64,000 bases of DNA from Chloroherpetonaceae bacterium. GTDB lineage: Bacteria; Bacteroidota; Chlorobiia; Chlorobiales; Chloroherpetonaceae. The notes beneath the pieces are model-generated. The model was given only the letters and a program-made list of their open reading frames with translations, was not told where the DNA came from and searched no databases. Positions 1 to 64,000 of this stretch are shown piece after piece (position 1 is the stretch's first letter; each line of letters begins with the position of its first letter). The stretch covers positions 62,001-126,000 of the forward strand of contig JANQGG010000006.1 of the NCBI GenBank assembly GCA_028277445.1, read 5' to 3'. The position numbers and the translations under genes are program-made.

Positions 1-1662
1 TTAGGTTATACAAATGGCATCGCCGTTAGTTTAAAAGCTCAAGCTCAATGTTTATTGTCGTTAAAAGACTATCATGAGGCCATTGAGAAAGCCTCTCAAG
101 CCAAAGCTATTTTTGATAATTTCAACAATTTAAATGGAAAGGCCACATCACAGTCGTTAATTGCAGACGGCAAATTTGCTCTGAAAGATTACACTGATTC
201 ATTAACGGCATATCTTGACTGTTTAAAGATCTATGAAATCTTGGATGATTACGATATGCAAACCCAGGTTTTGAGCAAAATTGGAAACATTTATGCCAAT
301 GTTGGCGATTATCGTACGGCAATTTCATACCAAATTAAGGCAATTTCAGGTAATCCGAATAAAATAAGTATAGAGGTTGGTAAGGTATTAAAGAAACTGG
401 CCGAACTGTATCATCAATCCGGGAAATTGCTTGCTAGCCTGGATTATTTAAATAAAGCCGCAATTATTTTTAAAAAGCATAATCAGGAATCTTCTTGTGT
501 TGACTGTTATGAAAGAATGGGACTGATTTTGATTCAGCAAAAAGAGTTTCGCAAAGCAGAGCAATGGCTGATGAAAACCCATGAATTTCGCCAGAACACT
601 CGCGACGATGAGGGCTTAACGAAAAGCTTCATGAATTATGCCCGATACTATAAAGATCAGGAAGATTTTGATCAGGCCATTTCCATGTACATTCAAGCTC
701 TTGAAAAGGCGTCTCAAATTCAAAAACAGGGATTAATTGCCGATATACGATATGCTTTAGGCCAAATTTATCATCTCATCCATAAAGATCAACAAGCTAT
801 TGAAGAATACAATCAAGCCCTGTTGATCTGCTCACAAGTTGATAAAATGAATTTGTGCAGCGATATCCATTATTCATTGAGCATGTTGAATGAAACACAA
901 GACAACTTAAAAGAAGCCTTGTTTCATTTTAAGCAACATTATGACATCAATCATAAAATATGGCGCGATCAAAAAGAATTGGAATCGAAAAATATATTGT
1001 TCAAGCAGGAAGTTGAAGAATCCAAAAAAGAAGCTGAAATATACCGATTAAAAAATGTTGAGCTTGCCGATGCAAATAATGAGTTGAAAATGATTACGCT
1101 CTCTTTGGAAGAAGCAAACCGAGAAAAAGAGTTGTTGCTTGATCGTTTGCGGGAGCAAACCGAGTCGTTGGAAGAATTGGTGATTTTTGACGGGCTGACG
1201 GGTTTAGCCAACCGTAGGCATTTCGATGAACAATTTAAATACGAATTTTTACGCGCAAAACGATACGGGCGAACGCTTTCCGTTGCGCTTGCCGATATTG
1301 ATTTCTTTAAAAAAGTCAATGACACGTTTTCTCACCAGGTTGGTGATGACGTTCTGAAAACCATTGCACGAATATTTAAAAGTAATTGCCGTGCCGGAGA
1401 TTTGGTGGCTCGTTATGGCGGCGAAGAATTTGTGTTTTTATTTACAGAAACCTCGTTGGAAAATGCGGTACTGGCTTGTGAAAAAATACGCCATTCGGTT
1501 CAAATTTATGATTGGGATACGATCCATGAAGAGCTCAAGATTACCGTTAGCATGGGTGTGGCAAATTCTGACAATTTCGAAAATCAGGAAGATTTGGTAA
1601 TTTTGTCGGATCAAAAGTTGTATGAAGCTAAAAACAACGGAAGAAATCAGGTTAAAAAATAA
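1..1662 (+). CDS. TPR-GGDEF diguanylate cyclase (5' end outside window)
   Basis: The reading frame is open from base 1, so the gene begins before the window and the TTG at 55 is not a real start. The N-terminal part is a run of TPR repeats (seven or so). A coiled coil follows (about residues 310-375 counted from 55) containing EAEIYRLKNVELA, then a GGDEF domain. The catalytic signature is RYGGEEF (GGEEF at about residues 455-459). RAGD lies five residues before it and matches the RxxD inhibitory site, so the enzyme probably makes cyclic di-GMP and is product-inhibited. No membrane segment is visible, so it is likely cytosolic and controlled through TPR partner binding. A paralogue of the same design lies at 44212-46005. 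Confidence 0.9.
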   Translation, partial: LGYTNGIAVSLKAQAQCLLSLKDYHEAIEKASQAKAIFDNFNNLNGKATSQSLIADGKFALKDYTDSLTAYLDCLKIYEILDDYDMQTQVLSKIGNIYANVGDYRTAISYQIKAISGNPNKISIEVGKVLKKLAELYHQSGKLLASLDYLNKAAIIFKKHNQESSCVDCYERMGLILIQQKEFRKAEQWLMKTHEFRQNTRDDEGLTKSFMNYARYYKDQEDFDQAISMYIQALEKASQIQKQGLIADIRYALGQIYHLIHKDQQAIEEYNQALLICSQVDKMNLCSDIHYSLSMLNETQDNLKEALFHFKQHYDINHKIWRDQKELESKNILFKQEVEESKKEAEIYRLKNVELADANNELKMITLSLEEANREKELLLDRLREQTESLEELVIFDGLTGLANRRHFDEQFKYEFLRAKRYGRTLSVALADIDFFKKVNDTFSHQVGDDVLKTIARIFKSNCRAGDLVARYGGEEFVFLFTETSLENAVLACEKIRHSVQIYDWDTIHEELKITVSMGVANSDNFENQEDLVILSDQKLYEAKNNGRNQVKK

Positions 1663-1673
1663 TCCACCCTATT

Positions 1674-2804
1674 CTAATCTTCTCCGGCTTCAAATTCGGC
1701 TAAAAACTCGGATTTCCAGGAATGAAACTCCCCGGTAAGAATCATTTTGCGAGCTGTTTTTGTGAGCCACAGAAAAAACGAAATGTTATGAATCGAGCAT
1801 AACTGGAGTCCGAAAATTTCCCCGACAACGAGCAAGTGACGGATATAAGCTCTTGAAAATGTTGAGCACACATACGTCTCAAAACCTTCATCAATCGAAC
1901 GAAAATCGGTGGCGTATTTTGCCGATTTTAAATTCATGGTTCCTTTACGGGTATAAACCCTGCCGTTGCGCCCTTCACGCGTTGGAATAACACAATCAAA
2001 CATATCAATGCCGCGTTCAATGGCATTTAAGATGTTGTGCGGTGTACCAACACCCATTAAATACCTGGGTTTGGTTTCTGGCAATAAAGGGTGTGAAACG
2101 TCAAGCATGCGGTACATATCTTCAATGGGTTCGCCTACGGCTAAACCACCGATGGCGTACCCATCAAAATTCATAGACGTTAATGATTTGGTGGATTGGG
2201 CGCGCAGCTCTGGGTTAATGCCGCCTTGGGTAATTGCAAACAGTTTTTGGCTGTGTCCGTAAAGCGGTTCAAGTTTTTGCCGGTGCGTTAAACACCGTTC
2301 TGCCCATCTTAGGGTCAAATCCGAGGAGTTTTTAAGGTAGCTTAATTCGGCATCATGAGCCGGGCATTCATCCAACACCATCATGATATCACTTCCGATA
2401 ATTCGCTGGGTTTCTATAACATTTTCGGGCGTAAATAAATGCTTGGAGCCATCAATGTGTGATTTAAACAACACGCCTTCTTCTGAGATATCCCTGAGAT
2501 CCGATAATGAAAACACCTGATATCCGCCGCTATCGGTTAAAATCGGTTTGTTCCAGCTCATGAATTTATGAAGACCTCCGGCCTGTTGCATAATGCTGTT
2601 GCCGGGTTTTAAATACAAATGGTAGGTGTTGCCTAAAATAATTTGAGCGCCAAATTCCTCAAGCTCGCGTTGCTCAACAGCTTTCACAGAAGCTCTGGTG
2701 CCTACGGGCATAAATATGGGGGTTTGAACCTGACCGTGATGGGTGGTTAAAACACCGGCGCGCGCTGCAGAATTTTGATCGGTTTTTTCTAATGTAAAAC
2801 TCAT
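1674..2804 (-). CDS. tgt: Queuine/preQ1 tRNA-guanine transglycosylase
   Basis: Exchanges guanine-34 of GUN tRNAs for preQ1 in queuosine synthesis. The 376-residue length is normal. Family motifs are present: DSGGYQVFSL near residue 92, the substrate-loop region GGLAVGE, and FDCVIPTREGRNG carrying the nucleophilic Asp. The C-terminal zinc site is unusual. The family pattern is CxCxxC followed by a His about 25 residues later; here the segment reads DEGFETYVC, so the first two Cys are Phe and Thr, while the third Cys and the His (CSIHN) remain. The gene is convergent with the GGDEF gene, 11 bases apart. Whether the enzyme binds zinc with other ligands cannot be told from sequence. Confidence 0.95.
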   Translation of the reverse strand: MSFTLEKTDQNSAARAGVLTTHHGQVQTPIFMPVGTRASVKAVEQRELEEFGAQIILGNTYHLYLKPGNSIMQQAGGLHKFMSWNKPILTDSGGYQVFSLSDLRDISEEGVLFKSHIDGSKHLFTPENVIETQRIIGSDIMMVLDECPAHDAELSYLKNSSDLTLRWAERCLTHRQKLEPLYGHSQKLFAITQGGINPELRAQSTKSLTSMNFDGYAIGGLAVGEPIEDMYRMLDVSHPLLPETKPRYLMGVGTPHNILNAIERGIDMFDCVIPTREGRNGRVYTRKGTMNLKSAKYATDFRSIDEGFETYVCSTFSRAYIRHLLVVGEIFGLQLCSIHNISFFLWLTKTARKMILTGEFHSWKSEFLAEFEAGED

Positions 2805-3231
2805 GAAAACAGGTTTTTTTATGATTTGATCTCTTTTTCGCCGAAGTAATGTTAAAGACCTTAAAAACGCAAAAAACCGGTAATATCAAAACCTGGTGAA
2901 AGATTTATAAAAAAATCTGTATCGAATCATTTGGCATTCAACACGATTTTAATGCGGAATTAACAATTTCATCGTAACTCTTGAACATAATCGGGTAATG
3001 GATCAAGATGAAATCCACGCCTTGTTTGAAATTACCAAAAGCTTAGCGTAGTTATAGGAAAAATAAGGCCGGCTTATGATTTCATATGATGCATGGTTTG
3101 CGGATCGTGAAAGTTAAATGGCAAGTATTGTTTGCAGGTCAACTCATTTGACAGGCTTCACATCAGTAAAGCAGGATTTAAGTTTAAATTAGCGTTTATT
3201 AACCATAATTCAATTGATCGTGTTTTTGAAG
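2805..3231. other. Intergenic region between tgt and a divergent gene
   Basis: About 430 bases between two divergent genes. It must hold both promoters, but I see no convincing -35/-10 pair, RNA gene or strong hairpin. A 17-codon ORF at 2998-3051 starts with ATG, but it lacks a good ribosome-binding site and I do not call it a gene. Confidence 0.4.
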
Positions 3232-4473
3232 GTGAATTATCATGTTTGGATATGCTTGAAGATGCTTGGTATCATGCTATTGTGCACCCAAACGCTTCAA
3301 TCGGCGCCAAGAAGCACGGCATCTACAAATCCCGATTCAACCGGCGTGCAGCAAATGAATCTAAGAACGGAATTTGTTAATGATGTAATCGGGGACTTTG
3401 TTCGGTATACCAAAACATTGCTGGAAGATGCAAAATCATTACAAGCTGACCGTAAGGATACGTTAAATCAAAGAATTCAAACGTATAAACAACGCCTTAA
3501 TGCCAAAAAATACCACGCTACAAGCCGGAAAAGTTTTAAAGAGTATTCCGAAGCGTTGAAAGACAAACTCTATGAATTGTCCGTGGCGTTATTCGTGGAA
3601 GATTATAGTGAATCAACAAGCACAAAACGTTCAGTTCAGGATTTAGACCGGCTTATTTCTACCCTAAGTTTTCAAGACAAGCCTTTGTTTGAAATTGAAA
3701 CCGGTATGTCGCTGCAAAATCGGTCGGTATGGTACGGCTTGGATCAAAATAATGGCGGTGGCGCTTATTCGGCATATTTCAATGTAAAGCATCAATGGGG
3801 GATAGGTGTGGGCATAACATCATCAGGCTTGGTAAATCAAACGCCGATATTTGATCAGTTTGGTTTTAGTATTTCGGTTGATCAGGACTTTTGGAGATTC
3901 AGTAGCGGCATTGGATATACCAAGTACGTGTATTCGGATCAAAGTGAGCAGTTAAGTTCGGCTATTTCAGATGAGCTCAATTTGAGTTTATCATTTCTGA
4001 ATGATTTCATCACACCAAGTCTGCAATTTTCTTACGCATTTTCTGAAGACGAAAATGATATCTTTTTTTCTTATCACTTTGAAAAAACATTGATTTTAGG
4101 GGAGTTCTTTGGTGCAATGGTTATTGTGCAACCTACATTTTCAGGTTACATGGCTAAGACGCGTTCAACCAAAGACGTGTTTATCAATCTCCAAAACTTC
4201 TTTTCGTGGCAGCATAGGAGCGATGTAAATGATGTGTTTCAAATTAAAAATTACGAGCTAAGCGTGCCCGTTATCTTTCAATACGATCAATTTTCTTTCA
4301 AGCCGGAGCTGATTATCACTAGGCCGGTCAATACCTATTCGATAGAGTATTATGAATTGGTTAGAGAAGAAACATCATTAGGCCAAGTGGGATGGCGGGT
4401 CATCGAAGAAAAAATAAAACCCGAAGAATCGGTTTTGGTGATCTTCGGGTTTGGCTTTTATTATTGGTTTTAA
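3232..4473 (+). CDS. Putative outer-membrane beta-barrel protein
   Basis: No family recognised. The protein opens with a hydrophobic segment ending near LQSA, consistent with a signal peptide. A charged, probably helical region follows (about residues 45-130), rich in Lys, Gln and Asp. The C-terminal two thirds alternate polar and aromatic residues in barrel-like strands, and the protein ends in GFYYWF, a terminal aromatic typical of outer-membrane barrels. The start is uncertain: GTG 3232 follows GAAGG-like bases and gives a sensible signal peptide, TTG 3214 is further upstream, and ATG 3262 would shorten the signal sequence. It may be an outer-membrane protein with a periplasmic N-terminal helix; the function is unknown. 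Confidence 0.65.
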   Translation: MNYHVWICLKMLGIMLLCTQTLQSAPRSTASTNPDSTGVQQMNLRTEFVNDVIGDFVRYTKTLLEDAKSLQADRKDTLNQRIQTYKQRLNAKKYHATSRKSFKEYSEALKDKLYELSVALFVEDYSESTSTKRSVQDLDRLISTLSFQDKPLFEIETGMSLQNRSVWYGLDQNNGGGAYSAYFNVKHQWGIGVGITSSGLVNQTPIFDQFGFSISVDQDFWRFSSGIGYTKYVYSDQSEQLSSAISDELNLSLSFLNDFITPSLQFSYAFSEDENDIFFSYHFEKTLILGEFFGAMVIVQPTFSGYMAKTRSTKDVFINLQNFFSWQHRSDVNDVFQIKNYELSVPVIFQYDQFSFKPELIITRPVNTYSIEYYELVREETSLGQVGWRVIEEKIKPEESVLVIFGFGFYYWF

Positions 4474-4496
4474 TCCATCCGATAAACTACATAGCA

Positions 4497-5555
4497 CTAT
4501 CTTAGAGAGCTTAAAATTTCACGGGCTTCATAAAGTGAAGGATTTAATTCCAGGGTTCGTTTTAAATCTTTTTTGGCCAGTGTGTATTGTTTAAGTTTGC
4601 GATAGGCAAGACCTCTGTTGTAGTAGCTTTCCCACATTTGAGCATTTATCTTGATCGCCTTAGTGTAGTGTTTAATACTTTCCGTCTCTTTCTTGAGACT
4701 ATCATAGGCAATCCCTTTATAGTGATGAGCAGAGGCTAATTTGGGATCGTATTTTAACGCCAAATTAAAATTGCGAATGGCCTGATCATAGCCTTGGCGT
4801 TTTAACAAAATTTTACCGCGCTGAAAATAACCATCAGGGTTGCTGGGTATGAGGTCAATGGCTTTATTGACATCATCGAGCGCTTCGGAAAACATGGCAA
4901 TTCTTAAATGAACTTGCGAGCGGCTTAAATAACAGGAAGCGTAGTTTGGATTCAAATCAAGGGCTTTTTCAAAATCAGCTAAAGCATCGCCAAAAAACCC
5001 TAGTTTGATATACAAATCGCCGCGAAGCTTGTAGAGCTCAGCATCGTAGGCTTGTTTTCCAATGGCTTGGGTATAACTTTGAATGGCTTCTTTTGTTTGG
5101 GATAATTCCGTTAATGCTCTGGCACGATTTGCCCAAATATCGCTATTGGTTTTATCGTATTTTAATGCTGAATTAAAGTCTTTAAGCGCTTTTTCAAAGT
5201 TTCCGATTAAATAATAAGAAATACCACGATTGTTATAAGGAGCGCTGTTTCTGGGCTCAAGTTTAATGGCTTTACTAAAATCATATATTGCAGCTTTGGT
5301 TTGACCCAGATTCTTACGAACAACCCCCCGAAAATTAAACGCTTCGGCAAAGCGCGGATTTTTACGAATTGCTTTATTGAGGTAATTGATGGCTTGATTT
5401 AACTTACCGGCAGAAACCGCTTGATTTGCTTTACTGTATTCTTTGAAGCCAACCACATTACTTAAATCCGAACGAGATTGAGATATGGCAGAGTCTGAAA
5501 TAAGGATGGAAAGGCTTAAAAGAATCAAAAATAAATTTCGTGTAAGTTTAGACAT
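4497..5555 (-). CDS. Exported tetratricopeptide repeat protein
   Basis: A signal peptide is visible at the N-terminus (a Lys/Arg start, then FLILLSLSILISDSA). The rest, about residues 40-350, is almost entirely TPR units of 34 residues. The repeats carry signatures such as FNFRGVVRKNLG, YNNRGISYYLIGNFEKAL and YYNRGLAYRKLKQY, with about nine copies. TPR arrays bind protein partners, so this is most likely a periplasmic scaffold; the partner is unknown. The gene converges with the putative barrel gene 23 bases away and stands alone on its strand. Confidence 0.85.
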   Translation of the reverse strand: MSKLTRNLFLILLSLSILISDSAISQSRSDLSNVVGFKEYSKANQAVSAGKLNQAINYLNKAIRKNPRFAEAFNFRGVVRKNLGQTKAAIYDFSKAIKLEPRNSAPYNNRGISYYLIGNFEKALKDFNSALKYDKTNSDIWANRARALTELSQTKEAIQSYTQAIGKQAYDAELYKLRGDLYIKLGFFGDALADFEKALDLNPNYASCYLSRSQVHLRIAMFSEALDDVNKAIDLIPSNPDGYFQRGKILLKRQGYDQAIRNFNLALKYDPKLASAHHYKGIAYDSLKKETESIKHYTKAIKINAQMWESYYNRGLAYRKLKQYTLAKKDLKRTLELNPSLYEAREILSSLR

Positions 5556-5701
5556 AACCTATAATATTTATTAGGGATTACCGGCAAATAAAATCGTGTT
5601 TCGTAAGCAAAGCCGCTTTTCAAATTTGGAAATTGTAAGGAAGATACTTAAAAATGTTTCATTTTCGTAAGAGCGTGTTGATGCCAATCACAATTATAAA
5701 A

Positions 5702-8700
5702 TTAAGAATTTAGCTTAATTTGGGGCAGTTTTGATTTTACATTGCCTAACTGTTTCATGACAAGCTTTACGGCTTTATCTAATTGTGGGTCGTTGCCTTT
5801 TCCATAATCTTGAGGTGAAATTTCCACATAGATGTCCGGTTCGGCGCCATAGTTTTCAACATTCCATTCAACATCATTAAACCAAAAAGAATATTCGGGC
5901 TGAGTGGTTGTAGTGCCATCGGCCAAATGATATTTAGGATTAATGCCAATAACCCCACCCCAGGTTCGTTTGCCAACCAACGTGCCTATGCCCAGCATTT
6001 TAAACGAGTGGCTGAAGATATCGCCATCCGAACCGGCAAACTCATTCGTTAGTCCTACGATTGGCCCTAAAACGGAGTAAGAAGGGTATGGATCGGGTTG
6101 TTTCGACCATCGTTGGACATCGTAACCCAAACGTTTTCTGGCCAATTTTTCAAGAATTAATTGCGAGACATGGCCGCCGCCATTGTAGCGAACATCAACA
6201 ATTAAACCTTGCCTGGAGTATTCCTGAAGATAGAGCCGGAAAAACTCGGCGTAGCCATCAGGGCCCATATTTGGAATATGAACGTATCCTACCCTGCCTT
6301 CCGAGATGTTGTGAACCAGTTGAACATTTTGGCTAACCCAATGCCTGTAATACAATGGTCGCTCAGAGCTTAAAGTTTTTATTCGGAGATTTTGTTTTTG
6401 CTTTCCTTTGGCTCTGCTTGCAGTGAGGACTATTTCTTTCCCGGCTTGGTTTAAAAGATTCGCTTCCAATGGTTTGTGTTTAGATACTGGTTGCCCGTTG
6501 ACTTTATATATTAAATCACCGGACTTGAGATTTACCCCGGGAGACTTTAACGGCGAAGCTTCGCCGGTTTCCCAAGGATCGCCTTCCGGGATCGTTTTAA
6601 TCTGATAAGCTTGTTTTTTGGCCTGATACACAAACGTTGCCCCAAGCTGGCCGATAGGGTAATTTGGGGAAGGTCGGTAATCACCGCCATATTCATAGCA
6701 ATGCGAGGTGCCTAACTCGCCTTGCAGCTCCCACATAAAATCTGAAAATTCCGCACGCGAACCCAAGCGTTGAATTAACGGTTGGTATTGTAGAAACACC
6801 GATTCCCAATCCGTGCCCGACATATCTTCGCGCCAAAAATGCTCCTGCTGCAATCGCCATGCTTCTTGCGCCATCTGAGGCCATTCGTTCCTGGGATCAA
6901 CATTTAGGGTGATTTTCCCTAACGGGATTTCTTCAAACGATATTGTATCGGTTTGGCTGGCGTGAAGTTGCTGGCCGGAGCGATACACAATCGCGTTTTG
7001 ATCTTTAGCGACTGTAAAGCTGGTTAAGGATTTGGTTAAAACTTCTGTTTTTTTTGTTTCAAGGTGATAAACTTCCAAAACGCCGTCTTTCTTGTAAGGC
7101 GTTTTTTTAGAGCTTACCGCACCCTTGATAGGCGTGTGCGCCAAAAATAGCTTGTCTTTGCCGGCAACAAGCCCATAATAGCGTTTTTCAGGTACGGGCA
7201 CCGGGATAATTCTCAGGTGAATATCTTCAAAATCAATGGGTTTTGGACTGCCTTTCTTTTTTGAGGCGTTTGATCTATCGCGGCTTAAAGCTTCGGCAAA
7301 AAATGGCGAGGGCGTATCTTTGTGCAATGTTATTAAATAAGGCTTTACGCCATATGGGAAGTTGAGATCAAAATGCAGATTATCATAAACCGGATCGAAA
7401 ATGCGACGGCTTAAGAAGTACAAATACTTCCCGCTTGGATCAAACGATGGGGAAAAATCGCTTAAAACGGCACGGGTAACTTTATGCGTTTGCTTGGTTT
7501 TTGAATCGTAAATATTAATTTCGTGCTGATCGTTTGAAATGGGATGAATAAATGCAATATATCGACCATCCGGCGACCAGCAGCATTCGTTTAATGCCCC
7601 AAATTCATTCTGTGCAATTAACTGATGGGCGCTGGTTTCAATGTTGAACACGTGCAATGCATTGCGATTGGTTGCAACCAATACCTCTTTGGTTTTCGGC
7701 GAAGAATAAATGGCATGTACAAGTCCCAAATCTATGTTTCCCGAATCCCAGATTCTCTCATGATGGTTATCGTAAACCTCTAACTTTTCAACGCCGGTTT
7801 TATCCGAAACAACGCATACATACTCGCCATCGCATAAATAGGTTGGCAGACGGTATCGCGCTGAACAAGATCGGCCTAGCTCTATGGCCGGGCTGCTTTT
7901 GAACCCGGTTAAAAAGGTTTTTCCGCGAGCATTTAAAACAAGCTCGTTTTTGGAGGGATGAGGCTCGAAAGTTTCCAGATGTTTGCTTGCGGCAATAAAT
8001 TTTTGATTTAATTGTGTTCTGGGGCTGGCATAGGTAAACTCAATTTTTTTGGATTCATTAGCCTGGCAATTAAACACATAAAGATCGCCGCCGGCATGAT
8101 AAACCAATCTGTTTCCTCCGGCACTGTCTTTTTTAGGATACCTGACATAAAAGTCTTTGTGAAAGGTATGTTGGCGAAGATCGTCACCATCGGTTGTTAC
8201 TGAGAAAATGTTGGCGATGTTATCATGATCGCTAACAAAATAGACCCTCATCCCATCATTGGTTTTGATCAGGATAGGACTGACAAAATTGCCTTTCACA
8301 CCAAAATTCGGGCTAATAAGCCGGAATTTATGATTGCCTTTTTCATCTACCCATATCTCGCCGGCTGTACCACCTCTATAGCGTTTCCAACGGGCAGCAT
8401 CGGCAGAATTGCGTCCCAAAGCACATGACTTACCTTGAAAAGAAAGCCAAACCGCATGCCCAATTCCTAAGGACTTGGGGTAGCCCCCATCGAGGGGTAT
8501 TGAATGTGGCTCCAGGAATTTTGCAAAGGCTTGTTTGGCATTGGTTGTGAAGATGATCTTTTGGTTTTGCCATCCCAAAATCCGAGTGTCGGTTGCACCT
8601 AAATAGGTCAGTCGCTCAGCTACGCCACCTTCAAAAGGAAGCACATAGACTTCGGGGTAACCTTCATCGCGATTTATAAACGCAATCCATTTGCCATCCT

Positions 8701-8869
8701 CTGATATCACCGGATGCGAGCATTCGCCAAGTCCTGATGTGAGACGCAAAGCCTTGCCATCTTCTAAAGAAATTTTCCATAAATCATCTTCGGAAACAAA
8801 AACCACAGAATCTTTATAAAGGGTAGGAAAACGGTAATATCCTTGGGAGGAATCATGTGTTTGAGGCAT
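5702..8869 (-). CDS. Tricorn-type serine protease (S41 family)
   Basis: The 1055 residues match the tricorn layout: an N-terminal beta-propeller (about 10-300), a second propeller (about 330-640), a linker, a PDZ-like domain (about 740-840) and a C-terminal S41 core. The catalytic residues line up with those of Thermoplasma tricorn: Ser-His in GTSH (His about 723), the nucleophile in FAGSDGDIF (Ser about 947, with Asp 948) and Glu in VENYG (about 1005). The enzyme cuts peptides from larger proteases into short products. No signal peptide is apparent, which suggests a cytosolic location. All active-site residues are present, so it should be active. Monocistronic. Confidence 0.93.
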   Translation of the reverse strand: MPQTHDSSQGYYRFPTLYKDSVVFVSEDDLWKISLEDGKALRLTSGLGECSHPVISEDGKWIAFINRDEGYPEVYVLPFEGGVAERLTYLGATDTRILGWQNQKIIFTTNAKQAFAKFLEPHSIPLDGGYPKSLGIGHAVWLSFQGKSCALGRNSADAARWKRYRGGTAGEIWVDEKGNHKFRLISPNFGVKGNFVSPILIKTNDGMRVYFVSDHDNIANIFSVTTDGDDLRQHTFHKDFYVRYPKKDSAGGNRLVYHAGGDLYVFNCQANESKKIEFTYASPRTQLNQKFIAASKHLETFEPHPSKNELVLNARGKTFLTGFKSSPAIELGRSCSARYRLPTYLCDGEYVCVVSDKTGVEKLEVYDNHHERIWDSGNIDLGLVHAIYSSPKTKEVLVATNRNALHVFNIETSAHQLIAQNEFGALNECCWSPDGRYIAFIHPISNDQHEINIYDSKTKQTHKVTRAVLSDFSPSFDPSGKYLYFLSRRIFDPVYDNLHFDLNFPYGVKPYLITLHKDTPSPFFAEALSRDRSNASKKKGSPKPIDFEDIHLRIIPVPVPEKRYYGLVAGKDKLFLAHTPIKGAVSSKKTPYKKDGVLEVYHLETKKTEVLTKSLTSFTVAKDQNAIVYRSGQQLHASQTDTISFEEIPLGKITLNVDPRNEWPQMAQEAWRLQQEHFWREDMSGTDWESVFLQYQPLIQRLGSRAEFSDFMWELQGELGTSHCYEYGGDYRPSPNYPIGQLGATFVYQAKKQAYQIKTIPEGDPWETGEASPLKSPGVNLKSGDLIYKVNGQPVSKHKPLEANLLNQAGKEIVLTASRAKGKQKQNLRIKTLSSERPLYYRHWVSQNVQLVHNISEGRVGYVHIPNMGPDGYAEFFRLYLQEYSRQGLIVDVRYNGGGHVSQLILEKLARKRLGYDVQRWSKQPDPYPSYSVLGPIVGLTNEFAGSDGDIFSHSFKMLGIGTLVGKRTWGGVIGINPKYHLADGTTTTQPEYSFWFNDVEWNVENYGAEPDIYVEISPQDYGKGNDPQLDKAVKLVMKQLGNVKSKLPQIKLNS

Positions 8870-9136
8870 GGCAATAATGTAAAAAGTTTAGCAAAAAACG
8901 ATGTCAAGATATAAAGCAAACTAACATTAAATGTGCTATAAAAGGTTTGCTATAAGGTTAGAAATAAATTTCAAATCCGGTTTAAGGCACGGCAAAAACC
9001 CTAAAATAAGAAATCTTTGAAATACCTAATGAATAATGTGTGACGTTTTTAAGCACGATTTGCAAATACGATTCAGGGAAGAGAAGCTAACAATAGTGAA
9101 AATGGATGTATAGGAGTCCCAAATTCAAGCACGCCG

Positions 9137-10606
9137 TTAAGCATCCCGGAGTAATACTTTTTTGTATAGCTCGTAGCGTTCCAGAATATCCCTGACATAA
9201 TCGTAAGGCTCTTGACCGCGGCAGTAGCCATGTTTTACGATCGGATCGTTATAAAATGCCGATTCGGATTTAGCAAGAATAAAGATTTCTACGTTATCAG
9301 TCCATATATCGGGATTTTTGCCATGTTTTCTGGCCAATCGCCTGGCATCCATGACATGGCCTTGCCCAACATTGTAAGAGGCTAAAATAAATTTTTGACG
9401 CTCTGTTGAGTCCGGGATATTTTTCCACAGTCGTTTTAAAAACTTGATGTAGGTAATCCCAGCTTTAAGGTTGGTTTCGGGTCGCTCAAGCGAGGCTGTG
9501 TATCCAAAAAGTTCTGCGGTTTCCGGCATCACCTGCATTAACCCACGCGCGCCCATCCAGGAGATTGCCTCAGGGTTGAAACGCGATTCCTGGTAGATCA
9601 TGGAAGCCAGGAGCCGCCAATCCCAATTCAGATCATTAGCGTATTGTTTGATGAGATCATCGTATTGGGAAATATTCCCACCGTTTTTAGAATAAAACGG
9701 GCTTTGCACGCGTCGGTAATATGCCGAGCGGTTCTTAAAATATTTCTTATAGACAATGTTGAAATGAGGCTTTCGTTTGAACTGGGTGATCCATGCATTG
9801 ACAGATTTCAAAAGTTCCGGTGAGGTTTTACGAACCGCCCAGGCGATGCGCTGCGGAAAGCTTACGGGCGTTTTCACATCCAAATTTTTATAAAAAGACT
9901 GGTTGATCTGAGCGACATGTTGATCGGCAATGGTGTAATCGATGTCGCCAAGTGAGACTTTTTTGATAAGATCTTCGGTTTCAGTATTGCCCGGAACGGG
10001 TATAATATCTATATCTCCGCCAATTTCGTTGGAAAGGTTGATCAAGCGCTCATAATACGAGGTATTTTTTCGTACATAAACCGGTTTGCCAATTAAATCG
10101 ATTTGATTGCGGATGAGCATCGATTCAATGTGGTGGTATTTTAAACGATGCCAATTTTCGGGCAGTCGTTGCACCAACACTTGTTGCGTAGTGGTATAAT
10201 GCTTGGTAAAGCTTACCAGTTCTTTTCTGGGCTGGGTTATGGTAAGACCAAACGCAATTAAATCGCCGTCGCCTTTATTAAGCATTTGGGTGAGCTCATC
10301 AAGATTTTCAACCAGTACAAATTCCAGGTCCAAGTTCAGGTACTCGGCAAGATCGAGCAATAATTCGTATTCAAAGCCCATGGGTTGGCCTTTGTAAATA
10401 AAATAAGACGTGGAAGAATATGTGGTTATCGCTTTGAGCTTACCGCGAGCTTTAATTTCAGGTAAATCTATCTGAACCGGTTCAGATGGTTTGGTTTGAA
10501 TAGGTTCGGTTTTTGATGATTGAACCTCACGACAGCCTAGCATGCCGCAAATGCAGACTGCAAAAAAGAAGCCTAAACTCCCTATGTGTAGATTATTAAT
10601 GTTCAT
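9137..10606 (-). CDS. mltF: MltF-like membrane-bound lytic murein transglycosylase
   Basis: A lipoprotein: the signal peptide ends at GMLGC with lipobox Cys at residue 25. Residues about 50-290 form a family-3 solute-binding fold, the regulatory domain of MltF that senses muropeptides. Residues about 310-450 form an SLT transglycosylase domain with IYQESRFNP (catalytic Glu about 340), GARGLMQVMP and ASYNVGQGH. It cleaves the MurNAc-GlcNAc bond of peptidoglycan, leaving 1,6-anhydro ends, from the inner face of the outer membrane. The 489-residue length fits MltF. It is a single gene separated from its neighbours by more than 150 bases on each side. Confidence 0.92.
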   Translation of the reverse strand: MNINNLHIGSLGFFFAVCICGMLGCREVQSSKTEPIQTKPSEPVQIDLPEIKARGKLKAITTYSSTSYFIYKGQPMGFEYELLLDLAEYLNLDLEFVLVENLDELTQMLNKGDGDLIAFGLTITQPRKELVSFTKHYTTTQQVLVQRLPENWHRLKYHHIESMLIRNQIDLIGKPVYVRKNTSYYERLINLSNEIGGDIDIIPVPGNTETEDLIKKVSLGDIDYTIADQHVAQINQSFYKNLDVKTPVSFPQRIAWAVRKTSPELLKSVNAWITQFKRKPHFNIVYKKYFKNRSAYYRRVQSPFYSKNGGNISQYDDLIKQYANDLNWDWRLLASMIYQESRFNPEAISWMGARGLMQVMPETAELFGYTASLERPETNLKAGITYIKFLKRLWKNIPDSTERQKFILASYNVGQGHVMDARRLARKHGKNPDIWTDNVEIFILAKSESAFYNDPIVKHGYCRGQEPYDYVRDILERYELYKKVLLRDA

Positions 10607-10779
10607 AACCGTTAATCTATTTCACTCAGCTAATTTTTTGCTAAGTCCAATTGCAATAGGCAGATTATGTTTGTTCAGGCTTTCAAAAGTTAATGTGCAT
10701 AAAACGATAAACTTAAACGAACCAAAAAAACAATTTGGTTTAATGAAAACGTTCATTCGGGCTTATACTCTTAAAAAGA

Positions 10780-12039
10780 TTACGCAGGACGAACTTCGCC
10801 ATTTCCTCGCAAAACCCATTTGTAACTGGTTAATTCGGCTAAAGCCATTGGGCCTCTGGCATGAAGTTTTTGCGTGCTTATGCCAATTTCAGCGCCTAAT
10901 CCAAATTGCGCGCCATCGGTATAAGCGGTCGATGTATTGGCGTAAACCACTGCGGCATCTACGCTTTTTAAAAAGGTATCAACCGTTTCCGGGTTTTCCG
11001 ATACAATCGCTTCGCTGTGTTTGGAGCTATATTGTGCAATGTGATCCAACGCTTCATCCAACGATGAAACGGTTTTTATAGAGAGCTTTAATGATAGAAA
11101 CTCAGTGCCAAAATCTTCAGGTTTTGCAAGGTGCAACAGATTTGCGTCGTAGTTATCTTTTAACATTTCGTGAGCGTCCGTATCTGCGAATAGTTCAACC
11201 TGGTGATCCAAAAGTGGTTTTACAATTGTTGCCAGATCACCAAGCCGATCCTTATGAATAATAAGCGTATCCAGTGCATTGCAGACACTTGGCCGGCGGG
11301 TTTTGGCGTTGCAAACAATTCGTGTGGCTTTTTCAAGATCAGCCGCTTTATCCACAAAGGTGTGAACGATGCCCGCGCCGGTTTCAATGACGGGAACTTT
11401 AGCGTGATCTCTTACATAATTGATCAAATTTTGGCTGCCCCTTGGAATAATAATATCTACTATCCCAACGGCATCCAGCAATACCGTGGCAGCTTCGCGT
11501 TCGCTGGGCAATAAATATAGCGTTGAGGAATCAAGCCCATGTTGTTTTAATACGTCATGGATCAACGATACTATCGCCAGGTTCGAAAAATGTGCATCGC
11601 TTCCGCCTTTTAAGACCGTTGCATTGCCGGATTTAAGGCAAAGCGAGAACACATCAAACGTTACATTAGGGCGCGCTTCATAAATAATGCCGATAACACC
11701 CAAAGGCACCGTTACTTTTTGAAGAAATAACCCGCTTTTAAGCGTCCGCTCTTCCAATACTTTATAGAGCGGTGAAGGCAGTTTTGAGACGCTTCTCAGA
11801 TCGCCGGCGATATCTTTAATGCGTTTTTCCGTGAGCTTTAGCCGATCAAATTTCGGGTCTGCCTTATCCATGCGATCCAAATCCTTTTGATTTTCCTCTA
11901 AAATGAACAAAGTATTTTTTTCAGCAGAATCAGCTAAATCAAGAAGTACCTGGTTGATTTTACGCTCTTCCAACAATGCTGTTTTTCTTGAAGCTTGCAC
12001 GGTTTGCTTCATGTTGTCCAGGATTTGCTGTTGATCCAT
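10780..12039 (-). CDS. proA: Gamma-glutamyl phosphate reductase
   Basis: Second step of proline synthesis: NADPH-dependent reduction of glutamyl-5-phosphate to glutamate-5-semialdehyde. The aldehyde-dehydrogenase fold is complete at 419 residues. The catalytic Cys lies in [11 protein letters not shown], and typical ProA signatures are [14 protein letters not shown] and the C-terminal [19 protein letters not shown]. It begins 14 bases after the end of proB, so the two are co-transcribed in the order of the pathway. Nothing odd was seen. Confidence 0.97.
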
Positions 12040-12053
12040 GGTGATAATTCAGT

Positions 12054-13139
12054 TTAGTTTTTTAGGTATAGATAATCGTAATGGATAAGCGGTTTTTGCC
12101 CTTTTTGCCCCATCAGCTCTTTGGCTTTTTCCGAGTTATACTGTGCAACGCCATAGCCGATTGCATGCTTGTTCTGCGAGCATATTTTTATAATGTCGCC
12201 TTTTTTAAATGTGCCGTCAATAGCAACAATACCAATCGGTAACAAACTTGCTGCAACATCAGGGTTGAAAAGCACATCCTGGGCGCGCAGGTTAATATAA
12301 ACCGCAGCTTTGGCGTGGTCTTCCGAATGCGCCACCCATTGCTTGACGCTTGAAGTGCGCTTGTGGGCGATAAACTTAGTGCCGATTTTTTCCCCGGATA
12401 AAATATCGTGAATAACCGTTGGCTTACAACCGTTTGCAATATGCACGGCAATGCCATGCTGGGTTAATTTTTGTGCAATCCTGCATTTGGTAATCATCCC
12501 GCCGCGCCCAAAGTTAGAGGTTTGCGGTGAGATAAATTTGCTAAAATCGGTTTTCTTGGTATCTATTTCTTCAATTAAATGGTTTTGATCGGAAGCATTT
12601 CGGCTGTCATAAACGCCATCAACGTTGGTTAAAATCAAAAGTGCATCGGCATGGATCATGGATGCGATCAATCCGGCCAGTTCATCATTATCGGTAAACA
12701 TCAATTCGGTAACGGCAATGGCATCGTTTTCATTGATGATCGGAACAATCTTTTTTTTATGCAGCGCATTGATGCAGGTTTTCATGTTTAAATAGTGCTG
12801 CCGGTCTCTGAAGTCGCTTTTGGTAACCAGGAGCTGCGCGCAAAGTTGTTGATGCGATTCAAATAACAAGCTGTAGTTATGGATCAGCCGAATTTGCCCG
12901 ATTGAAGAAAACACCTGTCGGGTTTCCACAGGATGAATTTTTTCAGACAGTTTGATGAGCGAGCGTCCAGCGCCCACAGCGCCAGAAGAAACCAAAGTTA
13001 CTTTTACGCCTTTTTCATTGAGCGAAGCAATTTGATCGGTCAGTTGCTGCATGACGGCCTGATCCAAAAGCCCCTCTTTTGTGGTTAGAACATTTGTGCC
13101 AACTTTAACCACAATGTTTTTGTAGGTAAATTTCTTCAA
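12054..13139 (-). CDS. proB: Glutamate 5-kinase
   Basis: Phosphorylates glutamate in the first, usually proline-inhibited, step of proline synthesis. An amino-acid kinase domain occupies about residues 1-255 (VVKVGTNVLTT, LVSSGAVGAG, INENDA, FGRGGMITK). A PUA domain follows (about 275-355), the longer bacterial form of the enzyme. The gene lies 16 bases downstream of an SMR transporter gene and 14 bases upstream of proA, suggesting a three-gene operon. Confidence 0.96.
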   Translation of the reverse strand: MKKFTYKNIVVKVGTNVLTTKEGLLDQAVMQQLTDQIASLNEKGVKVTLVSSGAVGAGRSLIKLSEKIHPVETRQVFSSIGQIRLIHNYSLLFESHQQLCAQLLVTKSDFRDRQHYLNMKTCINALHKKKIVPIINENDAIAVTELMFTDNDELAGLIASMIHADALLILTNVDGVYDSRNASDQNHLIEEIDTKKTDFSKFISPQTSNFGRGGMITKCRIAQKLTQHGIAVHIANGCKPTVIHDILSGEKIGTKFIAHKRTSSVKQWVAHSEDHAKAAVYINLRAQDVLFNPDVAASLLPIGIVAIDGTFKKGDIIKICSQNKHAIGYGVAQYNSEKAKELMGQKGQKPLIHYDYLYLKN

Positions 13140-13155
13140 ACTACAAACACGAAAA

Positions 13156-13482
13156 TTAATTGACTTTGTTGCTAAGATTCAAACCGATAACACCCACTAC
13201 AATGAGTGCAATTGAGATCACTTTTTGAAAATTAAATGAATCTTTGAACCAAAAGTAACCGATCAACGATATCAGCACAGTGCCCAATCCCGACCAAACG
13301 GCATAGGTTACGCTGACTTCCAATCGTTTCATCGCAAACGTTAGCGAAGTAAAGCTTAATGCATAAAACACAAAAATTAAAACGGAAGGCCACAATTTGC
13401 TGAATCCGTCAGAAAGTTTCATGGATGTCGTTCCGGCAACTTCAAATAAAATGGCAACAACAAGATATACCCAGCTCATCAT
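13156..13482 (-). CDS. Small multidrug resistance (SMR) family transporter
   Basis: A 108-residue protein with four membrane helices. The proton/substrate-coupling Glu is in helix 1 (LFEVAGTTSMK, about residue 14), and helix 3 carries VWSGLG. That motif is nearer to the Qac/EmrE branch than to guanidinium exporters of the Gdx type, which usually have WTG. It acts as a dimeric proton antiporter for small cations. Some EmrE-type proteins export betaine and choline, so its place just before proB is suggestive of osmolyte handling, but that is inference. Confidence 0.92.
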   Translation of the reverse strand: MMSWVYLVVAILFEVAGTTSMKLSDGFSKLWPSVLIFVFYALSFTSLTFAMKRLEVSVTYAVWSGLGTVLISLIGYFWFKDSFNFQKVISIALIVVGVIGLNLSNKVN

Positions 13483-13509
13483 AGTATAAGCCCTTGAAGG
13501 TTAATCAAA

Positions 13510-13531
13510 CAAGCCGGCTAAAACCGGCTTG
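13510..13531 (-). terminator. Hairpin between lipoprotein operon and SMR-proBA operon
   Basis: A perfect 8-base inverted repeat, CAAGCCGG and CCGGCTTG, with a 6-base loop. Read on the minus strand it is followed by a short T-rich stretch (TTTGATT). It lies just after the stop of the LPP20-like gene at 13552 and before the SMR start, so it probably ends the lipoprotein operon. Confidence 0.7.
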
Positions 13532-13551
13532 TAAAGAAACACATATCTTTT

Positions 13552-14595
13552 TTAATCACCAAATACGTCGCTGAGCAATGAATCCAGAAGTTTTGGGAGC
13601 TTTTTTTCAGCATCAAACCGCGCTTTGGCTTCAGCTCGGTTTATTGTAAGCTGACCGGAGCGGCCATCAACAACATTTGAGGCTAAAACGGTTGAGGTTG
13701 TGGGATCTTCAGCCTTTACATTTAAAGCCCAACTCGTGTAGAACCAATCAGCTACTTTTTCATTGGGCGTTGAGAGTGAAAGGCTCATGTTGAAGACAAT
13801 ATCATAAGATTGGCGGTTCTCTTTTTCAACCGGTTTTACCACAAATCCTTTATTTGTAATGAGTTTGATGAATTTTTTTGTGGTTTCTTTGGGTGTGTTT
13901 TTTGATGCATTCACACCAAGCTTGACATCGTTATAAAGAAAACTTTCAATACCGGCGCGCTCTTTACCAATATCGTATGGGGCTTTCAAACCCTTATTTG
14001 ATGTTGAAACAACCCGTAAATCCGAATTGATTGTTTCGCGTGTTTTCAACAAGCCTTTGCAAGCCACATAAGCCCGGATTTGTTTTAGCCGTGTATCGGC
14101 AGTTTTTGAAATCCCACGTTGGGTTTGAAAGTCTTTATCGATTTCCATAACACGCTGGGAAAGGATTTTTTGAGCCAGGTTTCTTTCCAATACGGCAAAT
14201 GCAAAATAGCGTTTTGAATCGGGATCCTGCCAGATATCCGGGATCTCAGTGCCCTGAAGCGTTTTGTTTAAACTCGCATCAACCTGATCGCGGGTTTGCT
14301 CGCGCAATTGCGAGTCGGTTAAATTTTTGATGGTTTCGGTTTTAACCGTGCGGGTTTTTGATTTGATATCCACGTTAAACACTTTTCCCAGGTTAGCCCT
14401 GGCATTATTTTCTGCCGTAGCTCTGGTATAACCCGACCCGACGCCGGTTATGTACAATTCTCTGGGATATTCTCTGCTTTTTCCATCCAACCAATCCGGT
14501 TTTTTTTCTAATGATGGCGAAGTTTGCGCCGGTTTGGTTTGAGCGCATGAAATAACGAAAAACATGCATAGACATAGTACAGCCAGTGGCTTCAT
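13552..14595 (-). CDS. LPP20-family lipoprotein
   Basis: Resembles the LPP20 lipoprotein family. From the ATG at 14595 it opens with a short signal peptide and lipobox VISC; an upstream ATG at 14634 would overlap the preceding gene. The LPP20-like module follows (KPDWLDGK..., then YITGVGSGYTRATAENNARANL), an Ala-rich helix after a Trp/Gly strand. The C-terminal half (about 180-345) has no family I recognise. It is the last of three genes transcribed in the same direction (lpoB-like, COG3014-like, this one), which commonly occur together in Gram-negative genomes. Its role is unknown; an outer-membrane or periplasmic location is likely. Confidence 0.82.
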   Translation of the reverse strand: MKPLAVLCLCMFFVISCAQTKPAQTSPSLEKKPDWLDGKSREYPRELYITGVGSGYTRATAENNARANLGKVFNVDIKSKTRTVKTETIKNLTDSQLREQTRDQVDASLNKTLQGTEIPDIWQDPDSKRYFAFAVLERNLAQKILSQRVMEIDKDFQTQRGISKTADTRLKQIRAYVACKGLLKTRETINSDLRVVSTSNKGLKAPYDIGKERAGIESFLYNDVKLGVNASKNTPKETTKKFIKLITNKGFVVKPVEKENRQSYDIVFNMSLSLSTPNEKVADWFYTSWALNVKAEDPTTSTVLASNVVDGRSGQLTINRAEAKARFDAEKKLPKLLDSLLSDVFGD

Positions 14596-14608
14596 TGCAA
14601 ATAATAGT

Positions 14609-15937
14609 TTAGTTGACATCAGATACAATTTCAAAAGTTATTTGATTGGGTAAGACCCTAACGGAAGACGTTTTTAACTTTTTTTGACCCGAAGTCAGCT
14701 TAAAATGATACTGACCGGCCGGAACGATTAAACGGGCAACCTGAATTTGATCGGGAAGCGATCGCCATGTTCTAAGATCAGCTTTTTCAGAGGCTTCGTA
14801 GGTGGCGTCAAGAAGAGAACCAACCAAAAAATTAGCAAGCTTCGATTTTCCTTTGGTTTCTTTTTTGGCGGCTTCAATGGCTAAAAATTTCAATACGGCT
14901 CTTCCGCCGGCTTTTAAGTAAATCAAATCCAAACGATCTTTAAGGTCTTTTTCGGCAATGTTGGTAATATCTTCAAATCGTTCGGCTTGTTTGGCAAATG
15001 AACGTTGGGGTGAACTCAAACGAACATTGTAGTATCGGTTAGATTTTGATCGGGCATGAAATTTGGGTAACGCAATTGCAAACGTGTGCGGCACGCCATC
15101 GTTATCAAGTATTGTAGGGCTGATTTTTATTTCTTTTTTGATGGGACTTTTTCCCGAATAAATGATGACAACAACGCTGCCAAATGATTTTTTCTCTTCA
15201 GAATAATTAAGATCAAATTCTCTTTCGTACCGCTCTTTTTCATCCTGAAAGTCCAGCAATGCCGCGGTTCTCACAAGATCGTGCTTTAAGGCTTCGGGCA
15301 TGGGCGTTGAAAACTGTTTTTCATAAAGTCCGAAAGCTTCGTAAGCTTTGGTGTAGGATATGAAAGCGTCATTAAACTCACCTTCAGCCTCATAAATGGT
15401 GCCCATAAGGTATCGGACAAAAGCATCTTCACGATAAACATTTTTACCTTTGTACTCTCTGGAAAATTCATTCAGCTTAACATCCACTTTTCGCGCTTCA
15501 ACCAACGCATCTTCTAACTTGCCCATTTGTAAATAATTGAGCGAGAGAAAAAGATTAACCAGTACTTTTTCAAAATTTTCGCCTTCGTAAGGAAGCTCAT
15601 TATCGTTTGTAAGCATTGAGGCCACGGATGTGGTTATGCTTTTAGTATAAAGGCGCTGCATTTCTTTTTCAGCAGCAAACAAATGCAAGTTGCTTTTTTT
15701 ATAATTGCCGGCATAATGTTCGAGCAAGCCGGCTTCCAGGTGAAACAAAACGGCATTTTTTTTGCCGAATTGTTTCTTGTTTTTTTGTAAGGAGGATGCA
15801 GCCTGTTGGTAATTGCCTTGCCATAAGTTTTTTTCAACTTTTGGGTAAAAGCTTGTTTTCATGCCAGTACAACTGACGAGGAGAAACGCAATGATTGCGA
15901 TCATAGAGGTTGTTGTAGCCGGCTTTTTTAGTGACAT
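14609..15937 (-). CDS. COG3014-type TPR-like lipoprotein
   Basis: Signal peptide with lipobox LLVSC (Cys about residue 23). The first half has helical repeats resembling TPR units (NLWQGNYQQAASSL, FLSLNYLQMGKLEDALVEARK, YLMGTIYEAEGEFNDAF). The second half is beta-rich. The order and content match the uncharacterised COG3014 family found beside LpoB and LPP20 proteins. It begins 35 bases after the lpoB-like gene ends, and the next gene starts 13 bases beyond its stop if the 14595 start is right. The function is not established; an outer-membrane-anchored scaffold is a guess. Confidence 0.8.
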   Translation of the reverse strand: MSLKKPATTTSMIAIIAFLLVSCTGMKTSFYPKVEKNLWQGNYQQAASSLQKNKKQFGKKNAVLFHLEAGLLEHYAGNYKKSNLHLFAAEKEMQRLYTKSITTSVASMLTNDNELPYEGENFEKVLVNLFLSLNYLQMGKLEDALVEARKVDVKLNEFSREYKGKNVYREDAFVRYLMGTIYEAEGEFNDAFISYTKAYEAFGLYEKQFSTPMPEALKHDLVRTAALLDFQDEKERYEREFDLNYSEEKKSFGSVVVIIYSGKSPIKKEIKISPTILDNDGVPHTFAIALPKFHARSKSNRYYNVRLSSPQRSFAKQAERFEDITNIAEKDLKDRLDLIYLKAGGRAVLKFLAIEAAKKETKGKSKLANFLVGSLLDATYEASEKADLRTWRSLPDQIQVARLIVPAGQYHFKLTSGQKKLKTSSVRVLPNQITFEIVSDVN

Positions 15938-15972
15938 GAAAACGTGGATTTAGAGTTTAACACACCCGACTT

Positions 15973-16599
15973 TTAAAATTTATAACGATTTTGTGAAACG
16001 GCTTTTTTGATTTTCTTTTCACCAATCCAAACTTTTCGGTTGTTGGACAGATCAACCAACTCAAGATTGATTTGGTAGAACTTCACTTGCTCGCCGCCAA
16101 CTTTATCGATAATGCTTGAAATGGTGCCAATGAGCATAAAATCGGCACCGGTTTCCTGGCCGGGACCTTTTTGCGTTTCAAATGAGGCGTGTTCTGCCTG
16201 GTCTTTACGCTCTTGGCGTATCTGGCTTCGTTCGGATGAACTGGCTACGAATTCAACTTCACCGGAATTGATCAAAACGCGTTCCATATCTTTGATGAAG
16301 GTTTGCACGTTAATGTGTTCATGCGAGCGGTTTTTAACTCTTCCGACAATCAGTACGGGTTGTTTGTTATTTGCGGTAATGAATTTTTCCAACCAGGGTT
16401 GAGTCAGAACATCTTTAATCATGGCTTCGGAGACCTGACGCGAATCGGTGTCGTTCCAATCGCCGCTTAAATCTGTTGTGCTGGTAGCCGAGATCCGGCT
16501 AACCTTGACTGAACTTGAAGATGCACAACCGGTGAAAAAAAGTGGTGAAATAAATAAGAAAATTATGAGTAGCGCCGATGAAAGGTTATTAAAATTCAT
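15973..16599 (-). CDS. lpoB: LpoB-like penicillin-binding protein activator
   Basis: From the ATG at 16599 the protein has a signal peptide ending in FFTGC (lipobox). The longer frame to 16653 adds a polar leader that does not look like a signal peptide. The body matches the LpoB family: NDTDSRQVSEAMIKDVL, VLIVGRVKNRSHEHINVQTF, GADFMLIGTISS and a terminal NRKVWIGEKKIKK strand. In enterobacteria LpoB spans the periplasm and activates the synthase PBP1B. The target here is unknown and the inter-membrane linker is short. First gene of the three-gene minus-strand operon. Confidence 0.85.
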   Translation of the reverse strand: MNFNNLSSALLIIFLFISPLFFTGCASSSSVKVSRISATSTTDLSGDWNDTDSRQVSEAMIKDVLTQPWLEKFITANNKQPVLIVGRVKNRSHEHINVQTFIKDMERVLINSGEVEFVASSSERSQIRQERKDQAEHASFETQKGPGQETGADFMLIGTISSIIDKVGGEQVKFYQINLELVDLSNNRKVWIGEKKIKKAVSQNRYKF

Positions 16600-16900
16600 G
16601 TTTGTATGATTAACAGTTCGGTTAAAAAAAGGTTTAGGGCTGATCGATAACAAATAATCAAAACATCATGTCTAATAATACAAATCAAAATGAAAAATGA
16701 TTAATAAATTCAAATAAAATTTGGATTAAGATATTTTTTTAGGGCTTTTTTGTTTGCTAATCATCAGTTACTATTTTAGTTTTAGCGAGGTTTGTGCCCT
16801 GTGGTTTAGATCGGAAATAAATTTCATGATTTTCAATTAAACCTAACCAATAACCCTTTGTCAAACAGCCTATCACTATAAAATAATTGTTGGAGGAAAA

Positions 16901-17467
16901 ATGAAAAATATCATTTCAATCATACTTGTTTTGTTTGTGTTTTCAGCCTGTGGCGGCTCGAAACAATCCATGCAATCTACAGATACCGGTAACGTACCCG
17001 ATTGGTACATGAATCCGCCAAACGATCCCAATTTTCTTTATGCTGCCAATACACAAACCTCTCAAGATATGCAATTGGCCATCGATAAAGCGACAACCGG
17101 CGCTCGTTCAGAAATCGGTCGTCAGGTTGAAACCAAATTAAAATCACTTCAAAAAAAATTCACTGAAGAAACCGGAAGTGGAGAAGATGCTCAATTGCTT
17201 CAAATGTTTGAACAAGCTGAAAAAACGATTGTATCTACCACATTGTCCGGAAGCCGCATTAAAAAGCAGAAACAAATCAAAGATGGAAAAATGTGGCGTT
17301 CATATGTTCTCGTGGAATACCCGATTGGCGCTGCCAATGAAGCATTTTTAAAACAGATCAAGAAAAACGAGCAAATGTATACTCGCTTCAGAGCTGCTAA
17401 AGCGTTTGAAGAATTGGAAAATGAAGTTGAAAAATATGAGCAGTTTAAAAAAGGACAAGGCCAGTAA
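16901..17467 (+). CDS. LPP20-family lipoprotein
   Basis: 188 residues with a signal peptide and lipobox FSAC (Cys about 17). The LPP20-like module reads VPDWYMNPPNDPNFLYAANT, then an Ala-rich helix (AIDKATTGARSEIG), and the protein ends in a charged helix. A strong Shine-Dalgarno (GGAGG at 16892-16896) sits five bases before the ATG. It is divergent from the lpoB-like operon and forms a pair with the next gene, whose ATG is seven bases after its stop. Confidence 0.83.
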   Translation: MKNIISIILVLFVFSACGGSKQSMQSTDTGNVPDWYMNPPNDPNFLYAANTQTSQDMQLAIDKATTGARSEIGRQVETKLKSLQKKFTEETGSGEDAQLLQMFEQAEKTIVSTTLSGSRIKKQKQIKDGKMWRSYVLVEYPIGAANEAFLKQIKKNEQMYTRFRAAKAFEELENEVEKYEQFKKGQGQ

Positions 17468-17474
17468 GTTGTAA

Positions 17475-18239
17475 ATGCCTGTTCTAAAAAGAACGTGTTT
17501 ATTGGGTTTGCTATTGGTTTGCGCGTCGTGTTCAACGACAAAAATCAATACGCAAACCCGAATTGATAAAATAGCCTACCCCAATTGGTTTCTTAATCCC
17601 TATTTAGCTTCCGATCCTATCATCAGCGGTTATGTTTCACCGGGTTTTTATAAAGATTCATCCGCTGCGTTAGCTTATCAGACCGCGCTATATAACGCGA
17701 TACGTTTTCAAAGCGCCGATATCTCCGCCAATGATGCGTTTTGGTCAACCGAGGCCGGCGTGTATTGGATCGCTACCGATTTTCAGGAAACCATAGACTC
17801 ATCAAAATTTCGCAACTTCCAATCGATGTTTTCCCCGGCTGATACGTTCTTTTCAAAAAATCTCGTCATTGTTGGCATTGCCAGAAACTCGACGATTTCA
17901 AAGTCAGTAAAATCAAAAGTGGTGTTGCAATCAAAAAAGCCGACATGGATTGAAACCATACCTCGTAAACCTGGCTATCACTATGCAATAGGCGTTTCAC
18001 CAAAATATGCGTATGAAAAAAGCTCATGGGATAAAGCCACCGATCAGGTGCGAAAACAACTGGCGGTCAGTTTATCGGTTGAGATAAAAGCCATGCAAAA
18101 ACGTAGCGAGTTTGAAGGGGAGGAGCAACGAGAACAGACGTCAGCAGTTCAACTCAATGGTTTTGAAATTCGAAAGCGCTGGTTTGATGCCAGGGCCAAT
18201 TTGTTTTATGTATTGGGGAGAATTCCTGAACCTCGATAA
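17475..18239 (+). CDS. Lipoprotein with two LPP20-like modules
   Basis: Signal peptide with lipobox CASC (Cys about 19). The mature part seems to hold two related modules. The first, about residues 34-95, contains YPNWFLNPY then ISGYVSPGF and an Ala-rich helix. The second, about 153-215, contains KPTWIETIPRK then YAIGVSPKY and AWDKATD-like helical sequence. Both follow the LPP20 pattern of a P-x-W start, a Y-x-x-G-type strand and a helix. It is paired with the preceding single-module LPP20 gene seven bases upstream. Function unknown. Confidence 0.7.
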   Translation: MPVLKRTCLLGLLLVCASCSTTKINTQTRIDKIAYPNWFLNPYLASDPIISGYVSPGFYKDSSAALAYQTALYNAIRFQSADISANDAFWSTEAGVYWIATDFQETIDSSKFRNFQSMFSPADTFFSKNLVIVGIARNSTISKSVKSKVVLQSKKPTWIETIPRKPGYHYAIGVSPKYAYEKSSWDKATDQVRKQLAVSLSVEIKAMQKRSEFEGEEQREQTSAVQLNGFEIRKRWFDARANLFYVLGRIPEPR

Positions 18240-18345
18240 GATCAATAAGTGTTTAGTATTAATATGGTGAAAAATTACAAGTCGCGAACTTAAAATAATT
18301 CGATGTACAAAGTTATTTAAATTCATTACAATATTTCCAAATAAG

Positions 18346-18354
18346 AAGGAGAGG
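18346..18354 (+). promoter_or_regulatory. Strong Shine-Dalgarno that fixes a TTG start
   Basis: AAGGAGAGG stands eight bases before the TTG at 18360. No in-frame ATG lies nearby, so the site supports TTG as the true start of the small gene. Confidence 0.75.
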
Positions 18355-18359
18355 TAATT

Positions 18360-18602
18360 TTGAAATATGAATTGTTTAAAGAAGCCGTCTTGCTTAAGGA
18401 TATTCCCGAAAAGAAATTGAAGAAGGGCGACGTGGCAACAATTGTCGAACACCATCCCTCTGCTATCTCTGAAGACGGATATACACTGGAAGTGTTTAAT
18501 GCGCTTGGGGATACCATATCGTTAGTAACGCTTTCGGAGTCTGAAATTGATACTTTGAAAGAAACGGAAGTATTTAGCGTTCGCTCGTTAGAAGTTATTT
18601 AA
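18360..18602 (+). CDS. DUF4926-like small protein
   Basis: 80 residues starting at TTG behind a strong ribosome-binding site. The pattern (LFKEAVLLKDIPEKKLKKGDVATIVEHH, then YTLEVFNALGDTISLVTL) is that of DUF4926: short beta-rich proteins of unknown function, often found near toxin-antitoxin or plasmid-type genes. No partner gene is adjacent here. No signal peptide, so probably cytosolic. Confidence 0.8.
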   Translation: MKYELFKEAVLLKDIPEKKLKKGDVATIVEHHPSAISEDGYTLEVFNALGDTISLVTLSESEIDTLKETEVFSVRSLEVI

Positions 18603-18730
18603 CGATCAATCTTTTTTAGCATGTATCGGTACCAGGCTTTATCTTTCGTGTCATTCGTGACCTTATATGGATTTCAAAAGACGGAAAATTACAGTTTCCC
18701 TAGGTGATTGTCATATGGAAAATCCTTGAC

Positions 18731-19171
18731 TTACAACTCCGGTTGTTGCCTGAGCGATTTTCGCATAGCCGTATGTTTTTTTCGCTGCAAGCGTTTTTCA
18801 ATAGAGGCTTTTGTCGGGTGTGTTTTTAGGCGAGGTTTTTGAGTCTTTAAGCCCTGTTTCAGGATTATTTTGAAGCGTTCAATGACAATAGATCGGTTTT
18901 TAGACTGGTGTCTTGTTCGTTCAGAAGAAAGTTTTAAAAGACCTTCCTCTGTTAAACGATGCTCAAGGTTTTTTAATAAAGTATCTTTGAGTTGCGAAGG
19001 TATGGACTGGGATTGTTTGATATCGAAGCTTAATTGAACTTTAGAAGCCACTTTATTGACATGCTGCCCGCCTTTTCCACCGCTGCGAGAAAATGTAAAG
19101 TTTAGTTCATCAAATGGGATTATGAGATCACTGGTGATTTGAATGGGTGTTTTCTTTAGAAACGCCATCAT
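18731..19171 (-). CDS. arfB: Alternative ribosome-rescue factor ArfB (YaeJ-like)
   Basis: Peptidyl-tRNA hydrolase that frees ribosomes stalled without a stop codon. It has the class-I release-factor GGQ motif (RSGGKGGQHVNK, GGQ about 34-36) and the long basic C-terminal tail (PTKASIEKRLQRKKHTAMRKS) that enters the mRNA channel. It lacks the codon-recognition domains of RF1/RF2. The 146-residue length is usual. It starts four bases after the GNAT-like gene ends, so the two are likely co-transcribed. Confidence 0.94.
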   Translation of the reverse strand: MMAFLKKTPIQITSDLIIPFDELNFTFSRSGGKGGQHVNKVASKVQLSFDIKQSQSIPSQLKDTLLKNLEHRLTEEGLLKLSSERTRHQSKNRSIVIERFKIILKQGLKTQKPRLKTHPTKASIEKRLQRKKHTAMRKSLRQQPEL

Positions 19172-19175
19172 GAAA

Positions 19176-20132
19176 CTATTTTAGGTTTATGAAATACCAA
19201 CCCCCGAAATCTTTACCACCGATTTTTAAAGCGGTTTTCAAAACATTGGTATTTAATGGATTGATTTGGCCAAAAATGGTTTCATGGTGATCAGATTCGA
19301 GTTTATCGATTAAACGACGCTGAATGGCATCAGTAAACCCTTTTTGACGAAATGATTTGGAGATGATGATATCAAACATTTCATACCCGTGCAGGTATTT
19401 TTCGCTTTTTTTGGAAACACCGACAATGCCCGCCCATTTGCCGTTGATTTCAATATTAAATAATGTTCCGGCGTTTCTAACTTTTTCAAAGTTTTCTCTG
19501 GATTCAGTAGAGATAACATGAATTAAGTTTGGATTTTCGCGATAGAGCTGATCATATAAATTTAGATATCGGGAATATATTTTAAGATCATTTGCTGATG
19601 TTAAGCTGACTTTCTCATAATTTAAAGGTTTCGGTTTGGATTTTATATCCGAGATTAACGCGGCTACAAATCGAAAATCACAACTGGTATCAACATCAAA
19701 GGTTGTCAATATTTCCGGCGAACAAAACACACGTATTGATTTTGGTTTGAATTCTTCATACTTCAAGAGAATCGTTTTCTGCAAATCCTCCAAATCTTCT
19801 TTAAAATTGGGCTTAAAATTAAAATGCAATATTTCTACAAAAGGATTAGAAATATTTAGCCCTTTAAACCGTATGGATGTCATAATTCTGCGGTGATCAT
19901 CCAATTTAAGAACCTGGTATTTATAATTATCGGCATTGATGTCTTTAAATGGGCATAAACGCTTAAACCCATGTGCGAAAATATCATCGTACATGGATTT
20001 CGTGTTATTTAGGAGCTCATCTTTAAGATTTGCCAGAACTTTTTCCTTGGGAATCCACTCGAAAATTAGTGATGGGGTTAATTCCAAGTCTGTTTCAAGA
20101 AATTCAATATCGCATGTAATGGACTTAAGCAT
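19176..20132 (-). CDS. GNAT-like acetyltransferase of unknown substrate
   Basis: 318 residues. The C-terminal third looks like a GNAT fold: GKWAGIVGVSKKSEKYLHGYEMFDIIISKSFRQKGFTD contains the R-Q-K-G acetyl-CoA loop, followed by a helix and NPLNTNVLKTALKIGGK. The N-terminal 150 residues do not match a family I know and may be a second, degenerate GNAT domain. The gene lies directly upstream of arfB on the same strand, four bases apart, which hints at a translation-linked role but does not prove it. Confidence 0.6.
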   Translation of the reverse strand: MLKSITCDIEFLETDLELTPSLIFEWIPKEKVLANLKDELLNNTKSMYDDIFAHGFKRLCPFKDINADNYKYQVLKLDDHRRIMTSIRFKGLNISNPFVEILHFNFKPNFKEDLEDLQKTILLKYEEFKPKSIRVFCSPEILTTFDVDTSCDFRFVAALISDIKSKPKPLNYEKVSLTSANDLKIYSRYLNLYDQLYRENPNLIHVISTESRENFEKVRNAGTLFNIEINGKWAGIVGVSKKSEKYLHGYEMFDIIISKSFRQKGFTDAIQRRLIDKLESDHHETIFGQINPLNTNVLKTALKIGGKDFGGWYFINLK

Positions 20133-20177
20133 AGGGGTTGAAGGGATAGTTTATACTTAAGGTTATCAAAAATCTAT

Positions 20178-21470
20178 TCACGAAAGTTTGGTATCATTTG
20201 CGTCGTCAACGGATTTGGATTCAGGTTCTTCCGGAATTTCAGCGTGTTTGTTCTCGTAATAGAATACGAACCCTGTCATCGTTAGGTTACTGAGCAAAAT
20301 CGTCCCAAAAGCCACCGGAACAATATAATCAGTACCTGGAATGTTGGATTTAAGCACAAGAAATGCCATTACGGCGCAAGCCAATCCTCTTGGTACCATT
20401 GCCAGACTGGCAGAGATGTGATTGCCTTTTAACGATGTTGAAAAGGGTAAAATAGTTTGCAAAGAACCCATCCGGCCAAGAAGCATGATAACTAACGTGC
20501 CTAGCGTGAAAATAATGATTTCAAGGTTAAACATTGAAAAATCAAATAAAAGTCCCATGAACACAAAAAAGAAAGTTCGGATGAGGAATGAGAGCTCAGC
20601 GTTAATTTTTTTGACGACTTCATCCAGCTCGAAATGAGATGCATTAAGATCGGTTTGAATCAGTTTTTTTATAAATGGGATTGATTTCGAAGCCAGCAAT
20701 TTGCCATTTTCCAGAAATAATCCGAAAAATAAGATCGTAATAGCAGCTTTACCGCCGGCAAATTCCGAAAAAGCATACAGTAAAAATACCACGCCAAGCG
20801 TAAGCATGTAAGCCAGATTTTCCCGACTGAAGATGCCCATGAATCGGCTCCATACCAAACCGGCTAAGGTGGCTAAGGCCAGTGAAATACCGATAGCGCT
20901 TCCAAGGCGCGCAAGTACGGCATTGGGTGTGGCAGACTCCGGTTCAGTTGAAATATCCAGAAGGATGATCACCGAAACCACCGTTAAAACTTCAGTTAAT
21001 GCCGTTTCAAGCCTGAGAAGGGTTTTAAGGTTTTTTGAAATTGAAAGCTTGTTGATGACCGGAAAAATTACAGCCGGGCTGGTTCCGGCTAATACCGTGC
21101 CGTATAGTAATGCCGGAATTACATCAATCTGGAGCAAAAGCAAGGATAAGGCAGTAATCCCGCCTGCAGCAATGACAAAGTAGATTAACCCTAAAAATAA
21201 TGCGGTGTTAAATTGTGAAAGCGCCACTTCAAGCTCCAAGTCCAATCCGCCTTCAAACATAATCAAAATCAATGCAACCGTACCAAAGTAGGGGGCGGTA
21301 CTCATAAAGGCGTCGCTGGTTAGAAACCCGGTAATAGGGCCTAAAATAATACCTACGATCATCAGAATGACAGGATTGGGAATCTTGGTAATTCTGAAAA
21401 GGTAATTTCCAAAAAATCCAAGGGTTATAACCCCACCCAACAAAACCAAAAATAATGTTACGCTCATCAA
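20178..21470 (-). CDS. Cation/proton antiporter (CPA family)
   Basis: 430 residues with about twelve or thirteen membrane helices and a polar C-terminal tail. N-terminal features are typical of CPA1/CPA2 exchangers: IPNPVILMIVGIILGP, LIMFEGGLDLELE, and the unwound-helix region GTVLAGTSPAVIFP. The ion-binding helix reads LETALTEVLTVV where NhaP proteins usually have ESxxND, so the Asn-Asp pair is replaced by Thr-Glu. It probably exchanges Na+ or K+ for protons; which ion cannot be told. Confidence 0.88.
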   Translation of the reverse strand: MMSVTLFLVLLGGVITLGFFGNYLFRITKIPNPVILMIVGIILGPITGFLTSDAFMSTAPYFGTVALILIMFEGGLDLELEVALSQFNTALFLGLIYFVIAAGGITALSLLLLQIDVIPALLYGTVLAGTSPAVIFPVINKLSISKNLKTLLRLETALTEVLTVVSVIILLDISTEPESATPNAVLARLGSAIGISLALATLAGLVWSRFMGIFSRENLAYMLTLGVVFLLYAFSEFAGGKAAITILFFGLFLENGKLLASKSIPFIKKLIQTDLNASHFELDEVVKKINAELSFLIRTFFFVFMGLLFDFSMFNLEIIIFTLGTLVIMLLGRMGSLQTILPFSTSLKGNHISASLAMVPRGLACAVMAFLVLKSNIPGTDYIVPVAFGTILLSNLTMTGFVFYYENKHAEIPEEPESKSVDDANDTKLS

Positions 21471-21566
21471 GAATTAGTGCTTTCTAAGTATATTAAAACA
21501 TGTGGCAGCATTTGTAACCACAACTTCTAATATTAAGAGATAAAAGTTGCTTTTTCTAGTATCATT

Positions 21567-22415
21567 ATGGAAAAGTTTTTAGAGAGCATAGACATTCCTT
21601 TGGTTTCATTTGGTGATAGCCAATTAACAGCGCTTTTGTTGATAAAGTTAATTGGTTTGACGTTTTTAATTTATTTGTTCTCAAGAGTTTTAAGAGCTGT
21701 TGTCTCTGACTACGTATTTACCAAGCTTCAGCCTGATGAGGGTATTCGGTTTGCCGTCGCCAGAATTATTCAATACCTCTTTCTTTTTATTGGTTTGCTG
21801 GTTTTGTTTCAATCAGTGGGATTGAATTTGAGCACCTTAACCGTGCTTTCAGGTACCATTGGTATTGGTCTGGGTTTTGGTATGCAAAACATCATCGAGA
21901 ACTTTGTAAGTGGCATCATTATTTTACTTGAGCGTCCAATTAAAGTAGGTGATAGGATTGAGATGGGATCGGTTTCAGGTGATGTAATGCAAATTTCGGT
22001 GCGTTCCACAACCATTCGAACCAATAGTAATATTACGATGATCGTACCGAATTCGGAGTTTATTACATCAAGGGTCATTAACTGGAGCCACACTGATCGC
22101 TTGGTGCGGTTTGAGTTTCCAGTGGGCGTCTCCTACAAATCGGATCCTAACAAAGTAAAGTTAATTTTATTGGAAGTGGCTACTGAACATACAGGAGTGA
22201 TCAAAGAACCAAAACCAGAAGTTTTGTTTAAAGGCTTTGGGGAGAGTTCTTTGGATTTTGAGCTTAGGGTTTGGACAAAAACCTATACCCGTTTTCCATT
22301 GATTTTAAAGAGCGAATTGTACTACAAAATTTTTGATGCGTTTAAAGCCCATGGTATAGAAATCCCTTATCCGCAACGCGATCTGCATATTAAAGAACCG
22401 TTAAAAAATTCTTGA
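21567..22415 (+). CDS. MscS-family mechanosensitive channel, small form
   Basis: 282 residues: three membrane helices (about 23-41, 67-90, 92-115), the last with the Gly-rich pore pattern GTIGIGLGFGMQNIIENFVSG. The cytoplasmic MscS beta domain follows (ERPIKVGDRIEMG, VPNSEFITSRVINWSHTD), then the alpha/beta C-terminal domain. It opens under membrane tension to release solutes on osmotic downshock. It converges with a second, larger MscS gene 20 bases away. Confidence 0.94.
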   Translation: MEKFLESIDIPLVSFGDSQLTALLLIKLIGLTFLIYLFSRVLRAVVSDYVFTKLQPDEGIRFAVARIIQYLFLFIGLLVLFQSVGLNLSTLTVLSGTIGIGLGFGMQNIIENFVSGIIILLERPIKVGDRIEMGSVSGDVMQISVRSTTIRTNSNITMIVPNSEFITSRVINWSHTDRLVRFEFPVGVSYKSDPNKVKLILLEVATEHTGVIKEPKPEVLFKGFGESSLDFELRVWTKTYTRFPLILKSELYYKIFDAFKAHGIEIPYPQRDLHIKEPLKNS

Positions 22416-22435
22416 ATGCATTGCCAATATTAGCG

Positions 22436-24232
22436 TTAAGATGATCTGTCCGCATCGTTTTCCACACGCAGATTAATAGGGTTGGATTGATAATCTTGAG
22501 GCCGATAGTTCTTTGGGATGGTGGTGGTGTTATCTACACGGTTGACTTGGTAAGACGGAGATAAAATTTCAATGCCGGCTTCATTAAACACATCCTGGAT
22601 ATTGGAATACAAATTGGAGTAAATTGTGGCAGCGCGTTTTGGGTCTTTGGTATGCGCATTAATTTGGTAAATCGGGTAGTAGTCGCGCAGACCGGTTTGA
22701 AGCACATACGGTTGGGGGTCGTTAAGTACCCGATCGGTTTTAAGCGCAGCTTTTATGAGGCAGTCATGAATGCGTTGCCAGGAGACTTCGTAACCAATGG
22801 TAATTTCAGCATGCAAAATTAATGTGCCTCCGCGACGCACAATTTCCGAATAGTTAATAATGTTTGAGTTTATCACCTTGGAATTTGGCAAGGAAACCTC
22901 TTCATTTTTAATGGTTCGTATTTTAGTAACCAAGAGCGTTTTTTCAACAATATCCCCAACGATATCCTCAATTTTAATCCTGTCCCCTGATTTAAACGTA
23001 CGTGTATAATTAAGCATCAAGCTTGCAATAATATTACTGATAGCTGTTGTTGAGCCCAACGCAAAGAGGATGCCTAAAAAGATGGTGATGCCTTGTGCAG
23101 CTAGTGAATCGGCGAATGGCGTGTAAGGATGGATCAGGATAACCGCGGTTAGAACAATCCCAAATTTCGTGATCTTTCGGGTTGGATCGGCCCATTCCTG
23201 GTAAAATCCCGAAATTTTAAGTTCACCTTTGGCAATATTGTCGAAAATAAGATCGGCAAAGTTTAATACATATTTAAAAATGATAATAATGACAACGATG
23301 GTAATGAGATTGGGCAGGAAATTAATGACACCGGTAGTAATTTCGGCTGCCGGTGTCATGACCAGATCAATCAATGTTTGGGCCAGCCCGCGTGTCCAAA
23401 GAAAAAGACCAAAAACTGCAGTCAGGTAGGAGTAGAGCAGTGTGAATTTTATGAATATCGAAAGCAATCGAGTAAACAGCGCCAATCCTTCCGATACGCG
23501 CTCGGAGCTTAAAAGCTCAATATTTTTGAATCGTATGGAAGGGATAAAGCGATTTTTCAGTTCGGGAATCTGGTCTGCAATAAAATTGAAAAAATTGGAA
23601 AGCCACTTCCATATATAAACCAGGAGTATCAGGAGTATGATTGCAAATCCGATACGAAGCAGGATGGAATAAAAGTCGGATTCTTCCTGATATTCTTCGA
23701 AAAAATCTTTGATAATACGGGCATTGATTTCGGCCAGTTCCAATCGAGATAAATTCTGTTGTTTGGCGTCGTCATTTGTAATTGAAACAATCACTTCATT
23801 TCCAACGCGAATGGTTGTGAGGGTTTGGCCATTGATGATTTTAATGGAATCAATGGCTTTGTTTTCAGCCAATAATTCATTTAAGAGCTTTTCAACACGT
23901 GCCGAACGATCATCTTTTGTGAAATCACCCAAATTTGAATACAACGAAAAAAGCTTTTGACCCTTAAGTATAATCGGCGATCCCTGGATGACTATTTCCG
24001 CGGTGGTGTCGGCCAAAGCTTCCAAAGCCAATGAGTCCTCAAAGGCAGATGAAGAAATAACGACAACCGTGGTATCTTTTTTTGGCGGGGCGTCTTTTTT
24101 AAGCGTATCGCTTGAAGCCAGGGAATCATTGGTAATGTTGTTCTGTGCTAAATTAGGGGTTGTTTGTCCGAACATTGACCCGGAAAACAAACCGAGGCAA
24201 AGAATAAGTATCTGGAAAAAAGGTCTCAGCAT
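22436..24232 (-). CDS. MscS-family channel, large form with N-terminal extension
   Basis: From the ATG at 24232 a signal peptide ends at MFGQ; the frame continues to 24277, which would add a non-signal leader. A Ser/Thr/Asp-rich stretch follows, then a periplasmic region (about 60-190) and several membrane helices. A C-terminal MscS domain (about 390-550) has ITIFLGILFALGSTTAISNIIASL as pore helix and FKSGDRIKIEDIVGDIVEK, LPNSKVINSNIINYS. This resembles MscK/YbdG-like expanded members. It may sense ions or osmolytes in the periplasm (inference). Confidence 0.9.
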   Translation of the reverse strand: MLRPFFQILILCLGLFSGSMFGQTTPNLAQNNITNDSLASSDTLKKDAPPKKDTTVVVISSSAFEDSLALEALADTTAEIVIQGSPIILKGQKLFSLYSNLGDFTKDDRSARVEKLLNELLAENKAIDSIKIINGQTLTTIRVGNEVIVSITNDDAKQQNLSRLELAEINARIIKDFFEEYQEESDFYSILLRIGFAIILLILLVYIWKWLSNFFNFIADQIPELKNRFIPSIRFKNIELLSSERVSEGLALFTRLLSIFIKFTLLYSYLTAVFGLFLWTRGLAQTLIDLVMTPAAEITTGVINFLPNLITIVVIIIIFKYVLNFADLIFDNIAKGELKISGFYQEWADPTRKITKFGIVLTAVILIHPYTPFADSLAAQGITIFLGILFALGSTTAISNIIASLMLNYTRTFKSGDRIKIEDIVGDIVEKTLLVTKIRTIKNEEVSLPNSKVINSNIINYSEIVRRGGTLILHAEITIGYEVSWQRIHDCLIKAALKTDRVLNDPQPYVLQTGLRDYYPIYQINAHTKDPKRAATIYSNLYSNIQDVFNEAGIEILSPSYQVNRVDNTTTIPKNYRPQDYQSNPINLRVENDADRSS

Positions 24233-24316
24233 TAAACCGTGAAAAATTGGATAAAAATTTTTGAAGGTATTATACAATTTAATGCGGTGAATTGAAATGA
24301 TGAAACCGCATCAATT

Positions 24317-25027
24317 TTAAACTCTGCCCTTAAGGTAGTTTTGTCTTAAAGGCTCGGGGAATTTTTCAATGGCGTATCTAAGCATGGTGCGAGGCATGTT
24401 GTGGTAGTGGCGATTTAAAAAATTGATCTCGCATTCCATATCACGATTGCCAACCTCACGTAGCATCCAACCCACGGCTTTATGGATCAGATCATGCTTA
24501 TCCTGAAGCAATACGCCGGCAATCTGAAGTGTCTGATCAAAATCTTGGTTTTTGATGTCATAAAACGTAGCCATTATGGCGATTCGGCGTTCCCAGATGC
24601 TTTCGGATTTAGCCAACCGAAAAAGCAGGTTGGAGGGATTGTTATGCAAATAGCATCCTACAATCTCGGCGGCAGATGAATCAACCAGATCCCAATTGTT
24701 AATGTAGGCTGTTTTTGATAGGTAAAGGTTAAAAATCTCTGATTGCCGCTCAGGATCGGCTTTTTTCATCAATCGAACCAGAATCAGCAAACCCAGCATG
24801 CAGATTTCATGATACTCCGAGCAAATCAGCTCCGATATTTGATCAAGCGGTAGCGAGGCGTATTGTGGAATTAACTTTCTAAGCATTGGGGCAGTAACGC
24901 CGATAAATTGATCCCCTTCGGCATACTCGCCCGGCCCGGTTTTAAAAAAACGCATAAGCTGCTTTTTTTTCTCGGGATCGGCCTGTTTAAATAAAACCGT
25001 TTCAATGGTTCGGCAAATATTGCTCAT
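24317..25027 (-). CDS. AlkD-like DNA alkylation repair glycosylase
   Basis: 236 residues of HEAT-like helical repeats characteristic of AlkD, which excises bulky or cationic N3- and N7-alkylpurines without base flipping. The DNA-contacting Trp and Asp are seen in NNWDLVDSS, and the second key Trp in KAVGWMLREVGN; YAIEKFP is the typical ending. It starts eight bases after cysK ends, on the same strand, so the two may be co-transcribed. Confidence 0.92.
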   Translation of the reverse strand: MSNICRTIETVLFKQADPEKKKQLMRFFKTGPGEYAEGDQFIGVTAPMLRKLIPQYASLPLDQISELICSEYHEICMLGLLILVRLMKKADPERQSEIFNLYLSKTAYINNWDLVDSSAAEIVGCYLHNNPSNLLFRLAKSESIWERRIAIMATFYDIKNQDFDQTLQIAGVLLQDKHDLIHKAVGWMLREVGNRDMECEINFLNRHYHNMPRTMLRYAIEKFPEPLRQNYLKGRV

Positions 25028-25035
25028 GGCAGAAT

Positions 25036-25959
25036 TTACTTGATGAACAGGTCAGTGCTAATGTAACGCTCGCCGGTACTTGGCAGAACCGTAACGATGG
25101 TTTTACCGGCCATACCTTCTTGCTTGGCTACCTCTAAAGCCGCCCAGGTTGCAGCGCCTGAGGAAATACCGCATAAAAGACCATGATGCTTCGATAAGTC
25201 TCTGGCGATGTTAATGGCATCATCCGTTTTAACGGTGATCACCTCATCGATGAGTTCGGTATTTAGATTTCCGGGAATAAACCCTGCGCCAATGCCCTGT
25301 ATTTTGTGAGGACCAGGCTCGCCGCCGCTGATCACCGAAGAATCAGCCGGTTCAACAGCAACAATTTTTACGTTCGGATTTCGGGATTTTAGCACTCCGC
25401 CCACGCCTGAAAGCGTTCCACCGGTGCCAACGCCCGAAACAAAAACATCAACCTGGCCTTCGGTATCATTCCAAATTTCTTCTGCCGTTGTGATTTTGTG
25501 AATCCATGGATTTGCCGGGTTGTTAAACTGATCGGGCATAAACGAATTTTTCTCACTCTCCAAGATTTCTTGGGCTTTTTGAATGGCGCCTTTCATGCCT
25601 AAATTACCGGGCGTTAAAACAAGCTCAGCGCCAAGATGCTTTAAAACTTTTTTTCGTTCCAAACTCATGGTTTCCGGCATTACAATGCAGCAATGCATCT
25701 GTTTTTGAGCGCAAATAAACGCAAGCGCTAAACCCGTATTGCCACTGGTGGGTTCAACAATTAAAGTATTTTGATTAATTTTGTTATCTTTTAGGGCAGT
25801 TTCAATCAGGGATCGCCCTATCCTATCTTTTACACTCCCTAACGGATTGAAATATTCTAGTTTAAGAAGAAGATCGATCTTATTTTCGGAAGAGAGAGCG
25901 TTATACCTAACAAGTGGCGTTGAGCCTATTGTGGCTACAATATTTTCAAATATTTTCAT
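25036..25959 (-). CDS. cysK: Cysteine synthase A (O-acetylserine sulfhydrylase)
   Basis: PLP enzyme that makes cysteine from O-acetylserine and sulfide. The PLP lysine is in NPLGSVKDR (Lys 44 from the ATG at 25959); also present are the substrate loop PTSGNTGLAL, the phosphate-binding GVGTGGTLSG and the C-terminal PSTGERYISTDLF. I prefer ATG 25959, where homology begins (MKIFENIVATIGSTPLVR), over the GTG/ATG-type extension to 25998, which adds 13 unrelated residues. Divergent from the FG-GAP-like gene, with a short shared promoter region. Confidence 0.96.
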   Translation of the reverse strand: MKIFENIVATIGSTPLVRYNALSSENKIDLLLKLEYFNPLGSVKDRIGRSLIETALKDNKINQNTLIVEPTSGNTGLALAFICAQKQMHCCIVMPETMSLERKKVLKHLGAELVLTPGNLGMKGAIQKAQEILESEKNSFMPDQFNNPANPWIHKITTAEEIWNDTEGQVDVFVSGVGTGGTLSGVGGVLKSRNPNVKIVAVEPADSSVISGGEPGPHKIQGIGAGFIPGNLNTELIDEVITVKTDDAINIARDLSKHHGLLCGISSGAATWAALEVAKQEGMAGKTIVTVLPSTGERYISTDLFIK

Positions 25960-26040
25960 GGTTGTAGTTTTTTTACAACAATTAAAAACTAAAAACAAGA
26001 TTTTGTGAACAATAAACAGACGTTGTGGAACAACAAATTA

Positions 26041-28212
26041 ATGATTAAATCAATTGTTGTAGCAAATCTTGTTGCTTTGTTTTTCCCCAACACCTTGCCT
26101 GCTGAAAATAAACGATCAACCGGCAGCTTTAAGTCTGCAAAAGCTTACACCATTAAATCTATACCTTTAAGGAATTCTATACAAGCTTTTACGCTCGGTG
26201 ATTTCAATGGGGATGGGTTGGAGGATATTGCCGTACTTGAAAAAAATAAAAAAAACATCGTACTGTATTATGCCAAAACCTCGTTTGATTTTTACATGCA
26301 TAAACGAATCCGATTCAGAAATCCCATTCTTGATGTAAAAGCAACCAATTTTAATGCCGATAAAAACGATGACTTGATTTTGTTGTTTGATAAAAACCAT
26401 ACTCTGGCCAGTTATCAAATTAAGTCAAATGGCGTTCTGGCATTAAAAGGATATATCGTTTCAAAAAAGCCTGGCGTGTCTATTGAGCGCATTCATTATA
26501 AAGGGCGAGACCAGATTTTGGTTGTAAATCAAAACGCCGGAGTGGAGCGTTATGCATTGTTAAGAAAGGGGTGGTTTGAATTCAAAGAGGCGATATTTAA
26601 ATCCGAGAAGATCACATCGATTAAACCGATTCAATCGGATTGCAAGTTTCATTTTAACAATGGTGTGCTGTGTTTGGCAGCGAACGCTGGCAGGATGGGT
26701 ATTATCGGAAACGATGAAAATAATGAAATTGAATCGGTGATGTATAGCCATGAAAAAACACAGCGTCCGTATCTCTTGGAAGAACTTAATGGAAATTTTG
26801 TTCCTGAGCTGCTCATTGGAACTGTAAAAACGGAAAATCCTATTTCGGGTGATTTAAGCATCAAGTATGATTTTGGCATTGAAACCGGCCAGCAAGATAA
26901 AGTGTGTTATTCAGGGGCACTTCCTGAGGATATAATTTCTGCACGCTTAAACCCCGGCGATTTTCATGATCTCATCATGATTTGGAAACAAAACAAATGG
27001 CTCAGGATACTTTATGATAGTTACTCGGCTGATCAAAGTTACTATTGCACAATTGGGTTGCCTAAAGAGATCAAGGAAGTAAAAACCTGCGATCTTGATG
27101 CCGACCAACAATCGGAAATTTTCATCCTTACGCAAGACGGACGGTCATTATATGTGATCTCATCCGGCAAATTGCTTTCCAACGAGGTTCAACAACCAAC
27201 AGCAACAAAATACCACCAGGTTAAATTACCGATTTTTTCAAAACCCAACGATCTTGCCGTTTATCAATCGGGCCGGGTAAAACAACTGGCAATCACGCAT
27301 GATAATTCATCCTTACTCACGAAGATGGATTATTCGAACGATGAAATAAAATCTTGCCAAATTGATGTTGGTTTCAATGCTAACCAGGTATGGTTTTTGG
27401 GTCCAAAGCATGTGCTTTGCTTGAACGCCAAAGAAAAAAAACTGGCATTGATTCGGTTTCAGCCTAAACTCGGAACATACCAACAAATCAACGAAACCGC
27501 TATCGGCGTTGATTTTTTTAAACACGCTACGCTCAGAAGATTTAAAAATCAATTTTTGCTAACGCTCATCGATAAAGGCAATAAACGTGTGGATGCAAGG
27601 ACCGTGCAATATTTCATTGCGCCGGGCAGTCGTAAAAGCTTCAAGCGCATTGTTCCAAAAACAATCCCGTTAAATTTGTTTGGTTCACAGATCGTGCCTG
27701 GCAAGTATGGGTTTTATGTCTACGACAAAAGTTTAGCAAAACTTAATTATATCAGAGTAGCCATAAAAAAGTCCGGCCAGGTGTTCATGAACGTTCAAAC
27801 GCCTTCCTGGCAAAAGAATTTAATAGAGCCAAAATCAATGAAAATGGTTATAGCCGGTGATTTTGAGGGCGATTATCGCGACGATCTCTTTTTTTTGCAA
27901 AACAACCATCTTTATGTTGGCTTATCGTCAAACAAAAAACCTAAAAAATACGGAATTGATTTTGATCAGGCTTCAACGGATGATTACATGACCCTTTTTG
28001 CGAATGGCTATCAGAAACAAGTGTTGGGCTATACATCAAATCCTAAAAAAACGATCCAGGAATGGCGGCTGTTGGATGTGAAGCGTTTGAAATCCAAACC
28101 ATTGGTTCATTTAGATCCGGCAAATATTTCGCAAGCCGTGTTTATTGATAATCAGTTGATCTACTTAAATCAAACAACCAATACATTAGATATTCTGAAT
28201 TTTCTTAATTAA
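26041..28212 (+). CDS. Exported FG-GAP/VCBS-like repeat protein
   Basis: Large secreted protein of unknown role. A signal-type hydrophobic segment (SIVVANLVALFFPNTLPAE) follows the ATG at 26041; GTG 26005 would add 12 residues. Scattered FG-GAP-like calcium-loop repeats are seen, such as LGDFNGDGLEDIAVL, FNADKNDDLILLF, DLDADQQSEIFIL and AGDFEGDYRDDLFFL, so the fold is probably a beta-propeller. There is no C-terminal T9SS domain. It stands alone between cysK and def. Confidence 0.75.
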   Translation: MIKSIVVANLVALFFPNTLPAENKRSTGSFKSAKAYTIKSIPLRNSIQAFTLGDFNGDGLEDIAVLEKNKKNIVLYYAKTSFDFYMHKRIRFRNPILDVKATNFNADKNDDLILLFDKNHTLASYQIKSNGVLALKGYIVSKKPGVSIERIHYKGRDQILVVNQNAGVERYALLRKGWFEFKEAIFKSEKITSIKPIQSDCKFHFNNGVLCLAANAGRMGIIGNDENNEIESVMYSHEKTQRPYLLEELNGNFVPELLIGTVKTENPISGDLSIKYDFGIETGQQDKVCYSGALPEDIISARLNPGDFHDLIMIWKQNKWLRILYDSYSADQSYYCTIGLPKEIKEVKTCDLDADQQSEIFILTQDGRSLYVISSGKLLSNEVQQPTATKYHQVKLPIFSKPNDLAVYQSGRVKQLAITHDNSSLLTKMDYSNDEIKSCQIDVGFNANQVWFLGPKHVLCLNAKEKKLALIRFQPKLGTYQQINETAIGVDFFKHATLRRFKNQFLLTLIDKGNKRVDARTVQYFIAPGSRKSFKRIVPKTIPLNLFGSQIVPGKYGFYVYDKSLAKLNYIRVAIKKSGQVFMNVQTPSWQKNLIEPKSMKMVIAGDFEGDYRDDLFFLQNNHLYVGLSSNKKPKKYGIDFDQASTDDYMTLFANGYQKQVLGYTSNPKKTIQEWRLLDVKRLKSKPLVHLDPANISQAVFIDNQLIYLNQTTNTLDILNFLN

Positions 28213-28298
28213 TACCTGTTCGGAAATTGAGCAACAAAATCCTTTGTTTTCATGTTTAACAGGGTTAAATGATTTTTGAATTTTTAACAGATACGATT

Positions 28299-28862
28299 AT
28301 GGCCATTCTACCAATCAACACCATTGGCGACAAGGTTCTCAATAAAGTAGCCAAGCCTTTAAAAGCAATCACATCCGAACATAAGACTTTGATTGAAAAT
28401 ATGTTTGAAACCATGTACCAGGCCGAAGGTATTGGTCTGGCCGGGCCGCAGGTTGGTAAATCGTTACGTGTGTTTGTGATTGATCTATCGGTTATGGAGG
28501 ATTTCAAAGATGAAAAACCGATGGCATTTATTAATCCGCAGATTTTGGAAACTGGGGGTATGGCTACAATGGAAGAAGGGTGTTTAAGTGTGCCGGGGAT
28601 CAGGGAAGAAGTTAAACGCCCGGAAATGATTAAAATTAAATATCGCGATGAAGATTTTAAGGAGCATGTTGAAGTCTTCCATGGATTGAAAGCACGGGTT
28701 ATTCAGCATGAGTATGAGCATTTAACCGGTAATTTGTTTGTCAATAACCTCGATAGCCGCACAAAACGGAAAATTAAAGACGATATTGAAGCCATAAAGC
28801 ATGGCAATGTAGATATAACGTACCAAATTGTTGAAAAACCAAAAGCCTTACAACATTCGTGA
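28299..28862 (+). CDS. def: Peptide deformylase
   Basis: Removes the formyl group from nascent proteins. All three metal-site motifs are present: GIGLAGPQVG, EGCLSVPG (metal Cys) and QHEYEHLTG (HExxH). The second His motif has Glu where Asp is commoner (HEYDH), a conservative change outside the metal ligands. I prefer ATG 28299, where the normal N-terminus MAILPINTIGD begins, over the TTG/ATG frame to 28269. The stop overlaps the GTG start of fmt by four bases, so translation is coupled. Confidence 0.96.
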   Translation: MAILPINTIGDKVLNKVAKPLKAITSEHKTLIENMFETMYQAEGIGLAGPQVGKSLRVFVIDLSVMEDFKDEKPMAFINPQILETGGMATMEEGCLSVPGIREEVKRPEMIKIKYRDEDFKEHVEVFHGLKARVIQHEYEHLTGNLFVNNLDSRTKRKIKDDIEAIKHGNVDITYQIVEKPKALQHS

Positions 28863-29791
28863 ATATCATATTTATGGGAACGCCGGACTTTTCAGTTCCC
28901 TCGCTTCAAGCCATTGCCGATTTAGATTTCGTTGATATAAGCTTAGTGGTTACAAGTCCGGATAAACCCCGCCGATCGCAAAAAAGTGACCCAATTCCAA
29001 CACCGGTTAAAATCAAAGCCAAAGAGCTTGGATTGAACGTCCTTGAAGTTGACGACGTGAAAGAGCCTGATTTTGCAAAAACCATTGAAACCTACACTCC
29101 CGATGTGATTGTGGTGGTGGCGTTTAGAATATTGCCCGAACAGGTCTTTACATTAGCTAAAAAAGGCACATTTAATTTACACGCGTCGTTGCTTCCGAAA
29201 TTTCGCGGCGCTGCGCCCATCAATTGGGCGATCATGCAGGGCGAAACAAAAACAGGGGTTACCACATTCTTTATTGAAAAAAAAGTGGATACCGGTGAAA
29301 TGATTCTTCAAAAAGAAATGCCAATTGAGCCGGATGCTACCGCAAGTGATCTTGCCAAAGCCCTTTCTGTATTAGGCGCCGAAGCAGTGGTTGAAACCTT
29401 AACGCGTATTGAAGAAAACCGTGTTCAGCTCCAGCAACAGGATAACAACCTGGCTTCAAAAGCCCCCAAATTGTTTAAAGAAAACACGCAACTAAACTGG
29501 GCGCAAACGCCTGAGCAGGTAGTGAATTTTGTGCGTGGGCTTGCCGACCGGCCAACAGCATGGACTGTGTTTAACGGTAAATCCGTTAAAATTTTTAAAG
29601 CAAAAATCTATTCCGATCCCCCTATTTTGGATGAACCTGGCAAATGGCTTGTTCAAAACGATAAACTTATTATAGCCTGTATGGATGGCGCGGTTGAAAT
29701 CCTATCACTGCAATTGGAAGGTAAAAAACGCCTTTCAGCTTCTGACTTTCTTCGTGGGTATCGCCTGAATGGAAATGAAAGGTTCGAATAA
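28859..29791 (+). CDS. fmt: Methionyl-tRNA formyltransferase
   Basis: Formylates initiator Met-tRNA using 10-formyl-THF. Motifs: IIFMGTPDFSVPSL at the N-terminus, catalytic Asn and His in FNLHASLLPKFRGAAPI, and the Asp in FIEKKVDTGEM. The C-terminal tRNA-binding domain includes LNWAQTPEQVVNFVRGL. It starts at GTG inside the end of def (GTGA overlap). The def-fmt pair is conserved in bacteria. Confidence 0.97.
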   Translation: MNIIFMGTPDFSVPSLQAIADLDFVDISLVVTSPDKPRRSQKSDPIPTPVKIKAKELGLNVLEVDDVKEPDFAKTIETYTPDVIVVVAFRILPEQVFTLAKKGTFNLHASLLPKFRGAAPINWAIMQGETKTGVTTFFIEKKVDTGEMILQKEMPIEPDATASDLAKALSVLGAEAVVETLTRIEENRVQLQQQDNNLASKAPKLFKENTQLNWAQTPEQVVNFVRGLADRPTAWTVFNGKSVKIFKAKIYSDPPILDEPGKWLVQNDKLIIACMDGAVEILSLQLEGKKRLSASDFLRGYRLNGNERFE

Positions 29792-29861
29792 ATAAAACAA
29801 ATCTGGACTTTTTGTTATATTCAACGCTTTGCAGATTTAGCTTACATTCATAAAACCATTT

Positions 29862-31673
29862 ATGGCTCAGACGAACGAAAACGTAAATATTAGGAATTTT
29901 TGCATCATAGCCCATATTGATCATGGCAAATCAACATTGGCCGACCGGCTTTTGGAAGTAACCAAAACCGTGCATGATCGTGAAATGATGGATCAGGTTT
30001 TGGATGATATGGATTTGGAGCGCGAGCGTGGCATTACCATTAAGAGCCATGCCGTACAAATGAATTATCGCGCTAAATCCGACAAGTCGTACAAACTGAA
30101 TTTGATTGATACGCCCGGCCATGTGGATTTTAGCTACGAAGTTTCCCGGTCGCTGGCTGCTTGCGAAGGCGCGTTGTTGGTGGTTGATGCCTCACAAGGC
30201 GTTGAAGCCCAAACCATTGCTAACCTGTATTTAGCGATTGAAGCGGGATTGGAGATCATTCCGGTGATTAATAAAATTGATCTGCCCTCTGCAGATCTTG
30301 AGAAAGTGTCATCGCAAATCATTGAGCTAATAGGATCAAAAAAAGAAGAAATTGTTCATGTTTCGGCCAAAAGCGGTATTGGCATAGACGACTTGTTGGA
30401 AGCCATTGTTGAACGCATTCCGGCTCCGGAAGTTAAAACCGATGCACCTTTAAGGGCTTTGATTTTTGACTCGGTGTTCGATACGTATCGCGGTGCAGTG
30501 GCCTACATTAGAATTGTTGAAGGCGTTCTAAAAAAGGGAAGCAAGGTTAAGTTTTTAGCCAACAATAAAGTATTTGTGGCTGAAGAGATCGGAACGCTGA
30601 GCTTGAAAAAAATCCCGCAAAAATCCCTCGAAGCAGGAAATGTTGGCTATTTGATTTGTTCAATTAAAGATGTTAAAGACGCTAAGGTTGGCGATACGGT
30701 AACAACGGCCGATAACCCATGCAAAGACCCTCTGCCCGGCTATCAGGAAGTTAAGCCGATGGTTTATAGCGGACTCTTCCCGGTTGATTCCGACGATTTT
30801 GAAGATTTGCGCGATTCACTGGATCGCTTGTCGCTTAATGATGCTTCGTTGATCTATACGCCTGAAACTTCGGCGGCATTAGGCTTTGGTTTCCGTTGCG
30901 GATTTTTGGGATTGCTTCATATGGAAATTATCCAGGAGCGTTTGGAGCGTGAATACCAAATCAGTATTATTACAACAGTTCCCAATGTGGAGTATAGGGT
31001 GATTAAAACCAATGGCGAAGAGATTTTGGTAGATAATCCCTCCAAAATGCCCGATCAGGCCACTGTAGCTTACATTGAAGAACCCTATATTTCCATGCAG
31101 ATTATAACCACATCGGAGTATATCGGCAATGTTATGAAGCTGGGTATGGAACGGCGTGGCGAGTACAAAGATACCAAATACCTCGATACCACGCGTGCCA
31201 GCATTCACTTTGAATTTCCGCTATCCGAGATCATCTTTGATTTCCACGATAAATTAAAATCAGTTTCCAAAGGTTATGCATCCATGGATTATGAGTATAG
31301 TGGGTATCGGGAATCCGAATTGGTAAAGTTGGATGTGCTTTTGAATGGCGAACAGGTTGATGCACTTTCAACCATTGTCCATAAATCCAAAGCCTATCAT
31401 TGGGGGCGAAAACTTTGCCAGAAATTAAAAGAAATTATTCCCAAGCAAATGTACGATATCGCCATTCAGGCGGCAATTGGCAATCGGGTGATTGCACGAG
31501 AAAGCATTAGCGCTCTGCGTAAAAATGTATTGGCAAAGTGTTATGGCGGCGATATATCCAGAAAACGAAAATTAATTGAAAAGCAAAAAGAAGGTAAAAA
31601 ACGCATGAAACAAGTTGGGCGAGTAGAAGTTCCTCAGGAAGCGTTTTTAGCTGTTCTTAGTGTCGATGAATAG
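29862..31673 (+). CDS. lepA: Elongation factor 4 (LepA)
   Basis: Ribosomal GTPase thought to back-translocate or assist ribosome assembly. 603 residues: the GTPase core has [31 protein letters not shown] and NKIDLP. Domain II and the EF-G-like domains follow, and the LepA-specific C-terminal domain ends in [17 protein letters not shown]-like sequence. It sits upstream of lepB, separated by 91 bases, as in many genomes. Confidence 0.98.
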
Positions 31674-31764
31674 TCGTCATATCCCAACTGGTAGGGCTTT
31701 TATATGGCGCTGATTTATTTTAAATAAACATAAATTTTATTCGGAAGGTTAATACAACCCAAGC

Positions 31765-32619
31765 ATGGCTGAAAGAAAATCAATACTAACCAAAGAAAAA
31801 TCAACGTTAAAAACTTCCCGTAACACCTCGCGCGAATGGTTTGAAGCGCTTATTTACGCTGCAATTGCAGCGGCAATCATCCGCACGTTTATCATTGAAG
31901 CTTATCGAATTCCAACCGGTTCAATGGAGGATACATTGCTAGCCGGTGACTTTTTGTTTGTCAATAAGTTTATTTATGGCGCCAGAGTGCCATTTACCGA
32001 TTGGCGATTGCCTAAATACAAAGAGGTTGAAGCCGGCGATATTGTGGTTTTTAAATTTCCAAAAGAAGAGGATGTTAATTACATCAAACGTTGTGTGGCC
32101 GGGCCGGGTGATACGTTTAAAGTTAAAGACAAACAGATTTATCTCAATGGTAAGCTTCAGCCATTACCTCCCGATGGCAAGTTTCTTGAAGGCCCTTTAC
32201 CGCCGGGATATCCCGATGTTAATATCTATCCGAGGTATTCAAAGTTTAATCGTGATAATTATGGCCCGATTACAGTACCCTACAAGGGACAAACCATTGA
32301 GCTAAACCGGAAAAATTTTCATTTGTACCGCGATCTCTTTTATTATGAAGGGCATGAAGCCACTCTCATGGGAAATGCGGTGGCGATTGATGGTAAGGTT
32401 AGCAAAACCTACACCATCCGGCAGGATTATTACTTTATGATGGGCGATAATCGCGATAACAGCCTTGATAGCAGATATTGGGGGTTTTTACCTCAATCCC
32501 ATGTCGTAGGATCGGCATTGATTATCTTTTGGTCGTGGGATCCGAACATAAATTTGCTAAACATTTTTGATAAAGTGGCCTCCATTCGTTGGAATCGGCC
32601 CGGTATGTTAATCGAATAA
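31765..32619 (+). CDS. lepB: Signal peptidase I
   Basis: Cleaves signal peptides of exported proteins at the inner membrane. One N-terminal membrane helix (about 26-44) is followed by the catalytic Ser (GSMEDTL, Ser 53) and Lys (YIKRCVAGPGD, Lys 108). The C-terminal box D/E GDNRDNSLDSRYWG is present. An insert between boxes D and E, about 80 residues and Pro/Tyr-rich, is the kind seen in Bacteroidota/Chlorobiota enzymes. Lies downstream of lepA. Confidence 0.96.
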   Translation: MAERKSILTKEKSTLKTSRNTSREWFEALIYAAIAAAIIRTFIIEAYRIPTGSMEDTLLAGDFLFVNKFIYGARVPFTDWRLPKYKEVEAGDIVVFKFPKEEDVNYIKRCVAGPGDTFKVKDKQIYLNGKLQPLPPDGKFLEGPLPPGYPDVNIYPRYSKFNRDNYGPITVPYKGQTIELNRKNFHLYRDLFYYEGHEATLMGNAVAIDGKVSKTYTIRQDYYFMMGDNRDNSLDSRYWGFLPQSHVVGSALIIFWSWDPNINLLNIFDKVASIRWNRPGMLIE

Positions 32620-32637
32620 CAAAAAACGGTACACATT

Positions 32638-33903
32638 TTGAGTTTAAGAATTATTCAGCTTTTTATAGCATTGGTTTTCTTTTCAGAACCACTATTGGCC
32701 GGCGGTGGTTCATTGTATTCACGGTTTGGCGTCGGTGATGTTCAGTATTTTGTTTCGCCTCAGGCCATTGGCATGGGCGGCGCGGGACTTGCTACAGGCA
32801 GTTCAAAGTACATCAACGCACAAAATCCGTCTTTGCTCGGCTACATTGATCAGACACGGATATCGGGACAAATTTTGTTTTCTACGCATTCGTTGGAAAG
32901 CGATTTTTCATCGGCAACTCAGACCGAAGGGAATTTTAACGGCACGGCGCTGGCAATTCCAATTAATCGGTTTGTGGTTTCGGTGGGATTGTACCCCTAT
33001 TCGCTGTTTAATTACGATCAGTCCGAAACTGGACAAATAAACGTACCGACCGGTGAAGCGGTTTCGTATCAATCCGATTTTGAAGGAACCGGCGGTCTTT
33101 CCTCAATTCCCATTTCTTTTGGAATTCACATAATGGAATCCCCGTCTTTGGGATCACTATATTTTGGCGCCGCTTATAATTTTATATTCGGTACGTTCGA
33201 AAAGAATGTCACCACAGAGTACTCGGATTTTTCATATGAAACGAGCGAAAAATATGAGCGCGATAATGTTAACGGCGCTAACTACACCCTTGGTTTTACT
33301 TATGAATTCCCCAAAGGACTGTTGTTAAAAAACGACAAATTATCCATCGGTGGATTTTATTCGGCTAAAGAAACATTAAACGCTGATCGTGAAATTATCC
33401 TTTCAACCGCAGCCGGAACCGATACTATTCAAACAGATAATGGCAATGATTTAACCATTCCACAGCGATTTGGATTGGGTTTGGCTTATGCGTTTAATTC
33501 AAAGCTTATGCTGGCTTTTGACTACCAAACCCAAAAATGGTCGTCGTTAAAATTCTTTGACGATGATGTTAGTTTTCGGAAGAATGCCAGTCGTGTAGGT
33601 GGCGGAATTGAGTACAAACCGACTTCCCTGCGCCGTAGCGGTTTCTTTAAAAAATTAACATACCGATTGGGCGCTTATGTCCTGAATCATAACATAAAAA
33701 TTCAAAACGAAGCCATTAATGAATATGGTTTTACCCTGGGATTTGGCATTCCATTGGCAGATGGAAATTCCATAATAGATGTTGGTTTGGAATATGCGTT
33801 AAAGGGAACGCGTGATGCGCAATTAATTCAGGAGGATATTTTCAGGATTAGCATATCGATGAGCGCCGGGGATACCTGGTTTTTGGAGCCGATCATTCAG
33901 TAA
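32638..33903 (+). CDS. Outer-membrane beta-barrel protein (PorV/FadL-like)
   Basis: The signal peptide ends at LLAGG; the start is TTG at 32638, since no in-frame ATG lies near. The first mature segment, SRFGVGDVQYFVSPQAIGMGGAGLA, has the GMGGA pattern of the FadL/PorV-like barrel family, followed by NPSLLGY. The rest alternates like barrel strands. The last residues are EPIIQ, without a terminal aromatic. The ligand is unknown. It follows lepB by 18 bases and could share its transcript. Confidence 0.7.
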   Translation: MSLRIIQLFIALVFFSEPLLAGGGSLYSRFGVGDVQYFVSPQAIGMGGAGLATGSSKYINAQNPSLLGYIDQTRISGQILFSTHSLESDFSSATQTEGNFNGTALAIPINRFVVSVGLYPYSLFNYDQSETGQINVPTGEAVSYQSDFEGTGGLSSIPISFGIHIMESPSLGSLYFGAAYNFIFGTFEKNVTTEYSDFSYETSEKYERDNVNGANYTLGFTYEFPKGLLLKNDKLSIGGFYSAKETLNADREIILSTAAGTDTIQTDNGNDLTIPQRFGLGLAYAFNSKLMLAFDYQTQKWSSLKFFDDDVSFRKNASRVGGGIEYKPTSLRRSGFFKKLTYRLGAYVLNHNIKIQNEAINEYGFTLGFGIPLADGNSIIDVGLEYALKGTRDAQLIQEDIFRISISMSAGDTWFLEPIIQ

Positions 33904-34797
33904 TTAATTTTTCCAGGAAATATCAACTGAACCGGCGCCGCTTTTTAAAAACATGATTAAAGATCCCTTGGTTTTGCCGTAGTTTTTGCTGTAATAAATG
34001 CCTTTTGATTTTTGAAAATCTTCCGGGAGAGAGACATTAGAAAAGAAATGGCTGGAGTGGTTAAGTTTAATACCCACGTCTTTGGGGATTAAAATGCTCA
34101 TATTCCCGGCATCGATGGTAATATCAATTTTTGCTTTCTTTTTAATTTTTCCCTCAAAATCCATGGTTACATCGGTAATCCCGCCATTAAATGTAAATTT
34201 ATCAAAATTGGCATGGCCGAGTCCCGTTAAAAAAAGCTGAGATGCACCGGTTGAAACATGCATATGTTTTAGTGTGATGGGATTTTTTCTGGAAAAAACA
34301 ACTTTAGAATTGCAGGCGCCGATGTTCATGTTCAACTTCGAAAGCTTTAATCCCGATAAATCAAACTCAGAGTTCGAAGAGCCCACGGAAATATTCAATT
34401 TAAGGGGTAATGAATCGGTTAGACTTAGGTTCAACGGGGCGATTGAGTGATCATCATGGGAAATATCTCCGAACAATTCCCAGCCGATCATTTTATGACG
34501 CGCAGAGGCATGCTTTTGCCTGGTATTGATCGTTAAATAGCCGTTTGCGTTTTTAACAAAGTAGTTGGTTGAAAGTTGAACGGGAAGATTTGATTTGGAA
34601 TGGTATTGATAGACTTGAGGGGATTGATGCGATTTAAGCACCAAATGGATCGATCCCACTTTAATATCCGCGTTGATGACTTTTTCTTCGGAAATCGGCT
34701 CGGTAAATTTTACCATTTGAGCCTCAAGGCTGAGAGTCAATAAGACATTTAAAACAAAAGCCTGTAGAAGAAAAAAAAGTGATGCAGAACGCTTCAT
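33904..34797 (-). CDS. Exported toastrack-like beta protein
   Basis: 297 residues with a signal peptide (FFLLQAFVLNVLLTLSLEAQ). The C-terminal 150 residues are a regular ladder of short beta strands with repeating patterns (LNISVGSSNSEFDLSGLKLSKLNM, VSTGASQLFLTGLGHANF) ending in VDISWKN. This resembles the DUF2154/DUF4097 toastrack type of stacked beta helix. No catalytic motif. It follows the 309-residue gene by 38 bases, in the same direction as the 7TMR-HD gene. Confidence 0.6.
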   Translation of the reverse strand: MKRSASLFFLLQAFVLNVLLTLSLEAQMVKFTEPISEEKVINADIKVGSIHLVLKSHQSPQVYQYHSKSNLPVQLSTNYFVKNANGYLTINTRQKHASARHKMIGWELFGDISHDDHSIAPLNLSLTDSLPLKLNISVGSSNSEFDLSGLKLSKLNMNIGACNSKVVFSRKNPITLKHMHVSTGASQLFLTGLGHANFDKFTFNGGITDVTMDFEGKIKKKAKIDITIDAGNMSILIPKDVGIKLNHSSHFFSNVSLPEDFQKSKGIYYSKNYGKTKGSLIMFLKSGAGSVDISWKN

Positions 34798-34835
34798 GAA
34801 AAGCCTAGTTAATGATTAAAGCTATAATAGATACA

Positions 34836-35765
34836 TCACTCAGAATTGGTTTGTTTCAATTCTGAAGAATCCGCGAAGATTTTTTTTAGTCCGTACCCCA
34901 ATCCAACCAAATGCCATGCATGCAATAAATGCTCGTTTTTTTCTGAAAGCTGAACGGATGGCCTAAAGACGGCAGCATAACTATAGTTAAAATGGTTTGA
35001 CGGGTAAAGTGTTGCAAAGTTGCACATGATCCGGTCATTCGTTTGATCCTGGCTAAGTTCCAAAGAAAAAACCAGTGAATCATGGGACGTATCCTTGTGT
35101 TTGTTGGCGGTTTGCCTTTCAGCGACGGTCTTTTTCGTTAAGACATTTAGCGAACGCATGGTTTTTTTGTGTGGCTGAACCGTCACATTCATCGTTAATT
35201 GCCAGGATTGTTGTTCCGAGCTAACAGAAAAACATTGTTTAGGTTTGATGAAAGGTATTAAAGAAGAACCGGGCTGTGAAACCGACGGGTAGTATTCGAA
35301 CGACGAGAATCCAAGATGTGTTGGCTGGGAGGCCTTTGGCGTCTTAACCGAAAGCCAAACTGAGTCGCTCATCAATGAAGCATACGCGATGGATTTATTA
35401 TGGAAGGGCTTAAGAACATGATCAATCATGGATTTAATATCGATGTTTTTGATGGTCACGCATGGCGATTGCAGAGCCAGTTTCAAAGAATCCTTATGAT
35501 GAATTTCCCAGGAAACCTCATGCGCCTCTATATGGTTAAGCCAAAAATCTGTGGATAATGAAGCAATCGTCATGTTAGACTCCAGCGTCGCCGAATCGTT
35601 GATTTGGCTTGAAAGATTTAGCGCATGGTTATTCAGATAAAGATTTAAGAACGAATGAAGGGTCAGATACGCCCACAAAAAAAGTGATCCGGGTGAAACC
35701 ATGAATGCAAAGCACCACTTTAAAATTGCGTTCATGTTGGGTGATTTAAAATTGTTGCCGTTCAT
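34836..35765 (-). CDS. Membrane-anchored protein of unknown family
   Basis: 309 residues that I cannot place. There is an N-terminal hydrophobic segment (WCFAFMVSPGSLFLWAYLTL, about 17-36), then a soluble domain with many Ser, Gln and Thr and a Pro-rich stretch. It starts four bases after the 7TMR-HD gene ends, so the two are likely translated from one message and may act together. The C-terminus ends SSELKQTNSE. Confidence 0.5.
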   Translation of the reverse strand: MNGNNFKSPNMNAILKWCFAFMVSPGSLFLWAYLTLHSFLNLYLNNHALNLSSQINDSATLESNMTIASLSTDFWLNHIEAHEVSWEIHHKDSLKLALQSPCVTIKNIDIKSMIDHVLKPFHNKSIAYASLMSDSVWLSVKTPKASQPTHLGFSSFEYYPSVSQPGSSLIPFIKPKQCFSVSSEQQSWQLTMNVTVQPHKKTMRSLNVLTKKTVAERQTANKHKDTSHDSLVFSLELSQDQTNDRIMCNFATLYPSNHFNYSYAAVFRPSVQLSEKNEHLLHAWHLVGLGYGLKKIFADSSELKQTNSE

Positions 35766-35769
35766 AGTT

Positions 35770-37956
35770 CTATAAGGTTTGTCCCGGGTACTTAATGCGT
35801 TTATGATGCGCGGCCAGAATGGTTTTGATAAAACTTTGCTTGATCATGTTGATTTCATCAAAAGTGATGGGGCATTCGGAAAATTGGTTTTCATCGTAGC
35901 GTTTGCGAATAACGGTATCCACAATTTCTGAAATGGCCTCTTCGGTATGATCGGTAAGCGAGCGAACCGACGCTTCAACACTATCGGCGAGCATTACTAT
36001 GGCGGTTTCTTTTGAATGCGGTTTCGGCCCAGGATACGTGTATTGGAAAATGTTTATGGATTCTTCCGGATGGAGTTTCAAAGCTTTCTGATAAAAAAAG
36101 TCAATAACCGATGTGCCATGATGTTGTGGGATAAAATCCAGCACTTTCTCCGGTAGCTTATGATTTTTACCAATGGCTAACCCGTCGCTTATATGACCAA
36201 TGATAATTTTACAACTGTTTTCAGGCGACATGGTATCGTGAGGATTTTTAGTCAGTTGATTTTCCGTAAAAAACTCGGGGTTATTTATTTTTCCGATATC
36301 ATGAAAGTACGAACCAACCCGGCATAAGAGTTGATTGGCGTTGATCTCAACGGCAGCCCGCTCCGATAAAACACTGACCATCATGGTGTGATGGAATGTC
36401 CCCGGCGCGTTGATTCCCATATCTCTTAACAGCGGATGATTAACATCGGAAAGCTCCAAAAGCGTTAAATCGGTTGTTATGCCAAAGAAACGTTCGATGA
36501 TCAGGATAAACGGGTAGATCAAAAAACAAAGCAGAGAACCAATTAAGGCAAAAAAGATATCGTTTAAAAGTTCCTCAAGAGGTCCAAGTCGTGAAAAGCT
36601 AAAGGCAAGAAGCGAAAGCGTGTAGCCAAAAAAAATAATTAGCACCGTAGCAAAAATTTGAATCCGGTGTTTAAGGTCTCGAATGCTAAATACAGCCAGC
36701 CCTCCGGCAAACATGCTTACCACGGCAAATTGAAAATCGTTGCCACGTATCGTTGCCGCTAAAAGCGCAATGGTAATGGTGCCAAAAAATCCCAATCGGG
36801 AGTCAAAAAGCGTGGTAAATAAGATCGCCGCAAGGCCGATGGGCACAATATAGGCCGAAAGCCACTCAAAATTCAGGGTGTATCGCGTGATGGAAAGTTC
36901 AAACAAAATGATCAGAAAAATGAGGCTGAGCAGGATGTTGTCGTAAAAGATTTTTTCCCGGAAGAAATAAATATAGATCACGAACAATCCGCTGATAATG
37001 ATGATAATAAGGAGCTTACCCAAGTAAATCTTTAACTCGCCGGTTTCGGCTTCGCGCTCCGTTTTGGTTTTCAGATAAGATTCCAGCATGCGTTTACCAA
37101 CCGGGGTGATTTTTTCACCTTTTGAGATGATGATTTCATTTTGGCGAACCAGTCCATCGGCGATGGGGACTTCTTTTTCCGCACGAACTATTGCCTGGCG
37201 CGTTTCTTTTTCATCAAAAATAATATTGGCATCAAGGTATCTTGCGGCAAGTTTGAGCGCCAGGTTTAAGGTGTCGTTGGCGTAATTTTGAGAGGGTTCA
37301 ACATTTAAAAGATGTTTTGTGAGCAAAGTTTTCAAAGTAACATAAGCTTCTAACGAATCGCGGAATGCCGAAACATTAAAAACGCGCTCTTCGCGGTCGT
37401 TTTCAGAGCGGATAACCAGGCGGGCGGCATTTAATTGACGCTTACTTTGATTTAAAATTCCATCGGATTTAATGGCGCGAATTTCTTTGGGGATCACGGT
37501 TCTTAATTTCCTGAAAAGCGAGGACGATTTCTTTGAAGACAACGATTGAATATAAGCGGTTTTAAAAATTGCAATTTCAGAGGTTGTTAGCTCCGTGGGT
37601 AGATTTTGATTGTCTCCTGAAGTGGAGGTTGGCGTATTGAGAAAATGTGAAGCGAGCGAGTCGATATGTTTTTGAAATGTGTCACGAGAAAATGATGACT
37701 CGTTCCTACGAAACACCGGTAAAACCGCCTCTCTGGCTTTGTTTTTTTGCGTTTGATAGGTTTTTTCATCTTTATAGATGGGGAATGTAAACGATGCGAT
37801 AAGATCGGGCTGAAGCCAGGTTGTGCCGACATCGAAATTTATGATCGGAAGTTGTTTTCGGGGAAACAAGGCGGTAACAACCGCAAGAAAGATTATAAAA
37901 ATCACCCAACGAACAACAGTGCTATCTTTGAAGGATTGTTTATCAAGTTTCATCAA
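35770..37956 (-). CDS. 7TMR-HD family phosphohydrolase (PgpH-like)
   Basis: 728 residues in the order: N-terminal helix (about 15-31), a large extracytoplasmic domain (about 45-300), seven membrane helices (about 315-490), then a cytosolic HD domain. HD metal residues are seen in FHHTMMV (His 522/523) and FHDIGK (His 552, Asp 553), with a later IPQHHGT. PgpH of this architecture degrades cyclic di-AMP, so that is the best guess, though no diadenylate cyclase is in this window. First gene of a three-gene minus-strand set. Confidence 0.9.
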   Translation of the reverse strand: MMKLDKQSFKDSTVVRWVIFIIFLAVVTALFPRKQLPIINFDVGTTWLQPDLIASFTFPIYKDEKTYQTQKNKAREAVLPVFRRNESSFSRDTFQKHIDSLASHFLNTPTSTSGDNQNLPTELTTSEIAIFKTAYIQSLSSKKSSSLFRKLRTVIPKEIRAIKSDGILNQSKRQLNAARLVIRSENDREERVFNVSAFRDSLEAYVTLKTLLTKHLLNVEPSQNYANDTLNLALKLAARYLDANIIFDEKETRQAIVRAEKEVPIADGLVRQNEIIISKGEKITPVGKRMLESYLKTKTEREAETGELKIYLGKLLIIIIISGLFVIYIYFFREKIFYDNILLSLIFLIILFELSITRYTLNFEWLSAYIVPIGLAAILFTTLFDSRLGFFGTITIALLAATIRGNDFQFAVVSMFAGGLAVFSIRDLKHRIQIFATVLIIFFGYTLSLLAFSFSRLGPLEELLNDIFFALIGSLLCFLIYPFILIIERFFGITTDLTLLELSDVNHPLLRDMGINAPGTFHHTMMVSVLSERAAVEINANQLLCRVGSYFHDIGKINNPEFFTENQLTKNPHDTMSPENSCKIIIGHISDGLAIGKNHKLPEKVLDFIPQHHGTSVIDFFYQKALKLHPEESINIFQYTYPGPKPHSKETAIVMLADSVEASVRSLTDHTEEAISEIVDTVIRKRYDENQFSECPITFDEINMIKQSFIKTILAAHHKRIKYPGQTL

Positions 37957-38020
37957 AATGTAAGCGTCATTTGTTATTTTCTAGGCTTAAACCAACATTG
38001 TTCATAAACCAAGGTGAAAA

Positions 38021-39526
38021 ATGGAAAATCTGCATGATCAATTCCAAAAGTCAGTTATAAATCCGGTAATTGAGTTTCATTCGCTTCAGGAGGAACTTAT
38101 TGCCGATACCGAAACGCCGGTTTCGGTGTATTTAAAATGTCAATCCAAATTTTCCTGTCTGCTTGAGTCGGTAGAAGGCGAAGAGCGATTGGCAAGGTAT
38201 TCATATATAGCTCAAGACCCGTTTGCTATTTTAAAAGCAACCATAGATGGATCAATTCAATTTGAAATTCTAAATGAAAGATACGCAAATTTAAAAAAAA
38301 TAATTGAACAAGAAACCTCAGTCAGATCGGCGATAGAAAAAAGTTTCGAGCTCATCAAATACAACGAATCGCATCTTCAAAAAGACCCCCAATTGCTGCA
38401 TTCCGGGGCTTTTGGTTTTATGACTTACGATGCTATGCATTTTGTGGAAGAAATTCCCAGAGCGCGAAAACCCGATCCGGCCGGCTTGGCAGATGTTTAT
38501 TTGATGTTTTACGATACCATAATCGCTTTCGATAACATCAAACGTAAGCTGTTTATTATTTCCAATTACCAGGATGATGAAGATAAAGCAATAGCTAAGG
38601 CAAAAATTCAAAAACTCAAAGCCAAGATACTTTCACCGCTCAGCGAAGATAAAATTCGGCTATATCCTGAAAAACCCGAGCCCATTGTTTCCAATACCCA
38701 AAAAGAGGATTACCTGGAAAAGGTTGTTAAAGCCAAAGATTACATAAAAGCCGGGGATATTTTTCAGGTTCAAATTTCCCAGCGGTTAAAGCGAAAACTA
38801 AATACACGGCCATTTGATGTGTATCGCGTGTTGCGAACCATTAATCCCTCGCCATATTTGTTTTACTTTGAACTCGAAGATACTCAGATCATTGGCTCTT
38901 CGCCCGAATTGCTCGTAAAGATTGAAAAAAATGCCGAAGGGGAAAGCGTGGTTGAAACAAGGCCGATTGCCGGAACACGGCATCGCGGTGAAACCAAAGC
39001 CGAAGATGAGCGCATTGCCAATGAGCTCTTGAACGATGAAAAAGAACGCGCCGAGCATTTAATGCTGATTGATTTGAGCCGAAATGATGTTGGGCGGATC
39101 GCCAAAATCGGTACGGTCGAAACCAATGAAATGATGATCATCGAACGCTATTCGCATGTCATGCATATTGTGAGCAATGTTCGCGGTATTGTTGATGAAA
39201 AGTACTCGGATTTCGAAGCATTCTGGGCATGCTTTCCCGCAGGAACTCTAACCGGAGCGCCTAAAATACGTGCCATGGAAATCATTAATGAGTTTGAAGA
39301 TGAAAAACGCGGATTATATGGCGGAACGGTTGGCTATTTCGGATTCGATGGTCATTTCACCACCGCTATTGCAATCCGAACCATGGTTGTGCATGATGGA
39401 ACTATTTATTTCCAGGCTGCCGGCGGCATTGTTGCTGATTCAAAGCCCGAATTCGAATACGAGGAAACCATGAAAAAAATGCGTGCAGGCTTGAGAACCA
39501 TTGATGCCTTAATTCAAAACGAGTGA
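38021..39526 (+). CDS. trpE: Anthranilate synthase component I
   Basis: Chorismate-using subunit of anthranilate synthase, first step of tryptophan synthesis. 501 residues; the chorismate-binding core has IIGSSPELLVK, RPIAGTRHRGET, LIDLSRNDVGRIA and FPAGTLTGAPKIRAMEII. The N-terminal tryptophan feedback motif LLES is present (residues 47-50). No other trp gene or trp leader peptide is adjacent. Divergent from the 7TMR-HD gene and followed by a terminator. Confidence 0.97.
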   Translation: MENLHDQFQKSVINPVIEFHSLQEELIADTETPVSVYLKCQSKFSCLLESVEGEERLARYSYIAQDPFAILKATIDGSIQFEILNERYANLKKIIEQETSVRSAIEKSFELIKYNESHLQKDPQLLHSGAFGFMTYDAMHFVEEIPRARKPDPAGLADVYLMFYDTIIAFDNIKRKLFIISNYQDDEDKAIAKAKIQKLKAKILSPLSEDKIRLYPEKPEPIVSNTQKEDYLEKVVKAKDYIKAGDIFQVQISQRLKRKLNTRPFDVYRVLRTINPSPYLFYFELEDTQIIGSSPELLVKIEKNAEGESVVETRPIAGTRHRGETKAEDERIANELLNDEKERAEHLMLIDLSRNDVGRIAKIGTVETNEMMIIERYSHVMHIVSNVRGIVDEKYSDFEAFWACFPAGTLTGAPKIRAMEIINEFEDEKRGLYGGTVGYFGFDGHFTTAIAIRTMVVHDGTIYFQAAGGIVADSKPEFEYEETMKKMRAGLRTIDALIQNE

Positions 39527-39538
39527 AACAGGGATAAT

Positions 39539-39572
39539 GTGATTTCGTATGGACTAATCACTTTTATTTTTT
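39539..39572 (+). terminator. Intrinsic terminator of trpE
   Basis: GTGATT and AATCAC form a 6-base stem around an 11-base loop, followed by TTTTATTTTTT. It lies 13 bases after the trpE stop. Confidence 0.72.
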
Positions 39573-39601
39573 ATCAACGTAACTAGTTACAAACGCATTA
39601 A

Positions 39602-41101
39602 ATGATGATGTCCAGAAAAACTACAATTTCTCTGTTTTTTGCAATACTACTCGGCATGCTCGTCGGTGTATTTTTGTTTTCCGATATTCAAATTACGGTT
39701 CAACCCAAATCCGGTCATGCTGAAAACACCACCCAATCCGAGCCGCCTAAGCAGCTCAGATCCCTCAAAGACCTCAACGATGCGTTTGTAAGCTTAGCCG
39801 AGCAAACCCGTCCTTCGGTTGTCACTGTGTTTACTGAAAAAACTGTCGAGCGTCGTGTGATGAATCCGTTCGACTTTTTTGGCTTCAATCAACCCTTTAA
39901 AGACTTTTTTAATCACCCCGATAATCCAAAGCAACCCGAAACCCGCAAAGACATTCGTAAAGGTTTAGGCTCCGGCGTTATTGTTTCGCAAGACGGCTTC
40001 ATCTTGACCAATAATCATGTAATTGATAAGGCCGATAAAATTTTTGTACGCACACACGACGACCGCACTTTGGAAGCTTCAGTGGTTGGCGCCGATGCTA
40101 AAACAGACATTGCCGTCATCAAGGTTGAAGAAAACAATCTAAAACCGCTTGAATTTGGCAACAGCGATGATATCCGCGTTGGCGAATGGGTGATCGCCAT
40201 AGGGAGTCCTTTGGGAGACAATCTTGAGCAGACCGTAACGCATGGCATCGTTAGCGCTAAAGGCCGGTCTAATCTAGGCTTGGCTGATTATGAGGATTTT
40301 ATTCAAACCGATGCGGCCATTAATCCGGGTAATTCCGGCGGCCCGCTCGTCGATATAGATGGCCGGCTCATTGGCATAAACACGGCGATTGCAAGCCGAA
40401 CCGGCGGCTTTCAAGGGATTGGCTTTGCCGTGCCATCAAACATGGCTCAAAAAGTCATGAACTCGCTGATAAAAGATGGGAAAGTGACACGAGGTTGGCT
40501 TGGCGTTACAATCCAGGATATCAGCGAAAGTATGGCCAAAGGATTGAACCTAAAATCAACCGAAGGCGCCATTGTGGGATCAGTGGTTGAAGACAGCCCG
40601 GCTGAAAAAGCCGGCTTGAAAACCGGCGATGTGATTGTTGAGCTTCAGGGCGAACGGGTGAAAAATACCGTTTCCTTAAGAAACCGTGTGGCATCAACGT
40701 CGCCAAATAAAACGGTTCGATTAAAGATTTTACGCGATGGTAAGCCAAAAACAATCCTGGTAACTTTAGGCGAGCTGCCATCGGATAATGAGGTTGTGGC
40801 TCAAAAAGATTCCAAAATTGAAAAACTTTTTGGGTTCAGCGTGGCTTCCTATAACTCAACTTATGCGCAAAAATATAATTTAAAGAGTAAAAAAGGGTTG
40901 GTTGTTGTTGGTATTGATCCCTCAAGTAATGCCTATCGGAACGGATTGCGCGAAGGTGATCTGATTTTGCAGTTCAATAAAAAAGAAGTTGAGTCTCTAT
41001 CGGGATTCAAGAAAAACCTCAAACAATTAGATGAAGGAGAAAATGTCTTGTTTTTGATTGAGCGTCGGGGCAATAAGCTATTTGTTGCATTTACCAGGTA
41101 A
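39602..41101 (+). CDS. degP: Do-family serine protease (DegP/HtrA)
   Basis: Periplasmic protease-chaperone for misfolded envelope proteins. An N-terminal signal or anchor (FFAILLGMLVGVFLF) is followed by a trypsin-like domain with a complete triad: His 139 (NNHVID), Asp 169 (KTDIAVIKV) and Ser 245 (NPGNSGGPLVD). Two PDZ domains follow (about 300-390 and 405-495). Three tandem ATG codons at 39602, 39605 and 39608 leave the exact start open. A good terminator follows. Confidence 0.96.
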   Translation: MMMSRKTTISLFFAILLGMLVGVFLFSDIQITVQPKSGHAENTTQSEPPKQLRSLKDLNDAFVSLAEQTRPSVVTVFTEKTVERRVMNPFDFFGFNQPFKDFFNHPDNPKQPETRKDIRKGLGSGVIVSQDGFILTNNHVIDKADKIFVRTHDDRTLEASVVGADAKTDIAVIKVEENNLKPLEFGNSDDIRVGEWVIAIGSPLGDNLEQTVTHGIVSAKGRSNLGLADYEDFIQTDAAINPGNSGGPLVDIDGRLIGINTAIASRTGGFQGIGFAVPSNMAQKVMNSLIKDGKVTRGWLGVTIQDISESMAKGLNLKSTEGAIVGSVVEDSPAEKAGLKTGDVIVELQGERVKNTVSLRNRVASTSPNKTVRLKILRDGKPKTILVTLGELPSDNEVVAQKDSKIEKLFGFSVASYNSTYAQKYNLKSKKGLVVVGIDPSSNAYRNGLREGDLILQFNKKEVESLSGFKKNLKQLDEGENVLFLIERRGNKLFVAFTR

Positions 41102-41124
41102 TTCAATCCTAAAGTTAAGGTTTT

Positions 41125-41155
41125 AGAGCCGTGCATTGTCGCGGCTTTTTTTATT
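41125..41155 (+). terminator. Intrinsic terminator after degP
   Basis: AGAGCCG and CGGCTTT pair as a 7-base stem, with one G-T pair, around a 10-base loop, leading straight into a run of T. It follows the degP stop by 23 bases. Confidence 0.82.
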
Positions 41156-41412
41156 TCATGGGCAACATATCGATGAAAAATTCAAATCACCCGACCAATA
41201 GATCCGAAAAAATCGTATATTCCAAAATTAACCAGCACAACGCGCAGCGAAGTTATCTGTGAGTTCAACATTTTACTGACCTGAATCCGGCCAGCCGCTT
41301 GCCACATTAGTTTCATTTCATCAACGTATTAACAAGCGATTATTAAGGACGGCATTGGATAATCCAAGGCGCTAATGCATTTATTGAACATTTACAACCA
41401 CATAAGAAACAT
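41156..41412 (+). other. Long leader region of the DEAD-box helicase gene
   Basis: About 260 bases from the degP terminator to the helicase start, with no ORF. It contains a small perfect hairpin, TTGGA-TAA-TCCAA, at about 41355-41367. Helicases of the CsdA/DeaD group commonly have long, cold-regulated leaders; whether this one does is not shown by sequence alone. Confidence 0.4.
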
Positions 41413-43026
41413 ATGTACGTACAAAAGTCATTACTCGGCTTTGAAGACCTTGGGCTTTCCAAATGCGTTTTAAATGCGATCAACAAAAAAGGATTTGAAG
41501 AGCCAACCGATATTCAGACCATGACGATCCCCATCATGCTCAAAAACGATACCAACATTATTGCACAGGCGCAAACCGGGACTGGAAAAACCGCCGCATT
41601 TGGCCTACCGCTCGTAGATTTGGTAAACGATGAGCTAAAAACGGTTCAAAGCCTGATCTTAGTCCCAACACGAGAGCTTGCAATCCAGGTTTCCGAAGAG
41701 ATCAATTCATTAAAGGGTGATAAAGCCCTCAGGATTGTGCCGATTTATGGGGGTCAATCCATTGATGAACAATTTCGCCGGTTAAAAAAAGGCGTCCATA
41801 TTGTTGTCGGAACGCCGGGTCGTATCATCGATCATCTGATGCGCAAAACGCTCAAACTGAAAGATATTGAGCATTTGATTTTGGATGAAGCCGATGAAAT
41901 GTTGAACATGGGATTTGCCGATGATATGGAAGAAATTTTAAAACATACCAATCCCAGTAAACGAACACTTTTGTTTTCGGCCACAATGCCGGCAAAAATC
42001 AGAGACCTTGCTGATAAGTACATGCCCAGTTACAAGCAGCTTACGGCGAAGCAAAAGCAGCTCACAACAAACCTCACCGAGCAGATTTATTTTGAAGTAA
42101 AAGCTTCCGATAAGTTTGAAGCGTTATGCCGTATCATTGATATTGAGGAAAATTTTTATGGTTTGGTGTTTTGCCGAACGAAAATTGATGTTGAAGCCGT
42201 TGTGACGCATCTCATTGATCGGAGTTACGATGCCGAAGCCATTCACGGCGATATTTCCCAGGCGCAGCGCGAGCGCACGTTGGAAAAGTTTAAAAAGCAG
42301 CGGATCAATATTTTGGTGGCAACCGATGTAGCGGCTCGAGGCATCGATGTCAATAATCTCACCCATGTGATTAATTATTCGCTTCCAAACGATCCTGAAT
42401 CGTATGTGCATCGAATCGGGCGTACGGGTAGGGCTGGCCGTCAGGGAACAGCCATCACGTTCATCACGCCAAGCGAGTATAGCCGATTGATGTTTATACA
42501 ACGCATTGCAAAAACCGACATAAAAAAATCTCAAATACCCAAAGTTAAAGACATTATCGAAACCAAAAAGAAAAAGATCACGGAAGATATTCTTAACGGT
42601 TTTGATGAAAAAATCGACCCAAAATATTATACATGGGCGACAAAATTGCTGGCCGATCAAGACCCTATTGAACTTTTAGCCAGAGTGTTAAATTACACGT
42701 ATGACGAGGATCTGAACGCCGAAGGCTATAGCGATATCAAGGAAATCGGCTCTCAACGCAATACGATGGAAGAGGAAGGCAAAACCCGGCTTTTTGTTGC
42801 GCTTGGGAAAAAAGATAAAATCAATGCAAAAAAATTGGTGGAGCTCATTAAAAGCCGTGTGAAGTTGAAATCGAAACAGATTAGCGATATCCAGGTTTTA
42901 GATAAATTTTCTTTTGTAACTGTTCCTTTTGCAAAAGCTGAAGAAATTATTGCAGGATTTCAACTGGAAGGACAAACGCCGTTAATAACTCATGCGAAAA
43001 AACGGTCAAAAAAACGAGGGAAATAA
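41413..43026 (+). CDS. deaD: DEAD-box RNA helicase (DeaD/CsdA type)
   Basis: ATP-dependent RNA unwinding in ribosome assembly, RNA decay or cold adaptation. The core motifs are in order: Q motif (FEEPTDIQTMTIP), AQTGTGKT, PTRELA, TPGR, DEAD, SAT, and HRIGRTGRAGRQG with TDVAARGID before it. The C-terminal 75 residues (TRLFVALGKKDKINAKKLVELI...) are a DbpA/CsdA-type RNA-binding domain ending in a basic KKRSKKRGK tail. 537 residues. Confidence 0.95.
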   Translation: MYVQKSLLGFEDLGLSKCVLNAINKKGFEEPTDIQTMTIPIMLKNDTNIIAQAQTGTGKTAAFGLPLVDLVNDELKTVQSLILVPTRELAIQVSEEINSLKGDKALRIVPIYGGQSIDEQFRRLKKGVHIVVGTPGRIIDHLMRKTLKLKDIEHLILDEADEMLNMGFADDMEEILKHTNPSKRTLLFSATMPAKIRDLADKYMPSYKQLTAKQKQLTTNLTEQIYFEVKASDKFEALCRIIDIEENFYGLVFCRTKIDVEAVVTHLIDRSYDAEAIHGDISQAQRERTLEKFKKQRINILVATDVAARGIDVNNLTHVINYSLPNDPESYVHRIGRTGRAGRQGTAITFITPSEYSRLMFIQRIAKTDIKKSQIPKVKDIIETKKKKITEDILNGFDEKIDPKYYTWATKLLADQDPIELLARVLNYTYDEDLNAEGYSDIKEIGSQRNTMEEEGKTRLFVALGKKDKINAKKLVELIKSRVKLKSKQISDIQVLDKFSFVTVPFAKAEEIIAGFQLEGQTPLITHAKKRSKKRGK

Positions 43027-43077
43027 ATGACACAAAAGGCTCATTTGTTTTCTTCACATCCCCGAAAGGAGCCTTTT

Positions 43078-44019
43078 ATGAACAAGCAATTGTTTTTAAT
43101 TCACGGTCGGAATTTCAAACCGGATGAAGAATCCTTAAAAGATTTATGGTTCGGCGCTTTAAAGCATGGCTTAAAACGCGATTACTCGGAAAATATGGTT
43201 GAGCAATTCAACGCAGCCAATCCTCAGTTTATCTATTATGGCGAACTCTCCAATAAATGTCTTTACAAAAGTAAAAAAGAATATGACCCGGAGGGGGATT
43301 TGGAGGATAGGCAGCATGCAATTGAAAAATTGATTGTTTATAGCAAAACCGACTTGCAAGGAAACACATCGAAATTTCTTTATAATCAATTGCCGGGTAA
43401 AAATTCTTTGAAAGAATGGCTTGCCGACATGTTTGCTAACCCCTTGGATTGGGTAGGGTTTAGCGAAGTCATAATCTCAATTGCAGCTCCCGATATGAAA
43501 GAATACTGGAACTTTGATAAAGCTTTCGGTAGTAATTTACGATGCAAATTAACGGGTAAGCTTGCCAATGCATTAAGTGATGGCAAAGATATTATGGTAA
43601 TTGGGCACAGCTTAGGGTGCATAATTGCTTTTGATGTGTTATAGAAGTTTTCGCACTATTGTGAATACCAGGATATTAAATCTCGCAAAATTTCAACTTT
43701 TCTTACCTTGGGCTGCCCGCTTGGAAATGAAACGGTAAAAAAGAACCTTAAAGGCGCTAATGCAAATGGTGAAAGGCGTTATCCGAAAAACATTAATCAT
43801 TGGATCAATGTTGCTGCCGAAGACGACTATATTGCACACAATCAAACCCTGGCTGATGATTACCGAAACATGTCCGATCTTGGGCTGGTTGAGCCAGTTC
43901 AAGATCATCGTATTTATAACCTCTCACTTTGCGAAGGGAAATCAAATCCGCATCATGGGGTAGGTTATCTCATCCATCCGATTGTAATTAAATCCATAGC
44001 GGAGTGGCTGACAGCATAG
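43078..44019 (+). pseudogene. Alpha/beta-hydrolase-like gene split by one in-frame TAG
   Basis: A single frame from ATG 43078 (AAAGGA eight bases before it) to the stop at 44019, broken once by TAG at 43642-43644. The part before ends IGHSLGCIIAFDVL, a lipase-type nucleophile elbow. The part after starts KFSHYCEYQDIKSRKISTF and continues as coherent protein with TLGCPLGNE and HWINVAAEDDYIAHN. Since the frame does not shift and Trp would fit well at that point (FDVLWKFSH), the stop most simply derives from TGG by one base change. It is either a recent pseudogene or a gene read through at amber. The total would be about 313 residues. A substrate cannot be named. Confidence 0.8.
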
Positions 44020-44211
44020 GAAAATAAACCGAACCGGCAAAAAATGATAAATATTTTGATATGTGGTCGGAATTGATAGAAGGATAATCTGTGTATGAAG
44101 AATAATGGAGTCTTTACAATGCAGGAAGTTTGAAACAAATTCTTTGCGTTAGTTAATAATCGATTATAAAAGTCGGACGTTACGATTCATAATCCCAAGT
44201 TATTACCAAAC

Positions 44212-46005
44212 TTAACCTACGACTTGATTTCGGCCGTTATGTTTGGCAGTGTAAAGATTTTCGTCAGCAACTTTTATGATTTGATCGGCATTTTCAAAGG
44301 AATTCAATTCACTCATTCCAAGACTGATCGTGACTTTAAGTCCATCTGAAATTCTATGCCAATCATAATTTTCAACGTTTCTTCTAATTTTTTCACATGC
44401 TAGCGATGCATTCTGCTTGTCGGTTTCCGGGAAAAGTAACACAAATTCTTCACCGCCGTATCGGGCTACGATATCTGACTGACGAATGGACGTCTTGAAA
44501 ATGTTAGCAATAGCAATTAGCACTTCATCGCCAATTTGATGCGAGAAGTTATCGTTGATGCGTTTAAAGAAGTCAATATCGGAAATTGCAAGCGTCAATG
44601 GATGCTTATAACGCTTTGCGCGTGTAATTTCTTCTGAGAACTTCTGATCGAAATGACGCCGGTTATAAATCTTTGTAAGAGCATCTTCGCGAGCCAGTTT
44701 ATCAAGCTCTTTTACAAGTTTGGATTTTTCTTGATCAGCGACCTGAAGCGATTTATTCATGTTTTGAAGCTCTTCATAGGCATGAGCAAGCTCAACATTT
44801 TTAAGCTGGTAAATTTCAGCTTCTTTTTGGGTTTTTTCTACTTCAAATTGAATAACCAGGCTTTTGGTTTTTTCTTTGGCTTGTTCATTGATGAATAGTT
44901 TTTCATACTCATGAAATTTTTCATGATACATTAACGCTTTTTCAAAATCGCTCATTTGCTTATAGGAAAGTGAAAGCGCTTGATAGGCAAGGTATATCAA
45001 ATCCTTCGCCGATATCCCTTCAGCAATTTTTAAAACTTTATAGAGATATTTTGGCGCTTTATAACCTTCCTTTCGTTTGATAAACATGTTGCCGATCCCC
45101 AAGAGTGTTTTGGCTTCACCCAGCTTATCCTGTTGATTTTCAAAAAGCTGCCAGCTTTTAAAATAAAAGGTCAGCGCTCGAAGGTAATTATCGAGGCTTT
45201 CATGGATTTTTCCAATATGGTTTAATGAAACCGCCTCGCCCAGTCTATCATCATCTTGCCTTCTTAACGATAGACTCTTTTCATGAAAATCTAGTGCTTT
45301 ATCATAGAGCTTAAGCTTATCATAAGCCTGCCCAATCAAGCAATACGTTTCCGAAATTTTAGTGGTGAAATTATGTTTTTGAGCTTCCTGGAGAGCGCGT
45401 TCGTAATAAGTTATGCCATGTTCAAAATCATCTTGGCATTCATAAATACGACCTATTGCGATCAAAGAATACACTTGGCCTTCATGATCCTTTAAATTTT
45501 CATTGATGATCAGGCTTTTAAGATAATAGTTTAATGCCTGATCAAAATACCCAAGATGTTCATAGACTTGCGCAATATTGTTTAGTGACGTAACTTTTCC
45601 CGCCTCGTCATTTAACTCTTCGCGGATTTTTAAACTTTCTAAGTGGTGATACAGCGCATTATCATAACCGGCCAGTTTAAAATAGATGTTGCCAATAAAA
45701 TCGAGGGCTCCCACTTCACTTGTTTTGTCATCAATTTCACGATAAATCCGCAGAGCTTCAAACTGATTTATTAATGCTAATTCATAGTTAAACTCCAGAA
45801 AATAGAGGTTTCCTTGAGCGCTTAAACTATTGGCAAGCCCTTTGGAATAATTAATCGAGCGTGCCAGTCGCTCCGCTTCCTGACTCAAGGCAAACGCATA
45901 TTTAATATCATCAAGCTTTACCTCGTGAGAGCTTTTAACCAAATAATCAACCTTTTCTTGATCATTGGTAAAGGCTTGTATGTCGCTCGAATATTTGTCA
46001 AGCAT
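44212..46005 (-). CDS. TPR-GGDEF diguanylate cyclase
   Basis: 597 residues: about eight TPR repeats (residues 30-390), a coiled coil (about 395-440, with EAEIYQLKNVELAHAYEEL), then a GGDEF domain. The signature is RYGGEEF (GGEEF about 517-521), and the inhibitory RxxD site is RQSD (about 508-511). No membrane segment, so it is a soluble c-di-GMP synthase whose TPR array presumably binds a regulator. It is complete, unlike the paralogue at base 1, and shares with it the linker motif and overall order. Confidence 0.93.
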   Translation of the reverse strand: MLDKYSSDIQAFTNDQEKVDYLVKSSHEVKLDDIKYAFALSQEAERLARSINYSKGLANSLSAQGNLYFLEFNYELALINQFEALRIYREIDDKTSEVGALDFIGNIYFKLAGYDNALYHHLESLKIREELNDEAGKVTSLNNIAQVYEHLGYFDQALNYYLKSLIINENLKDHEGQVYSLIAIGRIYECQDDFEHGITYYERALQEAQKHNFTTKISETYCLIGQAYDKLKLYDKALDFHEKSLSLRRQDDDRLGEAVSLNHIGKIHESLDNYLRALTFYFKSWQLFENQQDKLGEAKTLLGIGNMFIKRKEGYKAPKYLYKVLKIAEGISAKDLIYLAYQALSLSYKQMSDFEKALMYHEKFHEYEKLFINEQAKEKTKSLVIQFEVEKTQKEAEIYQLKNVELAHAYEELQNMNKSLQVADQEKSKLVKELDKLAREDALTKIYNRRHFDQKFSEEITRAKRYKHPLTLAISDIDFFKRINDNFSHQIGDEVLIAIANIFKTSIRQSDIVARYGGEEFVLLFPETDKQNASLACEKIRRNVENYDWHRISDGLKVTISLGMSELNSFENADQIIKVADENLYTAKHNGRNQVVG

Positions 46006-46146
46006 AACCTCGATGTTTACTTAATGTAATTACTTAGTGTTATAACCCGATGTTAAGTTAAACATTTTTAAAGGCTTAAAATGGATTACATATTTTAACA
46101 TTTATTATCACAAAATCAATGCCGGGATTTTTCAAAATATTTACAT

Positions 46147-46162
46147 GGTGATTGAAATCACA
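46147..46162. promoter_or_regulatory. CRP/FNR-type palindromic operator candidate
   Basis: GGTGA-TTGAAA-TCACA differs from the CRP consensus TGTGA-N6-TCACA at one base. The palindrome extends outward imperfectly (ACATG...CATGT). It lies between two divergent genes, as an operator would. The binding factor, if any, is unknown. Confidence 0.45.
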
Positions 46163-46258
46163 TGTTTTTAGATGAATAAATAAAACCGAATGTCCGAGGT
46201 CGCGGGCTTTTGGTTTTGATGTATTCAGAAAAGGTATTACATTAGCATAAGCATAAAG

Positions 46259-46293
46259 AGTCAGTCCTTTTTTAGGGCTGGCTTTTATTTTTG
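46259..46293 (+). terminator. Intrinsic terminator within the greA leader
   Basis: AGTCAGTCCT pairs with AGGGCTGGCT over ten bases, two of them G-T, around a 5-base T loop, followed by TTTATTTTT. No plus-strand gene lies upstream, so it may end a leader transcript or a small RNA about 55 bases before greA. Confidence 0.72.
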
Positions 46294-46347
46294 TCTGCTT
46301 TTACTATTGATTGAGTTTGAGTTAATGAAAATTTAAACCATAGACTT

Positions 46348-46821
46348 ATGTCAGATACAATATATTTAACGAAGGAAGGGTATAATAAGCTTAAAGTTGA
46401 GTTGGATGATTTAAAAAATAATGTCAGGCACCAGGTTCTGGAAAAAATTGCGGAAGCCAGAGCGCATGGTGATTTAAGTGAAAATGCCGAATATGAAGCG
46501 GCTCGGGATGAACAAGCCAAAGTTGAAGGCAGAATTGGAAATTTGGAGCGGATGCTATCTTCTGCACGAATTTTGGATGAGAAAGATATTAAAACGGATA
46601 AAGTCTATATTTTAACCACAGTTGTTTTAAAGGATCTGGATAAAGATAAAAAGCTGGAATACAAATTGGTTTCTTCGGAGGAAGCAGATATTGAACAAGG
46701 AAAGATCTCGGTTAAATCTCCAATTGGCCGGGCGCTTTTGGGCAAAAGTATTGGTGATGTGGTTGATATTGTAGTGCCAAAAGGCGAGCTTTGTTATGAA
46801 ATTCTTAAAATTAAAGTTTAA
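46348..46821 (+). CDS. greA: Transcription elongation factor GreA
   Basis: Rescues backtracked RNA polymerase by stimulating transcript cleavage. 157 residues: an N-terminal coiled coil with the acidic tip [17 protein letters not shown] (Asp and Glu of the tip) and a C-terminal FKBP-like domain ([18 protein letters not shown]). Full length. Followed after 30 bases by a small gene and then tpiA, probably one operon. Confidence 0.96.
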
Positions 46822-46851
46822 TCAACAAATAGACATCATAGATTAATCATC

Positions 46852-47076
46852 ATGGGAAAGCGACAAATCATATTAAGTGCGGATAAAATTTCTGGCTACG
46901 GTAATTTAGAAGGTGAAGAAGTGAATGTTTTGATGAAAAGCGCACGAGTATGGCATGGCTATATCAAGACGGTTTCGGATACGGCAATAGCTCTCCGAGA
47001 TACTCGATTTAAGGTTCATAATTTACAGATCCAGGATATTGATAAATTGTATTTGGATCGCGTCACTGACTATTAA
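46852..47076 (+). CDS. Small Sm-like protein between greA and tpiA
   Basis: 74 residues, no family assigned. The central pattern EVNVLMKSARVWHGYIKTVSDTAIALRD followed by IQDIDKLYLDRV resembles an Sm/LSm strand arrangement (a strand, a G-x-I type turn, then an I-D-K-L strand), but this is weak evidence. No signal peptide. It ends 12 bases before tpiA, so it is likely co-transcribed with greA and tpiA. A small RNA-binding role is a guess. Confidence 0.65.
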   Translation: MGKRQIILSADKISGYGNLEGEEVNVLMKSARVWHGYIKTVSDTAIALRDTRFKVHNLQIQDIDKLYLDRVTDY

Positions 47077-47088
47077 AAAAAACCACTT

Positions 47089-47844
47089 ATGAGAGAACCC
47101 ATCGTTGTTGGCAACTGGAAAATGAATAAAAACCCAGATGCCTCAGTTCAGTTAGTCCAAGAACTTCAGGCATTCATTGGAACGAACGGTTTAAAAACGC
47201 AGGTTGGCGTTGCGCCAACATCGCTATCGCTTGTCAAAGTTTCTGAGATACTTTCAAATTCCCCGATTAAACTCTGTGCGCAAAACTGTCATTATGAAGA
47301 TGATGGCGCCTTCACCGGAGAAATTTCTGCAACCATGCTTCAGGAGATTGGTTGCAACTATGTCATTTTAGGCCACTCCGAACGCCGTCAATATTTTCAT
47401 GAAACCGATGAAGTGGTTAATCAAAAGGTTAAAAAAGTATTGGAGGCAGGTTTAAATGTAATTATGTGCGTTGGCGAAACGCTTGAGGAGCGAGAGCAGG
47501 ATATCACCAATCAGGTGGTTGAGCGGCAGGTTAAAAAAGGACTTAAAGGCATTTCGGCTTCGGATATGGATCGCGTGGTTATTGCGTATGAACCGGTTTG
47601 GGCGATTGGTACCGGCAAAACTGCTACGCCTCAGCAAGCCGAAGACGTGCATCGCTTTATACGTGAGATCGTTACCAGTTTATATTCGGTTGATGTGGCC
47701 AATAGGCTTAGAATTCAGTATGGTGGAAGTGTGAAAAGCGCTAATGCCAAAGAGCTATTTTCTATGGAAAATATTGATGGCGGTTTAATTGGCGGAGCGA
47801 GCTTGAAAGCTGAGGAGTTTTATAAAATTCTGTGCAGTTTTTAG
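47089..47844 (+). CDS. tpiA: Triosephosphate isomerase
   Basis: Interconverts dihydroxyacetone phosphate and glyceraldehyde 3-phosphate. 251 residues; catalytic Lys 11 (VVGNWKMNKN), His in LGHSERRQYF and Glu in AYEPVWAIGTGKTATPQQ, with phosphate loops GGSVKSANAKELF and GGASLKAEEF. Last gene of the greA group and followed by a strong terminator. Confidence 0.98.
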   Translation: MREPIVVGNWKMNKNPDASVQLVQELQAFIGTNGLKTQVGVAPTSLSLVKVSEILSNSPIKLCAQNCHYEDDGAFTGEISATMLQEIGCNYVILGHSERRQYFHETDEVVNQKVKKVLEAGLNVIMCVGETLEEREQDITNQVVERQVKKGLKGISASDMDRVVIAYEPVWAIGTGKTATPQQAEDVHRFIREIVTSLYSVDVANRLRIQYGGSVKSANAKELFSMENIDGGLIGGASLKAEEFYKILCSF

Positions 47845-47868
47845 TGGCTTGCAGCATCATGATGGTTT

Positions 47869-47906
47869 AAAAAAAGCTGTTGCTTGAAAAAGTAACAGCT
47901 TTTTTT
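47869..47906 (+). terminator. Intrinsic terminator after tpiA
   Basis: A stem of AGCTGTT and AACAGCT extended by seven A-T pairs, ending in a T run. It lies 24 bases after the tpiA stop. Confidence 0.88.
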
Positions 47907-48005
47907 GTTTTGTGTTAAACCTTTGCCTGAGGCTTTATGTCATAAAGGCAAGATGATGCAAATCATTGACAGAATAAAATCACTAATTAAATCTAAGAAC
48001 AAATC

Positions 48006-48479
48006 ATGAAAAAATTATCTGTTGCAATTGTCGTTTTATGCTTGAGTATGATGGCCTTACCTCTGCAAGCCCAGCCTTTTTGGGGTCAAAGATTTTCGGA
48101 TGATGACAACCGGACAACCGGAAGAATGACGATGACTCCACCTTCGGAAGAAGTCAGAGAAGCTCGAAGAAACCTCAAAGTAACAATCCTAAAAGAGCGT
48201 TTGTCGCTTTCAGATGTTCAGGTTTCGAAAATTGACGGTATCTTGAAGTCCTTTCAGGAAAAAGCGGTAAAAGATTACGATGAAACCAAATCGGATCTTA
48301 AAGAGCGACGAGAAAGAGCTTGGGTTCGAAAGCAGGAAAGAGAGCTTGCAGTTCTAGATGTTTTAAATGATGAGCAAAAAAAGCAATTTGCAATCATGAA
48401 AGGCGAGCGTCGCTTTAATAAAATGGCACGATGTGGTGGTAAGAAAGGCTATGGCCCAAAAATGCGAGGAGGCTTCTAG
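48006..48479 (+). CDS. Spy/CpxP-like periplasmic protein
   Basis: 157 residues; the signal peptide ends at LQAQ. The mature part is helical and charged, with an LTxxQ-type motif near VLNDEQKKQFAIMKGE and an earlier helix VTILKERLSLSDVQVSKID, the pattern of Spy/CpxP/RcnB-type periplasmic chaperones. The C-terminus is basic and Gly-rich (CGGKKGYGPKMRGGF), unusual for this family. A chaperone or metal-stress role is likely but unproven. Monocistronic with its own terminator. Confidence 0.68.
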   Translation: MKKLSVAIVVLCLSMMALPLQAQPFWGQRFSDDDNRTTGRMTMTPPSEEVREARRNLKVTILKERLSLSDVQVSKIDGILKSFQEKAVKDYDETKSDLKERRERAWVRKQERELAVLDVLNDEQKKQFAIMKGERRFNKMARCGGKKGYGPKMRGGF

Positions 48480-48513
48480 TCTGACAAATTGTTAAACGCT
48501 GATTTAATGGGAC

Positions 48514-48563
48514 GCGACGGATCGATGATAGAGATTTTTCATCAGATCCGTCGCATTTTTTTT
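48514..48563 (+). terminator. Intrinsic terminator of the Spy-like gene
   Basis: Perfect 10-base stem GCGACGGATC / GATCCGTCGC, with a further GATGA/TCATC extension inside and a T8 run. It lies between this gene and the convergent thiC. Confidence 0.93.
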
Positions 48564-48567
48564 AGGG

Positions 48568-50433
<1,866 letters not shown>

Positions 50434-50511
50434 TCAGTTCGTTAAGCAAGATGACGTTGCTTAAAAAGAATCGCGTGGCGAAAGGAAAATAGAGTGGCAT
50501 AACGTGGCACA

Positions 50512-50604
50512 TCATCTTTTCCTTCCGTCAGTATTACCTGCTTCAAGTTTAATGGGTTTGATCTCAGCTACATATGCTAACCATATGCAACACCCCAAAG
50601 ACGA
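50512..50604 (-). ncRNA. TPP riboswitch (THI element)
   Basis: Read on the minus strand: GGGGTG, then a GC-poor arm, CTGAGAT, AAACCC, then AAACTTGA and GGTAATACTGACGGAAGGA. These are the THI-element landmarks in order. P1 pairs TCGTCTTT (50597-50604) with AAAGATGA (50512-50519) over eight bases, one of them G-T. It controls thiC 91 bases downstream by sensing thiamine pyrophosphate. A likely switch partner is described under findings. Confidence 0.92.
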
Positions 50605-50740
50605 TAAAGCTCAGTATAACTAAATTAATGTTTATATAATTCTAAAAAATTCATTAAAGTTTGTTTTTCAATAATAATTTTTGAAAAGGGATTTTGAAAG
50701 TCATAAATTGTCCGGCTTAAAAGACAACTAATGCAATCAC
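50605..50740. promoter_or_regulatory. Divergent promoter region of thiC and the PucC-like gene
   Basis: AT-rich 136 bases. On the minus strand TATACT (50613-50618) sits about nine bases before the riboswitch P1, a reasonable -10 box for thiC. No clear -35 is seen. Confidence 0.35.
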
Positions 50741-50746
50741 GTGATC

Positions 50747-52114
50747 ATGAGCAAATTATTTTTTCGGTTCAATTTAGTTCGGTTAGCGTTTTTTCAAATG
50801 GGTTTTGGCATTATGCTTGGATTTTTAGAAGACACCTTGAACCGTGTAATGACCTCTGACCTTGGAATTTCTTCAACAATTGTATTTGGATTAATTAGTT
50901 TAAAAGAACTGCTTGCCGTATTTGGCGTTAAAGTTTGGGCCGGCAATATGTCCGACAGCACCAGCATCATGGGCTATAAAAGAACGCCATTTATATTTTT
51001 AGGGCTCTCAGCTTTTGCGATTGCGTTTGCACTTTCCCCATCTACAGCTTATGAAGTACAAATTCAACATCAGTCTGGTGATTTATTAAGCATGATTTGG
51101 TTTGCACTCAATGATTTTGCTTTAATTAAACTCGTCGTCATATTTTTAACGATTGGATTTGGGCTGCAAGTTGCTACGACAACCTATTATGCCCTTGTAT
51201 CGGATTATGTTGGGGAGCGTAATATCGGTAAAGTTGCTTCATCAAGTTGGACGTTGATGGTACTTACCACAATTTTAACGGCAAAATCAGTAGGTATTTA
51301 TTTAGAAGAGTATAGCCCGGAAAGGCTGAGCAACGTTGCTCAGTTTGGCGGAGCTATTGCTTTTATCATCGGCTTTTTATCTGTGGTTGGGGTTGAAAAA
51401 CGCAACAACCAGACGGATAAAAAAAGCTCCGAACAAGGTTTGTCGTTTGGCCAATCGATACAATTGCTCTCAGGTTCCCCAAAAACAATGCTATTTGCAT
51501 TTTACATTTTCCTCTCAATTTTTGCATTATTTGCTAACGTTATTGTTATGGAGCCGTTTGGCGCTGATGTGTTTGGCATGTCTGTTAGTGAGACAAACAG
51601 TCTTTTCAGGCCAACAATGGGTGGGATGCAACTTATATTTATGCTTATAGTTGGTTTTTTTATAACCAAAACCGGTAAAAAATTACCGATATACATTGGA
51701 AACACCCTTAGCAGTATTGGCTTTGCAATGGTGATATATTCAGGGATTGTATTGGATGCGACCTTTCTTAAAATTTCACTGGTTGTCGTAGGAATCGGGC
51801 TTGGCGCGTCCAGTATTGCTAATATTACCATGATGATGACCATGACTGCAGGCAGAGCCGGCATTTATATGGGATTGTGGGGCACGGCACAAAGCTTGGC
51901 GATGTTCCTGGGTAATTCCGGCGCTGGCGTTGTGCGTGATATCATGATTTCATTATCTGGTGATTTTATGCCTGCTTACACTGTGATTTTTGCTATGGAA
52001 ATCCTGGCTTTTACTTCAGCTAGTTTAATTTTACCACATATTTCCAAAGAAAAGTTTGAAACTGAAAGTAAGGTAAAGATGGAGGAAATGCTTGCCGCAA
52101 GCGGCGTGGATTGA
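50747..52114 (+). CDS. BCD-family major facilitator (PucC-like)
   Basis: About 455 residues with twelve predicted membrane helices. The N-terminal region RLAFFQMGFGIMLGFLEDTLNRVMTSDLG and the segment MGYKRTPFIFLG are typical of the BCD (bacteriochlorophyll delivery) MFS family that includes PucC and LhaA, which aid light-harvesting complex assembly. This is the clearest hint of phototrophy in the window. GTG 50741 and ATG 50747 are both possible starts; I prefer the ATG. The substrate is unconfirmed. Confidence 0.85.
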   Translation: MSKLFFRFNLVRLAFFQMGFGIMLGFLEDTLNRVMTSDLGISSTIVFGLISLKELLAVFGVKVWAGNMSDSTSIMGYKRTPFIFLGLSAFAIAFALSPSTAYEVQIQHQSGDLLSMIWFALNDFALIKLVVIFLTIGFGLQVATTTYYALVSDYVGERNIGKVASSSWTLMVLTTILTAKSVGIYLEEYSPERLSNVAQFGGAIAFIIGFLSVVGVEKRNNQTDKKSSEQGLSFGQSIQLLSGSPKTMLFAFYIFLSIFALFANVIVMEPFGADVFGMSVSETNSLFRPTMGGMQLIFMLIVGFFITKTGKKLPIYIGNTLSSIGFAMVIYSGIVLDATFLKISLVVVGIGLGASSIANITMMMTMTAGRAGIYMGLWGTAQSLAMFLGNSGAGVVRDIMISLSGDFMPAYTVIFAMEILAFTSASLILPHISKEKFETESKVKMEEMLAASGVD

Positions 52115-52149
52115 TCGGAATGACTATTAGTTAATTAAACCGAAGAAAT

Positions 52150-55100
52150 TTGAAGATAAAACGCATTAAGATCCGGACAGGCATAATTATAGCTTTTCTT
52201 GCGTTCTCAGTTTTTCATTCTTTTCAGGCATATACACAAAACATCCCCAATAACATTTTTCAAGAGAAATTCGCATCGGATATAAAGGTATTGGATTACG
52301 ATGAAACGGATTTAACGCTAACCTACAGCCCGCAATGGGTGAAGTTGTCTTATAGCGATTCATTATTTGATGCCAAAATACCAATGCGTTTGGTTAATGG
52401 CGACTATGAGTTGATCATGCCCGGCGCGCCGGTTATTCCGAAACGTGTGTTTCCGGTATGGTTAAAATCCTCTCGAGTGCCAAGTATTCAGGTGTTAAGT
52501 CATCAAACCCAAGCAATAGCTTTTCCAGGCGTTGGACTTGCGCCAAACTATGATTTTAAAACCAAGTCATGGAGACATGCCAAACAGCAAAAGCCGATTG
52601 GTAAAAAATGGCCGATGATTTCCATATCCGAACCAACGAAGTTTAGGGGGAAATGGCTAGCCTATATTACCATTTATCCGGTTCAAGTAAAGTCAGGAAA
52701 TCACACAGCCCAACTAACCAAGTCAATTACTTTTAAGTTAAGTTTTCATTCCTCCAAACACTCGAAATCAATATTTAAAAGCCAAGCCATAAAAACAGGA
52801 ATTGATGAGTTTCAACCAACGCTCGTCAACCAAGCACAATTAGAACTTTGGAAGCAATCGGGTGTTTTGGAGTCAACACGGCCAAAAAAGCAGGATTTGG
52901 TTTTTCAGCAGCAAAGCAGCGTGCTTGGTTCGGGAAAAGTCTATAAGCTTGGGTTTAAAAATGGCGGTTTCTATACGCTCACGAAGGCGTTTTTTGATTC
53001 GGTTGGTATTGATCTTTCCAATGTTGATCCCAGAAACATTCAACTGTTTTTTAATGGGGGAAACGAACTTAACACAAGCCTCTCGGCATTGGTTCAGGAC
53101 GATCTGCGAGAAATATGCATTCAAGTCGCCGGAGAAAGTGATGGCCGGTTCGATCCCGATGATAAAATTCGTTTTTATGTCAAAGGCCCACAAGGCGTAA
53201 GCTATGATGTACCAAAATACCCACCGCGTGTTAATCCTAGTGGCGACACTCAAAAACGATTAACGCATTATTTAAACCGGCAATCCAAGTTCAGTTATGC
53301 CTTTTTAAAATTTGGCAACGAGCCGGGAAAACGGCCCGAAAGTAAGTCATCTTTAAACGATCCGTCGCCTCATCAGCCTGATTCATTTACAAAGATGACG
53401 TTCGTTGAAAACGAGGTAAGAAATATATCCAACACAGGCATCGACTTGTTCGACGTGCCGTTAAACAGCAGCCGCCCGTCAATAACCACCACGTTTAGAT
53501 TGCATGGCCTGGCAACTTCCAAACCCATTCATGCACGCGTAAAAGCAGTGACTACTGGCCGAAATGAAACGATACAGCTAAAATTAAACGGCCAGTTGCT
53601 CGGCTCAAAAACAACCGGCAGCATTGGCGCTAGCGGATACCAAAAAGGGGAGTACTTTTTTTATGATGTCATAAAATCAAATTTTGATGCGATTTCCGAA
53701 ACGGTTGAGTTAGAGCTAACGCTGTTGCCAAATTCATTTTCATCGCAAACATACCCGGATTGGATGGAGTTGGCGTATCAATCCACATTTAACGCGGTTG
53801 GTGATGTGTTGGTATTTAATTCGTTGGTGGGATTAAGCTCAAGTAAGCCGGTGGCGTTTTCTATCGGTAATTTTTCAGCAACGCCAACCATTTGGGATAT
53901 CACGAACTTGTGGGATATTAAATCTATTGCCCCGATTTCTCAAACGTTGTCAAGCGCAAATTTTCAAAGTTTGTGCTCACCGGATTCAATGAATGAATTT
54001 TTAGCGTTTTCTGAAAACGCCGTTGAAAAACGTCCGCATTTGGTTGAAGCCTTGGCAAATCAAAATTTGCATGCCATCATTCCTGTGCCGTATATCATTA
54101 TATATCCACCTTCTTATGAAGCCGCCGCAAAACGGTTGCTTGAGCATCGTACAGGGAATGCATCAGGCGAGCCTTTGAGCGGAATAGCAGTGAATCAGGA
54201 TCAGGTATTTAATGAATTTTCGGGAGGCATGCCTGATTTTACGGCCATTCGAAATTTTGTCCGGTATCTCTATCAAAAGTCGGCCACAATTGGCAGCGCT
54301 CCAAAATATGTCGTGCTTTTTGGGGATGGGGATTGGGATGTAAAAAATGTTGTGAGCCCAAATTACGACAGGCTGTTAACGTATCAATCCGATGAAGTGC
54401 TACAACCCATAACGTCGGTAACATGCACAGACGATTTTTTTGTGGCAATTGATGGCGATATTGTCCCAACAAAAATGATTCCCGATTTAGCCATTGGGCG
54501 TTTAACCGCTCAAACACCCAATGAAGCTGAGCGGATGGTTGATAAAATCATTGCTTATGAAACAAACCAGGCGCAAGGTTTATGGCGCAATCGAGTGATT
54601 TTTGTGGCTGATGATGGCCTGAATGCCGGTACATCTGATGGCGCTCAATTCAGCGACGATAGTGAGCGAATCGTTCAAAGTTTACCGGAATGGATGCATC
54701 CCATAAAATTGTATTCGGCGTTTTATAAAGCGGATTTTTCATCGGGAAGTATGCGCCGGCCTGAAGCCTATCAGCAGATCATCAATCAGATTAATCAAGG
54801 GGCGTTGATTACAAATTTTATTGGACATGGCAATCCTTCGGTGTGGACGGCAGAGCGCATTTTTGAACCCGCCTCATCGTTACCCCTGTTGAACAATACC
54901 AACAAACTCACCATCGGTGTAACGGCCACCTGCGACTTTGGCCGCGCTGATGACCCGGTTTTCCGGAGCGGCGCCGAGCATATGCTACTTATGGAGAATG
55001 GCGGCGCTGTTGCCATGCTTACCACAACCCGGTCCATTTTTATTTCTACCGGAAGTAGCTATCCACCGATACTTTTCCAGGAGATTTTTCGTGAGAACGG

Positions 55101-56334
55101 TTCGGAAACGATCAGAAGGTTGGGGGATAGTTATACGGCATTTAAAGTTCAACGTGCCGGAGCTACGGATGCCACGAAATTTACATTGCTTGGCGATCCG
55201 GCCCTAATACTGCCTTTTGGGGATTTAAAGGCCGATCTGGATTCAATTCATGGCATTGCAAATGATGGGTTTAGAACGATTCAAATGAAGGCATTTGATA
55301 AAGTGAAGCTTTCAGGTACAATTCGAACCCAGAATAAAGTACCACTTTCGGATTTTTCCGGTACCATTGTTGCAGAGATTTATGACGTGCCGCAAGAACT
55401 TGGCGCTGATCATCAGGGCACAGGCCGCTTCGATCGTTACTACGCCGTTCAACAATCGCTTATATTTAATGGTGAGGCCACGGTGGCCAATGGACGTTTC
55501 GACCTAAGATTTATTGTCCCCAAATCCATTCAATACGATAGCTCGCAGAATGGGAAAATTCTGTTGCAAGCTTGGCCGGAAAGTCAGAGCGGGGGCTCAA
55601 AAACAGCGCCAGGCGCAACAACCAAGGTTATTTTTGCAGGTACCAACACCGATGTCCTTTTCGATGACCAAGGCCCAACCGTTGATGTCTATTTGGATGA
55701 TTTTTCGTTTCGCTCCGGTGATATAACCGGAACAGATCCTTTGTTTCTGGCTAAGCTCTCTGATGAAAACGGGATTAATTTAGCCAGTGGTTCGGTCAAT
55801 AACATGGTTTTGATACTGGATGATAACGAGCAGAATCCAATAGAACTCAGCAGTTATTATCAGTCCGAACCGAATAGTTTCACTGATGGCAAAATTCAAT
55901 ACCCTTTGAAAAATCTTTCCATTGGAAAACACACGTTGAAGTTCAAAGTATGGGACAATTTTAACAATTCTACCGAAACCTATCTCTATTTCACGGTTGA
56001 AAGCGATGAAAAACTCTCGTTTGGAGAGGTGTATAATTTCCCAAATCCGTTTAACCCAAAAAAGGATCGAAAGACGCGTTTTATCGTGCCTCAAAACAGA
56101 TCGGGTGATGATCTGGAAATTAAGTTGTCGATTTATACCGTTGCTGGTCGAAAAATCTATGAACAAAAACAGAGGGTTCTTAATGCGCCCTCACGATTAA
56201 TTTTGGAGTGGGATGGCAAAGATGATGTGGGTTCGGATATAGCAAACGGCGTGTATATCTATAAGATTCGTGTGAAAAGCTTTACAGAAAACTTTCAAAA
56301 AGAAGTTCTTGAAAAGCTGGTTATTTATAAATAA
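52150..56334 (+). CDS. porU: T9SS sortase PorU (gingipain-like, C25)
   Basis: 1394 residues starting at TTG with a signal peptide (IIAFLAFSVFHSFQAY). The long N-terminal region leads to a C25 peptidase domain (about 650-1050). The catalytic dyad is His 893 (NFIGHGNPSVW) and Cys 928 (ATCDFGRADD). The last 90 residues form an FlgD-like/T9SS C-terminal domain (NFPNPFNPKKDR, ANGVYIYKIRV). PorU cuts the CTD of T9SS cargo and attaches it to the surface. Followed by porV. Confidence 0.93.
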   Translation: MKIKRIKIRTGIIIAFLAFSVFHSFQAYTQNIPNNIFQEKFASDIKVLDYDETDLTLTYSPQWVKLSYSDSLFDAKIPMRLVNGDYELIMPGAPVIPKRVFPVWLKSSRVPSIQVLSHQTQAIAFPGVGLAPNYDFKTKSWRHAKQQKPIGKKWPMISISEPTKFRGKWLAYITIYPVQVKSGNHTAQLTKSITFKLSFHSSKHSKSIFKSQAIKTGIDEFQPTLVNQAQLELWKQSGVLESTRPKKQDLVFQQQSSVLGSGKVYKLGFKNGGFYTLTKAFFDSVGIDLSNVDPRNIQLFFNGGNELNTSLSALVQDDLREICIQVAGESDGRFDPDDKIRFYVKGPQGVSYDVPKYPPRVNPSGDTQKRLTHYLNRQSKFSYAFLKFGNEPGKRPESKSSLNDPSPHQPDSFTKMTFVENEVRNISNTGIDLFDVPLNSSRPSITTTFRLHGLATSKPIHARVKAVTTGRNETIQLKLNGQLLGSKTTGSIGASGYQKGEYFFYDVIKSNFDAISETVELELTLLPNSFSSQTYPDWMELAYQSTFNAVGDVLVFNSLVGLSSSKPVAFSIGNFSATPTIWDITNLWDIKSIAPISQTLSSANFQSLCSPDSMNEFLAFSENAVEKRPHLVEALANQNLHAIIPVPYIIIYPPSYEAAAKRLLEHRTGNASGEPLSGIAVNQDQVFNEFSGGMPDFTAIRNFVRYLYQKSATIGSAPKYVVLFGDGDWDVKNVVSPNYDRLLTYQSDEVLQPITSVTCTDDFFVAIDGDIVPTKMIPDLAIGRLTAQTPNEAERMVDKIIAYETNQAQGLWRNRVIFVADDGLNAGTSDGAQFSDDSERIVQSLPEWMHPIKLYSAFYKADFSSGSMRRPEAYQQIINQINQGALITNFIGHGNPSVWTAERIFEPASSLPLLNNTNKLTIGVTATCDFGRADDPVFRSGAEHMLLMENGGAVAMLTTTRSIFISTGSSYPPILFQEIFRENGSETIRRLGDSYTAFKVQRAGATDATKFTLLGDPALILPFGDLKADLDSIHGIANDGFRTIQMKAFDKVKLSGTIRTQNKVPLSDFSGTIVAEIYDVPQELGADHQGTGRFDRYYAVQQSLIFNGEATVANGRFDLRFIVPKSIQYDSSQNGKILLQAWPESQSGGSKTAPGATTKVIFAGTNTDVLFDDQGPTVDVYLDDFSFRSGDITGTDPLFLAKLSDENGINLASGSVNNMVLILDDNEQNPIELSSYYQSEPNSFTDGKIQYPLKNLSIGKHTLKFKVWDNFNNSTETYLYFTVESDEKLSFGEVYNFPNPFNPKKDRKTRFIVPQNRSGDDLEIKLSIYTVAGRKIYEQKQRVLNAPSRLILEWDGKDDVGSDIANGVYIYKIRVKSFTENFQKEVLEKLVIYK

Positions 56335-56465
56335 GGTGATTTTATTTAATTATTAGGGATAAGATTATGGTTTGGTTTTCTTGTAAAACTAATCCTATAT
56401 TCGTGTTCAATTTTTCAAGACAAAGTATTATTTGTTTTCAATGTAAACGACAAAACTTTGAGTTT

Positions 56466-57566
56466 ATGAATTTTTCGATGAAAGCAGTTCTTGTTTTAGG
56501 TTTGATTGGGTTGAATTTGGTATGGAACAATGTGTTACAAGCGCAGAATACGATAACAACAGCAGTGCCATTTTTATTGATTTCTCCGGATACTCGCGCA
56601 AATGGTATGGGTGAGGCAAATGTTGCCATTGCCGATAATGCCAATGCCATGTTTTGGAATCCGGCAGGGTTAGGTTACCAAAGAGGTTTTGATGTAAGTT
56701 TAACACATACCAATTGGCTGCCGGCATTTAATGCAGATTTGTTTTACGATAATGTATCGGCAAAGTATCACTTGCCAGGGTATGGTACCTTTGCGTTGGG
56801 GATTACCTACTTAAATTTAGGTGAAAGTGAATATACAGATGATAAGGGTCAATCAAAAGGAATATTTAAAAGTTATGAGTTTGCTGTAGCGATTGCCTAT
56901 GGCGTTCGGATTCACCGGTTTCTTGCAGTTGGCACATCCATTCGTTACATTCACAGCTCACTTACGCCCTCGAGTGTTAAGGTTGGGCAGGAAGAAGGTT
57001 CAGGGAAAGGAAGTTCAATCTCGTTTGATATGGCTGCTATGTTCAGACCGGTCTTTAAAGGGTATCTCGCCGACAGGTTGAGTTTAGGTATTAATATTTC
57101 TAACATAGGGCCTAAAATGACCTACTTTGATGAAGCGCAAGCCGATCCGTTGCCAACAAATTTAAAATTTGGCGCTGCGTTTCGTGCTTACAACGATGAC
57201 TTTAATAAACTCACCGTTGCCTTGGATTTCAACAAGCTACTGGTTAAACGCAATGATGATGGAGACGCAGAAGGTGTGCTTTCCGCAATGTTTTCATCCT
57301 GGGGTGATGGTTTTGAAACCATTAATGTTGGCCTCGGCGCAGAATACTGGTATGGTAGACCATCCCTGTTTGCTATACGTGGGGGATATTTTTACGAAGA
57401 TCCAGATTACGGTGGTCGTGAATACTGGACGTTTGGCGTTGGGGTTCGTGTCTTTAAATTTGGCGTAGATTTTAGTTATTTAAGCGCTTTAGAAGAGGAT
57501 CACCCATTGGATGGAACGGTTCGTTTTTCGCTTGCCTATTACGTGCCAACGGCGGGTTTAAGATAA
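56466..57566 (+). CDS. porV: T9SS outer-membrane protein PorV
   Basis: Barrel shuttle that carries CTD cargo from the translocon to PorU. I take ATG 56466 (or 56478), where a signal peptide begins (LVLGLIGLNLVWNNVLQAQ); the frame to 56367 adds an unlikely leader. Family pattern: TAVPFLLISPDTRANGMGEANVAIADNANAMFWNPAGL. The rest is barrel-like to the end (VRFSLAYYVPTAGLR). It lies 131 bases after porU; this pairing is typical of T9SS genomes. Confidence 0.93.
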   Translation: MNFSMKAVLVLGLIGLNLVWNNVLQAQNTITTAVPFLLISPDTRANGMGEANVAIADNANAMFWNPAGLGYQRGFDVSLTHTNWLPAFNADLFYDNVSAKYHLPGYGTFALGITYLNLGESEYTDDKGQSKGIFKSYEFAVAIAYGVRIHRFLAVGTSIRYIHSSLTPSSVKVGQEEGSGKGSSISFDMAAMFRPVFKGYLADRLSLGINISNIGPKMTYFDEAQADPLPTNLKFGAAFRAYNDDFNKLTVALDFNKLLVKRNDDGDAEGVLSAMFSSWGDGFETINVGLGAEYWYGRPSLFAIRGGYFYEDPDYGGREYWTFGVGVRVFKFGVDFSYLSALEEDHPLDGTVRFSLAYYVPTAGLR

Positions 57567-57719
57567 TCTAAGTTTCAGATTTAGAAAGAAGCTGCTTCTT
57601 AGGTAAAGTTTTTAGCGGCTTTTATAAACTCCTATTACCATAATGTTAAAGCTGCTTCTTTCAATTCAATGTTGGTTATTTTGCATCTGTTCTGGTTTGC
57701 ATTCAATTTGAAAAGATTT

Positions 57720-60700
57720 ATGCCCAAAGCCTTTTCCTTTGTGTTTTTTCTTAACCTCGTAGTTGGTTTGCTGTGCAATCCACAATTTGTCTTTGCGCAA
57801 ACCAAGTCGTTTAAGCCCACATTATCTCACAGAATTTCACCTGATCAATCAGCGCCCAGATCATTTTCAAGGCCTTATGTGTTGGCCGACCCGATCAAGA
57901 TATTAGCCGTTCGTGTTGAATTTCAAACGGATGACGATTCAAAAACTTCCGGTAATGGTCTGTTTGACGGATTGGATTATTTGGCCGATTATGGCGAAGA
58001 TATCATTGATCCATTGCCCCACGATAAAGCATATTTTGAGCGTAAGCTTGAGTTTTTGAAGCATTACTTCGAAAGCACCAGCCAAGGTAAAGTCGCTATT
58101 AACTATACTGTTTCCGACAGCATTTACACTTTATCCAAAATCATGAGCGCATATTCGCCCTCCAAAAAAAGTGATGATTTAACCCTTTTGGCGGAGATGG
58201 TTCAGGAAACCTGGCAATTGGTTGATCAACTCTCGCCGGATATTCAATTTTCGGATTACGATTGTTTTGTGATTTTTCATGCCGGCGTAGGACGTGATAT
58301 TGATCTGGTTTCATCAATTGGCGTTGATCCAACCCCTTTTGATCTTCCTTCCATCACTTTTAATCTCAACAGTTTGCAGGATGTTTTTGGCCAGTCTTTT
58401 CAAGGGTTTTCTGTGGATAACGGCCAAACGCTGATCGATCATACGTTGATTTTGCCACAAACCGAATCGCGAGAGATAGATGCTATCGGCGGCGATATCC
58501 TTCAGGAAATTTCCATCAACGGGCTGCTTTGTGCAAGTTTTGGCAGTTATTTAGGTTTGCCGGATTTGTTTAACACCTCAAACGGGCGCAGTGGTATCGG
58601 GCGATTCGGGTTAATGGATGGCGAAGGATTTTTTAATTATTACGGGCTTTTGCCACCGGCGCCATCAGCCTGGGAGCGAATTGAACTGGGTTGGGCAACG
58701 CCTAAGGTGGTTCAGCTATCCGGTGAAACTACTCTCTCGCTGCCAGCCCTTGGTTTGGATCAACATCCCGACTCGGTAATCCTAAAAATTCCCATTACAT
58801 CAGATGAGTACTTTTTGGTGGAAAACCGTCAAAGAAATCCCAAAAACGCCGGAGTAACCCTTACTCAGTATTTCAAAGGTTCAACCCTTCAGATCACATT
58901 TACAGAAGATGAGGATGGCTTTGCAAGCTTCAGCATTGATAGCCTTAAAGGAGATATTGTGGCCAGTTCCAATTACGACTGGGCATTGCCCGGCGGAGAA
59001 ATCCTGAAAGAAAATGGTGAACGCATTGAGGTTCAGGGCGGTATTTTGATTTGGCACATTGATGAAAACATCATCCGAAATAAGCGAGCCTCTAATGGCA
59101 TTAATTCGGGTGAGCCAAAAGGCATCAGACTTTTGGAAGCTGATGGCTCAAACGACATTGGCGAAAACTATGGATTCACCGATGCCGGTTACGGCTCGGA
59201 ATCTGGTACGCCATTGGATTATTTTTACCTGGGTAATCCCTCGCCAATTTATGAAAACCACATTGATGATGAAACATACCCGAATACCAGCGCCAATTCC
59301 GGCGCTAAGTCAAATTTGGCGCTTTATGGATTTTCATCGTCGCAGGCGGTCATGGAAATGAGACTCTCCAGAGAGACGATAGGTATAGAATCGTTGGATG
59401 GTTTTCCGGTGCAATTGAATGATGAATTTGGTCCGGGCTCGGCAATTTCAGTTTATACCGATGCCATAACAAAAGCCAAAGCGCTTCTTATTAATAGTGA
59501 TTCAAATAACGTGCATTTGGTTTATTCCGGCACGCCGTTTGGTTTATCGGATGCTTTGCCTGGGGTGGCAATTTCATCACAAAAAGCGGCCATAGGAAGC
59601 GATGGATCAATATACACGGTCTTAGACAGCACACTATATTGGTTTAAAGGATCGGATACCGATGCTTTAAATTTAGGCAATCGGATTACCACTCCGCCGG
59701 TTGTGCAGGGGAATAGTATAAAAGTATGCGACTTAGGTGGAAAAGTGATCTCGGTTTCTGTTCAAGGTAATCTATTGCAAAAGCAAGGGCAAGAGCAACT
59801 GACATCGGGAGAACAGATCCTGGGATTTGCCGGCAATCTCGTCTTTTCAGATCAAACGGTTTTCAGAGGCGCCCAGCAATGGAATTGTTCACCTTACACT
59901 ATTCATCGGTTTGCGGCTACCGGGAAAACCGAAGGATGGCTTGGGGCTGCGATTACAACAACGAATGATCTTATATATTTTTTCGCGGATGGCTCAAAAA
60001 AAATCACCAAACTTTCAAAACAGGACACCATTAAAAGCTGGCCGGTATTTGCAGATTTGGAGCATCGAGGCGAGCTATCGGTCATTTTTCCAATCGGCCA
60101 AACCATTTATGCTTATAATGAAGCTCAATTTTTGCTCTCAAATTTCCCCATAAATACGCGTTCTGAAAACCCAATTATGGCAACGCCTCTCATTGCCGAT
60201 GTTGATGGGGATACCTTTGAAGATGTTCTGATGATGCTTCCAAATGGCACATTGGCTGTTTATAACCGATTTGGTAAAGACGTTACCAATTTTGCGTTGT
60301 CCGAGAACTCTCAATCAACGCCGGCCATTACAACCTTGCAAAATGGCAATCTTGGCTTATTTGTTGTTGATCGAGGGGGATTGATGCAAGGATGGCGTTT
60401 GAAAACAGCAACCCAAAATATTCAGTGGGGCGAGCAGTTTTCGGGATCAGCCAATTTGAACAGCTACGATCCCAAAGAAAGTAACGGACGTGTTGAGTTG
60501 TCATTTCAAGCGTTGATGCCTGCAAAGCGCGTGTTTAATTGGCCAAATCCAGCTAGAGAAGAAACTCGGTTTCGGTTTTATTTAACCGAAGATGCAAAAG
60601 TTGAGTTGAGCGTATATGATTTAACCGGACAAGCGGTTTGGGGGAAAACGGTTCAGGGGCAAGCCGGTCTCGATAATGAAGTATTATGGAATCTAAACTC

Positions 60701-60791
60701 AATGGCCAGCGGCGTCTATTACGGCGTGGTTAAAGCCATTGGAAAATCTAAAACCGAACAGGTAAAACTGAAAATTGCAATAGTCAAGTAA
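57720..60791 (+). CDS. M6-like protein with T9SS sorting domain, zinc motif lost
   Basis: About 1023 residues. ATG 57720 gives a signal peptide ending at FVFAQ; the frame to 57669 adds a leader. The N-terminal half is related to immune-inhibitor-A/M6 metalloproteases (LKHYFESTSQGKVAINY, YLGLPDLFNTSNGRSGIGRFGLMDG). Where the family has HEFGH, the sequence reads ASFGS (residues 272-276), so zinc binding is very unlikely. A propeller-like part with FG-GAP-like VDGDTFEDVLMML follows. The last 85 residues form a type-A CTD (WPNPAREETRF, YDLTGQAVWG, SGVYYGVVKA). It is presumably exported by T9SS. It follows porV in the same direction. Confidence 0.82.
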   Translation: MPKAFSFVFFLNLVVGLLCNPQFVFAQTKSFKPTLSHRISPDQSAPRSFSRPYVLADPIKILAVRVEFQTDDDSKTSGNGLFDGLDYLADYGEDIIDPLPHDKAYFERKLEFLKHYFESTSQGKVAINYTVSDSIYTLSKIMSAYSPSKKSDDLTLLAEMVQETWQLVDQLSPDIQFSDYDCFVIFHAGVGRDIDLVSSIGVDPTPFDLPSITFNLNSLQDVFGQSFQGFSVDNGQTLIDHTLILPQTESREIDAIGGDILQEISINGLLCASFGSYLGLPDLFNTSNGRSGIGRFGLMDGEGFFNYYGLLPPAPSAWERIELGWATPKVVQLSGETTLSLPALGLDQHPDSVILKIPITSDEYFLVENRQRNPKNAGVTLTQYFKGSTLQITFTEDEDGFASFSIDSLKGDIVASSNYDWALPGGEILKENGERIEVQGGILIWHIDENIIRNKRASNGINSGEPKGIRLLEADGSNDIGENYGFTDAGYGSESGTPLDYFYLGNPSPIYENHIDDETYPNTSANSGAKSNLALYGFSSSQAVMEMRLSRETIGIESLDGFPVQLNDEFGPGSAISVYTDAITKAKALLINSDSNNVHLVYSGTPFGLSDALPGVAISSQKAAIGSDGSIYTVLDSTLYWFKGSDTDALNLGNRITTPPVVQGNSIKVCDLGGKVISVSVQGNLLQKQGQEQLTSGEQILGFAGNLVFSDQTVFRGAQQWNCSPYTIHRFAATGKTEGWLGAAITTTNDLIYFFADGSKKITKLSKQDTIKSWPVFADLEHRGELSVIFPIGQTIYAYNEAQFLLSNFPINTRSENPIMATPLIADVDGDTFEDVLMMLPNGTLAVYNRFGKDVTNFALSENSQSTPAITTLQNGNLGLFVVDRGGLMQGWRLKTATQNIQWGEQFSGSANLNSYDPKESNGRVELSFQALMPAKRVFNWPNPAREETRFRFYLTEDAKVELSVYDLTGQAVWGKTVQGQAGLDNEVLWNLNSMASGVYYGVVKAIGKSKTEQVKLKIAIVK

Positions 60792-60801
60792 CCATCTCGT
60801 T

Positions 60802-61257
60802 ATGAGCATGAGGGAAATCCGCTTGGATATTGAAATCAAAGCGCCAATTTCAATGGTCTGGGGGATATTAATCGATTTTAATCGTTACCCGGAGTGGAAC
60901 CCGTATTTACGGCAGGTGGATGGCGAGGCTGAAGAAGGGCGCGACTTGGATTTGGTCGTTAAAATTCCCCGAAAACCCAAAAAAAAGTTGAAAACCTCTA
61001 TCACGCTTGTTCGACCCAACGCATTTTTAAGCTGGATCGGCAAGTTCCATTCCTCACTTTTTTTTGAAGCAGAGCACAGCTTTGAACTCAAACCATCAGA
61101 GGGTGGGAACACATGGCTGATTCAACGTGAGCATTTTGGCGGGTTGATTTTGCCGTTTATCTGGCGTGATCTGGCCAAAAATACCCAACGCGGATTTGAA
61201 ACCATGAATTTGGCGTTAAAAATCCGCGCCGAAAGTATGAATGCGCACGGTGAATGA
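60802..61257 (+). CDS. SRPBCC-fold protein
   Basis: 151 residues of the START/Bet v1-like fold: opening strand IRLDIEIKAPISMVWGILIDFNRYPEWNPYL, a typical SRPBCC start, and a C-terminal helix (RGFETMNLALKIRAES). Such proteins bind small hydrophobic ligands or act as polyketide-type cyclases; the ligand is unknown. It begins 10 bases after the M6-like gene. No signal peptide. Confidence 0.85.
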   Translation: MSMREIRLDIEIKAPISMVWGILIDFNRYPEWNPYLRQVDGEAEEGRDLDLVVKIPRKPKKKLKTSITLVRPNAFLSWIGKFHSSLFFEAEHSFELKPSEGGNTWLIQREHFGGLILPFIWRDLAKNTQRGFETMNLALKIRAESMNAHGE

Positions 61258-61497
61258 AAACTTAGCTGGTTCAATTTATTGGGTCAAAGAATTTTCGCCC
61301 GAACGTGGGTTATTCTATAGGATTGAAATATATGGTTAACGACGAAAAACAGGTGAATGAACAGTTGCGCTCAGATTCGCTTCATAAAAAGTACAATGTT
61401 TAGATAAACGCAAAAATGATTGCCACTCAAACTTCATAACCGCAGGTTGAAATATTATAATTATAAAAAAACCATTATGTGTAAGACCCGTGTTTTT

Positions 61498-61914
61498 TTA
61501 TATAATATCTTCAAATTCCTTGATCGTTATAATTTTGGTATTTTTATACTCTCCGATAATAAGCAAATCATTATCACTTGAAATTAAATAATCAGCATTG
61601 CTTTTTTCAGAAAGAGCCAAAAGAAAATTATCCTTTGGGTCTTTACAAATTTTTGGTTCTTTGGTTATGGTTATAATTTTACCAATAGAAAAAATTAAGT
61701 CAATCAAATCAGCAACATCTTTAGAATCAAAATACTTTTTGAATTTTGGTCGTTCTGTTACCATTTTTAATTCATCAATATTTTGCTTAGAAAATATTAA
61801 TTGTACTTTTGAATGAACTAAATGATGTTTTAATCTTGCTAATTTCTTTCCAATTAAAAAGCTTATAAAAAGATTTGTATCAATGATGATTTTAATTTTC
61901 TTTTTTCTTGGCAT
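61498..61914 (-). CDS. PIN-domain toxin, COG1569 type
   Basis: 138 residues with the PIN acidic set: DTNLFISF at the N-terminus, a central Glu in IDELKMV, DPKDNFLLALSE and SSDNDLL. COG1569 proteins are RNases of type II toxin-antitoxin systems. Its ATG lies inside the end of the upstream antitoxin gene (23-base overlap), the usual coupled arrangement. Base composition is clearly more AT-rich than neighbouring genes, suggesting acquisition. Confidence 0.85.
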   Translation of the reverse strand: MPRKKKIKIIIDTNLFISFLIGKKLARLKHHLVHSKVQLIFSKQNIDELKMVTERPKFKKYFDSKDVADLIDLIFSIGKIITITKEPKICKDPKDNFLLALSEKSNADYLISSDNDLLIIGEYKNTKIITIKEFEDII

Positions 61915-62128
61915 AAATTTCAGCTCTTACATTTTCAACTTCTTCTGTAATTATTTCTTCAGTTAATTCATCAGTTAAAAAAGAATTTAATAAGCGGGTT
62001 AATCTTACATCAATCGCATCTTTAGCTAATTCTTTGCTTAATCTAGCCTTATCTTTTTTTGGTAATTGTTTGACCAATTCAAGAACCTGATTATAATTTA
62101 GTGATATTTTATATGCATTTGTTTCCAT
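61892..62128 (-). CDS. Antitoxin paired with PIN toxin
   Basis: 78 residues, no named family. Opening sequence YKISLNYNQVLELVKQLPKKDKARLSKEL resembles the short antitoxins that precede COG1569 PIN genes. The C-terminus is charged (VENVRAEIYAKKKEN). It overlaps the toxin by 23 bases and is first in the operon. Strongly AT-rich. Confidence 0.75.
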   Translation of the reverse strand: METNAYKISLNYNQVLELVKQLPKKDKARLSKELAKDAIDVRLTRLLNSFLTDELTEEIITEEVENVRAEIYAKKKEN

Positions 62129-62452
62129 AATCTTTTATTCTCAATTCATTGAAATTTCAATTTAAAAGTTTGATAAATATTTTTAATCTTTTAAATAAAG
62201 TCAGTTTTGTTCGAATTAAAAGTGAAGAAATTTCTTCTAATTCAAGTTTTACAAGTATTTAATAAATCATATTTGTTTGATAATATCATTCCATGATTAT
62301 GAGCATCTGTATATATTCCTTTTTGGAAGCCATCACGACAGATATACCAGCCAATTAGCACCCTTTTTACAATTGGGGTCTCTAAATGTTCTTTTATTCT
62401 GGTGTGGGTTCAATACCCCATGGCTTGCCGCAAAGTAGTTCATTAAATCAAG
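62129..62452. other. AT-rich intergenic region upstream of the antitoxin
   Basis: About 320 bases, with A/T runs near the antitoxin and a more balanced stretch near 62330-62430. I see no ORF, tRNA or terminator in it. The promoter of the TA pair should be in this stretch. Confidence 0.4.
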
Positions 62453-62460
62453 TTAATGAA
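62439..62460. repeat. AT-rich inverted repeat at the end of the FAD-oxidase gene
   Basis: TTCATTAA and TTAATGAA with a 6-base loop, covering the stop codon of the minus-strand gene. No T run follows in the minus direction; four T follow in the plus direction. It may be a weak processing hairpin. Confidence 0.4.
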
Positions 62461-63955
62461 TTTTCTCCAAATACGCTTTTGGGATCAAATTCCCACGGTT
62501 TAGCATCAGGTCGGGATCAAGAGTTTTTTTGATGCGTAGCATTTCGTTTATGCCTTCTTCGCCATACATTTCAGCAAGATAGTGGGCTTTTAATTTACCG
62601 ACGCCATGCTCAGCCGAAAGCGTGCCGCCCATATCAAGTGATTTTTTGACAAACTCATCATACAATTTTTTTGCCTCATTGAATTCTTCCATAGATTGGG
62701 GCAGGATGTTTAAATGCAAATGACCGTCGCCAATGTGCCCGAAGAGAATATAGGGAAAGTCATGAGCTTGGCATTCGGTGTTGTAAAGATTCATTAACTC
62801 GTGAAACCGAGGAATAGGTACGGCCATGTCGGTACTGATTTTTCGCGTTTCCTGTGTGTTTAGCCATTCATTAACCAGAACGGGCAACGTGTGGCGGAAT
62901 TCCCGCAAATCCTGCTGCTCATTGGGCGTTAAAGCGGCCCACGAATCGTCTGTCATTGCATGATGATGTTCCATAAGCTCAAACCAGTCGCTTAAAAGCT
63001 GATCTTCGGTTTCGGGCGTGGTTTCCTGTTCAAGAAACACTGCACCCGCAGCATTTTCGGGAATATTCGGGTAGCGCTGACGCAGAAAATTCAGGCTGTT
63101 TTTATCGAAGTATTCAAGCGCACGAGCGCAAAGCGCAGTCGGTGTTGTCTCTGAGACAGAACGCCGGCGGGCTTCATCCACGAATGCAATCACATCTTCG
63201 GGTGTTGGGAAGTACACCAAAACGCCAAAGAATTGCTTGGGTTTAGGAATGAGTTTTAGGTCGGCTTCCAAAATAAACCCTAACGTGCCTTCCGAACCAA
63301 TAAAAAGATCAATCAAATCCATGCCGGGCTTTGTGTAATAACCGGCCATGTGTTTGCGTGTTTGTGGAATCGAGTAATTGGGTCGTTTAAAGTGTAGCGT
63401 TTTGCCGGAAGGGAGCTTGAGCTGAAATTCATCATGTTCATCTGCAAAAATTTCGCCACGTTTGATATCCAAAAGATCACCGGTTGAAAGAACCACGGTG
63501 ATACGCTCCACGTAATCACGCGTTGGACCGTATTTAAAGGTTCGAGCGCCGGAAGAGTTGTTGGCAATCGTGGCGCCAATAAAGCAAAGTCGCTCGGTGG
63601 GATCGGGCGGGTACAAAAGCCCTTCGGCTTCGGTCGTTTCCTGCAGATCTTTAAGCAAAACACCGCATTGAACAGTAGCCAAGCCCGTGCCATCGCTGAA
63701 TTTTTGGATGCTCAAAATTTTGTTAAATGCCTGGCTGGAAAGGACATAGTCGCCGTATGGAATTCTTCCTCCGGTTGTACCGGTTCCGTTGCCAGATAAT
63801 GTGATCGTGGATTTTGATTTGGCGCATTCATGCATTAAGTCTATAACTTCCTCGTAAGTTTCAGGTATATAAACGCCTTTGGTAAATCCATCGCGCAAGG
63901 CGCTTGTATCTTCTAAGAAACGCTGAGTTTCCTGAGCATCTTTTTTAAAAATCAT
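62453..63955 (-). CDS. FAD-linked oxidase (D-lactate/glycolate dehydrogenase type)
   Basis: 500 residues: an FAD-binding PP-loop domain (GNGTGTTGG near 54-62, then FIGATIANNSSGARTFKYG and GSEGTLGFI) and a C-terminal FAD-oxidase domain with the metal-site motifs HIGDGHLHLN and SAEHGVGK. These are shared by GlcD, D-lactate and 2-hydroxyglutarate dehydrogenases, so the exact 2-hydroxyacid cannot be named. No iron-sulfur subunit is adjacent in this window. Complete gene. Confidence 0.9.
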   Translation of the reverse strand: MIFKKDAQETQRFLEDTSALRDGFTKGVYIPETYEEVIDLMHECAKSKSTITLSGNGTGTTGGRIPYGDYVLSSQAFNKILSIQKFSDGTGLATVQCGVLLKDLQETTEAEGLLYPPDPTERLCFIGATIANNSSGARTFKYGPTRDYVERITVVLSTGDLLDIKRGEIFADEHDEFQLKLPSGKTLHFKRPNYSIPQTRKHMAGYYTKPGMDLIDLFIGSEGTLGFILEADLKLIPKPKQFFGVLVYFPTPEDVIAFVDEARRRSVSETTPTALCARALEYFDKNSLNFLRQRYPNIPENAAGAVFLEQETTPETEDQLLSDWFELMEHHHAMTDDSWAALTPNEQQDLREFRHTLPVLVNEWLNTQETRKISTDMAVPIPRFHELMNLYNTECQAHDFPYILFGHIGDGHLHLNILPQSMEEFNEAKKLYDEFVKKSLDMGGTLSAEHGVGKLKAHYLAEMYGEEGINEMLRIKKTLDPDLMLNRGNLIPKAYLEKIH

Positions 63956-64000
63956 GGTAATGATGTTTAATCATTTAATCCGGCCAGTTGTGGCAAGCTT

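Follow-up and report, generated by a model that had tools for sequence, protein, structure and literature searches.

The question raised by this locus is what a metalloprotease that appears to have lost its catalytic residues is doing among the genes of the type IX secretion system (T9SS). The window, by which we mean the whole 64,000-nucleotide stretch of the Chloroherpetonaceae genome analyzed here, encodes such a protein immediately after the genes for the sortase PorU and the outer-membrane shuttle protein PorV. We asked whether the active site is really lost, whether the loss is shared by relatives, and which role best fits the gene's conservation and surroundings.

Architecture and family of the M6-like protein

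The translation of the M6-like reading frame contains SINGLLCASFGSYLGLPDLFNTSNGRSGIGRFGLMDGEG. Translation more likely begins at the ATG at 57720 (aa 18), which lies ahead of a probable signal peptide (Table 1). The gene begins about 100 to 150 bp 3' of porV, without overlap. Other genes seen in the window include one for PucC and, at 61498-61914 on the minus strand, one for a PIN-domain protein (PF13470) that is possibly the toxin of a toxin-antitoxin pair.

The protein is a further member of a family already catalogued in NCBIfam as NF052323, "T9SS-dependent M6-like inactivated metalloprotease," which it matches at 827.9 bits (cut-off 600) across positions 24 to 1043 of the 1,043-position model. 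The description line of this entry names the family and gives no function, and in the open-access literature we found no paper on the function of the family or on an inactivated metalloprotease or pseudoprotease in the T9SS.

Profiles for M6 peptidases recognize the protein as related, below their cut-offs (TIGR03296, E of 3e-17 and 63.4 bits against 110.8; PF05547, 17.4 bits against 22). AlphaFold modeled the mature protein with a pLDDT of 91.2 and a pTM of 0.87. Because the best 50 Foldseek matches of this full-length model were all propeller-type proteins, the N-terminal region was folded separately. Modeled alone, these 500 residues gave three significant matches in the PDB, all of them InhA2 (4YU5/4YU6), with E of about 1e-11; on this model, the fold of the N-terminal region is that of the M6 family. 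The middle third is predicted to form a beta-propeller, and two of its Foldseek matches, Cake8 and Cake9, are designed propellers.

A PDB sequence search with the single window protein gave no match, and a PDB profile search retrieved propellers and, apart from these, only one weak match, to the sorting domain of the 84-kD antigen PG93 (entry 5M11), which we take to be PorZ. The profile for the N-terminal propeller of PorZ (PF21544) had no match in the M6-like protein at E<=1. At the C terminus, the sorting domain (CTD) for type IX export that the original prediction had described was recovered by two profiles, both above cut-off.

Table 1. Coordinates of the M6-like gene, its parts, and its neighbors
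Feature	Coordinates	Strand	Description and basis
porU	52150..56334	+	T9SS sortase (Peptidase_C25), 1394 aa; NF033707, 928 bits (cut-off 420); PF01364, E 4e-91
porV	56367..57566	+	T9SS outer-membrane shuttle protein; NF033710, 275 bits (cut-off 250); PF19572
M6-like inactivated protease	57669..60791	+	NF052323; 1040 aa
Probable Sec signal peptide MPKAFSFVFFLNLVVGLLCNPQFVFAQ	57720..57800	+	Read by eye from the sequence, no dedicated predictor
M6-fold region, catalytically dead M6-like domain	57864..59363	+	aa 66-565; AlphaFold pLDDT 91.7, pTM 0.92; Foldseek, InhA2
ASFGS replacing HExxH	58533..58547	+	aa 289-293; alignment with intact M6 proteins
Retained active-site surroundings YLGLPDLFNT...GIGRFGLMDGEGFFN	58548..58640	+	aa 294-324, including Gly296, Asp299, and Met316
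Predicted beta-propeller	59436..60488	+	About aa 590-940, middle third; AlphaFold; Foldseek to Cake8/Cake9 and BamB; sequence poorly conserved
Type A T9SS C-terminal sorting domain	60540..60788	+	aa 958-1040; PF18962, E 3e-8, 34.2 bits (cut-off 27); TIGR04183, 33.8 bits (cut-off 23)
Peptidase-MA/TolB-type protein, ~1100 aa	L160:2255-5527, L163:14698-18066, L076:13078-16419, and equivalents		Next gene after the M6-like gene in PorU-less Balneolaceae

Loss and conservation of the active site

Intact M6 proteins from related genomes carry HEFGHMLGLPD, HEYGHALGLPD, or HELGHVFGLPD at the aligned site, and in this alignment A289, S290, and S293 fall exactly on the H, E, and H positions. Neither zinc-binding histidine is left, nor is the catalytic glutamate; the Asp of LPD (Asp299, which aligns with the Asp of HExxHxxGLPD) and the Met of the following GLMDG are retained. 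It had been claimed that within 58503-58560 HEFGH is replaced by ASFGS while LGLPDL and its surroundings are kept, and the alignment bears this out. A scan of the whole window protein found no second HExxH, and the His/Glu/His triplet is retained in none of the 107 orthologues aligned from Chlorobia, Ignavibacteria, and Balneolaceae, so that the idea of a pseudoprotease beside PorU and PorV survived both searches. A single orthologue (L090) does contain an HExxH string (HEMAH, aa 139), in an unrelated and unconserved place. Across the 107 sequences, the substitutes are mostly Ala/Ser/Gly for the first His, Ser/Gln/Asn/Thr/Met for the Glu, and Ser/Asn for the second His.

Despite the lost triplet, the pattern NG...LGLPDLFNT...GIGRFGLMDG is nearly invariant among the orthologues. 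Asn284, Gly285, Gly296, Pro298, and Leu300 never vary, the third-ligand-like Asp299 is retained in 105 of 107, and Met316 in 100 of 107; His204 and His463 are conserved as well. Of all 50-aa blocks in the protein, the one at the dead site is the most conserved (0.82); the orthologues were partly fetched with peptide patterns that include the conserved motif, and the subset found by HMM/BLAST, which is independent of those patterns, agrees (0.87). Conservation is 0.59 over the M6 part versus 0.29 over the propeller, and in the close pairs for which dN/dS could be computed, its value for aa 270-345 was 0 to 0.03, below that of the propeller.

In a tree of M6 domains, active and inactive members split across one branch with a local support of 0.98, which fits one ancient catalytic loss. 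Since the loss is common to the whole family, the split falls on one branch, and the dead site is conserved under purifying selection with low dN/dS, we set aside recent decay of an active gene, and likewise sequencing error, as explanations. To judge from its sequence conservation, the dead site has some function. Conceivably, the protein has kept some peptidase activity that relies on another metal site or another nucleophile, as the persistence of Asp299 and Met316 may mean that the geometry of the site is retained. However, both histidines and the glutamate base are gone in every member, mostly in favor of small or polar residues, and we consider residual activity very improbable.

Linkage to porV and co-occurrence with T9SS genes

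The M6-like family was found in 151 of 395 sampled Bacteroidota genomes, usually as one copy per genome. In 69 of the 70 loci with room to tell, porV lies directly upstream of the M6-like gene, often overlapping it or only a few bases away; the remaining locus (L042, in G015) has porV elsewhere. At that locus, the preceding gene reads in translation as an LptF/LptG-like permease. Further upstream, porU was present in 46 of 50 loci with enough room, the four exceptions belonging to the PorU-less lineage discussed below. By a tally made by eye across match lists, PorU accompanies the M6-like gene in 135 of the 151 genomes and PorZ (E<=0.001) in 134; SprA was present in all 21 genomes checked. 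Chlorobiaceae, which are without PorU and PorZ, are also without the M6-like gene.

Arrangements do vary. A sister genome of the same family (G001:C1:2581185-2588884) has porU inverted and converging on the porV-M6-like pair, with the porV link kept. The window's own genome holds eight PorV-family matches at E<=1e-10 and, at G000:C68:17143-21701, a second Peptidase_C25 protein (a 1,866-aa frame) with a PorV-family gene after it; the two may be the pair that NCBIfam calls PorU2/PorV2.

These distributions bear on two further explanations. The M6-like protein might replace PorZ where PorZ is missing, given that propellers and a sorting domain occur in both proteins and that each is linked to surface components of the T9SS. 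However, PorZ accompanies the M6-like gene in the great majority of genomes (see the tally above), which largely refutes replacement, and because it is also encoded in the window's genome (G000:C36:61587; 62 bits), the M6-like protein is not a PorZ substitute; we find the idea scarcely credible. Alternatively, the protein could be a structural partner or cofactor specific to the PorU sortase, either a pseudoenzyme activator or a substrate-presenting subunit, as the usual upstream position of porU and the joint presence of both genes would allow. Against this, the M6-like gene was not found in 128 of 263 PorU-bearing genomes, from which it follows that many T9SSs work without it, and G005 carries porU and the M6-like gene on two separate contigs (C10 and C14). 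PorU-less genomes that keep the M6-like gene weigh in the same direction, and we regard a PorU-specific partner as improbable.

PorU-less Balneolaceae

Sixteen genomes have the M6-like gene beside porV and no detectable PorU (G087, G102, G122, G130, G177, G209, G240, G272, G279, G308, G324, G338, G350, G366, G370, and G374; loci L160 to L168). All carry the family label f18 and probably belong to Balneolaceae. Peptidase_C25 had no match at all in these genomes, and 15 of the 16 were also without PorZ. SprA, PorV, and between 5 and 32 sorting-domain proteins are retained in them; as such, the 16 represent a T9SS without a known sortase. Because they keep the porV-M6-like pair, the M6-like protein would be tied functionally to PorV and not to the sortase.

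PorU2 was considered for the next gene downstream in this lineage and rejected, as the gene encodes a conserved protein of about 1,100 aa that combines a peptidase-MA-like region with a TolB-type propeller. Next come a protein of about 320 aa without an NCBIfam match and then a PASTA-type protein.

Proposed role

Taken together, we propose with moderate confidence that the M6-like protein is a surface-exposed, noncatalytic component of the T9SS, docked on PorV, whose dead cleft serves for binding. It would be produced together with PorV, and usually with PorU as well, would leave the cell through the T9SS via its own C-terminal sorting domain, and would stay attached to PorV at the outer surface, an arrangement known for PorU in Porphyromonas gingivalis. 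The M6-fold cleft, no longer able to hold zinc in the usual way, would then bind a peptide or another protein. The simplest candidates would be incoming cargo or the sorting domain that it carries, or else a further protein of the attachment complex, and this binding may assist in the transfer, retention, or release of cargo.

PorV of P. gingivalis gathers secreted cargo and serves as the anchor for PorU, and PorZ is anchored by PorQ (PMC5562754), and PorA, PorU, and PorZ are secreted components that retain their sorting domain (PMC11285876). By analogy with these proteins we infer docking on PorV at the surface, and we likewise infer that the M6-like protein keeps its own sorting domain, what its ligand is, and which step it serves. 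Its sorting domain is of the ordinary cargo type, and we found no feature in it that proves retention after export. Gene order, moreover, can arise because a favored cargo is co-expressed, with no physical complex involved.

Alternatively, the protein could be an ordinary T9SS cargo, such as a surface adhesin or carbohydrate-binding protein, with a propeller that binds outside ligands, an M6 part that serves as scaffold, and a place beside porV that ensures co-expression. Its type A sorting domain is shared with dozens of other proteins of the same genome (35 matches), and its propeller resembles FG-GAP/lectin-type propellers (PVL lectin and a secreted esterase) in weak profile matches. Adhesins, however, are usually variable and mobile in position, and this gene is usually single copy and fixed beside porV over several classes. 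We thus consider ordinary cargo possible but rather unlikely. The original prediction that the protein may have become a surface adhesin or a binding protein fares differently in its two halves. Binding gains support, as the dead site is the best-conserved part and is under strong purifying selection. The adhesin half is weakened by the fixed place next to porV, by persistence without PorU, and by the fact that the conserved part is the M6-like core, while the propeller varies. The pattern of sequence conservation and linkage appears more in keeping with a part of the machine than with an adhesin, and a free adhesin seems less likely than a PorV-docked component.

A more far-reaching version of the PorV-docked component, which we offer tentatively and regard as doubtful, is that PorV and the M6-like protein form the core of an alternative mode of cargo handling. 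In the PorU-less Balneolaceae, the pair alone would capture sorting domains and hold or release proteins uncleaved, and in Chlorobia and Ignavibacteria it would work alongside PorU.

Implications and comparison with known systems

Detailed dissection of the T9SS has concentrated on Bacteroidia (P. gingivalis and Flavobacterium). A conserved, PorV-linked part with the distribution described here does not figure among the T9SS components in the open-access papers searched, and because it lies outside them, the T9SS may be organized differently in deeper branches. How a T9SS that has cargo signals and no known sortase finishes export can be put to a sharp test in the PorU-less genomes with the M6-like gene, and the family as a whole illustrates cleanly how an enzyme fold can stay under strong selection after catalytic loss.

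The closest known relatives are the other members of NF052323, with which the window protein shares architecture, active-site loss, and sorting domain, so that nothing essential differs; it is a divergent member, and the best-scoring Balneolaceae proteins reach 1,455 bits. InhA2 (immune inhibitor A, peptidase family M6) resembles it in the N-terminal fold, in the LGLPD motif, and in the G...LM surroundings that follow, but the window protein is without HExxH, and a propeller and a T9SS sorting domain replace the accessory domains of InhA. PorU and PorZ of the P. gingivalis attachment complex are surface T9SS components tied to PorV or PorQ, and the window protein shares their possession of a sorting domain. 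PorU, however, is a C25 sortase, which the window protein is not, and PorZ, although it has beta-propellers as the window protein does, consists of two of them without an M6 domain and occurs in addition to the M6-like protein.
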